A stretch of 43,535 bases of DNA from Thioalkalivibrio sp. (GTDB lineage: Bacteria > Pseudomonadota > Gammaproteobacteria > Ectothiorhodospirales > Ectothiorhodospiraceae): NCBI GenBank assembly GCA_011389655.1, contig JAABTX010000016.1, positions 1 through 43,535 on the forward strand, read 5' to 3'. Within the stretch, counting starts at the first letter, position 1. Each line of letters begins with the position of its first letter. The translations under genes were made by a program, and so were the position numbers. The notes beneath the pieces were generated by a model. That model ran no database searches. It was not told the origin of the DNA and saw nothing but the letters and a program-made list of their open reading frames with translations. Shown piece by piece: positions 1 to 43,535 of the stretch.

Positions 1-1
1 G

Positions 2-838
2 GAACGACCGGTGCATCTGCTGCTGGCAGGATCGGCGGGGACTCCGGCCGCGTGGCACCACCCGCGCGTGCTGGTGCATGCCGCGGAGGACTCCGAGGTG
101 ACCATCGTTGAGCACTACGCGGATCTGGAAGGCGCCAACGGCTTTACGAACACGGTGACCGAGCTGCGGGCCGAGGCCGGAGCGCAGGTGCGCCACTACC
201 TGGTTCAGGACCATGCGGACAGCGCATATCACATTGGCAGCGTCTTCGTGCAGCAGCGCCGGGACAGCCGCGTGACCTCCCACAACGTGAATCTCGGCGG
301 CCGCCTGGTTCGGCACGACCTGAACATCGACCTCACCGAGCCGGGTGCGGAGATCGAGCTGAACGGTCTGTTTCTGGTCGGCGGGCGCCAGCACGTGGAC
401 ACGCATACCCGAGTGCATCACTCCTCGCCGCACACGACCAGCCGGGAGCAGTACCGCGGTATCGGTCAGGGTCACGGCCGCGGCGTGTTCAAGGGCCGGG
501 TGCTGGTGGAACGCGGCGCGCAGAAGACCGACGCACAGCAGCACAGTGCCAACCTGCTACTGTCGCCGAACGCCGAGATCGACACCAAGCCGGAACTGGA
601 GATCTACGCGGACGACGTGAAGTGCGCGCACGGGGCGACGGTGGGCCAGCTGGACGAGACCTCGCTCTACTACCTGCGCAGTCGTGGCATCGACGCGGAA
701 GCCGCGCGGGGAATGCTGGTCTTCGCGTTCGCCGATGAGGTCCTCGAGCGCATGGGACTGGCTCCGATCCGCACCAGTATCGAACGTCGGCTCGCCGCAC
801 GTCTCCCCGAGGCGGGGGTGATGGAAGTCATCGCTTAA
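2..838 (+). CDS. sufD: Fe-S cluster assembly protein SufD (5'-truncated by window edge)
   Basis: SufD is a subunit of the SufBCD complex that builds Fe-S clusters in the cytoplasm. The frame is already open at the first bases (ERP then VHLLL), so the GTG at 11 is probably internal and the N-terminus lies outside the window. The visible 278 residues contain the family's beta-helix C-terminal core: a QYRG stretch, FKGRV, then TKPELEIYADDVKCAHGATVGQLD-like sequence, where the Cys-x-His pair of KCAHG matches the conserved SufD site, and YYLRSRGI near the end. SufB would be longer and lacks this exact ending. It is followed after 37 bases by sufT with no cysteine desulfurase (sufS) between them. 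Confidence 0.93.
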   Translation, partial: ERPVHLLLAGSAGTPAAWHHPRVLVHAAEDSEVTIVEHYADLEGANGFTNTVTELRAEAGAQVRHYLVQDHADSAYHIGSVFVQQRRDSRVTSHNVNLGGRLVRHDLNIDLTEPGAEIELNGLFLVGGRQHVDTHTRVHHSSPHTTSREQYRGIGQGHGRGVFKGRVLVERGAQKTDAQQHSANLLLSPNAEIDTKPELEIYADDVKCAHGATVGQLDETSLYYLRSRGIDAEAARGMLVFAFADEVLERMGLAPIRTSIERRLAARLPEAGVMEVIA

Positions 839-875
839 CGTCGGGATCGCGCGGCGCGCAAGGAGAAATGAGGCC

Positions 876-1421
876 ATGCAGGTTCAGGAAATGATCACGC
901 TCACTCGGGACTGCCCGGCCATCGCCGTCCCGGAAGGGCAGAAGGTGATGATGGGGGCGGGTGGCGAGGTCGGTCTCGTCCAGGCCCTCGGCGGCAGTTA
1001 CACCGTGATGGCGCAGGGCCGTCTGTTCCGGGTCGACGCCAAGGATGCCGACGCGCTGGGCAAGGAGGCGGTACCGAGCCCGGAGCTGCCCGAGGATGCC
1101 TCGGACGAGGACGTCGAGAAGATGGTCTGGGACCAGATGCGCGGCTGCTACGACCCCGAGATTCCAATCAATATCGTGGATCTCGGTCTGATCTACCGCT
1201 GTGAGATCGAACCGAACCCCGAGGGCGGCCGCCGCGTCTCCATCGATATGACACTTACTGCACCCGGATGCGGGATGGGCAATGTGATCGCCAGCGACGT
1301 CTGGCAGCGCGTGATGGAGGTGCCGACCGTCGAGGATGCGCACGTGGAGGTCGTCTTCGATCCGCCCTGGGATGCCTCGCGCATGAGTGAGGCCGCGCGA
1401 CTGCAGACGGGTATGTTCTGA
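876..1421 (+). CDS. sufT: SufT family Fe-S maturation protein (MIP18/DUF59 domain)
   Basis: This 181-residue protein has an N-terminal extension of about 80 residues followed by a MIP18/DUF59 domain (DPEIPINIVDLGLIY, then LTAPGCGMGN with the conserved Cys, then a VFDPPWD-type ending). That long architecture is the SufT type, which helps deliver Fe-S clusters to target proteins. The start is ATG at 876, with AAGGAGA about ten bases upstream. It lies 37 bases after sufD, and its stop overlaps the next start by one base (TGATG), so it is co-transcribed with and probably translationally coupled to the Rieske gene. The biochemical role of SufT is less settled than that of SufBCD. Confidence 0.9.
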   Translation: MQVQEMITLTRDCPAIAVPEGQKVMMGAGGEVGLVQALGGSYTVMAQGRLFRVDAKDADALGKEAVPSPELPEDASDEDVEKMVWDQMRGCYDPEIPINIVDLGLIYRCEIEPNPEGGRRVSIDMTLTAPGCGMGNVIASDVWQRVMEVPTVEDAHVEVVFDPPWDASRMSEAARLQTGMF

Positions 1422-1741
1422 TGAGCGACTGGGTCGACGTCGCCCCGGAGGAAGAGATCGAGCCTGGGATGTACCGCCAGGTGGACGTCGACGATGTGCC
1501 GATCCTGGTCTTCAACGTCGAGGGCGGGTTCTACGCGATCGAGGACATGTGCTCGCACGAGGCCTACCCGATGGCCGGCGGCGAGGTGAAGGGCGACCGC
1601 ATCACCTGCCCGCAACATGGAGCGGAGTTCTGCCTGCGTACCGGTGAGGCGTTGAGTGCACCCGCCTACGAGCCGATCACGACCTTCCCGGTGCGGGTCG
1701 AGGGCGGTGTGGTTCAGGTCCGCGACGATCGCTGGGATTGA
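1421..1741 (+). CDS. Rieske-type [2Fe-2S] ferredoxin in the SUF operon
   Basis: A 106-residue soluble Rieske domain protein. The cluster ligands are visible as C44-x-H46 and C63-x2-H66 (CSHE ... CPQH), the arrangement of dioxygenase-type Rieske ferredoxins. It has no membrane segment and no oxygenase partner nearby, so a role as an aromatic dioxygenase electron carrier is unlikely. Its place between sufT and sufA, with one-base overlap to sufT, suggests electron supply or cluster handling during Fe-S assembly; that is inference. The stop at 1741 is 47 bases before sufA. Confidence 0.9.
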   Translation: MSDWVDVAPEEEIEPGMYRQVDVDDVPILVFNVEGGFYAIEDMCSHEAYPMAGGEVKGDRITCPQHGAEFCLRTGEALSAPAYEPITTFPVRVEGGVVQVRDDRWD

Positions 1742-1788
1742 GAATTGCGCTCGCGCCACCTTTTACATCAATTAGGAGAGTCAGCAAG

Positions 1789-2172
1789 ATGAGTACCATG
1801 GCCGTTGATGGCAGCAGCGTCGCAGCCGAGGTCCCGGAGGCGGATCGCGTCCGGGCGACCGAGAAGGCAACGCAGCATATCCTCAAGCAGATGGAGTCGG
1901 ACCCGGCTGCCATTGGCTTCCGTCTGGAGGTCAAGCGCACGGGCTGTTCCGGCTGGATGTACGTGGTCGATCTCGTGCGCGAGCCCCGGGACGACGACAT
2001 GATCTTCCGCGTGGGTGACGAACTGGATATCTACGTGGACGAAAAGAGTTTCGGTTTCGTGCACGGCATGGAGATCGACTTCGTGTCCGAGGGACTGACG
2101 CGTCAACTGGTCTTCAACAACCCGAACGTGACCGCCGAGTGCGGGTGCGGCGAGAGCTTCTCGATCGACTGA
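1789..2172 (+). CDS. sufA: A-type Fe-S carrier protein (SufA/IscA/HesB family)
   Basis: A 127-residue HesB/IscA family protein that accepts or carries Fe-S clusters to apo-proteins. The three conserved cysteines are present: C53 (GCSG) and the C-terminal C118-x-C120 (ECGCGESF). The frame is open upstream, but the ATG at 1789 is preceded by TAGGAGAG at the right distance and gives a family-like length with a short N-terminal extension. It is the last gene of the SUF run. Neighbours support the SufA name, although sequence alone would also allow IscA or ErpA. Confidence 0.9.
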   Translation: MSTMAVDGSSVAAEVPEADRVRATEKATQHILKQMESDPAAIGFRLEVKRTGCSGWMYVVDLVREPRDDDMIFRVGDELDIYVDEKSFGFVHGMEIDFVSEGLTRQLVFNNPNVTAECGCGESFSID

Positions 2173-2215
2173 GCCGGGCGCCGGCAGCGGATGGGTCCGG
2201 CAAGCGGGGGAGTGG

Positions 2216-2240
2216 CCTGCATCGTCAGGAGTGATGCAGG
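2216..2240. terminator. Hairpin between convergent sufA and PPIase genes
   Basis: An 8-bp inverted repeat (CCTGCATC / GATGCAGG, loop 9) lies in the 87-base gap between the convergent stops at 2172 and 2260. It could terminate transcription in both directions. There is no T-run, so an intrinsic terminator is not proven. Confidence 0.35.
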
Positions 2241-2259
2241 GCCATCAGGGTTGGTGCCG

Positions 2260-3081
2260 CTATTGCTGGGGCCGGATCGGGAACTCGATGCGCGCGTCGG
2301 CCCGCAGCTCTTCCACATAGGCACGCAGCCTGCGGGTCTCGAGGATCTCCTCGATCAGCGGCCGCACCTCTTCCAGGGGCGGCCGTTCCACGTCTCTCGT
2401 CTCCTCGAGTCGGATCACGTGCCAGCCGAACCGGGTTTCGACGGGTTCGCGCGTATATTCGCCGGGTTCGAGCCCGGCGACGGCCGCGGCGAAGGGCGGG
2501 GCCATCTGTTCAGGCACGAACCAGCCGAGGTCGCCGCCGTCGGACGCGGAGGCGTCGATGGAGTGTGTCTCGGCCAGTGCGGCGAAATCGCCGCCCGCAT
2601 CCAGCTGTTCGATCAGGTCGCGCGCTGGCTCGGGCGTCGGCACCAGGATATGGCGGGCCCGGTATTCCTCCGATGCGAGCTCCTCGATCCGGGCCTCGTA
2701 CTCGGCCTCAATCTCGGCATCGGAGAACTGCATGGCCTCGGTCCTGCGCTCGATCAACTGCGACGCCAGGATGTTGGTTTCGAGGTTCCGCAGCAGGACC
2801 CGCGTCTCTTCCTCCTGGTGCAGGTCCTCGGCGACGGCCTGCTGGCGCAGGAGTTCGAGCTTGATGAGCTCGTCCAGGAGGTCTTCGGCGTTCGCCGTGT
2901 CCGGCGCCGCCTCGAGCCCGACATAGGTGAAGAGATCCGTCCGCGTAATGGGCACGTCGTTCACCAGCGCCAGGGTCTCCGCATCCGCCAGCGGCGGTCC
3001 GGCCTCGGGCTCCGGGGGGTCGCATGCAGTCAGTACCGGCAGAAGCGCGGTCAGCAGGATCAGGGCGATGCGGGTATTCAT
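2260..3081 (-). CDS. Parvulin-type peptidylprolyl isomerase, predicted lipoprotein (PpiC/PrsA-like)
   Basis: A 273-residue protein with a lipoprotein signal peptide (MNTR, hydrophobic stretch, lipobox LTAC around residues 17-20), a helical N-terminal SurA/PrsA-like region, and one parvulin domain at about residues 140-235 (RARHILV at the start, GGDLGWF in the middle, FGWHVIRLE at the end). These are the hallmark parvulin motifs. It should isomerise proline bonds or act as a chaperone in the periplasm while anchored to a membrane. GGAGCC lies upstream of the ATG. Its 3' end faces sufA; its 5' end is 66 bases from the stop of yciI, so the two may form an operon. Confidence 0.9.
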   Translation of the reverse strand: MNTRIALILLTALLPVLTACDPPEPEAGPPLADAETLALVNDVPITRTDLFTYVGLEAAPDTANAEDLLDELIKLELLRQQAVAEDLHQEEETRVLLRNLETNILASQLIERRTEAMQFSDAEIEAEYEARIEELASEEYRARHILVPTPEPARDLIEQLDAGGDFAALAETHSIDASASDGGDLGWFVPEQMAPPFAAAVAGLEPGEYTREPVETRFGWHVIRLEETRDVERPPLEEVRPLIEEILETRRLRAYVEELRADARIEFPIRPQQ

Positions 3082-3147
3082 CGGCGGCTCCGGGGATGGT
3101 TGCGGGCGGCAGGCGCCGCATCGGCGTGCACCGTGCGTGGTTCGGTA

Positions 3148-3447
3148 TCAGGGCAGTACCCGTTTGAACGGGTGAACCCGCACCTGACTGAAGACGCCCG
3201 TGGTGAGGTAGGGATCGGCATGGGCCCATGCTTCGGCCTCCGCGAGCGATGGAAATTCCGCGACGATCAGGCTGCCGGTGAAGCCGGCCGGACCGGGATC
3301 GGGGCTGTCCACCGCCGGGAGTGGGCCAGCAAGGACCAGTCGGCCTGCATCGCGCAGCGCCTCGATGCGCAACAGGTGCTCGGGGCGGGCCGCCATCCGG
3401 TTCTCGAGACTGCCGGGACGGTCCTGGCCAAGGATCACGTAGAGCAT
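3148..3447 (-). CDS. YciI family protein
   Basis: A 99-residue ferredoxin-like-fold protein of the YciI family ([13 protein letters not shown] at the start, RxAHL-type helix HLLRIEAL, then AGPLPA and a [22 protein letters not shown] stretch with the conserved His-Asp-Pro, and VHPFKRVL at the end). The family has a putative active-site His/Asp pair but no firmly established general reaction. The frame extends upstream, but the ATG at 3447 is preceded by a GGGGGAA run and gives the usual family length. It is divergent from yciO and upstream of the PPIase gene. Confidence 0.88.
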
Positions 3448-3493
3448 GTGGGGTTCCCCCGGGTCGATCGTCTTCGGGTATTCGGCAGCCGGC

Positions 3494-3499
3494 AGTATA
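3494..3499 (-). promoter_or_regulatory. Candidate -10 element for yciI
   Basis: Read on the minus strand this is TATACT, about 47 bases before the yciI ATG in the divergent yciI/yciO gap. No good -35 match was seen. Confidence 0.35.
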
Positions 3500-3533
3500 C
3501 AGACTCCGCATCCGGCGTCGGCAGGCGCACAGC

Positions 3534-3542
3534 TGGTATGAT
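3534..3542 (+). promoter_or_regulatory. Candidate extended -10 promoter for yciO
   Basis: TGG followed by TATGAT forms an extended -10 element 32 bases before the yciO ATG. The upstream -35 region is not recognisable, which is tolerated in extended -10 promoters. Confidence 0.4.
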
Positions 3543-3574
3543 GCGGCGTTTCAGTTGCAACGGTGCGGTCGGTC

Positions 3575-4192
3575 ATGAGCGTTCTCACCATCCATCCCGA
3601 AAACCCGCAGCCAAGGCTCATCAAGCAGGCGGTGGAGCGGCTGGAGCAGGGTGCGGTCATCGTGTTGCCAACCGACGCCTGCTACGCGCTCGCCTGCCGG
3701 ATCGGCGACAAGGCGGGTGTGGAGCGGATCCGGCGGCTGAGGCAGGTGGGCGAGGAGCATCACCTGACGCTACTGTGCCGGGACCTGTCCGAACTGGGCG
3801 TGTACGCGAAGGTCGACAACACCGCCTTCCGGCTGATGAAGGCGCTGACGCCGGGCCCGTACACCTTCATCCTGCCGGCAACGCGGGAGGTGCCCCGGCG
3901 CCTGCAGCACCCGAAGCGGCGTACGGTCGGCCTGCGTGTTCCGGACTCGCGAGTGGTCCAGGAGTTGCTCAGAGAGCACGGGTCGCCGCTGATGTCGGCG
4001 ACCCTGCACCTTCCCGGCGACGAACATCCGCTGAGCGAGCCGTGGGAGATCGACGAGCGCATCGGGCGCGTCGTCGATACCATCGTCGACAGCGGTGCGG
4101 GGACTCTCGAAGCGACTACGGTGATCGACCTGACCGGCGCCGTCCCGGAAGTGGTGCGGCACGGGCTGGGGCGGGTCGATTTCCTGGAGTGA
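3575..4192 (+). CDS. yciO: YciO/Sua5/YrdC family L-threonylcarbamoyladenylate synthase-like protein
   Basis: A 205-residue single-domain YrdC-fold protein. The start [16 protein letters not shown] matches YciO rather than TsaC, and [16 protein letters not shown], the KxR..R nucleotide-binding helix region and [10 protein letters not shown] are family signatures. TsaC/Sua5 make threonylcarbamoyl-AMP for the t6A modification of tRNA; YciO is a related protein with a less clear role. An in-frame GTG at 3563 is possible, but the ATG at 3575 gives the family N-terminus. It reads divergently from yciI and ends 202 bases before the DUF945 gene. Confidence 0.88.
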
Positions 4193-4254
4193 CGCGTTCG
4201 TGTCGGCGCCACGGGAGGACCCGCGGGCAATGCAGCGGAGCCGGCGGTCTTGGT

Positions 4255-4260
4255 TATACT
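4255..4260 (+). promoter_or_regulatory. Candidate -10 element upstream of the DUF945 gene
   Basis: TATACT, identical to several other putative -10 boxes in this window, lies 134 bases before the DUF945 start. No clear -35 hexamer was found. Confidence 0.3.
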
Positions 4261-4394
4261 GCGACGATGCCATCATCGATTCCAGTGAACGCGATTGACG
4301 GCGGTCGCTCGACTGAAGGGCTCGGCCTGAGCGCGGCGCATCCGCGGTTCGTGGTGCGGTCCCCGGCGAGATCCGGACTGTCCGGGAAGATCCC

Positions 4395-5750
4395 TTGCGC
4401 AAGATCCTGATTGCCCTGCTGCTGATTGTGGTGGCCGCTGCGGCGTGGCCGATCTACGTCGGTGTGCAGATCGAAAATGCCCTCGACAACGCGTATACCG
4501 GCCACGCGGGCGGGTTGCGGATCCATCACGCGGTTACCCGCTACGAGCGCGAAAGGTACGGGGCCCATGCCACCAGCGTGCTGCAAGTGTCCGGAAAGGG
4601 GCTTGACTTCGAGGTCGAGCTGGAGCACCGGATTGATCACCGGCTGCTGGGAGCCGCGGTCCAGACCCGCACCGTTCCCGGACGATCCGCGGGAAGGATT
4701 CCTGCCCCCTGGGCCGCCGTCCTGGCCCAGGCCCGGCCTCGCGCGGACAGCTGGCTCGGTCTCGGGGGCGGGATCAGCTCGCGGCTGTCGAGCCGACCGG
4801 TGCTCATCTCCGGAGATGCGGACCCCGAGGCGGAACCGCTCCCCTTCCGCCTCCATCTGGGGGCAGGGCAGGGCGGCGTCGCCTATTCGCCGGAGCGGAT
4901 GGTCCTGAGCTTCGATACGGATCTGCTGGACCTCGCTGAGGGTCAGGAACGCCTGCTTCTGGAGCAGCTGTACTTCGGGCTGGTGGTGCATCCGGAGCCG
5001 GATGGCGGATACGGCTCCCTGCCGGATTACGACATCGGACTCGGATCGCAGCTCATTTCGTTGACGCTGGGGAACCGCGAGGTGCTGGGTCTGGAATCCC
5101 TGCAGATGAGTTCCAACCAGAATTCGGCTGCCGACCGCCTGGACAGCCTGTGGCGGGTGCGGGCGGAGGAACTGCGCTCCGTCGGGCTCGAACTCGAGAC
5201 ACTGGATCTGCAGCTCACCGCATTGCGGTGGCACCGGCCGACGCTGCTCCGGTTCATGGAGGATCTGGAGGGCGTGCGGGCGATGGCGCTAGCTGCCGAC
5301 CTGCAGACCGGGCTGCTGCTCGGCATGCTCCTGGACGGTCTGCAGCGGATGATCGAACACGACCCGTTGCTGAGGGGGCATCTCCGCCTGAACAGCGAAC
5401 CGGGAAAGCACGTCCGCCTGAACATGGATCTCGGCTTGAGCGGGGACGCGGAGGACTTTGCCGCCCGCCCGCTGGAGTCGATCGCGCTGGATCTGGACCT
5501 GGAGGCCGGTCTCGCTCTCCTTGAGGAGGTGGCCGCGCTCCTTGAGACCGAGACCGGACTGGAGGCCACTGAGGCCATGGACCTGGAGACCTTGCTGGAG
5601 CTCGCCGTCAGTGAGGAATGGGCACAGATCGAGAATGGAATCCTGAGCAGCCGGCTGCGCATGGAGGATGGACGGCTGCTGATCAACGGCCGGGATCAGA
5701 CCGTGTTGCTGCTGGCGCTGGTGTTCGGTTTCGCCCGCGGCATGTTCTAA
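4395..5750 (+). CDS. YdgA-like DUF945 family protein
   Basis: A 451-residue protein with an N-terminal signal anchor (residues 1-20, KILIALLLIVVAAAAWPIY) and a long remainder dominated by beta-strand and leucine-rich helix sequence. The beginning (VQIENALDNAY ... HHAVTRYERERYGAHATS) is typical of DUF945/YdgA proteins, which are inner-membrane anchored and face the periplasm; their function is not established. The start appears to be TTG at 4395, since there is no nearby ATG and GGGAAGA lies just upstream. The gene stands alone between yciO and trpS. Confidence 0.8.
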   Translation: MRKILIALLLIVVAAAAWPIYVGVQIENALDNAYTGHAGGLRIHHAVTRYERERYGAHATSVLQVSGKGLDFEVELEHRIDHRLLGAAVQTRTVPGRSAGRIPAPWAAVLAQARPRADSWLGLGGGISSRLSSRPVLISGDADPEAEPLPFRLHLGAGQGGVAYSPERMVLSFDTDLLDLAEGQERLLLEQLYFGLVVHPEPDGGYGSLPDYDIGLGSQLISLTLGNREVLGLESLQMSSNQNSAADRLDSLWRVRAEELRSVGLELETLDLQLTALRWHRPTLLRFMEDLEGVRAMALAADLQTGLLLGMLLDGLQRMIEHDPLLRGHLRLNSEPGKHVRLNMDLGLSGDAEDFAARPLESIALDLDLEAGLALLEEVAALLETETGLEATEAMDLETLLELAVSEEWAQIENGILSSRLRMEDGRLLINGRDQTVLLLALVFGFARGMF

Positions 5751-5822
5751 TGCGCGCGACCGGTACCCGGATGCACCGGTGACCAGGACTGCGCGCCCGG
5801 CGATTGCGGATGGCGCCCGCCT

Positions 5823-5851
5823 TTCGCCAACGGCGGAGCTTCCGTGATAAT
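5823..5851 (+). promoter_or_regulatory. Candidate promoter for trpS
   Basis: GATAAT at 5846-5851 is a five-of-six -10 match, with a weak -35 (TTCGCC, 5823-5828) at 17-bp spacing, about 37 bases before the trpS start. Confidence 0.35.
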
Positions 5852-5887
5852 CAGGTCAGTGGCTGTAAACCCAAGAGGAAGTCTTTC

Positions 5888-7105
5888 GTGAGCAATCAGG
5901 GGACGAACCGGCGCGTGCTCTCCGGCATGCGCCCGACCGGCCGGCTGCATCTGGGCCACTATCACGGTGTGCTTAAAAACTGGCTGGAACTCCAGCACAG
6001 CTACGAGTGCTTCTTCTTTGTCGCCGACTGGCACGCGCTGACCACGCACTACGAAGCGCCCGGAGACATGGGTCAGCACGTATCCGACATGGTGATCGAC
6101 TGGCTCGCTGCGGGCGTGAGCCCCAGCGCGGCGACGGTCTTCGTGCAGTCCCGGGTGCCGGAACACGCCGAACTGCACCTGCTGCTGTCCATGTTCACGC
6201 CACTCGGGTGGCTCGAACGCGTCCCAAGCTACAAGGATCAGCAGGAACAGCTGCGGGAACGCGATCTGGCGACCTACGGGTTTCTGGGCTATCCGGTACT
6301 GCAGAGTGCCGACATCCTCGCCTATCGTGCGGGACTGGTTCCGGTCGGGGAGGACCAGGTCGCGCACCTGGAGGTAACCCGCGAGATCGCGCGCCGGTTC
6401 AATCACCTTTACGGCCGCGAGCCGGGCTTTGCGGAGAAGGCGGAGGCCGCCATCGACAAGATGGGCAAGAAGATGGCGCGACGTTACCGGGACCTGCGCC
6501 GCCGCTTCCAGGAGCAGGGCGAGGAAGACGCGCTGGAGATCGCCCGGGCGCTCCTCGAGGGCCAGCAGAACATCTCGCTCGCGGATCGAGAGCGCCTGTT
6601 CGGCTACCTCGAGGGCAGCGGCAAGATCATCCTTCCCGAGCCTCAGGCAATGCTGACTCCGACCGCGAAGATGCCCGGTCTCGATGGCCGGAAGATGTCC
6701 AAGAGCTACAACAACGCGATCAGCCTGCGTGCCGAGCCGGGCGAGGTGGAGGCGCAGATACGCACCATGCCGACCGATCCGGCGCGCGTGCGCCGCACCG
6801 ATCCGGGGGATCCCGACAAGTGTCCGGTGTGGGGGCTGCATCAGGTCTACACGCCCGAGTCCACGCGCGAGGAGCTCGCGGCCGGGTGCCGGACCGCAGG
6901 TATCGGCTGCGTTGACTGCAAGCGCCCGCTGATCGAGGGGGTGCTGGCGGAGCTTGCGCCGATCCAGGAACGGGCCCGGGAATACACCGCCGACCCGGCA
7001 CTGGTCAGGAGTATCGTCAACGAAGGCTCCGAGGCCGCGCGCGAGGAGGCCCGGGAGACGCTGGACGAGGTGCGCCATGCAATGGGTCTGGATTATCTCC
7101 GGTGA
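5888..7105 (+). CDS. trpS: Tryptophan--tRNA ligase (long form)
   Basis: Charges tRNA-Trp with tryptophan. The class I signatures are clear: HLGHYHG at residues 21-27 (HIGH box) and KMSKS at 269-273, with the tryptophan-binding YPVLQSADIL and GEDQVAHLE in between. At 405 residues it is about 70 longer than the common bacterial enzyme, the excess being a charged helical insert at about residues 183-248 before the KMSKS loop; this long TrpRS type is known in some proteobacteria. GTG at 5888 is chosen because AAGAGGAAG precedes it and the protein then begins next to the conserved core; the frame is open further upstream. scpA follows after 68 bases. Confidence 0.95.
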   Translation: MSNQGTNRRVLSGMRPTGRLHLGHYHGVLKNWLELQHSYECFFFVADWHALTTHYEAPGDMGQHVSDMVIDWLAAGVSPSAATVFVQSRVPEHAELHLLLSMFTPLGWLERVPSYKDQQEQLRERDLATYGFLGYPVLQSADILAYRAGLVPVGEDQVAHLEVTREIARRFNHLYGREPGFAEKAEAAIDKMGKKMARRYRDLRRRFQEQGEEDALEIARALLEGQQNISLADRERLFGYLEGSGKIILPEPQAMLTPTAKMPGLDGRKMSKSYNNAISLRAEPGEVEAQIRTMPTDPARVRRTDPGDPDKCPVWGLHQVYTPESTREELAAGCRTAGIGCVDCKRPLIEGVLAELAPIQERAREYTADPALVRSIVNEGSEAAREEARETLDEVRHAMGLDYLR

Positions 7106-7173
7106 TGGGCTCCAGTGCGGCCAAGCGATGTGCGTCGGCTGAGCATGTCCACGGCAGGCGGGACTGACAGGGG

Positions 7174-8007
7174 ATGACGGAGGCGGATGCCGTCGAGCTC
7201 GAAGCGGCCGCCGGGGATGGCGAGTGGTCCTGCCGCGTGCATGGCAGTCCACTGGAGGCGTTGCCGGTGGATCTCTACATCCCACCGGATGCACTGGAGG
7301 TCTTTCTCGAGTCCTTCGAGGGTCCGCTCGACCTGCTTCTGTACCTGATCCGGCGCCAGAACCTGGACATCCTCTCGATTCCGATCGCCGAGATCACCCG
7401 GCAGTACATGGCCTACATCGAGGTGATGCAGGCCATGCGCCTGGAACTGGCGGGCGAATACCTGGTGATGGCTGCGCTGCTCGCGGAGATCAAGTCCCGC
7501 GTGCTGCTGCCGCGGCCCCCCGCATTGGCGGAAGAGGAGGACGACCCGCGGCTCGCGCTGATCCGCCAGCTCCAGGAGTACGAGCGCTTCAAGGCGGCCG
7601 CCGAGCGTCTCGATGCGATCCCGCGGCTCGAGCGCGACGTCTTCCACGCGCATGCGGCGCGCGACGCCCTCCTGGGTCCGCCCGCGCCGGCACCGGCGCT
7701 CGAGGACCTGATGGAGGCGCTGGTCGGTGTGCTGCGGCGTGCCGGTCTGCGCGCCCGCCACCAGATCAGTGCCGAGGCCCTGTCGGTGCGCGAGCGCATG
7801 GCGCGGATACTCGGGTCCCTGGAAGATCAGGAAGGCTTCGTGGACTTTGTCGATCTCCTGATCGTGGATGAAGGACGGCCGGGTGTGGTCGTCGCGTTTC
7901 TCGCAGTGCTTGAATTGAGCAAGGCGGGTCTGCTGGAGTGGGGCCAGGGCGCGCCCTTCGGTCCCATCCAGGTGCGGCGTCGTACAGAGGCGGCCGACGC
8001 GGAATGA
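7174..8007 (+). CDS. scpA: Segregation and condensation protein A
   Basis: ScpA is the kleisin subunit that joins the two heads of SMC and recruits ScpB during chromosome condensation and segregation. The 277-residue protein has the characteristic N-terminal signature (FLESFEGPLDLLLYLIRRQ, about residues 44-62), the SIPIAEITRQY segment and AEYLVMAALLAEIKSRVLLP, followed by an acidic linker and a C-terminal winged helix (FLAVLELSKAGLL). About 40 residues precede the signature, longer than in many relatives. The start has AGGGG directly upstream. Its stop overlaps the scpB start (ATGA), so the pair is translationally coupled. Confidence 0.95.
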   Translation: MTEADAVELEAAAGDGEWSCRVHGSPLEALPVDLYIPPDALEVFLESFEGPLDLLLYLIRRQNLDILSIPIAEITRQYMAYIEVMQAMRLELAGEYLVMAALLAEIKSRVLLPRPPALAEEEDDPRLALIRQLQEYERFKAAAERLDAIPRLERDVFHAHAARDALLGPPAPAPALEDLMEALVGVLRRAGLRARHQISAEALSVRERMARILGSLEDQEGFVDFVDLLIVDEGRPGVVVAFLAVLELSKAGLLEWGQGAPFGPIQVRRRTEAADAE

Positions 8008-8672
8008 CGAACGGGAAGTCGACGCCACCGGACGCAGTCATCCCCGGACCGGACGAACCCGGGATCGAGCTGGTGCTGGAGGCGGTCCTGTTCGCGGCGT
8101 CGGAGCCGGTGCCGGTGAAGGACCTGATGGCCGCCTGCGCCGTTGCAGACGACAGCGCCGGGCGTGCGGACATCGAGACGGCGCTGGAACGCCTTTCGGC
8201 CCATTACCGGGACCGGTCGATCGAACTGGTGCGGTCCGCAGGCGGATACCGGTTTCGCGTGCGCCAGCGATTTTCCGGGCACGTGCAGGCGGCACAGCCG
8301 GAACGTCCCCAGCGCCTGTCCCGCGCGCTTCTGGAAACACTCGCCATCATCGCCTACCGTCAGCCGGTGACCCGCGCGGAGATCGAGGAGATCCGGGGCG
8401 TGGCCGTGAGCACGCAGATCATGCGCGCACTCACCGAGCGCGGCTGGGTGCACGTGGTGGGGCACAAGGAGGTGCCGGGTCGGCCCGGCCTGTACGCGAC
8501 CACGAGGGCCTTCCTGGATGACCTCGGTCTCGGCCGGCTGGACGAGCTGCCGCCGCTGGATGCGCTGCGCGATCTGGTTGACCTGCCCGGCGGGGAGCCG
8601 GCGGACCCGCGGGTGGCGGTGACCGGGGAGCCCGATGGCGGCGCCGCGCAGGAGCCGGAATCCGGCCACTAA
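8004..8672 (+). CDS. scpB: Segregation and condensation protein B
   Basis: ScpB forms dimers that bind the ScpA linker in the SMC complex. The 222-residue protein has two winged-helix domains: the first covers about residues 18-95 (ELVLEAVLFAASEPVPV) and the second begins RLSRALLETLAIIAYRQPVTRAEIEEIRGV, the strongest family signature. The C-terminal 40 residues are low complexity and vary within the family. The ATG at 8004 overlaps the scpA stop by four bases. In relatives rluB often follows directly; here psiE and moaB intervene. Confidence 0.95.
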   Translation: MTNGKSTPPDAVIPGPDEPGIELVLEAVLFAASEPVPVKDLMAACAVADDSAGRADIETALERLSAHYRDRSIELVRSAGGYRFRVRQRFSGHVQAAQPERPQRLSRALLETLAIIAYRQPVTRAEIEEIRGVAVSTQIMRALTERGWVHVVGHKEVPGRPGLYATTRAFLDDLGLGRLDELPPLDALRDLVDLPGGEPADPRVAVTGEPDGGAAQEPESGH

Positions 8673-8715
8673 GGCCCCGCCGGGCTCACCCCCGGAATGG
8701 CCCGGCGCCCATCCC

Positions 8716-8743
8716 TTCAGAATCGCCACGCTTCGACTATATT
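8716..8743 (+). promoter_or_regulatory. Weak candidate promoter upstream of psiE (first copy)
   Basis: TATATT at 8738-8743 with TTCAGA at 8716-8721 (16-bp spacing), about 110 bases before the psiE start. An inverted repeat GCCGGGC/GCCCGGC at 8679-8706 just upstream could end scpB transcription. No Pho box was recognised. Confidence 0.25.
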
Positions 8744-8852
8744 CCTTCCGTGGAACCGGGCGCCGGTCGCGCCGCGGCGCTGCGTGCGGTTCGGTGTGAT
8801 CCGGGTGTTCACCCGACCCGCAGCGATGCATCAATCAGGAGACGACCCAGAC

Positions 8853-9266
8853 ATGTCGGACAAAGTCTTCTCGCTGAGCAAGCGGGTCGGAATCAGGATG
8901 GCGGAGACCTTCCAGCTGGTGCTTCTGTTCCTGGCCGGGTTCGGAATCCTGTGGGCGACGATCATCGAGGTCGGGAAGGTGTTCGACAAGGGCGGCCCGG
9001 ATCTCGGTGACGTGCTGCTGCTGTTCCTGCTGATCGAGCTCGCCGCGATGGTTGCGATCTACTTCAAGACCAATCGGCTTTCGGTGCGCTTCCTGGTCTA
9101 CATTGCCATCACGGCCCTGACACGGGTGCTGGTGGTGGATGCCAAGTACATGGAGAACCCGCAGATCCTGACGCTGGTCGGTGCGATCTTCGTGCTCACG
9201 CTCGGCGTATTCATCCTGCGCATGTGCGAGGTCTGGTTTGGAGTGGATGACGAGGCGAGGGATTGA
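8853..9266 (+). CDS. PsiE family membrane protein (copy 1)
   Basis: A 137-residue protein with four predicted transmembrane segments (about residues 20-42, 52-70, 76-95 and 103-122) and the PsiE pattern: LLFLLIELAAMVAIYFKTNRLSVRFLVYIAITALTRVLVVD. PsiE was named as a phosphate-starvation-inducible gene in E. coli; its molecular function is unknown. The frame runs open upstream to 8697, but the ATG at 8853 has CAGGAGAC nine bases before it and begins the conserved sequence. It is convergent with moaB. A second PsiE gene lies at 11533. Confidence 0.87.
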   Translation: MSDKVFSLSKRVGIRMAETFQLVLLFLAGFGILWATIIEVGKVFDKGGPDLGDVLLLFLLIELAAMVAIYFKTNRLSVRFLVYIAITALTRVLVVDAKYMENPQILTLVGAIFVLTLGVFILRMCEVWFGVDDEARD

Positions 9267-9303
9267 ACGCGTTCCGCTTGCCGGCAGGGAGCGCCGCCGG
9301 CTC

Positions 9304-9816
9304 TCACTCGGCCAGCCGCGGCATCAGCATGGTCAGGTTGCAGGGATGGGTACCGGAATCAAGCTGTGCCGCGATGATTCGTGTCCATGCGGTCCGGCAG
9401 GCATTGCGCGAGCCGGGAAGCACGAAGATGAAGGTCCGGTTGGCAACGCCCGACAGCGCGCGCGACTGGAGGCTCGAGGTCCCGATCTCCTCGTAGGAGA
9501 GATGACGGAAGAGTTCGCCGAAGCCCTCGATCGTCTTGTCCAGCAGCGGCACGACGGCCTCCGGGGTGCCGTCACGGCCGGTGATGCCGGTACCCCCGGT
9601 GGCCAGGATGCAGTCGATCCCGGGATCGGCGATCCAGCGCGAGACCTCGGCCCGGATCGCATAGATGTCGTCCCGGACCAGCCGGCGGTCGGCAAGGCGA
9701 TGACCGGCGCCCTCGAGGAGTTCCGCGAGTGTCGCCCCGGAGCTGTCGTCCTCAAGGCTGCGGCTGTCGGAGACGGTGAGCACGGCGATGTTCAGGGACT
9801 GGCTCTTCCGGGTCAT
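9304..9816 (-). CDS. moaB: Molybdenum cofactor biosynthesis protein B (MoaB/MogA family)
   Basis: A 170-residue MoCF-domain protein. The molybdopterin-binding signature [19 protein letters not shown] and the downstream [22 protein letters not shown] match MoaB, which is related to the MogA adenylyltransferase that activates molybdopterin. No other molybdenum cofactor gene is in the window, so it stands alone here. The start has AAGGAAT upstream on the minus strand. It is convergent with psiE and divergent from rluB (64-base gap). Confidence 0.93.
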
Positions 9817-9880
9817 GGCACGGATTCCTTTTTCGTGTATCGTCGGCAGCCATCATAGTCAGCCCTTGCGAGCCTTCAAG

Positions 9881-10696
9881 ATGGCGGAGCGTCTGCAGAA
9901 ATATCTCGCGGCCCGGGGGCTTGGCTCCCGGCGGCAGATCGAGGGCTGGATCGAACGCGGCGAGGTCCGGGTCAACGGCCGGGTTGCGCAACTGGGCGAG
10001 CAGGTGGATCCGGATGACACCATCCACGTCCGTGGTCGTCCGGTCAGCACGAGGGTGGGCGCCGCGCGCTGGCTGGCGTATCACAAGCCCGAGGGCGAGA
10101 TCTGTTCCCGCTCCGATCCCGAGGGACGCCGCAGCGTGTTCGCGTCCCTGCCGAGATTACGCGGTCAGCGCTGGGTCTCCGTTGGCCGTCTGGACCTGAA
10201 CACGTCGGGACTGCTGCTGTTCACCACGGATGGTGCCCTGGCCCACGCGCTGATGCACCCGTCGCGCGCACTGGTGCGCGAGTACGCGGTGCGGGTGCTG
10301 GGGGAAGTGCCGGCATCCATGCAACAGTCGCTGCTGGAGGGCGTGGAGCTGGAGGACGGTCAGGCCCGGTTCGAGAGCCTCTTGGATGCGGGAGGCGAAG
10401 GAGCGAACCACTGGTTCCACGTGACCGTCACCGAGGGACGCAACCGGCTCGTGCGCAGGCTCTGGGACGCGGTGGGCGTGAGTGTCAGCCGCCTGATCCG
10501 GATCCGCTACGGGCCGGTGGAACTCGGCCGCGGCTTGAAGACCGGACACTACCGCAACCTCGAGGACGCGGAGATACGGGCGCTGTACGACGCGGCAGGC
10601 CTCCGGCCCCCGCGGCCTGCAGGCAGGCGCACGGGCGGACGCAAGCGCGGACGGCCGTCTTCCGCCGGCACCCGGAATCCGCAGCGCGCCCGCTGA
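9881..10696 (+). CDS. rluB: Ribosomal large subunit pseudouridine synthase, RluB-type
   Basis: A 271-residue RsuA-family pseudouridine synthase. An S4 RNA-binding domain occupies about residues 1-60 (ERLQKYLAARGLGSRRQIEGWI), and the catalytic domain carries the signature GRLDLNTSGLLLFTTDG with catalytic Asp105. RluB modifies U2605 of 23S rRNA in E. coli; RluE/RluF/RsuA are relatives, but the S4 domain, length and scpAB neighbourhood favour RluB. The C-terminal 30 residues are an Arg/Gly-rich tail usual in this family. The ATG at 9881 begins the conserved sequence; no clear Shine-Dalgarno sequence precedes it. Confidence 0.92.
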   Translation: MAERLQKYLAARGLGSRRQIEGWIERGEVRVNGRVAQLGEQVDPDDTIHVRGRPVSTRVGAARWLAYHKPEGEICSRSDPEGRRSVFASLPRLRGQRWVSVGRLDLNTSGLLLFTTDGALAHALMHPSRALVREYAVRVLGEVPASMQQSLLEGVELEDGQARFESLLDAGGEGANHWFHVTVTEGRNRLVRRLWDAVGVSVSRLIRIRYGPVELGRGLKTGHYRNLEDAEIRALYDAAGLRPPRPAGRRTGGRKRGRPSSAGTRNPQRAR

Positions 10697-10706
10697 GACC
10701 GTCCGC

Positions 10707-11354
10707 ATGAGCGCCCCGGACACGCGGGAACTGCTGCGCCGCCTGGATGGCGCCTACGGGGCGATGCATTGGTGGCCCGCGGACTCCGTCTTCGAGGTGG
10801 TCGTTGGCGCGGTGCTGACGCAGAACACGCGCTGGGAGAACGTGGAGCGGGCGCTCGCAAACCTCCGCGAGGCGGATCACCTCGACCCGGAACGCATACT
10901 CTCGCTGCCGGAACCCGAACTGGCGGCGCTGATCCGGCCGAGCGGCTATTTCAACGTGAAGGCGCGGCGCCTGGTGAGTCTCGTGCGCTTCATCCAGCGC
11001 AGCGGAGGACTGGAGATGCTGATGCACTGGGACACGCCGCGGTTGAGAACGGCGCTGCTGGGGGTGCACGGAATCGGCCCCGAGACCGCGGATGACATCC
11101 TGCTGTATGCCTTCGGCCGGCCGGTCTTCGTGGTCGACGCCTACACGCGCCGTCTCTTCGCAAGGCTGGGATGGTTTCCGGAACGCGCCGCCTACGAGGA
11201 ACTGCGGCTTCATGTCGAGGGCGAAGTGGGCGCCGATGCCGGCGCACTCAACCAGCTGCATGCGCTGATCGTGGAACACGGCAAGCGACATTGCCGGTCA
11301 CGGCCGATGTGCACGGGCTGCACGCTCGCTGAGATCTGTGCCTTCGGCCGATGA
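10707..11354 (+). CDS. Endonuclease III-related DNA glycosylase (COG2231-like), lacking catalytic Lys
   Basis: A 215-residue helix-hairpin-helix GPD protein. The hairpin GVHGIGPETAD (119-129) aligns with the Nth motif GVGRKTAN, placing Glu126 where the Nth catalytic lysine sits, while the essential Asp is kept (D144 in VVDAYT). This suggests a monofunctional base glycosylase without lyase activity, as in the MagIII/COG2231 group. An Fe-S loop is present as C196-x5-C202-x2-C205-x5-C211, one residue shorter in the first gap than E. coli Nth (x6). The substrate cannot be told from sequence; alkylated purines are a reasonable guess. The gene begins 10 bases after rluB. Confidence 0.85.
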   Translation: MSAPDTRELLRRLDGAYGAMHWWPADSVFEVVVGAVLTQNTRWENVERALANLREADHLDPERILSLPEPELAALIRPSGYFNVKARRLVSLVRFIQRSGGLEMLMHWDTPRLRTALLGVHGIGPETADDILLYAFGRPVFVVDAYTRRLFARLGWFPERAAYEELRLHVEGEVGADAGALNQLHALIVEHGKRHCRSRPMCTGCTLAEICAFGR

Positions 11355-11532
11355 CGGCCGGGATGCGGGCCTCCCGGACCGCAAGAATCGCCGGGATACT
11401 TTAGGCCGTCGGGGACGGTGACGGATAGACTGGTGACCCGAGTTCGGCGCGTGTCCGATTCCGCCGTTTGCCGTTGCGGCGGGGGGATGGGGCGGCACCG
11501 CGCGGGGTGCGGTCGACAACACTGGGGATGGT

Positions 11533-11964
11533 ATGAATCTGGACAGACTGAGCCGGCGGGCATTGCACGGGACCGAGATTGCGGTGCTGGCCGTGATTGC
11601 AGTGGCGACCGTGATCGCCATCCTCCAGGAGATCGCGCTGATGGTGCGCAACCTGGAGGTCACGCTGGCGGACCTGCTGCTGCTGTTCATCTTTCTCGAG
11701 GTGCTGGCGATGGTCGGCATCTACTACAAGTCCGGACGCCTGCCGGTACGCCTGCCGCTGTACATTGCGATCGTCGCCCTGGCCCGCTACATCATCATCG
11801 ACATGAAGGCGATGGAGTTCTGGCAGCTGATGGGCGCCGCCTTCGGCATCCTGCTCATCACGCTGGCGGTTCTCGTGCTGCGCTATGGCCACGTCCGCTT
11901 CCCCTATGTCGACGAGGGGGGGGAGGAGCCCGACCACGAACGCGCCGATTCACCCCCGAGATGA
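11533..11964 (+). CDS. PsiE family membrane protein (copy 2)
   Basis: A 143-residue protein with four transmembrane segments and the same core as the 8853 gene (LLLLFIFLEVLAMVGIYYKSGRLPVRLPLYIAIVALARYIIID). It differs by an acidic C-terminal tail of about 20 residues. GGGGAT precedes the ATG. The stop overlaps the next start (ATGA), coupling it to the COG4255-like gene. The 178-base gap before it holds GATACT (11395-11400) as a possible -10 and a GC hairpin (CCGCC/GGCGG near 11461-11485). The molecular function of PsiE is unknown. Confidence 0.87.
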   Translation: MNLDRLSRRALHGTEIAVLAVIAVATVIAILQEIALMVRNLEVTLADLLLLFIFLEVLAMVGIYYKSGRLPVRLPLYIAIVALARYIIIDMKAMEFWQLMGAAFGILLITLAVLVLRYGHVRFPYVDEGGEEPDHERADSPPR

Positions 11965-12884
11965 CCCGGCCGATCGAAGTGCTGGTACCCGGACTCTGGA
12001 GCCGGCGGGGTGATGCGCCTGACCCGAGGACGCCCGGGCTGCTGGCGAAGATACTCGGGCGCGGCGAGATGGCGCCGAGCACCGCCGTCGGCTGGGAGGA
12101 CGCGGCCGCCGCCCGGTTGGGCTTCAGGCCTTCCGTCTCGGGTCGACGGCGCTGGCTCGCGGTGCCGGTCTCGCTGACTGCCGGCATGACCGACGTCGTG
12201 GCGCAGGCGGTCGGGGACCTCGGCCCCGAGGACAGTGCGGCGCTCGTGCAGTCGATTCTTCCCGAGCTTGAGGCGGCGTCGGCCGCGCTTCGCGAGACCT
12301 CACCCGGCCTGTTCGAGCTGAAACTCGATGCCGAGGGCGACTGGGACATGCCACCGCCCTCGGCCGCGGTTGGCCGGCCGATCCGCACCCCGCGCCTGGA
12401 GAGCCCGGCCGCCCGGCGTCTGCAGGTGCTCGGCACCGCGGTGCAGATGGCGTGGTTCAACCATCCAGTGAACGCAGAGCGCGCGCGCAGGGGGCATGCT
12501 CCCGTGCATGGGCTCTGCTTCTGGTCGCCGGGCATTCGCGACGGCACACCCGCGGTGCGCGGCATCGCCGGGGGCGGGGCGATCGCCGCCTGGCTGGCGG
12601 AGGCTGCCGGGGTGGCGTGGTCGGCTGACCCGCTGTGCCGCGAGGCGGACCTCGCCGTGCTGGATGCGCTTCAGCGTGCGGAGCACGCCGGGCGCCGCGA
12701 TGAGATGCTCGGGTCACTGTCCGGAGATCTTCTGGCCCCGCTCCTGACCCGTCTGCGCGAGGGCGCGGCCGACGAGTTGCGGCTGCACGACCCGGGTACC
12801 GCCGTCCTGCGGCTGCGGCGGAGTGACTGGCGCCGCTTCTGGCGGCGGCCCCGGAGCCTCGCCGCGATGACCTGGGGAACCTGA
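11961..12884 (+). CDS. COG4255-like conserved protein (cofactor-independent phosphoglycerate mutase-like annotation)
   Basis: A 307-residue soluble protein. Residues 160-190 (VQMAWFNHPVNAERARRGHAP then FWSPG) match the signature of a family I recall as COG4255, in which a helix ends with NHPVN.AR...GL.PVNSLWFWGGG; here the last part is degenerate. Members are often labelled phosphoglycerate mutase without biochemical proof. The frame is open upstream to 11418, but the ATG at 11961 overlaps the psiE stop and starts with hydrophobic sequence typical of the family (IEVLVPGLW). In many relatives this gene precedes recJ; here prfB follows after 77 bases. Confidence 0.7.
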   Translation: MTRPIEVLVPGLWSRRGDAPDPRTPGLLAKILGRGEMAPSTAVGWEDAAAARLGFRPSVSGRRRWLAVPVSLTAGMTDVVAQAVGDLGPEDSAALVQSILPELEAASAALRETSPGLFELKLDAEGDWDMPPPSAAVGRPIRTPRLESPAARRLQVLGTAVQMAWFNHPVNAERARRGHAPVHGLCFWSPGIRDGTPAVRGIAGGGAIAAWLAEAAGVAWSADPLCREADLAVLDALQRAEHAGRRDEMLGSLSGDLLAPLLTRLREGAADELRLHDPGTAVLRLRRSDWRRFWRRPRSLAAMTWGT

Positions 12885-12922
12885 GGCTGGAACCTGCGGC
12901 GACTCCGTGCAGGCCGATGTCT

Positions 12923-12931
12923 TGCTATACT
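12923..12931 (+). promoter_or_regulatory. Candidate extended -10 promoter for prfB
   Basis: TGC followed by TATACT forms an extended -10 element 30 bases before the prfB ATG. No -35 match is evident. The same nonamer TGCTATACT recurs at 24374-24382. Confidence 0.5.
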
Positions 12932-12961
12932 AAGCGGCTTTTCGGACCGGAAGCACCTCCC

Positions 12962-14057
12962 ATGGAACTGAACGCTTACTACGCCAACATCGCTGACCTG
13001 CAAGGCCGCCTGGAAGGCCTTAGGGGGTATCTTTGACTTCGCCGAGCGGGAAGAGCGGCTCGAGGAAGTGATGCGCGAACTGGAGTCGCCCGATGTCTGG
13101 AACGAACCGGACCGGGCGCAGGCGCTCGGCCGCGAGCGTGCGCAACTGGAAGCGGTAGTCCTTGACATACGGGAGATCGAAGGGCAGCTGGAAGACAGCA
13201 AGGCCCTGCTCGAGCTCGCGGAGGCGGACGAGGATGCCGAGACGGTCTCCGCGATCGAGTCCGATCTCGCGAAGATCAACCGGCGGGTCGAGGGCCTCGA
13301 ATTCCGCCGCATGTTCTCCGGCGAAATGGATGCCGCGAACGCCTACCTGGACGTCCAGGCCGGGTCCGGGGGCACCGAGGCCCAGGACTGGGCGAACATG
13401 CTGCTGCGCATGTATCTCCGCTGGGGCGAGCGCCGGGGCTTCGGCACCGAGATCATCGAGCTCTCAGAGGGCGATGTGGCCGGGATCAAGAGTGCGACGG
13501 TACGTTTTCAGGGCGATTACGCCTTCGGGTGGCTGCGCACCGAGACCGGCGTGCACCGGCTGGTCCGGAAGTCCCCCTTCGATTCCGGCAACCGACGCCA
13601 CACCTCCTTCGCCGCGGTCTTCGTGTCGCCCGAGATCGACGACTCGTTCGAGATCGAGATCAACCCCGCGGACCTGCGCGTGGACACCTACCGGGCCAGT
13701 GGCGCCGGGGGGCAGCACGTGAACCGGACGGAATCGGCGATCCGGATCACCCACATGCCCTCGGGGATCGTGGTGGCCTGTCAGAACGACCGCTCCCAGC
13801 ACAAGAACCGCGACACGGCGATGAAACAGCTCAAGGCAAAGCTCTACGAGATGGAGATGCAGAAGCGCAACGCCGAGAAGCAGGCGGAGGAGGACGCGAA
13901 GTCCGACATCGGCTGGGGAAGCCAGATCCGTTCCTATGTGCTGGATCAGTCGCGGATCAAGGATCTGCGGACCGGCGTGGAAGTGGGCAATACTCAGGCG
14001 GTGCTGGACGGCGATCTCGACCCGTTCGTCGAGGCCAGCCTCAAGAGCGGGCTGTGA
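12962..14057 (+). CDS. prfB: Peptide chain release factor 2 (programmed +1 frameshift)
   Basis: RF2 recognises UGA and UAA stop codons and triggers peptide release on the ribosome. Translation starts at the ATG at 12962, reads 24 codons to CTT at 13031-13033, meets an in-frame TGA at 13034-13036, and must shift by one base to continue from GAC at 13035 to the stop at 14057. The product is 364 residues. The stop-codon-reading tripeptide SPF is at 204-206 and the catalytic GGQ at 249-251, each one residue before the E. coli positions. The GTGA at its end overlaps a possible lysS start. Confidence 0.97.
13022..13037 (+). promoter_or_regulatory. prfB autoregulatory +1 frameshift site
   Basis: The classic signal is intact: an internal Shine-Dalgarno AGGGGG, three bases (TAT), then CTT TGA C. 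When RF2 is scarce the ribosome pauses at UGA and slips from CUU into the +1 frame, so RF2 controls its own synthesis. Confidence 0.97.
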
Positions 14058-14062
14058 AACCG

Positions 14063-15556
14063 ATGGACGCGCAGGATCCCGACGAGAACCGCCTGATCGC
14101 GCAACGGCGCGAGAAGCTCGCGGTCCTGCGCGGCGACGGCCCCGCGTTTCCGAACGACTTCCGCCGCGACAGCCTGGCCGCCGACCTGCATGCCCGGCAC
14201 GACGCCACCGAACCGGAGGCGCTGGAGGCGTCGGGCGTCGAGGTGGCGGTCGCCGGCCGGATGCTGGGCAAGCGCGTGATGGGCAAGGCGAGTTTCGCGA
14301 CCGTGCGCGACATGTCCGGGGACATCCAGTTGTTCGTGCAGCGCGACAGCCTCCCGGATGGTGTCTACGGGGCCTTCAAGCAGTGGGATCTCGGCGACGT
14401 GCTGGGCGCGCGGGGCACGCTGTTCAAGACACGCACCGGCGAGCTGTCGGTGAAGGTGACGGAACTGCGACTGCTGACCAAGAGCCTGCGGCCATTGCCC
14501 GAGAAGTTCCACGGTCTCTCGGATCTCGAGACCCGCTACCGGCAGCGATACGCCGATCTGATCACGTCGCTTGAGACGCGGGACCTGTTTCGCCGGCGAA
14601 CGCAGATCATCGAGCACATCCGCCGGTACTTCACGCGGGCCGGTTTCCTCGAGGTCGAGACCCCGATGATGCAGGCCATTCCCGGCGGGGCCACGGCGCG
14701 GCCCTTCGTCACCCACCACAATGCACTGGGCATGGACCTGTACCTGCGCATCGCCCCGGAACTGTTCCTGAAGCGGCTGGTGGTCGGCGGCTTCGAGAAG
14801 GTCTTCGAGATCAACCGCAATTTCCGCAACGAGGGGCTCTCCACGCGGCACAACCCAGAGTTCACGATGCTGGAGTTCTACGAGGCCTTCGTGACCCATC
14901 ACGAGTTGATGGATCGCACCGAGGAACTGGTGCGGGGGCTGTGCCGGGAGGTGCTCGGCACGACCGTGATCGAGTACCAGGGACAGCGTCACGACGTCGC
15001 GCCACCGTTCGCCCGGCTGACGGTGCGCGAGTCCATTGTCGCGTTCAACCCCGGGATCGGCGACGCGGACCTCGACGATGCGGAGCGGATGCGGGCCCAT
15101 TGCCGCGAGCTGGGAATTCCGCTGAAGCCCGAATACGGGCTGGGCAAGCTGTGGATCGAGGTCTTCGAGAAGACGGTCGAACCGAATCTGCTGGATCCCA
15201 CCTTCATCACCGCCTACCCCACCGAGGTCTCGCCGCTGGCCCGCCGCAGCGACGGGGACCCCTTCGTCACCGACCGTTTCGAATTCTTCGTCGGCGGCCG
15301 CGAGATCGCGAACGGGTTCTCCGAGCTCAACGACCCGGAGGACCAGGCCGAGCGGTTCCGTTCCCAGGCGCGGGACAAGGAGGCGGGAGACCTCGAGGCC
15401 ATGCACTATGACGCCGATTTCATCCGTGCCCTGGAATACGGTCTGCCCCCGACGGCCGGAGAGGGTATCGGCATCGATCGTCTGGTGATGCTCCTGACCG
15501 ATTCCCCCTCGATCCGGGACGTGCTGCTGTTCCCGCACATGCGCCCCGAGGCCTGA
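14063..15556 (+). CDS. lysS: Lysine--tRNA ligase (class II)
   Basis: Charges tRNA-Lys. The 497-residue protein follows E. coli LysS nearly throughout: [17 protein letters not shown] at the N-terminus, the OB-fold anticodon domain ([18 protein letters not shown]), motif 1 ([11 protein letters not shown]), motif 2 ([21 protein letters not shown]) and motif 3 ([12 protein letters not shown]). Two starts are possible: ATG at 14063 or GTG at 14054, which overlaps the prfB stop. I chose the ATG; neither has a strong Shine-Dalgarno sequence. It pairs with prfB as in many gammaproteobacteria. A REP array begins 38 bases after its stop. Confidence 0.96.
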
Positions 15557-15594
15557 CGCCCCCCATCGCCGTGCGGGATCACCTCCCGCCGGGT

Positions 15595-15789
15595 CCCGTG
15601 GGAGCGGCTTCCAGCCGCGATGCAGCATTGCCTCCCGTGGGAGCGGCTTCCAGCCGCGATGCAGCGTTGCCTCCCGTGGGAGCGGCTTCCAGCCGCGATG
15701 CAGCATTGCCTCCGGTGGAAACGGCTTCCAGCCGCGATGCAGCATTGCCTCCCGTGGGAGCGGCTTCCAGCCGCGATGCAGCGTTGCGT
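15595..15789. repeat. Tandem REP array 1: five 39-bp units
   Basis: Five head-to-tail units begin at 15595, 15634, 15673, 15712 and 15751. Each contains GTGGGAGCGGCTTCCAGCCG, in which GCGGCT-TCC-AGCCGC can fold as a hairpin, followed by CGATGCAGC(A/G)TTGCCT. Unit 4 is the most diverged (GGTGGAAACGG). The GTGG head plus hairpin is the layout of REP elements mobilised by RAYT transposases, none of which is in the window. Because 39 is divisible by three, the array is open in several frames but is not coding. Together with 15790-15876, which holds an inverted repeat, it fills the gap after lysS. Confidence 0.93.
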
Positions 15790-15830
15790 CGATCCCGGCG
15801 TTCGGCGCGCCTGCGGCGCAATGGAACGTC

Positions 15831-15872
15831 CACCCCGTGGTAGATTAGGACCTGGATACACCACGTGGGGTG
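15831..15872 (+). promoter_or_regulatory. Inverted repeat overlapping the RBS of the Cys-rich small gene
   Basis: CACCCCGTGG (15831-15840) can pair with CCACGTGGGGTG (15861-15872) as six plus four base pairs with a two-base bulge and a 20-base loop. The right arm contains the GGGGTG that would act as ribosome binding site for the ATG at 15877, so folding could hide it. This is a prediction from pairing alone. Confidence 0.35.
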
Positions 15873-15876
15873 AAGC

Positions 15877-16086
15877 ATGGGTGGCTGGGGTTGTCCGCAT
15901 GAGGTAAAGGGCGAGTGCCAGCGGGTGCTGGGCCGGCCCTGTGAGCCGGGTATGAAGGGTTGCGTCCTGGCCGGACGCTTCGTGTTCAGCGACCCGGCAA
16001 AGAACACCGCGCGGGCATTGCGCGAGAAGGACGGCTCCCGCCGCGAGGCGCCGGCCGGGCGGCGCCGTGACCCCGGGCGCGACTGA
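15877..16086 (+). CDS. Cysteine-rich small conserved hypothetical protein
   Basis: A 69-residue protein. The first 37 residues contain four cysteines at 6, 14, 22 and 29 (GWGCPHE, GECQ, PCEPGMKGCV) and end in AGRFVFS; the remaining 30 are a charged Arg/Ala-rich tail. I recall similar short proteins in other gammaproteobacteria, but no function is known to me. The regular Cys spacing (7, 7 and 6 residues between) suggests metal or Fe-S binding; this is inference. GGGGTGAAG precedes the ATG. It ends 45 bases before the HAD gene on the same strand, so they may be co-transcribed. Confidence 0.7.
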   Translation: MGGWGCPHEVKGECQRVLGRPCEPGMKGCVLAGRFVFSDPAKNTARALREKDGSRREAPAGRRRDPGRD

Positions 16087-16131
16087 GCGCATCCCAAGGC
16101 TTCGTCCCCCCGGCTGCCGAAACGAAACGCG

Positions 16132-16896
16132 TTGCCCGCACCTCACCGGTATCCGCAACCGACGCCGATCGACGGCATCCACCTCGTGGGCCTGGACGCA
16201 GTCGGCACGCTGTTTCAGCTGCGCGAATCGCTCGGTGGGGTGTATGCGGAACGGGCGCGTGCCCACGGCCTTCCCGCCCTCGAAGGTCTGGCCGATCTCC
16301 TGGAGGGGCGTTTCCGTCGGGAGTTTGCGGCGATGCCGCGACCTGCGTACCGGGCCGGAGACCGTGCCCACAATGACCGGGTCGACCGCGATTGGTGGCG
16401 GGTTCTGGTGCAGCGCGTGTTCGCAGGGCTCGGCCCGATGGACTTCGAGGCCTTCTTCGAAGACGTGTACGCCCGGTTTGCCGATGCGGCGGTCTGGCAG
16501 GTGTACCCCGAGGTGCCGGAGGCCCTGGCAGCATTGCGCCGCGCGGACCTCAGGCTGGCGATCATCTCCAATTTCGACGTCCGCCTCACCGCCGTGTGTG
16601 CGGGGCTCGATCTGCTGCCGGCAGTCGATGCGGTCCTGATCGCGGCCGAGGCGGGTGCGGCGAAGCCGGATGCGGGGATCTTCCATTCCGCGATCCGGCG
16701 CTTCGGCGTGCGGCCCGAGCAGGCCGTGCACGTCGGCGACTCCTGGAGGGACGATGTGGAGGGCGCGCGCGCCGCGGGCCTGACAGCCGTGCACCTGCAA
16801 CGCCCTGGCGAAGAGGCGCCGGGCGAGCGACCGCCGGGGGTGCCGGTGATCAGCGATCTCTCCGCGCTGCCCGATCTGCTCGGCCTGCAGCGCTGA
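16132..16896 (+). CDS. HAD superfamily subfamily IA hydrolase (REG-2/HDHD3-like)
   Basis: A 254-residue haloacid dehalogenase-fold protein. Motif I is LVGLDAVGTLF with nucleophile Asp22; the usual second Asp at +2 is Val24, as in the DREG-2/HDHD3-like branch (DAVGTL). Motif II is IISNFD (Ser147), motif III is Lys179 in AAKPD, and motif IV is HVGDSWRDDVEGA (Asp204, Asp208/209). A helical cap lies between about residues 30 and 125. Substrate unknown. No ATG is available before motif I, so the start is probably the TTG at 16132; this is uncertain. The gene is convergent with the EF-G paralogue. Confidence 0.83.
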   Translation: MPAPHRYPQPTPIDGIHLVGLDAVGTLFQLRESLGGVYAERARAHGLPALEGLADLLEGRFRREFAAMPRPAYRAGDRAHNDRVDRDWWRVLVQRVFAGLGPMDFEAFFEDVYARFADAAVWQVYPEVPEALAALRRADLRLAIISNFDVRLTAVCAGLDLLPAVDAVLIAAEAGAAKPDAGIFHSAIRRFGVRPEQAVHVGDSWRDDVEGARAAGLTAVHLQRPGEEAPGERPPGVPVISDLSALPDLLGLQR

Positions 16897-16913
16897 AGGA
16901 GATACAAGAAGTG

Positions 16914-16936
16914 CCCTCCCCGCAGGCGGGGTAGGG
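16914..16936. terminator. GC-rich hairpin between convergent HAD and EF-G-like genes
   Basis: CCCTCCCCGC is followed almost at once by GCGGGGTAGGG, giving a stem with one bulge in the 68-base gap between convergent stops. There is no T-run. It resembles part of the inverted repeat at 27200-27255 and may be a dispersed element used as a bidirectional terminator. Confidence 0.4.
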
Positions 16937-16964
16937 CTGGATAGGGGGCGCGGCCGAGGCGAAC

Positions 16965-19016
16965 TCAGTGCGCCTCGGTCCGCCCGTTGTAGGCCCGCGC
17001 GAGTTCCGACTGCACGTCCCGGGGAGCGGGCTCGTACTCCCCGCCGGAGAGCACGAATTCGGCGTCACCGGAACAGATGGATTTCAGTCGTGCCTCGAAG
17101 CCCTCCATTTCCGCCATCGGCACGAGTGCGTGGATCATTATCCATCCGGGAGCCGGACTGTCCGTTCCGGTGACGCGCCCGCGCCGGCCCGAAAACTCGG
17201 AGCTGATCTCGCCGAAATGGGTGTCCGCGGCCTTCACGCTGACATTCACCAGTGGCTCGAGAACCACCGGGCTGGCACCGCGTGCGGCCTCCAGCGTCGC
17301 GTGCCTGGCCGCCAGCGAGAAGGAGATCTCGTTGGAATCCACCGCATGGTGCTTGCCGTCGAAGACGGTCACGCGCACGTCCTGGACGGGATAACCGGCG
17401 ACCGCACCTTCCTCCAGCGCCTGTTGCACTCCCTTCTCGACCGCACCCATGAAATTGCCCGGGATCGTGCCCCCCTTCACCTCATCGTGAAATTCGAAGC
17501 CACTGCCGCGGGGCAGGGGCTCGACGCGCAGCGCGACCTCGCCAAACTGCCCGGAACCGCCGCTCTGCTTCTTGTGCCGGTAGCGGGCCTCGGCGTTCCC
17601 GGTGACCGTCTCGCGGTATGGAATCAGGGGTGTGGCCGTGTCGAGCTGAAGGTTCCAGCGCTCCGCCAGCTGATCCAGCAGGAGCTTCAGATGCAATGCG
17701 CCGAGACCGCGTACCACTGTCTGGCGGGTCTGCGCCTCGAAGCCAACCTCCAGGCAGGGATCCTCATCGAGCATTCTCGGCAGCGCCTCAGACAGGCGCT
17801 GTTCGTCGCCGTGCTTGCGTGGCAGCAGGGCGAGGCCGAAGACCGGTTTCGGGTAGGGCGGCGGGAGCAGATGGAAGGAGTCCTCGTCGTGGGAATCGTG
17901 CAACACCGCATCGCGGTGGATCTCGTCGATGCGCGCGACCGCGCAGATATCGCCTGGCACCGCACGGGCGGTCTCGAACTGGTTGCGCCCCTGCAATCGG
18001 AACAGGTGCACCGGTTTGAACGGTTTGCGCGCGTCCCCGATGAACAGCTGGGTGTTCGGGGTCATCGTGCCCTGGTGTACCCGGAACAGCGCCAGATGAC
18101 CCCGGAACGGGTCGTTCTGCACCTGGAAGACGTGGGCGACCACGTGGCGGTTCGGGTCGGGCGCCACTTCGACCGGAGCGGCCGAGGGGCCGTCGCCCTT
18201 GACGAAGTGCGGTGGATTGCCCTCCGTCGGGTCGGGCATCAGGCGGCCGAGGATGTCCAGCAGCTCGGAAACCCCGGCCCCGGTCTTGGCGGAGACGAAA
18301 CACACCGGGATCAGGTGGCCCTCGCGCAGGGCCTCTTCGAAGGGGTCGTGCAGCTGCTCGGGATCCAGCGACTGCCCCTGTTCGAGGTAGCGGTTCATCA
18401 GTTCTTCATCGAGTTCCACCACCTGGTCGACGATCGCCTCGTGGGCATCGGCAACGCTGGAGAAGGCGGTGGCCGCGCCCTCATCCGGACGGAAGAAACA
18501 GTCGACCACGCCCTTGCCTTCGGGGGCGGGGAGGTTGAGGGGAAGGCATTCGGGACCGAAGGTGTCCGTCAGGGACTGCATCAGCCCGGCAAGGTCCAGT
18601 TCCATGCCGTCGATCTGGTTGACGATGACCATGCGGCACTTGTCGGCGGCCGCCTCCATTGCCTTGCGCGTCACCGCCTCGATCCCCGCGGCGGCGTTGA
18701 CCACCACGCAAGCGGTCTCCACCGCCGGCAGTGCAAGCAGGGATCGGCCGAGCAGGTCGGGGAGTCCCGGGGTATCGAGCAGGTTGATCCAGTGGCCCGC
18801 CCACTCCATGTGGGCCAGGCTGGTGTTCAGCGAATGGCCCGTCGACTTCTCCAGCGGGTCCTGATCGCTCAGGGTATCGCCGCGTTCGACCTGCCCGGGA
18901 TCCTTGATCTCACCAGCGGCGGCCAGGAGGGCCTCCAGCAGAGTGGTCTTGCCGCTCCCGGCATGTCCGAGCAGGGCGACGTTGCGAATGTCCTGTACTG
19001 CGGTGGGTGTCATCAC
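16965..19016 (-). CDS. Elongation factor G-like translational GTPase (EF-G paralogue)
   Basis: A 683-residue five-domain EF-G-type protein. The P-loop is GHAGSGKT (17-24), G3 is DTPGLPD (81-87), and the base-recognition motif is NQID (133-136) rather than NKxD. The switch I region (KSTGHSLNTSL) lacks the canonical RGITI of true EF-G. Domain IV (FVKGGTIPG-type sequence HDEVKGGTIPGNFMGAVE) and domain V (PLVNVSVKA) are present. It belongs to the divergent EF-G-like group found beside a normal fusA, which would be elsewhere in the genome; whether it promotes translocation is unknown. A 688-codon antisense frame over it is a GC-composition shadow. Confidence 0.88.
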   Translation of the reverse strand: MMTPTAVQDIRNVALLGHAGSGKTTLLEALLAAAGEIKDPGQVERGDTLSDQDPLEKSTGHSLNTSLAHMEWAGHWINLLDTPGLPDLLGRSLLALPAVETACVVVNAAAGIEAVTRKAMEAAADKCRMVIVNQIDGMELDLAGLMQSLTDTFGPECLPLNLPAPEGKGVVDCFFRPDEGAATAFSSVADAHEAIVDQVVELDEELMNRYLEQGQSLDPEQLHDPFEEALREGHLIPVCFVSAKTGAGVSELLDILGRLMPDPTEGNPPHFVKGDGPSAAPVEVAPDPNRHVVAHVFQVQNDPFRGHLALFRVHQGTMTPNTQLFIGDARKPFKPVHLFRLQGRNQFETARAVPGDICAVARIDEIHRDAVLHDSHDEDSFHLLPPPYPKPVFGLALLPRKHGDEQRLSEALPRMLDEDPCLEVGFEAQTRQTVVRGLGALHLKLLLDQLAERWNLQLDTATPLIPYRETVTGNAEARYRHKKQSGGSGQFGEVALRVEPLPRGSGFEFHDEVKGGTIPGNFMGAVEKGVQQALEEGAVAGYPVQDVRVTVFDGKHHAVDSNEISFSLAARHATLEAARGASPVVLEPLVNVSVKAADTHFGEISSEFSGRRGRVTGTDSPAPGWIMIHALVPMAEMEGFEARLKSICSGDAEFVLSGGEYEPAPRDVQSELARAYNGRTEAH

Positions 19017-19105
19017 GCGCTTCCGTTTGGGTGAATGTCATGTGAAGTCTGGCGCGCCGGCCGCTCCCTGACAATGACCTCCCGACGGTGCCGCGCGACG
19101 GCGCC

Positions 19106-19270
19106 TCAGAAGTATCCGTCAAGCCGCAGGTAGCCGATCACGAACAGCAGCGCCAGCACGCCGGCGACCACGTAGAGGATGTTGGACAGCCGGGTGTCGC
19201 CGGGCCGGCTGAAATAGGCGGCCCAGAGCGTGAGCAGGATCAGCACGAAGAAGAAGAACAGGAACCGCAT
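19106..19270 (-). CDS. Small two-segment membrane protein downstream of ygfZ
   Basis: A 54-codon ORF: MRFLFFFFVLILLTLWAAYF, then a short polar loop (SRPGDTRLSN), then ILYVVAGVLALLFVIGYLRL and DGYF. Two transmembrane helices are predicted. The ATG lies seven bases after the ygfZ stop, implying coupling. I do not recognise the family. A short clean hydrophobic ORF with non-random composition in a tight operon position supports a real gene, but there is no clear Shine-Dalgarno sequence. Confidence 0.62.
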   Translation of the reverse strand: MRFLFFFFVLILLTLWAAYFSRPGDTRLSNILYVVAGVLALLFVIGYLRLDGYF

Positions 19271-19277
19271 GGTATCG

Positions 19278-20327
19278 TCAGGCACTCCCGGGCATGCTGT
19301 AGGGAAGCGGTATCACATGCGCCTCCGGTCCGTCCGTGCTGCCCCAGCGCAATGGCTGCTCGGCAGCAGCGACCTGCACGACGGCGAGGACCGCGTAGAG
19401 TCCGTCCGGATGCAGCGCGGCATCGACGATCTCGCCATCGGGCTGACGCCCATCGCCGCCGGCACGGAACACCGGGCTGCCGGGAGCCGGCCTTTCCTGC
19501 GCCTCGATCGCGAGGCGGTACATGCGCCGCTTCAGCTTGCCGAGGTAGTGCATGCGCGCCACCACCTCCTGGCCGGGATAGCAGCCCTTGTTGAAGCTGA
19601 TGCCGTCAAGTGCGTGCAGGTTGACCATCTGCGGCACGAAGGCCTCGCTCGTCTCGGGGTAGATCGCCGGAATGCCCGCTAGGATGTCCAGCAGCCGCCA
19701 GCCCTCCGGTCCGACCGGTGCACTGTGCACGTTGAGATCGTTCCACAGCGCGCTGCAGGCGTCGATCTCGCCGGCGATTTCGAAGCGCGGATGCACCATA
19801 CCGGGAACCCGCACGATCGCCAGCTCGTTGCGCTTCAGCACCTCATTGACCTCGCCCGGGAAGGCGCCGAGGTTTTCCTGCAGCTGCCGTTCGGCAGTGG
19901 GACCCGAGAGTCCGAAACGGATGCGCGAGTCCTCCGCGTTCTCGATCACGACCTCCGCGCGCATCACGAACATGCCCAGGCGCTTGCGGACGGGTTCCAC
20001 CGCGTCGGCGTTCATCTCCAGCAGAAAGACATCGCGGTCGTGGAAGACCCGGAAGACTGCGTAGGCGCGGCCCTTGGGGTTGCAGTAGCTGGACAGCTGG
20101 GAACGCGTGTCGCTGACCGCGCGAACGTCGTTGCCGAGCTGCCCCTGGAGGAAGGAGCGCGCGTCCCCGCCGCGCACCTCCAAAAGGCCGCGGTGCGAAA
20201 GGTCGCAGATCACGTCGCCGTTCACCGCCATGCTCCGCTCGCGCTCGGCATTGCCATAGTCCCGCAACCGGTCCCCGTCGAACTCCGCGCCAATGTTCAG
20301 CAGGTGCTTCTTCCAGTCATCCCGCAT
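19278..20327 (-). CDS. ygfZ: Folate-binding Fe-S maturation/repair protein YgfZ
   Basis: YgfZ/IBA57-type protein of the GcvT-like fold, needed for activity of certain [4Fe-4S] enzymes such as MiaB. The diagnostic K-G-C-Y-x-G-Q-E motif is present (NKGCYPGQEVVARMHYLGKLKRRM), including the essential cysteine. The 349-residue length fits. The frame is open for 13 more codons, but the ATG at 20327 has GAGGTGG ten bases upstream. It reads divergently from sdhC; in E. coli ygfZ is likewise divergent from sdhE(ygfY)-ygfX, so this synteny is preserved around the sdh operon. Confidence 0.93.
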   Translation of the reverse strand: MRDDWKKHLLNIGAEFDGDRLRDYGNAERERSMAVNGDVICDLSHRGLLEVRGGDARSFLQGQLGNDVRAVSDTRSQLSSYCNPKGRAYAVFRVFHDRDVFLLEMNADAVEPVRKRLGMFVMRAEVVIENAEDSRIRFGLSGPTAERQLQENLGAFPGEVNEVLKRNELAIVRVPGMVHPRFEIAGEIDACSALWNDLNVHSAPVGPEGWRLLDILAGIPAIYPETSEAFVPQMVNLHALDGISFNKGCYPGQEVVARMHYLGKLKRRMYRLAIEAQERPAPGSPVFRAGGDGRQPDGEIVDAALHPDGLYAVLAVVQVAAAEQPLRWGSTDGPEAHVIPLPYSMPGSA

Positions 20328-20350
20328 CGCAAGCCACCTCGCGCCCTGGC

Positions 20351-20356
20351 TATACT
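20351..20356 (+). promoter_or_regulatory. Candidate -10 element for the sdh operon
   Basis: TATACT lies 84 bases before the sdhC ATG within the ygfZ/sdhC divergent gap. The -35 region has no good match, so the call is tentative. Confidence 0.3.
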
Positions 20357-20440
20357 GTGGAACCAACGGGCGCCATAGTAGACGAACAGCCAGGCGGGTG
20401 ACAGATCAACCGCAGGACGCAAGACCATCAGGAGAAGCGC

Positions 20441-20818
20441 ATGACCAGCCAGCTCCGACCGATCTTCCTTGATCTGACCAAGATCCGCCTCCCGATCAAT
20501 GCGCTGGTCTCCATTCTTCACCGGGTCACCGGGGTACTGCTGATCGTCTCCATCCCGCTGGTGCTCTGGCTGTTCCAGCGCTCCCTGGCCGGGCCGGCGG
20601 GTTTCGAGCAGGCCCTCGGGCTGCTCGGCCACCCGCTGGGTCTCCTGTTGCTGCTGGGCTGGCTCTGGCTCCTGATGCATCACTTCTTCGTCGGCATCCG
20701 GTTCCTGCTGGTCGAGGTCGGGGTCGGGGAGACACGCAAGGGTGGACGCGACACGGCCTGGTCGGCGCTGATTGCCGGCATCGTCGCGGCCATCCTGCTC
20801 TGGGCGGTGTTCCTGTGA
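20441..20818 (+). CDS. sdhC: Succinate dehydrogenase cytochrome b556 subunit
   Basis: Membrane anchor of complex II. The 125-residue protein has three transmembrane segments (about residues 28-48, 60-85, 105-124), the quinone-site signature SILHRVTGVLL near the first helix and MHHFFVGIRFLL, whose histidine is the expected haem ligand. CAGGAGAAG precedes the ATG. It is the first gene of sdhCDAB; the stop overlaps the sdhD GTG start. Confidence 0.94.
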   Translation: MTSQLRPIFLDLTKIRLPINALVSILHRVTGVLLIVSIPLVLWLFQRSLAGPAGFEQALGLLGHPLGLLLLLGWLWLLMHHFFVGIRFLLVEVGVGETRKGGRDTAWSALIAGIVAAILLWAVFL

Positions 20819-21153
20819 GTGTGCTCAGCGGGCAGCGCGCCTGGCTGCTGCAACGCATCACCGCCATCTACGCGGGTGTCTATGTCTTGCTCGCCGTGGC
20901 ACTGCTGTTGGGGCGCCCGCCCGCCGACCATGCCGCCTGGCTGGCGCTGATCACGCACCCCGTCATCTGGACGGCGACGGCCGCCTTTGCCGTACTGCTG
21001 CTGCTGCATGCGTGGATCGGCCTGCGTGACGTGATCCTCGACTACGTGCGCCCCTTCGGCGCCCGGCTCGGGGCCCTCGCGATCGTGGCCATCCTGTTTC
21101 TGTTGCTGGGGCTGTGGGCCCTGTGGATCCTGATCGAGGCCGCGCTGCGATGA
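20815..21153 (+). CDS. sdhD: Succinate dehydrogenase hydrophobic membrane anchor subunit
   Basis: The second membrane anchor of complex II, 112 residues with three transmembrane helices. GQRAWLLQRITAIYAGVY at the start is the SdhD signature, and the LLLHAWIGLRDVILDYV stretch carries the haem-ligand histidine and the quinone-site Asp-Tyr. Translation begins at GTG 20815 in a GTGA overlap with the sdhC stop. Its own stop overlaps the sdhA ATG. Confidence 0.93.
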   Translation: MSVLSGQRAWLLQRITAIYAGVYVLLAVALLLGRPPADHAAWLALITHPVIWTATAAFAVLLLLHAWIGLRDVILDYVRPFGARLGALAIVAILFLLLGLWALWILIEAALR

Positions 21154-22913
21154 CCCTGACGACACGAAAATTCGACGCACTGATCGTTGGAGCCGGCGGC
21201 GCCGGACTGCGGGCCGCCCTGCAGCTGGCCAATGCCGACGCGCGCGTCGCGGTGGTGTCCAAGGTCTTCCCGACGCGCTCGCACACGGTCGCGGCGCAGG
21301 GAGGCGTGAACGCGGCACTGGCGAACGTGCTGCCGGACTCCTGGCACTGGCACATGTTCGACACGGTGAAGGGCTCCGACTACCTCGGCGACCAGGATGC
21401 AATCGAGTACATGTGTCGCGCCGCCCCGAAGGTCGTCTACGAACTCGAGCACTTCGGCGTGCCGTTTTCGCGGCTCGAGGAAGGCAACATCTACCAGCGT
21501 GCCTTCGGAGGACAGAGTCAGCACTTCGGCAAGGAGCAGGCAGCCCGTACCTGCGCGGCGGCCGACCGTACCGGCCACGCGATCCTGCACTCGCTGTACC
21601 AGCAGAACCTGCGCGCACACACGCACTTCTTCGACGAGTACTTCGCGATCGACCTGATCAAGGACGATGCCGGGTACGTGCTCGGGCTCGTCGCCTTTGA
21701 CATCCTGTCCGGCGAGCCGATCGCGATCGAGGCCAAGACGACCCTCATCGCCACCGGCGGCGCCGGCCAGATCTTCCGCACCAACACCAACGCCCTCAGC
21801 AACACCGGGGACGGCATGGCGATGGCACTGCGTGCCGGCGTGCCGCTGGAAGACATGGAATTCGTGCAGTTCCACCCGACGGGTATCGCCGGTCGGGGGA
21901 TGCTGATCACCGAGGGCGCGCGAGGCGAGGGCGGTTTCCTGATCAACGATCAGGACGAGCGCTTCATGGAACGCTACGCGCCGAACGCCAAGGATCTGGC
22001 CTCGCGCGACGTGGTGAGCCGGGCGATCGCGATCGAGGTGCGCGAGGGCCGGGGTTGTGGCCGGAACAAGGATCACGTCTTGCTGGACCTGCGGCACCTG
22101 GGCGCAGACACAATCATGAAGAAGCTGCCGGGCATCCGCGAGGTGAGCATGACCTTCCTCGGCGTGGATCCGATCGAAGAGCCGATTCCGGTCTTCCCGA
22201 CCTGCCACTACAGCATGGGCGGGATCCCCACCAACCGGGATGGGCAGGTCGTGGTGCCGGTCAAGGACACGCCGGAGGATCCGGTGCCAGGGCTGTACGC
22301 CGCGGGCGAGGCGGCCTGCGTGTCCGTGCACGGGGCCAATCGGCTGGGCGGCAACTCGCTGCTCGATATCCTGGTCTTCGGGCGCGCGGCGGCCAACCAC
22401 ATCCTCGGTTTCCTGAAGGACAACCGGCACCACCGGCCGTTGCAGCAGGATTCGGTGGACCGGGCCCTGGAGCGGCTGGCGCGCTGGGACCGCAAGGGCG
22501 AAGGCGAGGCGGTGGAGCCCTTGCGGCGCGAACTGCGCAAGGTGATGGAGGACCACTGCGGGGTCTTCCGCACCGCGGAGGTGATGCAGGAGGGCGTGAA
22601 CCGACTGCACAGGCTGCGCGAACGGATCGACAACGCGGTGATCCGGGACCACAGCCGCACCTTCAACACCGCGCGGGTCGAGGCGATGGAACTCGAAAAC
22701 CTGATGGACTGCGCGATGGCCACGATCGTCTCCGCGCTGGGGCGCGAGGAGAGCCGCGGCGCCCACAGCCGGATGGACTTTACGGACCGGGACGATGAGC
22801 GCTGGCTGCGGCACTCGCTCTACTCGTTGCAGGACGACGCGATGGACTACAAGCCGGTGCGCACGCAGCCGGTGACGGTCGAATCGTTCCCACCGAAGGA
22901 ACGGGTTTACTGA
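21150..22913 (+). CDS. sdhA: Succinate dehydrogenase flavoprotein subunit
   Basis: Catalytic subunit that oxidises succinate to fumarate using covalently bound FAD. The 587-residue protein has the dinucleotide-binding GAGGAGL near residue 14, the flavinylation site His45 in RSHTVAAQGG, the substrate-site HPTG and the GGNSLLD motif. The start at 21150 is set by the ATGA overlap with sdhD. sdhB follows after 22 bases. Confidence 0.97.
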   Translation: MTLTTRKFDALIVGAGGAGLRAALQLANADARVAVVSKVFPTRSHTVAAQGGVNAALANVLPDSWHWHMFDTVKGSDYLGDQDAIEYMCRAAPKVVYELEHFGVPFSRLEEGNIYQRAFGGQSQHFGKEQAARTCAAADRTGHAILHSLYQQNLRAHTHFFDEYFAIDLIKDDAGYVLGLVAFDILSGEPIAIEAKTTLIATGGAGQIFRTNTNALSNTGDGMAMALRAGVPLEDMEFVQFHPTGIAGRGMLITEGARGEGGFLINDQDERFMERYAPNAKDLASRDVVSRAIAIEVREGRGCGRNKDHVLLDLRHLGADTIMKKLPGIREVSMTFLGVDPIEEPIPVFPTCHYSMGGIPTNRDGQVVVPVKDTPEDPVPGLYAAGEAACVSVHGANRLGGNSLLDILVFGRAAANHILGFLKDNRHHRPLQQDSVDRALERLARWDRKGEGEAVEPLRRELRKVMEDHCGVFRTAEVMQEGVNRLHRLRERIDNAVIRDHSRTFNTARVEAMELENLMDCAMATIVSALGREESRGAHSRMDFTDRDDERWLRHSLYSLQDDAMDYKPVRTQPVTVESFPPKERVY

Positions 22914-22935
22914 ACCGCCGCCGGGAGGACACCGC

Positions 22936-23637
22936 ATGGAATTTTCCATCTACCGCTTCAATCCGGAAACGGACAGTGCACCCTACATGCAGGACTTCAC
23001 GCTCGGGGATGACCTGGTCGAGCCGGGGATGATGCTGCTGGACGCCCTGCTGTTGCTGAAGGAACAGGACGACAGCCTGTCCTTCCGGAGGTCCTGTCAG
23101 CATGGTGTCTGCGGCAGCGACGGGATGAACATCAACGGCACGAACGGTCTCGCCTGCATCATGCCGCTGAAGGACCTGAAGACGCCAATCGTGCTGCGTC
23201 CGTTTCCGGGAATGCCGGTGATCCGGGATCTGATCGTGGACATGGACAACTTCTACCACCAGTACCGCGAGGCGGAGCCCTGGCTGGTCAACGACTCGCC
23301 GGAGCCGGAGGTCGAGCGGCTGCAGAGTCCGGAGGACCGCGGTCAGCTGGATGGCCTCTACGAGTGCATCCTGTGCGGATGCTGCTCTGCGGCCTGTCCC
23401 TCCTATTGGTGGAATCCGGACCGTTTTCTTGGGCCCGCAGCGTTGCTTCAGGCGGCCCGGTTCATTCAGGACAGTCGCGACGAGGCCACCGAACACCGGC
23501 TGGAGCGTCTGGACGATGCCTATCGTCTGTACCGCTGCCACGGCATCATGAACTGTACGCAGGTCTGTCCGAAGGGCCTCAACCCCGCCAAGGCGATCGG
23601 GGACATCCGCAGAACCATGCTCAAACGCTCGGTGTGA
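22936..23637 (+). CDS. sdhB: Succinate dehydrogenase iron-sulfur subunit
   Basis: Electron-transfer subunit of complex II with three Fe-S clusters. The [2Fe-2S] ligands are C54, C59, D62 and C74 (SCQHGVCGSDGM), including the Asp ligand known in E. coli SdhB. The C-terminal domain has CILCGCCSAACPSYWW and CHGIMNCTQVCPKG for the [4Fe-4S] and [3Fe-4S] clusters. GGGAGGA precedes the ATG. The 233-residue length is normal, and sdhE follows after 22 bases. Confidence 0.97.
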   Translation: MEFSIYRFNPETDSAPYMQDFTLGDDLVEPGMMLLDALLLLKEQDDSLSFRRSCQHGVCGSDGMNINGTNGLACIMPLKDLKTPIVLRPFPGMPVIRDLIVDMDNFYHQYREAEPWLVNDSPEPEVERLQSPEDRGQLDGLYECILCGCCSAACPSYWWNPDRFLGPAALLQAARFIQDSRDEATEHRLERLDDAYRLYRCHGIMNCTQVCPKGLNPAKAIGDIRRTMLKRSV

Positions 23638-23659
23638 GTCCCGGGCGGCCCGCGGCTGG

Positions 23660-23920
23660 ATGATGACCTTGCCCGATACACAGACGCGCTGGCGCTGCCG
23701 CCGGGGCATGCTGGAGAACGATCTGCTGCTCCGTGCCTTTCTCGAACATGGATACGACGAGCTTGACCAGGAGGGTCGCGATGCCTTCGAGCGCTTGCTG
23801 GGATACCCGGACAATCTGCTGCTGGACCTGGTGCTGGGCCGCCAGCAAACGGTGGATGCGGACATAGCCCGGCTTGTCCCGCTCATCCGCGCCGCCGCTG
23901 CGGCTCGCGCTGGGGACTGA
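23660..23920 (+). CDS. sdhE: FAD assembly factor SdhE
   Basis: SdhE promotes covalent attachment of FAD to SdhA. The 86-residue protein contains the required RGxxE motif at residues 15-19 (RRGMLENDLLL) and the YDELDQEGRDAFERLL helix typical of the family. Its position directly after sdhB fits this role. The following YgfX-like frame overlaps its last 47 bases. Confidence 0.93.
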   Translation: MMTLPDTQTRWRCRRGMLENDLLLRAFLEHGYDELDQEGRDAFERLLGYPDNLLLDLVLGRQQTVDADIARLVPLIRAAAAARAGD

Positions 23921-24818
23921 CCGGGTCCTGCCCACCCTCGCGGTGATCGCCCTGGCCGGGCTCGGCGTGTCCGCAGTGATCCAGACGCTGCTCTTCAGCG
24001 GAGCGTGGGCGGCCCTGCTGACGCTGTCTGCCGCCGTCCTGGCCGGCACCTGGACCTACCGCTCACGGATGCCGCGTTGGGACTGGCTGGGTTGCGACGG
24101 CGAGGGCGAGTGGTGGCTGGCCACGCATGCGGGCCTGCGCGAGGAGAGGCGTGTCCCGATCCGCGTGGGCGCCGACACCCGCGTGCATTCCCGGCTGGTG
24201 GTGCTGGTCTGGAGTTCCCCGGCAACAGGCCGCGGTGGTGTGCTCTGGCTGCCCTGGTGGCGCATGGATCCGGAGGACTTCCGGCGCCTGCGCGCGCGCC
24301 TGCGCTGGCCGGTGGAGGTCGCGGAGAAACCCGGTCTCGTCGCGCGGCTTCAGGCGGCCCGGAGCCGGGCCATTGCTATACTCGCCCCCGTTTCCAGGCA
24401 CGGAGTGCGGCCCATGGACAGCCCGAGGCAGATGGCGGCGGTCGAGCACCTTCTGAGTGATGACCCGGACCACGTCTACACAGAGGACGAGCTTGACGCG
24501 ATCGAGGCGGTCGATCCGGAACTCGCCCTGCGCCTGGATCGCGCCCAGACCTTCGCCCAGCGCGAGGCGGCGGATGTGCCGGCCGAAGGCCCGATCGATG
24601 AAACGGTGGTCCGGCAGGCGGTGGAGGAAGCGCGGCGGATCCTGATGCAGGACGGTGGCGACATCGAGTATGTGGGGCTGGACGGTCGTACCGTCCAGGT
24701 GCGGCTGAAGGGCGCCTGTGTCGGCTGCCCGCGCTCGACCCTGGACCTGAAGAACGTGGTGGAACGGCTCGTGCGCTCCCGTGCACCGGGCGTGGAGCGG
24801 GTGGCGAACACCTTCTGA
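23874..24818 (+). CDS. YgfX-like membrane domain in frame with NifU C-terminal Fe-S scaffold domain
   Basis: One uninterrupted 314-codon frame. Residues 1-165 resemble YgfX/CptA: LRLALGTDR, two transmembrane segments (about 20-40 and 45-62), and MDPEDFRRLRARLRW. Residues 235-314 form a NifU C-terminal domain with GDIEYVGLDG and CVGC, the Fe-S-binding CxxC. No stop codon separates them. The YgfX-like start would be TTG 23874 inside sdhE. An internal ATG at 24414 (Met181), with CGGAG upstream and a TGCTATACT promoter candidate, could make a stand-alone 134-residue NifU protein. I report the full frame, since the YgfX part has no other stop; the main product may be either form. Confidence 0.7.
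   Translation: MSRSSAPPLRLALGTDRVLPTLAVIALAGLGVSAVIQTLLFSGAWAALLTLSAAVLAGTWTYRSRMPRWDWLGCDGEGEWWLATHAGLREERRVPIRVGADTRVHSRLVVLVWSSPATGRGGVLWLPWWRMDPEDFRRLRARLRWPVEVAEKPGLVARLQAARSRAIAILAPVSRHGVRPMDSPRQMAAVEHLLSDDPDHVYTEDELDAIEAVDPELALRLDRAQTFAQREAADVPAEGPIDETVVRQAVEEARRILMQDGGDIEYVGLDGRTVQVRLKGACVGCPRSTLDLKNVVERLVRSRAPGVERVANTF
24374..24382 (+). promoter_or_regulatory. Candidate internal extended -10 promoter for the NifU domain
   Basis: TGC followed by TATACT, 32 bases before the internal ATG at 24414; CGGAG at 24401-24405 could be its ribosome binding site. It lies in the linker between the YgfX-like and NifU parts. Confidence 0.45.
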
Positions 24819-24848
24819 GTCCGGGCGCGCGAGGCGCCGGGCCGCGTC

Positions 24849-26549
<1,701 letters not shown>

Positions 26550-26634
26550 TTAGCAGAAATGGGTGTGGGTGTCTCGCGAAGACCAGCCAGTACCGGTCTC
26601 TGCAATTTGCCCGGACACGGACAGGGGCTCGGTG

Positions 26635-26662
26635 TTGCCAGGGGCCTTCAACGCAGTACACT
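26635..26662 (+). promoter_or_regulatory. Strong candidate promoter placing +1 at the DUF1249 start codon
   Basis: TTGCCA (26635-26640, five of six to the -35 consensus), 16-bp spacer, TACACT (26657-26662). The expected transcription start, about seven bases downstream, falls at the ATG at 26670, and no Shine-Dalgarno sequence exists. A leaderless transcript is therefore possible. Confidence 0.5.
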
Positions 26663-26669
26663 GCCGCGC

Positions 26670-27164
26670 ATGATCCTGGAACGACCACTGCCGAGCCATC
26701 TGAACGCGCGCCGCGCGAGCTTCGCCGCGCTGATGGAGATGTACGAGAGCAATTACCTGCGCCTGCGGCGCCTGTGTCCGGACCTGGACGCGCTGGCGGA
26801 TGCGCAGGTCTCGCGGGTCGAGGGGGCATCGGACCTGCACCTGACGGTTCTTGAGCGCACCCCTTACACGACCAAACTGCGCCTGACCTACGAATTCGGA
26901 AGCGGGGACCGCATCCGGCGCCAGCCGGATCTGACCATCCGGATGTTCCACGACGCCCGGCAGGCCGAGGTGGTCGGCCGCTACTGCCGCCGCAGGGGCC
27001 AGGATCTGAGCCTGGATGCCCGGATCGGCGTGCCCGGGCTGGCATGCCGGTGGCGGCACAATCGCTTCCTGTACAAGTGGCTGGGCTTCTGCCTCGCGCA
27101 GGGTCACCGCTTCCCGGTGCACACCGCCCCGTCTTCGCGGCCCCTGGTCGACCCGCTGATCTGA
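26670..27164 (+). CDS. DUF1249 (YqiB-like) protein
   Basis: A 164-residue soluble protein of the DUF1249/YqiB family: MYESNYLRLRRLCPDL, then VLERTPYTTKLRLTYEF, then PDLTIRMFHDARQAEV and RHNRFLYKWLGFCLAQGHRF. The function of the family is not established; in E. coli yqiB is near the cAMP phosphodiesterase cpdA, not seen here. The frame is open far upstream, but the ATG at 26670 begins the conserved sequence. It lies divergent to pgm and convergent with fdxA. Confidence 0.85.
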   Translation: MILERPLPSHLNARRASFAALMEMYESNYLRLRRLCPDLDALADAQVSRVEGASDLHLTVLERTPYTTKLRLTYEFGSGDRIRRQPDLTIRMFHDARQAEVVGRYCRRRGQDLSLDARIGVPGLACRWRHNRFLYKWLGFCLAQGHRFPVHTAPSSRPLVDPLI

Positions 27165-27199
27165 TTCCTCACCTTCGACGAGAACGGTGGCGCCTTCCG

Positions 27200-27255
27200 C
27201 CTCTCCCGCCTGCGGTAAGGGCCGGGCCGCCCCCCTCTGCCGCAGGCGGGAGAGG
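27200..27255. repeat. 16-bp inverted repeat between convergent DUF1249 and fdxA
   Basis: CCTCTCCCGCCTGCGG (27200-27215) and its exact reverse complement (27240-27255) flank a 24-base GC-rich loop. It could act as a bidirectional terminator. Related sequence occurs at 16914-16936. Similar CCCTCTCCC..GGGAGAGGG elements are common in gammaproteobacterial gaps. Confidence 0.6.
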
Positions 27256-27293
27256 GGGTTCGTGGTTCGGGATGAGCCGGCTCCCGATGAGCC

Positions 27294-27617
27294 TCAGCGT
27301 TCCAGATACTGCAGCTTGTCCGGCTTCCCGTCCCACTCCTCCGCGTCGGGAGGCGGGTCCTTGCGCGCGGTGATCACCGGCCAGGATCGCGAGAGCTCCG
27401 AATTCAGTTCGATGAACTCTTCCTGTCCCTCCGGCACATCGTCCTCCGGAACGATCGCCTCCGCCGGACACTCGGGCTCGCACAGCGTGCAGTCGATGCA
27501 TTCGTCGGGATCGATCACCAGGAAGTTCGGACCCTCGTGAAAGCAATCCACCGGGCACACTTCGACACAGTCGGTGTACTTGCACTTGATGCAGTTTTCA
27601 AGAACGACGTAGGTCAT
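27294..27617 (-). CDS. fdxA: 7Fe ferredoxin FdxA
   Basis: A 107-residue [3Fe-4S][4Fe-4S] ferredoxin of the Azotobacter FdI type. The first cluster region has C9, C12, C17 and C21 plus an extra C25 ([19 protein letters not shown]), the second C40, C43, C46 and C50 ([13 protein letters not shown]). The C-terminal extension with [15 protein letters not shown] is characteristic. GGAGAA precedes the ATG. It follows mutS on the same strand after 130 bases; a TAGAAT at 27663-27668 (minus) may serve as -10. In other bacteria it commonly neighbours mutS. Confidence 0.95.
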
Positions 27618-27747
27618 GCGGTTCTCCGTTTTCGAATAGCCGGCACTGTATTTTGCCGCGGCATTCTAACGCCAGATCGCCGGCGGGGTGCGAACACGCA
27701 CGCAGGCTGCCGGAAACGGTGCCGGCCCGAATCGGGACGGTCCCCTG

Positions 27748-30321
27748 TCAGTCCAGGAGTTCGCGCAGCCGGTACAGGGTCTCCAGCGCCTGGCGGGGGG
27801 TCATCTGATCCGGGTCGAGGCTGCTGATCTCTTCCAGCAGTGCATCACCGGGTCCGGACGCGGGTGCGACCGCCGGTGCAGAGAACAGTCCGAGCTGGGG
27901 CTGCGCGTCGGCGGCCAGCGCCCGGGCCTCCAGTTCGGCCAGGTGCTGCCGGGCCCGGCGCAGTGCCGGACCCGGCAGCCCGGCCAGTGCCGCGACGTGC
28001 AGGCCGTAGCTCTGGTTCGCGGGGCCGTCCTGGATCTGGTGCAGGAAGACCACTGTGTCCCGATGCTCGATCGCGTCGGTGTGGACGTTGGCGACACCGG
28101 GTTCCCGTTCCGCCAATGCGGTTAACTCGAAATAATGGGTCGCGAAGAGGGTGAGAGAGCGGTTGTGGCGCGCCAGCCGCTCGGCGCAGGCGAGCGCCAG
28201 GGCCAGGCCGTCGGAGGTGCTGGTGCCGCGCCCGACCTCGTCCATCAGCACCAGGCTTTCCGGCCCGGCGTTGTGCAGGATATTCGCGGCCTCGGTCATC
28301 TCCACCATGAAGGTCGATCGGCCCGAGGCCAGATCGTCCGACGCGCCGATCCGGGTGAAGATTCGGTCGATCGGTCCAATCCGGGCGGAGCGCGCGGGCA
28401 CGAAGCTGCCCATGCAGGCGAGGATCACGATCAGCGCGGTCTGGCGCATGTAGGTCGACTTTCCGCCCATGTTCGGGCCGGTGATCACCAGCAGGCGGCG
28501 GGTCTGCGGGTCCAGTTGCAGGTCATTCGGCACGAACGGCTGCTCCAGCGCCGCCTCGACCACCGGATGTCGGCCAGCCTCGATGCGGATTCCGCCTTCC
28601 CCGGTCAGCACCGGGCAGGTCCATTCCAGACGCTCGGCCAGGGCCGCCAGCGCGCAGAGCACGTCGAGTTCGGCGGTGGCGTCCGAGAACTCCCGGAGGG
28701 TGTTCATGTGCCGCTGAAGCTCGCTGAGCAGCCCGTCGTAGAGTTCCCGCTCCAACGCCAGCGCACGCTCCCGGGCCGAGAGGATCTCGTCCTCGAAGCC
28801 CTTCAGCTCCTCGGTGGTGTAGCGCTCCGCGTTCTTCAGTGTCTGACGGCGCACGAACCGGGCGGGCACGCGGTCCGACAGGCTCCGCGCGACCTCGATG
28901 TAATACCCGTGCACCCGGTTGTAGGCCACCTTCAGCTGATGCAGCCCGGTCAGTTCACGTTCCCGTGACTCGATCCTCCGCAGCACATCCTCCGCGTCGT
29001 CTTCCAGGCCGCGCAGGCGGTCCAGTTCCGCATCGAATCCGGGGCGGATCACGCCGCCGTCGCTCAGGCGCACCGGTGGCTGCTCCTCGAGGGCCCGTGC
29101 CAGCAGCCCGGCGAGTTCCGTGCGCGGGGCGAGGCGGGCCCGCAGGGGGGCGAGTGGCGAGGGGGGCAGGCCACCGGACAGGGCCTCTTCCAGCGCCGGC
29201 AGTCGCTCCAGCGCATGCCGCAGGGCCACCAGATCGCGGGGCCGGGCGGTCTTGAGGGCGATGCGGCTGGTGATCCGCTCGCAGTCGGCGACGCCTGACA
29301 GCAGCTGGTGCAGCCCCTCCTGCAGACCGGCCTCGAGTAACTCCCGGGTCAGGCCCTGGCGTGTCCGGATGTGGTCCTGGTCCCGCAGCGGCTGATTGAT
29401 CCAGCGCCCGAGCAACCGCGAGCCCATCGCGGTGCGCGTGCAGTCGAGGAGCGCAAGCAGGCTGCCGTCTCTGGATCCGCCGAGAGTCCGGTTGATTTCC
29501 AGGTTCTGCCGGGTGACCGCATCGAGCTGCAGCGTGCTGCCCCGGACCTCCCGGGCAAGACCGGTGATGTGACCGAGCTCGCCTCGGTAGCGACTCTGCA
29601 CGTACGCGAGCAATGCTCCGGCGGCCGCAAGCCCCAGAGGCAGGTCCTCGCAGCCGAAGCCGGTGAGATCCCGGGTTCGGAAGTGCTCGACAAGGACACG
29701 GCGGGCCGAGACCGGATCAAAGTGCCACTCCGGCAGCGTCTGGCTGCCGGGAAATTGGCCCGCTAGGCCCTCCGGCACCAGGCACTCCACCGGATCGAGG
29801 CGGGCGAGCTCCGCGGCCAGCGCGGCCCGGTGAGGGACTTCCAGGACGCTGAAGCGGCCGCTGGCAAATTCCAGGATCCCGAGTCCCCACGGGTTCTCCT
29901 TCGCTCCCGGCGGGCCCGGGCACAGCGCGACGATCAGCCGGGCCTCGCGGGCATCGAGCAGGGCCTCTTCGGACACCGTGCCGGGCGTGACCACGCGCAC
30001 GACCTCGCGCTGGACCGGACCCTTGGCCGCCCCGACCTCACCGGTCTGCTCGCAGATGGCCGCCGGGACGCCCTTGCGCAGCAGGCGGGCGAGATAGGTC
30101 TCCATGGTGTGTACCGGGATGCCCGCCATCGGGATCGGCTGACCGGCCGATTCGCCGCGCCGGGTCAGGGTGATGTCCAGAAGTTCCGCCGCCCGCTGGG
30201 CGTCTTCGTAGAACAGCTCGTAGAAGTCGCCCATGCGGTAGAGCAGCAGGGTGTCCGGGTATTCCGCCTTGATGCGCAGGTACTGCTGCATCATCGGGGT
30301 GTGGGCTGGCAGGGAGGTCAT
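27748..30321 (-). CDS. mutS: DNA mismatch repair protein MutS
   Basis: Recognises base mismatches and recruits MutL. The 857-residue protein starts with the mismatch-binding domain ([32 protein letters not shown], containing the Phe-x-Glu that intercalates at the mismatch), followed by connector, lever and clamp regions and the ATPase with Walker [10 protein letters not shown] (about 614-622) and [13 protein letters not shown]. The frame remains open a further 527 codons upstream across cinA and recA, but the ATG at 30321 starts the family N-terminus and gives the usual length. The 5' region toward pncC is filled by REP array 2. Confidence 0.97.
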
Positions 30322-30405
30322 CGCAGCGACTTGGGGAAAAACCGGGATTATAGGGCAGGGAGCCGGATCGCCCAGAGGACGCGCCAACAGGGCCCGGTAA
30401 CAGGC

Positions 30406-30613
30406 GGGCAAGGGGTTGTGGGAGCGGCCTCCGGCCGCGATTCCGGGCAAGGGGGTTGCGGGAGCGGCCTCCAGCCGCGATTCCGGGCAAGGGGGTTGTG
30501 GGAGCGGCTTCCAGCCGCGATTCCGGGCAAGGGGGTTTGTGGGAGCGGCTTCCAGCCGCGATTCCGGTTTCGGCAGGCGTCCGTCGAAGATCGCGGCTGG
30601 AAGCCGCTCCCAC
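30406..30613. repeat. REP array 2: four direct units plus one inverted copy (BIME-like)
   Basis: Four units of 39-41 bp begin at 30406, 30445, 30485 and 30525. Each is GGGCAAGGGG..TTGTGGGAG plus the same CGGCTTCCAGCCGCGATT core as the array at 15595, with CCTCC variants in units 1 and 2. A fifth copy at 30590-30613 is inverted and is the exact reverse complement of 30539-30562, giving a 24-bp inverted repeat with a 27-base spacer. Spacer sequence differs from array 1. It occupies most of the 441-base gap between divergent mutS and pncC; the rest (30322-30405 and 30614-30762) holds no gene, only a CGTTAC/GTAACG palindrome at 30672-30689. Confidence 0.93.
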
Positions 30614-30762
30614 GGCTTGTGGTGGGGAGGGATGAGCCCCCTCGGCGACCTTCCGTTGCGCTGCATCCTGTCGTTACACTGCGGTAACGATCGGAGGTCT
30701 CCGGCAGCGGCGTGCCGTACGGCTGACCGGTAAACGTTTTGCTGGATCTTGGGGAACAGCTC

Positions 30763-31296
30763 ATGGTGGACGCCGGATCTCGGACCGAAGGAAGATCGCT
30801 GGCACCGGCTCTGCCCGAGCCTCCTGTTGCCGAGCTGGCGACCCGGCTTCAGGACCGGCATCTGCGTCTGTGTAGCGCCGAATCCTGCACCGGCGGTGTA
30901 ATCGCCGCCCGCCTCACCGACCTGCCCGGCAGCTCCGCCTGGTTCGAATGCGGCTGGGTGACCTACAGCAATGCCTCGAAGACGCAGATGCTGGGCGTCG
31001 CGCCAGAGCTGCTCGAGCGCTGGGGTGCGGTGAGCGCCCCGGTGGCCGAGGCGATGGCTCGCGGAGCGCTCGCCGGTGCCGACGCGGATCTCGCCGTGGC
31101 GGTTACCGGAATCGCGGGACCGGGCGGCGGCAGCCCGGAAAAGCCGGTGGGGCTTGTATGGTTCGCCTGGGCACGCCGGGGCCGGGGCTGCCGCACCGCG
31201 GAACGGGTATTTCCGGGCAACCGGGAACAGGTGCGCGCTGCGGCCGCGGCCTGGTGCCTGCATCAGCTGCTGAAGCACGAACTGGCCACGGACTGA
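30763..31296 (+). CDS. pncC: CinA C-terminal-type nicotinamide-nucleotide amidohydrolase
   Basis: A 177-residue single-domain protein equal to the CinA C-terminal domain, which deamidates NMN to nicotinate mononucleotide. Signatures are [23 protein letters not shown] with the catalytic Ser, [16 protein letters not shown], and [18 protein letters not shown]. The ATG at 30763 has GGGGAA upstream; a TTG eight codons earlier is possible. It sits before recA, as cinA does in many bacteria. Confidence 0.92.
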
Positions 31297-31343
31297 GCCG
31301 TCCCCGGGTGGCTCTTTCCGGACCCCGCGGGGCCTGTGCCCGC

Positions 31344-31372
31344 TTGGGCTGAAAGGCCGGGTGTGGGATACT
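31344..31372 (+). promoter_or_regulatory. Candidate recA promoter
   Basis: TTGGGC (-35, 31344-31349), 17-bp spacer, GATACT (-10, 31367-31372), with TGG directly before the -10 giving an extended element. It is 42 bases before the recA start. I see no E. coli-type LexA box (CTGT-N8-ACAG) in the gap, so SOS control is not apparent from sequence. Confidence 0.55.
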
Positions 31373-31413
31373 CCCGGCCGCCCGGAACGTCTGAAAACTC
31401 CAAGGAGGAACGT

Positions 31414-32445
31414 GTGGACGAAAACCGCAAGAAGGCGCTCTCTGCAGCGCTCGGACAGATCGAGCGCCAGTTTGGCAAGGGCGCGGTGATGCGCATGGGG
31501 GACGGAACCGCCGTGCGCGACGTCGAGGTCGTGTCGACCGGCTCGCTGGCCCTGGACGTCGCACTGGGCATTGGCGGCGTACCCCGCGGGCGTGTAGTCG
31601 AGATCTACGGTCCGGAATCCTCGGGCAAGACGACCCTGACGCTGCACGTGGTCGCGGAATGCCAGAAGCAGGGCGGGACTGCCGCCTTCATTGATGCCGA
31701 GCACGCCCTCGATCCGGGCTATGCCCAGAAGCTGGGCGTGAACGTCGACGAGTTGCTGATCTCCCAGCCGGACACCGGCGAGCAGGCCCTTGAGATTGCC
31801 GACATGCTCGTCCGCAGCGGCGCGGTCGATCTCGTGGTGGTCGACTCGGTGGCGGCGCTCACGCCGAAGGCCGAGATCGAGGGCGAGATGGGCGACGCGC
31901 ATGTCGGCCTGCAGGCGCGCCTGATGTCGCAGGCCCTGCGCAAGCTCACCGCGAACATCAAAAGATCAAACACTCTGGTTATCTTTATCAACCAGATTCG
32001 AATGAAGATCGGGGTGATGTTCGGCAGTCCCGAGACGACCACGGGTGGCAATGCGCTGAAGTTTTATGCCTCGGTCCGGATGGACATCCGCCGCATCGGC
32101 GCGATCAAGCGAGGCGACGAGGTGATCGGCAACGAGACCCGGGTGAAGGTGGTGAAGAACAAGATGGCGCCCCCGTTCAAGGAGGCGCACTTCGAGATCC
32201 TCTACGGCGAGGGCATCTCGCGGCTGGGCGAGGTGATCGAGCTGGGCGTGAAGCAGGGACTGATCGACAAGGCCGGTGCGTGGTACAGCTACAACGGGGA
32301 GCGCATCGGGCAGGGCAGGGAAAACGCGCGCCAGTTCCTGAAGGAAAATCCCGATCTCGCCGGTGAGATCGAGGAGAAGCTGCGAGCAGTCTACCTGCCC
32401 AGCCGCCAGCATGCGGGCGAAGAGCCGGAAAGCGCCGAGGGATGA
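31414..32445 (+). CDS. recA: Recombinase RecA
   Basis: ATP-dependent strand-exchange protein for recombination and SOS induction. The 343-residue protein contains Walker [11 protein letters not shown] (66-75), the [19 protein letters not shown] loop and L2 region [24 protein letters not shown]. The acidic C-terminus (EEPESAEG) is typical. The start is GTG at 31414, with AAGGAGG at 31402-31408; the frame is open upstream to 31336. recX overlaps its 3' end by 35 bases. Confidence 0.98.
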
Positions 32446-32902
32446 CCCGGACGCGGCCTATGCGGCCGGGTTGCGCCTGCTTGCCCGACGCGAGCACAGC
32501 GGTGTCGAGCTGGGCAGGAAACTGGAGCAGCGCGGGTTCGCCGCTTCCGTGGCGGCGTCCGCGCTCGGGCGCCTGCGCGCTGACGGCTACCTGAGCGAAG
32601 AGCGGTTCGCCCGCTCGCTGGCGCTGCACCGCGCCGATCAGGGCTACGGGGAGCTGCGCATCCGCGCGGAACTCGCCCACCATGCCCTGTCGGCGGCATT
32701 GGTGGATCAGGCCCTGCTCGAACTCGACGCGGATTGGGTCGAACGGGCCATGTCACAGGCCCGCCGGCATTTCCCCGCGTTCCGCGAGAATGGCCCCGAG
32801 ACCGCGCGGGCGCTGCGTCACCTGACGCAGCGCGGCTTCCCCGCGTCGGTGGCGCGTTCGGCACTCGCGCGGTGGGCCGAAAGCGTGCAGGAACAGGGGT
32901 GA
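32411..32902 (+). CDS. recX: Regulatory protein RecX
   Basis: RecX binds RecA filaments and limits their extension. The 163-residue protein shows the three helical repeats of the family: [57 protein letters not shown] and the C-terminal RHFPAF...[17 protein letters not shown]. The start at ATG 32411 lies inside recA, giving a 35-base overlap in another frame; translation is probably coupled. alaS follows after 66 bases. Confidence 0.9.
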
Positions 32903-32968
32903 AATGTGCGCAAGTGCAGCAACCCCATGATACCCTTGGCGTTTCCGTAACGGTTGCAATGGACTTTG

Positions 32969-35584
32969 ATGAAAAGCGCTGAAATCCGCCGAAGATTCCT
33001 TGATTTCTTTGTCCGGCACGGCCACGCCGAGGTCCCCTCGAGCCCGCTGGTCCCCGGCAACGATCCGACCCTGCTGTTCACCAATTCCGGCATGGTGCAG
33101 TTCAAGGATGTCTTCCTGGGACGCGAGAAGCGTCCCTACACGCGGGCGGTCAGCAGCCAGCGCTGCGTGCGTGCGGGCGGCAAGCACAACGACCTGGAGA
33201 ACGTCGGCTACACAGCGCGGCATCACACCTTCTTCGAGATGCTGGGCAACTTCAGCTTCGGCGACTATTTCAAGCGCGAAGCGATTGCCTATGCGTGGGA
33301 ATTTCTTACCGAGACCATCGGGATCCCGGCCGACCGGCTGTGGGTCACGGTCTACGAGACCGACGACGATGCCTACGGAGTCTGGGTCGACGAGATCGGG
33401 CTGGCGCCGGAGCGGGTGATTCGTATCGGCGACAAGCCCGGGGGTGGCTCGGACAATTTCTGGCAGATGGGCGACACCGGTCCCTGCGGTCCCTCCACCG
33501 AGATCTTCTATGATCACGGACCCTCCGTGGCAGGCGGGCTGCCCGGGACTCCGGAAGAGGACGGGGACCGCTACATCGAGATCTGGAACCTCGTGTTCAT
33601 GCAGTACGACCGCGACAGCCAGGGCATCCTGACGCCGCTGCCGCACCCGTCGGTGGATACCGGCATGGGACTGGAACGCCTCGCCGCGGTGCTCCAGGGC
33701 GTCCACTCGAACTACGAGATCGACATCTTCCGGGACCTGATCACGGCGGCGGCCGAGGTCGTCGATACCACGGATCTGGAATCCGCCTCCCTGCGGGTCA
33801 TCGCGGACCATATCCGTTCGATCGCGTTCCTGATCCTGGACGGCGTGATGCCCGGTAACGAGGGCCGGGGCTATGTGCTGCGCCGGGTGGTCCGGCGCGC
33901 CTCTCGCCACGGCCACAAGCTGGGCTGCTCCGAACCCTTTCTGCACCGCCTGATTCCCGCCCTGGTTGCCACGATGGGCGACGCCTATCCGGAATTGGCG
34001 GAAGGTCAGGAGAACCTTCAGCAGGTCTTGATGAAAGAAGAGAGGAAGTTCCACGAAACCCTTGAAAAAGGCGTCCGGATCCTTGAGGAGGATCTGGAAC
34101 ATCTGGAAGGTTCCACGATCCCGGGCGAGACCATCTTCCTGCTCTACGACACCTACGGGTTCCCGGTGGACCTGACGGGGGACATTGCCCGCGAGCGCGG
34201 GCTGGACCTGGACCTCGACGGATTCGAGAGGGCGATGGAGATTCAGCGCAGCCGCGCACGCGCTGCAAGTCACTTTGCCGCTGGCGGCGCGGACACGGAG
34301 GAGCTGGACCTCAGGACCGACTTCTCCGGCTATGACCGGCTCGAAGACGAGGGGACAATCCTCGCCTTGCTCAGGGACGGCGCCCGTGTGGAGGCCCTGG
34401 AACTCGGCGAGCAGGGGGTCGTCGTGCTCGACAGGACCCCGTTTTATGCGGAATCCGGTGGCCAGGTCGGTGACGTCGGCTCGCTGATGGCCTCTGGCGT
34501 GCGTTTCGAGGTCGCCGACACCCGCAAACAGGGTGAGGCGCACCTGCACGTGGGACAGGTCCGTGCCGGGCGGCTGGAGACCGGGATGCGGCTGCGGGCA
34601 TCGGTCGCGGGTCCCCGTCGCGAATCGATCCGGCGGCATCACTCGGCGACCCATCTGCTGCACAAGGCGCTGCGCGACCAGCTCGGGCCTCACATCCAGC
34701 AGAAGGGCTCGCTGGTCGATGCCGACCGGCTGCGTTTCGACTTCGCGCATTTCGAGGCGGTGACTCCGGAGCAACTGCGTGCCATCGAGGAACAGGTGAA
34801 TGCCGAGATTCTCGCCAACGAGGCCACGGACACACGTCTGATGGACATTGATTCGGCGCTCAGTTCGGGGGCGGTCGCACTGTTCGGGGAGAAATACGGC
34901 GAAAGCGTGCGGGTACTCCGGATCGGGAGCTCCACCGAGCTCTGCGGCGGAACGCACGTCGGGCGCACCGGCGACATCGGCGTCTTCCGGATCATTTCGG
35001 AGGGCGGGGTGGCGGCCGGGATCCGACGGATCGAGGCCGTGGCGGGGCAGGCGGCGCTTGCCTGGATGGATCGGCAGGTGGAGACCCTGGATCAGGTCGC
35101 GGATCTGCTGCGCGGCGGCCGATCCGAGGTGCCGGAAAGGCTTCAGTCGGTGCTCGAACGCAACCGCGAACTGGAGAAGGAAGTCGCGGCGCTGCGCGGC
35201 CGGCTGGCCAGCCAGACCGGAAGCGACCTCGCCGGACGTGCGGTCGACCTGGGCCCGCTGAAGGTGCTCGCGGGGCGGGTCGACGGCGTGGAACCGAAGG
35301 CCATGCGCGAGATGGTGGATCAACTGAAGCAGAAGCTCGGACCGTCCGTGGTGGTACTGGGAACAGTGACTTCCGGTGGCAAGGTCAGTCTGGTGGCCGG
35401 CGTGACAAAAGGGGAGACCGCCATCCTGAAGGCGGGTGACCTGGTCGGCTTTGTCGCCGGTCAGGTGGGTGGCCGTGGCGGTGGCCGGCCGGACATGGCC
35501 ATGGCCGGCGGGCAACACCCCGAAGGCCTGGACGCGGCCCTGGCGTCGGTGGAGCCCTGGGTACGGGAGCGCGTGCCATTGTGA
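32969..35584 (+). CDS. alaS: Alanine--tRNA ligase
   Basis: Charges tRNA-Ala and edits misacylated Ser/Gly. The 871-residue protein starts [14 protein letters not shown], has the class II core ([33 protein letters not shown]), the editing-site [12 protein letters not shown] with its paired [13 protein letters not shown], and a C-terminal DHH-like region ([16 protein letters not shown]). A TTG five codons upstream is in frame, but ATG 32969 gives the canonical N-terminus. No strong Shine-Dalgarno sequence is visible. The order recA-recX-alaS-lysC-csrA is common in gammaproteobacteria. Confidence 0.97.
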
Positions 35585-35613
35585 CCTGGGACGGCGATCG
35601 AGACGCGGCGGGT

Positions 35614-35635
35614 TACAATGGGTATCATTACCCAT
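35614..35635 (+). promoter_or_regulatory. Possible promoter/operator upstream of lysC
   Basis: TACAAT at 35614-35619 could be a -10 element. It overlaps a 7-bp inverted repeat, ATGGGTA-TCAT-TACCCAT (35618-35635), placed where a repressor could block transcription start. No -35 hexamer or lysine riboswitch was recognised in the 125-base gap. Confidence 0.35.
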
Positions 35636-35709
35636 GCGCACGGCAGGCTCCCTTTCTCCAGGAAGCCGCCTTTGTCAAACTCCGGGCTGATTGAGGCTCG
35701 AGGGCATCC

Positions 35710-36948
35710 ATGTCCCTTCTGGTACTGAAGTTCGGCGGCACCTCCGTGGGAAGCCCCGATCGCATCGCGCGTGTCGCCGACCGCGTACTGCGCCTGCGCG
35801 GCGAGGGGCACTCGGTGGTGGTGGTCGTCTCGGCGATGAGCGGCGAGACGGACCGTCTGCTGACCCTGGCCCGCGAGATACAGCCGCGCTCCGAGGGGCG
35901 GGAACTCGACGTGCTGCTCTCCACCGGGGAGCAGGTGACGATCGCCCTGCTGTCCATGGCGCTCGAGGCCCGCGGATGCCCCGCCCGTTCGTACACCGGC
36001 GGGCAGGTGCGCATCCTGACTGACAGCGTCCATAACAAGGCGCGGATACGGAGCATCGACGCTGCCCGCGTCCGGGAAGACCTCGAAGGGGGTCGCGTGG
36101 TGGTGGTCGCGGGCTTCCAGGGTGTGGACGAAGCGGGGTCGATCACCACGCTGGGCCGTGGCGGATCCGACACCACGGCGGTGGCGCTGGCCGCCGCACT
36201 GACGGCCGCCGAGTGCCGGATCTACACCGACGTTGATGGCGTATACACAACCGATCCGCGCGTGGCCAAGAATGCGCGCCGGCTGGAGCGCATCACCTTC
36301 GAGGAGATGCTGGAGATGGCCAGCCTGGGGTCGAAGGTGCTGCAGATCCGTGCGGTGGAGTTCGCCGGCAAGTACAACGTGCCCCTGCGGGTACTGTCCT
36401 CCTTCGAGGAGGACCCGGGGACGCTGATCACAACCGAGGAGGGCCGCATGGAGCAGGCGTTGGTGGCAGGTATCGCGTTCAACCAGAACGAGGCCCAGTT
36501 GACGATTCAGGGTGTTCCGGATCAGCCGGGCATCGCCTACGGCATTCTCGGGCCGATTGCGGACGCCCACATTGAAGTGGACATGATCGTGCAGAACATC
36601 GGCGGCGATCAGACCACGGACTTCACCTTCACGGTGAACAGGAACGATTTCGAAAAGGCAATGGAAGTCCTGCAGAGGGTGGCTGACGAACTGGGCGCAC
36701 GCAGCGTCTCCGGCGATACCCGGATCGCAAAGATCTCGGTGGTCGGGGTCGGGATGCGGTCACACGCGGGTATCGCCAGCCGTATGTTCAAGGCCCTGGC
36801 GCGCGAATCGATCAACATCCGGATGATCTCGACCTCCGAGATCAAGATTTCGGTGGTGGTCGACGAAAGGTATCTGGAACTGGGTGTCCGCACGTTGCAC
36901 GATGCCTTTGAACTTGATCAGGAACCGGCAGGTCAATCCCCAAGCTGA
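35710..36948 (+). CDS. lysC: Aspartate kinase
   Basis: Phosphorylates aspartate, the first step toward lysine, threonine and methionine. The 412-residue protein has the kinase signature [15 protein letters not shown], the [16 protein letters not shown] substrate region, and two C-terminal ACT domains (from about residue 260; [18 protein letters not shown] and [16 protein letters not shown]), which normally bind lysine/threonine for feedback inhibition. It is a monofunctional enzyme without homoserine dehydrogenase. csrA follows after 70 bases. Confidence 0.96.
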
Positions 36949-37018
36949 GCAAGCGGCAGCTGCAGTCATCGGGAACCGGACGACCGATAACCGTCCGACA
37001 CAGGGTGTGGAGAAAGGC

Positions 37019-37237
37019 ATGCTCATATTGACGCGACGCGTGGGTGAAGCTCTGATGATCGGTGACGAAATCTCCGTCACCGTACTGGGTGTCAAGGGAA
37101 ATCAGGTGCGGATCGGGATCAATGCACCGCAGGACATTGCGGTGCACCGCGAGGAAATCTTCGAGCGCATCCAGCGCGAGAATCGTGACCCTGACGACGA
37201 TTCCCCGGATCCGGAAGGCAAGGCAAGCAACAGCTGA
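37019..37237 (+). CDS. csrA: Carbon storage regulator CsrA
   Basis: RNA-binding dimer that controls translation by binding GGA motifs in mRNA leaders. The 72-residue protein starts [20 protein letters not shown] and contains [13 protein letters not shown] and [14 protein letters not shown], which carry the RNA-contacting Leu4/Arg6 and Arg44 positions. An acidic low-complexity tail of 15 residues ([12 protein letters not shown]) follows. GGAGAAAGG precedes the ATG at 37019. The order lysC-csrA-tRNA-Ser is conserved in gammaproteobacteria. Confidence 0.96.
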
Positions 37238-37243
37238 TGGCTG

Positions 37244-37278
37244 GTCCGGCCGTCCCGCTGAGAGCGGGCCGGCCGGAC
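37244..37278 (+). terminator. Large GC hairpin after csrA
   Basis: GTCCGGCCG (37244-37252) pairs with CGGCCGGAC (37270-37278), and CCCGC pairs with GCGGG inside, with one mismatch and a five-base loop. It begins seven bases after the csrA stop. The stem is strong but no T-run follows, so it may protect the 3' end or aid termination. Confidence 0.5.
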
Positions 37279-37374
37279 GGTGGTGCTGATGAGCCGCCCG
37301 ACGCGCTACGGATACCGGGGCGCTCTGCGCTCCCTTCCCATTTTTGCGTCAACCCCGTATCCTTCCAGTCCGTC

Positions 37375-37465
37375 GGAGAGATGGCCGAGCGGTCGAAGGC
37401 GCTCCCCTGCTAAGGGAGTATGGGTCAAAAGCCCATCGAGGGTTCGAATCCCTCTCTCTCCGCCA
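37375..37465 (+). tRNA. tRNA-Ser (anticodon GCU)
   Basis: A 91-base type II tRNA. The acceptor stem GGAGAGA (37375-37381) pairs with TCTCTCC (37455-37461), followed by discriminator G and an encoded CCA. The anticodon stem CTCCC/GGGAG closes a loop with GCT at 37409-37411. The long variable arm (TGGGTCAAAAGCCCA) is expected for serine, and the T arm has GGTTCGAATCC. It reads AGC/AGU codons. Confidence 0.96.
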
Positions 37466-37481
37466 GAACATCTTTGAAAAC

Positions 37482-37503
37482 AGGCGCTTGTGGGCGCCTT
37501 TTT
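37482..37503 (+). terminator. Intrinsic terminator after tRNA-Ser
   Basis: AGGCGC (37482-37487) pairs with GCGCCT (37494-37499) around a six-base loop, and the stem runs into TTTTT (37499-37503). It is 16 bases after the tRNA 3' end. Confidence 0.85.
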
Positions 37504-37661
37504 CATTGTCCCGGCACCCGGCCGCGGGACAGGGTGCCAATGCCACCTGAAACACGGATCCCTGCGGGCGACCTTGCAGACGATGGGGCCGCCGGCGCTT
37601 TCGGGCCCGGGACTTCCAGGCAGAGGCGCCGGGACTGAAAGCGGATTCCGCCGAGGACGAG

Positions 37662-38579
37662 ATGCGCACCGAGATCCTGCTCGAACCGGGCAGCCTGGCC
37701 GAGGCGGTGGATGAAGCCACCCGGTGCGCGCTCGCCGCCGGCGTGCTGGTCCCGATCGAGACCGAGCAGGAGCGTATCGCGGACGCCGGAGTGTGCTTTC
37801 TGCTCCGGGTCGTCGCGAGTCTGAGGCGCAAGGCGTCCGGCAGACCCGGTGGCGCGGGCGGGCAGCGCCGTCCGGCGGACCCCTTTCTCCCTCCGGAGCC
37901 GGAGCTCACGGTCGCCGAGGTCTCCAGCCGCCATCTCGCAGTGCTCAACAAGTTCAATGTCCTGGAGCGCCACCTGCTGATCGTCACCCGTGCCTTCGAG
38001 CCGCAGGAGACCCTGCTGAGCCCCGGGGACCTGCGGGCATTGTTCGCCTGCATGGCCGAGTACCCCTCGCTCGGTTTCTACAATGGCGGGACGGTTGCCG
38101 GGGCCAGCCAGGCACACAAGCATCTTCAGCTTGTGCCTCTGCCGTTCGAGCCGGACGGTCCGGCATTCCCGATGCAGCCCCTGATGGATGCCGGGACGCG
38201 CGGCAGCGTCGGACGCTCTCCCGATCTGCCCTTCGCGCATGCCTTTGCCCGGCTCGACCAACCGGTCGCCGCGGCGCCGATGGAGGCCGCCGAGCAGGCC
38301 GGCGCCCTCTACCTCGAGCTCCTGACCGCGGTCGGGATCGAAGGACGAGGTGCCGACGGCGCGGTGCGCCAGTCGGCCCCCTACAATCTGCTGGTCGCGG
38401 ATGACTGGATGCTCGTGGTGCCGCGGGCGGGGGAGTTCTTCCGCGGGGTCTCGGTCAATGCCCTCGGGTTTGCCGGATCGCTCTTCGTCAAGGACCGCAG
38501 GCAGCTCGAGGTGATCCGTGCGGCGGGACCGATGCACATCCTGCGGACCGTTGCCGGGTCGCCCCGGGAACCGACCTAA
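37662..38579 (+). CDS. ATP adenylyltransferase / Ap4A phosphorylase-like protein
   Basis: A 305-residue HIT-superfamily nucleotide phosphorylase that splits diadenosine tetraphosphate with phosphate to give ADP and ATP. NKFNVLERHLLIVTRAFEPQ begins the N-terminal domain's conserved core; FYNGGTVAGASQAHKHLQ contains the catalytic H-x-H-x-Q (152-156). The C-terminal part (APYNLLVADDWMLVVPR, VNALGFAGSLFVKD) matches the ATP adenylyltransferase C-terminal domain. GAGGACGAG precedes the ATG. It stands alone after the tRNA terminator. Confidence 0.9.
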   Translation: MRTEILLEPGSLAEAVDEATRCALAAGVLVPIETEQERIADAGVCFLLRVVASLRRKASGRPGGAGGQRRPADPFLPPEPELTVAEVSSRHLAVLNKFNVLERHLLIVTRAFEPQETLLSPGDLRALFACMAEYPSLGFYNGGTVAGASQAHKHLQLVPLPFEPDGPAFPMQPLMDAGTRGSVGRSPDLPFAHAFARLDQPVAAAPMEAAEQAGALYLELLTAVGIEGRGADGAVRQSAPYNLLVADDWMLVVPRAGEFFRGVSVNALGFAGSLFVKDRRQLEVIRAAGPMHILRTVAGSPREPT

Positions 38580-38635
38580 ACCGCAGAGGCGCAAGGCAAG
38601 GCCCGCGTCCTCCTGGAACCGTTTGTCGTCACGGT

Positions 38636-39145
38636 TCAACGAAACGCGGCGACTCCCAGAGTCGCAACGATGACTCCGCCCACGACCACCTTGGCGACCG
38701 TGCCCCAGAAACGGCCGGCGGCGGCCCCCCGCCCGGCCTCGATGCTGTGCAGGACGGGCCGGCCGGCCCAGAGGTCGCCCAGCAGCGAGCCGGCGAAGGC
38801 ACCGAGGGATGCGCCGATGAGGGTTCCCAGTAGCGGGACCGGAAAGGCGGTACCGGCGATGGCGCCGACGATGCCTCCGGCGATCGCGAGCGCAGCGGCC
38901 CGTCGCGTACCGCCTGCACCGCGGGAACCCGCTGCGCTGAGGAAGAATTCGAGGATCTCGCCGAGTGTTGCGAGCATGATCGCAGTCAAGAGCACGGGCC
39001 AGCCGAACATGGCGGTGTCGGCGAGCCACCAGTCCGTGGCCGCGGCCGCCAGGATCATCAGCCAGGTTCCGGGCAGACCGAACAGGATCGAGGCCCAGAA
39101 CGCGAGATTGAGTATGGTCAGTATCGTGGCGTAGGCGTAGACCAT
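38636..39145 (-). CDS. DUF456 family membrane protein
   Basis: A 169-residue membrane protein with about five hydrophobic segments. NLAFWASILFGLPGTWLMIL near the N-terminus, GEILEFFLSAAGSR in the middle, and glycine-rich GTLIGASLGAFAGSLLGDL are the DUF456 pattern. Function unknown. It converges with the Ap4A phosphorylase gene (56-base gap) and is the gene after the AraC regulator on the same strand. Confidence 0.85.
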   Translation of the reverse strand: MVYAYATILTILNLAFWASILFGLPGTWLMILAAAATDWWLADTAMFGWPVLLTAIMLATLGEILEFFLSAAGSRGAGGTRRAAALAIAGGIVGAIAGTAFPVPLLGTLIGASLGAFAGSLLGDLWAGRPVLHSIEAGRGAAAGRFWGTVAKVVVGGVIVATLGVAAFR

Positions 39146-39204
39146 GGCGCTCCGTGGTCCGCGAGGAGTGGGATCCGTATGGAAAAGGGTCGTGCATCCG
39201 GCCA

Positions 39205-39233
39205 GTCGTCGCGTGCGCAGCGCGGCAATCCAG
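39205..39233. repeat. Degenerate copy of a dispersed GTCATTGCGAGCG-type repeat
   Basis: These 29 bases (GTCGTCGCGTGCGCAG..GCAATCCAG) differ at three positions from a short dispersed element I recall in many bacterial genomes. A second partial copy is at 42175-42192. It lies in the 158-base gap between the AraC and DUF456 genes, which shows nothing else. Confidence 0.4.
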
Positions 39234-39303
39234 GCGGGGACGGAAATGACAGGGGGTTATCGATGACCGCGTCGGCGTGGGTCGGGCCCGGTCGGAGCGC
39301 GGC

Positions 39304-40302
39304 TCAGCCGTCCCGGCCGCCACGCAATCGGGTATTGCTGGGGGATTCCCCGAACACGCGGGCGTAGTCGATGGCGAACTGCCCGGGGTGCCAGAATCCG
39401 AGGTCAAAGGCGACTTGCTGCACGCAGCGCTGATCGCTCCTTGCCAGGATGCGGCGCCGGGCGCTGTGCAGCCGCAGTATCTTGGAGTGTACGGCGGGCG
39501 ACCGTCCGAGCAGTTCGCTGAAGGCGTAGAAGAGCAGGCGCCGGCTGGCATGGGTTGCCTCGCAGAGCTCCGTCACGCTCGGCGGGTTGTCCAGCCGATC
39601 CCGCATCAGCTCCTCGGCCCGGCGGACGATGCGCCGGCGCTGGGCCAGGCTTGACCGGGCCTGTCGGACCTGTCGGGCCTCCTGGACCAGCGCGATCATC
39701 CTGCCGGCGAGATCGATCCCGGTGTGTGTTTCGGCGCCACGCGGTTGCGGCGCCGAAAGATGCCGCTCGAGCATCTGCGCCACCTGATTCGTCACACGCG
39801 GATCGGTCTTCAGGCACCAGCCGTCCCACATTGATTCCGCCGAGGTCTGATGCTCGGCCTGCGCGATCCGCTCCGCAAGATCGACGGGAATCGAGATCGC
39901 CTGCTGGCAATGGTCGGCGGCTATCTGCTGGTAGATCTCCCCCCCGGGGTCCAGCACCAGAACCTGCCCTTCATCAAGCGCCTGACCGCGAAACCGGCTG
40001 CCGGCACACTGGCGCGTGAGGGGAGATATCGTCCAGAAGTCAGGGGAACGCCCGCCAGTGCACAGCAGCGCGCGATTGCAATGGCTTGTGTAGACAAGAC
40101 AGTCCCCCACCTTTGTGGAGGTCAGTGTCGCTTCGATCGGCCCGGGCTCGGATTGGGTGATCTGCACATCCCAGATGGCTCCGAGGGCCTCCTGCAGTTG
40201 TTCCGCCGAATGGCAGCGGATTTCGTTCAGGTTATTCAACACGCGCTCTCCCGACGCACGTTTCCTGCGTCTTCGGGCAGCATATTCAGTTCGACGGCTC
40301 AT
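39304..40302 (-). CDS. AraC family transcriptional regulator
   Basis: A 332-residue regulator. The C-terminal AraC DNA-binding domain begins near residue 230 (RAEELMRDRLDNPPSVTELCEATHASRRLLFYAFSELLGRSP) and ends with the second helix-turn-helix QQVAFDLGFWHPGQFAIDYARVFGESPS. The N-terminal 200 residues form a beta-rich sensor of the EutR/oxygenase-regulator kind, with no identifiable ligand. The ATG at 40302 has GGGGTGG close upstream; an ATG at 40362 is also in frame. It is divergent from the MscS gene (237-base gap), which it might control; that is only positional inference. Confidence 0.88.
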   Translation of the reverse strand: MSRRTEYAARRRRKRASGERVLNNLNEIRCHSAEQLQEALGAIWDVQITQSEPGPIEATLTSTKVGDCLVYTSHCNRALLCTGGRSPDFWTISPLTRQCAGSRFRGQALDEGQVLVLDPGGEIYQQIAADHCQQAISIPVDLAERIAQAEHQTSAESMWDGWCLKTDPRVTNQVAQMLERHLSAPQPRGAETHTGIDLAGRMIALVQEARQVRQARSSLAQRRRIVRRAEELMRDRLDNPPSVTELCEATHASRRLLFYAFSELLGRSPAVHSKILRLHSARRRILARSDQRCVQQVAFDLGFWHPGQFAIDYARVFGESPSNTRLRGGRDG

Positions 40303-40393
40303 GGCCACCCCGGTGGGCTGTCCGGGCAGGGCGTCAAGGCCGACACCGCTACCGCGCTGCACCTTTTCGACTGTAAGATGCGACGTGCATTCC

Positions 40394-40399
40394 TATACT
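40394..40399 (+). promoter_or_regulatory. Candidate -10 element for the mscS-like gene
   Basis: TATACT in the AraC/MscS divergent gap, 141 bases before the MscS start, followed by a run of eight T. No convincing -35 match. Confidence 0.3.
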
Positions 40400-40539
40400 G
40401 AGCCGTTTTTTTTGCGGGGTCATCCGGGTTCAGCGTCCTTGCCAAGGCGGCGTTGTTACATGAATCCCGGCCGGCAGGCGTCAAGGCTGGATTCCCGCGC
40501 ACTTCCGCATTTTGGTCAACCAAGGGGTGGCGGAGCCTT

Positions 40540-42144
40540 ATGCATCGCTGGCTGTATGTACTGGCGCTGACGGCCATGATCGGCATGATGCCGGCACAGG
40601 CGTCTGCAGACGATGGCAGTCCGGTGGTCGCCGGCGTTGCTGAACTCGAGGAACGCATCCAGCATCTCCAGGCGATGCGAACGGTCGCGGAGGAGTTACA
40701 GGAATGGGATCGCGATGGATTCCATTTTCGTCTGGATCAGCTGATGCTGGAGGCCCTTGGGAGGGCGGAGACCGCTCTGCTCGAGACGCTGAATTCCGAT
40801 GCGCTCGCGACTGTCGGGAACCGCCTCGAGAATGCCACCGATTGGCTGCTGGACGCGTCCGTTTCCCGGCTCGAGGAGGTGTACACGAGAACGGGCCAGG
40901 AGCGTCTGAAGTACGACGAGTTTGAGAATGGGCTACAGGCGAGCGTTTCCCGCGCCTTCGTCCATGATCTGGAGACGCTGGTCTTCGAATACATGAGCGG
41001 ACTGGGCGCACTGCTCGTGGTACGCGAGCAGCTTGGTCTGAACGTTGAAAACGAATGGAAAACCTTCGAGGAGTTCATCACACGGAACGTCGAGCGCCTC
41101 CACGGCCAGATCCGGCTGGATGCCCAGACACTGGCCCAATTGCGGCGCGATCTCAGTGCGGATCCCTCGAATTCAGGCGTCGAGTCGGCACTGCGTGCGG
41201 TGAACCAGAAGCAGGCGCGGAACCTGGCGAACATGGCCGGCTGGCTCGAATTGCTCGAGGGTCTGGGACGGGACACGGCCAGCCACCGTGCACTGCTGAT
41301 ACAGCAGCAGGGGCGCATTGGAACCAAGATCCTGCAGCGTGACGTGTTCGCGAACATCTGGGCCGAACAGACCCAGCGACTCTGGCGCAATGTCGTGCGC
41401 AACGGCCCGAATCTCATCCTCCGGATCTTGACCTTCCTGGCTGTGCTGCTGCTGGCCTGGGGTGTTGCTCACGCGATCCGCTTTCTGCTCAAGATGATCA
41501 TCGATACCTCCTTTGTGCGCATCAGCCAGCTGATGGAGGACCGGCTGCTGACCCTGTCCTTCGCGTTGATCTTTCTTGCGGGTGTGATCGTGGCCCTGAC
41601 GACCATCGGGTGGTCGGTGATGCCCATGCTTGCGGGGCTCGGAGTCGCCGGGCTCGTGGTGGGATTTGCATTGCAGGATTCTCTGAAGAGCTTTGTCGCA
41701 GGCTGGATGATCCTTCTCTACCACGCCTACGACGTGGGCGATTATGTTCAGGTATCGGGTGCGGAAGGCAGGGTCCGGAGGATGACGCTCAACAGCACCC
41801 GAATCGCGACCCGTGACAACACGATCAAGTTGGTACCGAACCGCAAGATCTGGGATGACACGATCGTGAACCTGACCGCGAGCAAGGCCCGACGGCTGGA
41901 ACTGGAGATCTCCTGCGGCCCGGATAACGACATGGACCGGGTCGAGAACAGCATCCGCGAACTTCTTGCGGAGCACCCGCAGATTCTCAACAAACCGAAG
42001 CCAGAGGTGCACCTTGCCCGAATCGGGCCCTCGGAGATGGTCTTCGCGGTCCAGCCCTGGGTGCGAACCGAGAATTACTGGCCGATGCAGAGGTCGCTGC
42101 TGAAGGAAATCAGGCAGCGGTTCGAGCGCGACGGCATAACCTGA
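40540..42144 (+). CDS. MscS family mechanosensitive ion channel with large periplasmic domain
   Basis: A 534-residue channel. A signal peptide (residues 1-23, ending MPAQASA-DD) leads to a 260-residue helical, coiled-coil-rich periplasmic region. Membrane helices follow at about 290-313, 336-358 and 361-390; the last is the pore helix with glycine/alanine packing (MLAGLGVAGLVVGFALQDSLKSF). The cytoplasmic beta domain has VGDYVQVSGAEGRVRRM and the VPNRKIWDDTIVN motif. It should release solutes on hypo-osmotic shock. The ATG at 40540 has CGGAG upstream and gives the signal peptide. Confidence 0.9.
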   Translation: MHRWLYVLALTAMIGMMPAQASADDGSPVVAGVAELEERIQHLQAMRTVAEELQEWDRDGFHFRLDQLMLEALGRAETALLETLNSDALATVGNRLENATDWLLDASVSRLEEVYTRTGQERLKYDEFENGLQASVSRAFVHDLETLVFEYMSGLGALLVVREQLGLNVENEWKTFEEFITRNVERLHGQIRLDAQTLAQLRRDLSADPSNSGVESALRAVNQKQARNLANMAGWLELLEGLGRDTASHRALLIQQQGRIGTKILQRDVFANIWAEQTQRLWRNVVRNGPNLILRILTFLAVLLLAWGVAHAIRFLLKMIIDTSFVRISQLMEDRLLTLSFALIFLAGVIVALTTIGWSVMPMLAGLGVAGLVVGFALQDSLKSFVAGWMILLYHAYDVGDYVQVSGAEGRVRRMTLNSTRIATRDNTIKLVPNRKIWDDTIVNLTASKARRLELEISCGPDNDMDRVENSIRELLAEHPQILNKPKPEVHLARIGPSEMVFAVQPWVRTENYWPMQRSLLKEIRQRFERDGIT

Positions 42145-42174
42145 ACCCGGGACCCGGGCGGTCCGATACGGGCG

Positions 42175-42192
42175 GTCATTGCGAGCGTAGCG
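42175..42192. repeat. Partial dispersed GTCATTGCGAGCG-type repeat
   Basis: GTCATTGCGAGCGTAGCG in the 103-base gap after the MscS gene, followed by diverged sequence. It matches the start of the element also seen degenerately at 39205-39233. Confidence 0.4.
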
Positions 42193-42247
42193 TCGCCGGA
42201 GGCGAACCCCACCCGAAGAGGCCGATGCCCGAACACTGGCCGGGGTC

Positions 42248-42460
42248 TCAGAGCCAGCGCCCGAGGTTCACCCCGGTCCGCACCGACACGGGGCCGAGGT
42301 CGACGCTCGGCCCCGCGATGCCGATATTGGCGTAGATCCCGCCGCCGGAGCAGCCGGCGAGCAGGAGGGCGACGGACAGGCAGCCGGCGGCAAGAAGCGT
42401 GCGCCGGCACGCCGTGGATCGGATGCGGCAAAGATGGGACGGGACAGGGACTTGTCGCAT
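42248..42460 (-). CDS. Small predicted lipoprotein, unknown function
   Basis: A 70-residue protein with an Arg-containing N-region, hydrophobic core and lipobox LLAGC followed by SGGG. The mature part is only about 34 residues (GIYANIGIAGPSVDLGPVSV...GRWL), beta-prone. Start choice: ATG 42460 has GGAG nine bases upstream; ATG 42475, only four bases after the upstream VOC gene's stop, is also in frame. I do not recognise a family. Confidence 0.6.
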   Translation of the reverse strand: MRQVPVPSHLCRIRSTACRRTLLAAGCLSVALLLAGCSGGGIYANIGIAGPSVDLGPVSVRTGVNLGRWL

Positions 42461-42479
42461 GTAGTTGTTCTCCATGTTC

Positions 42480-43382
42480 TCAGCGGGCAGGGGTAGGCTC
42501 GGGATCGGGGTCCCAGCTCTGGACCAGGAAACCTGCGCCGCTGGGGTCGTTCAGGATCGCAACCTCACCGCCGCGCGGATTCTCCCGGGCCGGCAGCAGG
42601 ATCTCGCCGCCGAGACGCTCGGAGTCAGCGGCCGCGGCCGCCGGGTCCGACACCCGCACGTAGGCCATCCAGGTATCCGCGATGCGGTCCACCGGTTTCT
42701 GCACCACGCCGACGCGCGGTACACCGCCCGAGCTGAGGTAGCGATAGGCGCCGTCGTCTCCGACGGCTTCGACCGTGTACGCTGGCACGAGAGACTGGTA
42801 GAAGGCCAGCGTTGCCTCCGGATCCGAGCTCCAGATCTCGTTCCACAGCCAGTCGCCGGGTGCGGCGACACGATCCACCGGGTCCCCGTCGCGGGGTTCG
42901 AGCAACGTCAGCACCGCGCCCAGCGGATCCGCAACCACCGCCACCGTGCCGCGTTGCGGAATATCCAGCGGGCGCTGGAAGACGGTGCCGCCGCCGGCGC
43001 GTACCGTGGCCATGGCCGCGTCCATCTCCGCAATGGACAGTACCGGAATCCACCGCGACACATTGATGCCGCGATGGATGCCGCGGGCGTCCACGAGTCC
43101 GCCGATGACACGGCCCTCGTGCTCGATGACCGTATAACCCTGTCCTCGGTCGGGACCCAGATCGCGGAAGGTCCAGCCGAACAGACCCGAGTAGAAGCGC
43201 TGCGCCGCGCTGGGGTCCTCGGTCAGCAGGTCATGCCAGACGACCTTGCCCGGCCTTGGCTGCGTACTGCCGGTCTCGATGGGCGGAATTCGGGCCGGGT
43301 CGAGGCCCGCGCAGCTGCCCACGAAGATCATCGTCAGCGCGGCAAGGGCGACGCGAACGCCGCTGTGAGGGAGTCGGATCAC
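42480..43382 (-). CDS. Predicted lipoprotein with two VOC (glyoxalase-like) domains
   Basis: A 300-residue protein. The N-terminus VIRLPHSGVRVALAALTMIFVGSCAG is a lipoprotein signal with lipobox around VGSC. Two vicinal-oxygen-chelate domains follow: about 45-155 (VVWHDLLTEDPSAAQRFYSGLFGW, then AVVADPLGAVLTLLEP) and 165-290 (WNEIWSSDPEATLAFYQSLV, then AILNDPSGAGFLVQSW). Tandem VOC proteins of this kind bind metal or small molecules, but the reaction cannot be inferred. The start is GTG 43382 because AGGAG lies seven bases upstream; the open frame continues to 43490. It is upstream of the small lipoprotein gene. Confidence 0.85.
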   Translation of the reverse strand: MIRLPHSGVRVALAALTMIFVGSCAGLDPARIPPIETGSTQPRPGKVVWHDLLTEDPSAAQRFYSGLFGWTFRDLGPDRGQGYTVIEHEGRVIGGLVDARGIHRGINVSRWIPVLSIAEMDAAMATVRAGGGTVFQRPLDIPQRGTVAVVADPLGAVLTLLEPRDGDPVDRVAAPGDWLWNEIWSSDPEATLAFYQSLVPAYTVEAVGDDGAYRYLSSGGVPRVGVVQKPVDRIADTWMAYVRVSDPAAAAADSERLGGEILLPARENPRGGEVAILNDPSGAGFLVQSWDPDPEPTPAR

Positions 43383-43512
43383 TGCTTGGCTCCTGTGGTG
43401 GGCCGTCCGGCCGGGGTGACAACCTGCAGAATGCGTCGAGCCTGAGCTTCGATGCGAGCCTCTTCTAACAGCTTCAGCGGCTCTTGTCACGGCGACCCGA
43501 AAGGAGGGGCGA

Positions 43513-43535
43513 GTGGCCTTCCCGTTGCCACAGTG
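43513..43535 (+). CDS. Possible start of a gene truncated at the right edge
   Basis: AAGGAGG at 43501-43507 is followed five bases later by GTG, reading V/M-A-F-P-L-P-Q to the window end. The ribosome binding site is strong, but only seven codons are visible, so identity is unknown. The rest of 43383-43512 shows nothing recognisable. Confidence 0.3.

Follow-up and report, generated by a model that had tools for sequence, protein, structure and literature searches.

We identified a gene in Thioalkalivibrio sp. in which a YgfX/CptA-like membrane part and a NifU domain with a CVGC motif are encoded in one uninterrupted reading frame of 314 residues, located directly after sdhB and sdhE. Comparison with related genomes indicates that this YgfX-NifU fusion is genuine and conserved, and the conservation of a promoter element, a Shine-Dalgarno sequence and an ATG inside the frame makes it reasonably probable that the gene contains a nested promoter and gives two products, one Fe-S carrier anchored in the membrane and one that is soluble. 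The window, which is the whole stretch of DNA analyzed, comprises 43,535 nucleotides (contig JAABTX010000016.1). The joining of the two parts in one frame had been noted in a preliminary description of this DNA and was confirmed here. The features of the locus are as follows:

22936 to 23637, forward strand: sdhB, encoding the Fe-S subunit, assigned by Pfam; upstream neighbour of sdhE
23660 to 23920, forward strand: sdhE (PF03937, 72.2 bits, cut-off 27), sharing its last 47 nt with the fused gene
23874 to 24818, forward strand: fused ygfX-nifU open frame by translation, 314 codons, TTG start, single terminal stop
23874 to 24308, forward strand: YgfX/CptA-like part, residues 1-145, with a predicted helix hairpin (18-42/44-63)
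24309 to 24413, forward strand: linker, residues 146-180, probably derived from an intergenic gap that contained promoter and leader and is now an open frame
24374 to 24382, forward strand: extended -10 of the putative internal promoter, TGCTATACT (TG-N-TATACT), recognized by hexamer conservation, fixed spacing and ATA codon bias
24402 to 24405, forward strand: Shine-Dalgarno sequence GGAG of the putative internal start, 8 nt upstream of the ATG at 24414, kept in 30 of 31 fused genes
24414 to 24818, forward strand: nifU as a putative separate gene of 134 codons from the internal ATG, which is kept in 30 of 31
24609 to 24803, forward strand: NifU domain (PF01106), residues 246-310, with CVGC at residues 282-285 (24717 to 24728)

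The TTG at 23874 lies within the last 47 nt of sdhE and is preceded by an in-frame stop three codons upstream. A TTG start was found at the same place in all 23 genus homologues read, and the corresponding codon in the sister genus is ATG. The internal ATG at 24414 is codon 181 of the fused frame, and the region around it aligns with the start region of the separate nifU genes of outgroup species. Open reading frames resembling sdhC, sdhD and sdhA (named by eye) are located upstream of sdhB on the same strand. Elsewhere in the window, the left edge (11 to 2172) resembles the end of a SUF operon, with a SufD-like and a SufT-like open reading frame (876 to 1421), both named by eye, and a match to A-type carriers (PF01521) at 1858 to 2154. 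A YgfZ-like open reading frame (19278 to 20366, reverse strand, by eye) points away from the sdh genes; ygfZ likewise adjoins sdhE-ygfX in E. coli K-12. A small ferredoxin-like open reading frame with two Cys clusters (27294 to 27617, reverse strand, by eye) lies about 2.5 kb beyond the fused gene.

The NifU domain was recognized with 73.2 bits against a cut-off of 27, the CxxC motif is present, and C282 and C285 are invariant across the 16 rows of alignment A1. NifU domains carry a [4Fe-4S] cluster via the CxxC motif and hand it over to apo-proteins. Membership of the window protein in the YgfX/CptA family (PF07254) rests on its homologues, because its own score (15.7 bits, residues 26-145) is below the Pfam cut-off of 27.3. 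All 16 members of A1 match PF07254 at E ≤ 0.1. Six other fused homologues were scanned one at a time, and three score above the cut-off (L106, 38.8 bits; L098, 29.3 bits; L019, 27.7 bits) and three below it (L012, 25.2 bits; L010, 25.0 bits; L023, 19.1 bits). Three separate YgfX proteins from outgroup species score 49-53 bits, which is above the cut-off. The window protein further combines a two-helix membrane hairpin (predicted helices 18-42 and 44-63) with an adjoining sdhE gene, which we take to be the defining features of the YgfX/CptA family. An AlphaFold model computed on A1 comprises the hairpin (18-42/44-63) followed by a beta domain, a poorly defined linker and a NifU domain of moderate confidence; its overall quality is mediocre (mean pLDDT 70.9, pTM 0.40), with pLDDT values below 50 at residues 148-155 and 170-188. 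Foldseek at E ≤ 0.001 returned three matches, all of the NifU type (2z51, 2m5o, 1veh) and in agreement with the sequence search, and no match for the YgfX part. Arg-rich flanks on either side of the hairpin suggest that both ends of the protein, and therefore also the NifU domain, are cytoplasmic.

The preliminary description had proposed to look for the same fusion in relatives and had regarded a stop codon between the domains in a relative as evidence against it. Searching with alignment A1, we found a full-length, stop-free match in the same frame in 28 of 30 Thioalkalivibrio genomes, with no internal stops; the two genomes without a match are drafts that are 66% and 80% complete. In the sister genus (g273), both domains occur in one frame of 342-346 codons in three of five genomes, the other two being without a match. 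The fusion is present in relatives, and across both genera all 31 fused genes are free of a stop between the domains. The order-wide search took in the same 47 genomes as this search. The class was also sampled evenly (369 genomes, at most six candidates scored per genome, the sister-genus fusions not being part of the sample); in this sample only two genomes, both Thioalkalivibrio, contain a full-length stop-free match; a third full-length match, in a genome of another family (G360), has a TAA inside. Outside the genus, neither part was matched at E ≤ 0.001 in five genomes of the same family, which points to an apparent loss or strong divergence of both parts in these species (G407, 82% complete; G345, G396, G410, and G411, each at least 98% complete). 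The genome of the window is a draft of 367 contigs, and an assembly or sequencing error masking a stop between two genes was therefore considered. Homologues across the genus carry the same open frame (28 of 30 genomes, among them two single-contig genomes), so this explanation was rejected and its probability can be regarded as negligible.

In 11 outgroup loci, ygfX and nifU are adjacent as separate genes. The order sdhB-sdhE-ygfX-nifU is present in five of these, belonging to the families f127 (L112 and L113) and f151 (L108, L109, and L110). These five loci show the same gene order and families as Thioalkalivibrio and differ from it by a stop codon or a change of frame between ygfX and nifU: in L113 the two genes are in the same frame with a TAA between them, whereas the frames differ in L108, L109, L110, and L112. 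L113 is therefore a stop-bearing relative of the kind named in the preliminary description, but as an outgroup belonging to a different family it represents the unfused state. A further f127 locus (L111) has no match to the ygfX model, though sdhB, sdhE, and nifU are present. Among the Ectothiorhodospira-like loci (genus g17), six have ygfX-nifU facing sdhB-sdhE rather than following it; in three of these six (L101, L102, and L103), ygfX extends in a different frame beyond the point where nifU starts, and the -10 has become degenerate. In two further g17 loci (L104 and L105), ygfX adjoins sdhE and no nifU match was found. Long frames preceding nifU were also inspected: at L063 the frame overlies ygfX on the same strand in a different phase, at L067 and L070 nothing YgfX-like was recognized by eye, and no such frame was obtained for L069 and L076. 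Trees of SdhB and NifU were built with FastTree. In the SdhB tree, the two genera with the fusion form one group (support 1.00), so that one fusion event suffices, and the NifU tree is too short to resolve the relations between families, one f151 sequence falling beside g273. The comparison suggests an ancestral state in which ygfX and nifU were neighbours and nifU had its own promoter in the gap, and indicates that the ygfX frame joined nifU in the common ancestor of Thioalkalivibrio and its sister genus, probably that of T. sulfidiphilus and T. denitrificans.

The internal signals are conserved at the DNA level. The hexamer TATACT is present in 29 of the 31 fused genes, at a distance of 31 nt from the internal ATG in all 29, and the ATG and a Shine-Dalgarno sequence (GGAG or GAGG) are each kept in 30 of 31. 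In L009, the ATG and the Shine-Dalgarno sequence are kept and TACACT replaces TATACT. Codon usage in the 28 genus open reading frames follows these signals: Ile at the -10 column is encoded by ATA in 26 of 26 cases versus 2 of 212 elsewhere, and Gly at the Shine-Dalgarno column by GGA in 27 of 27 versus 54 of 610 elsewhere; the Fisher P values for this bias treat the species as independent, which they are not. As read from these codon counts, the -10 hexamer forces the rare codon ATA. A consensus sigma-70 scan of 23600 to 24900 gave no sites (0.1 expected) and no promoter with a -35, so that the internal promoter is visible only as an extended -10 and by its conservation. A TATAAT is located 32-35 nt upstream of the nifU ATG in three unfused f127 species, L112 and L113 among them, and G130 (g17) has a TATACT 29 nt upstream of the nifU ATG (all distances counted by hand). 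The similar location in the three unfused species suggests that the linker derives from a promoter and leader that have since become part of the reading frame. The internal promoter is thus probably older than the fusion, with linker residues 146-180 corresponding to its former gap, and the locus would be a clear case of an older promoter and start kept alive within a coding sequence after fusion.

A second element, GGCTTC (24346 to 24351), precedes the internal -10 by 25 nt and is also kept at the DNA level in the genus; Leu at this column is encoded by CTT in 26 of 26 cases versus 53 of 1115 elsewhere. GAAACC, a loosely matching inverted half, is found 14 nt further upstream in the window, and the two are perhaps a candidate regulator site near -40.

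A natural experiment is provided by one species (G012, locus L011; one contig, completeness 100) that is without the internal promoter and start. In this species the -10, the Shine-Dalgarno sequence and the ATG are all lost, while the frame and the CVGC motif are intact and the fused gene is the one PF01106 gene of the genome. By its sequence, this species seems to live with the fusion alone. The evidence is strong, not final, because weak initiation could still occur at a GTG located three codons before the position of the lost ATG.

The openness of the linker was considered in relation to a neutral read-through, according to which the stop of ygfX was lost, the frame is open by chance owing to the high G+C content, YgfX works whatever is attached to its end, and it is the soluble NifU made from the internal promoter that acts as the useful carrier. 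The true frame of the linker has a stop in none of the 31 species, compared with 9 and 4 of 31 for the other two frames. Because the DNA is G+C-rich and these other frames are often open too, the open frame alone is weak evidence, and the strict retention of promoter, Shine-Dalgarno sequence and ATG also counts in favour of a neutral read-through. In neutral simulations on the tree, the probability that no linker stop occurs in 31 species was 0.005-0.03 at a rate scale of 0.7 and 0.0006-0.008 at a rate scale of 1.0, at which 5.0 changes per linker site were obtained versus 4.38 observed. These values are optimistic, since the simulations predict more stops in the control frames (mean 9.3-12.5 of 31) than the 9 and 4 seen. 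The share of changes at third codon positions rises from 0.35 for the linker to 0.49 for YgfX and 0.83 for NifU; the nearly flat linker value gives no support for selection on linker residues, and if selection acts, it would act on openness and not on linker sequence. With almost no constraint on the linker, translation through it may be tolerated rather than useful. Against a neutral read-through stand the absence of linker stops in 31 species at about 4.4 changes per site (simulated P 0.0006-0.03) and the species G012, which kept the frame and the NifU domain without the internal signals, and we consider this explanation unlikely. The same species, together with the lack of a detectable -35, could be taken to mean that the fused form is the sole product, the internal promoter and start being either relics or signals with a different role. 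Relics would not hold the -10 at one spacing in 29 of 31 genes and preserve the rare codons, which makes this explanation highly improbable. The conserved extended -10, Shine-Dalgarno sequence and ATG at fixed spacing make production of both a fused and a soluble form the best-supported reading of the sequence. A tethered carrier and an internal start had originally been offered as alternatives; they do not exclude each other and are probably both true.

In the two-product reading, the sdh operon transcript would be translated from the TTG through the fused frame into a 314-residue inner-membrane protein, as judged from the sequence and the model. The predicted layout of this anchored protein is an N-terminus on the inside, a two-helix hairpin, the YgfX beta domain, a loose linker and a cytoplasmic NifU domain. 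The retained internal promoter, Shine-Dalgarno sequence and ATG would give a soluble NifU carrier of 134 residues. Cluster supply at the membrane would probably fall to the anchored form, with the soluble form serving the rest of the cell. SdhB is the first candidate recipient at the membrane because of the operon position and a YgfX-SdhE contact, which is stated in the title of McNeil 2013 (cited by PMC8621075). According to PMC8621075, a two-hybrid assay in Shewanella detected no contact between YgfX and YgfY (SdhE), the function of YgfX is disputed, being a toxin in one reading and an SdhE partner in another, and its assignment to a type IV toxin-antitoxin system CptBA, in which toxicity towards FtsZ/MreB is relieved by the partner, is disputed as well. 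Human NFU1 disease includes complex II defects (PMC4238403).

The fused gene is the sole PF01106 gene in each of 28 of the 30 genus genomes; A-type carriers (PF01521) are also present, with two matches in G000 and three in G012. A sole NifU-domain gene per genome makes a general role probable, and the earlier proposal of a carrier dedicated to succinate dehydrogenase is weakened by it. The carrier is thus probably also the general Nfu carrier, with supply of succinate dehydrogenase as a plausible step. A further possibility is that the anchored form delivers Fe-S clusters generally on the membrane side, to other respiratory complexes or lipoate-linked enzymes, without a particular connection to succinate dehydrogenase, and that its place in the sdh operon serves expression alone. 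The single PF01106 gene and the six Ectothiorhodospira-like loci, which keep ygfX-nifU facing sdhB-sdhE, are consistent with this possibility, but the order sdhB-sdhE-ygfX-nifU recurs in two other families and the reported contact connects YgfX to SdhE, so that we regard it as conceivable rather than probable. A link between YgfX and Fe-S delivery emerges from the conserved fusion and from the pairing of the two genes downstream of sdhE in other families. Tentatively, YgfX might be a membrane platform for the assembly of succinate dehydrogenase that joins the flavinylation factor SdhE and the Nfu Fe-S carrier. In Thioalkalivibrio, platform and carrier would then be one protein, with the ancestral internal promoter still supplying the soluble carrier, and one gene would set the split between membrane-targeted and general Fe-S delivery. 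A literature search, which had most subscription journals outside its range, found no paper naming both YgfX and NifU and none on such a fusion.

The fused homologues resemble E. coli K-12 YgfX (CptA, PF07254) across nearly the whole profile. A C-terminal LWL...RRLR-like motif is common to both, and the E. coli gene likewise overlaps the end of sdhE; a direct hhalign comparison of A1 with E. coli YgfX is weak (28 columns, E 0.0034, probability 9.6). Unlike the fused protein, E. coli YgfX is a separate protein of 135 residues without a NifU domain. The E. coli-type NfuA (TIGR03341) and NifU proper (TIGR02000) have the NifU domain in common with the window protein, which scores far below the cut-offs of both models (17.1 versus 269.35 bits and 41.9 versus 273.3 bits, respectively). 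Plant CnfU (2z51), human NFU1 (2m5o), and Staphylococcus SE0630 (1xhj) contain the same CxxC NifU domain by sequence and fold. In contrast to these Nfu carriers, the putative 134-residue form has about 65 residues preceding the NifU domain, and in the fused protein the domain is joined to a membrane protein.
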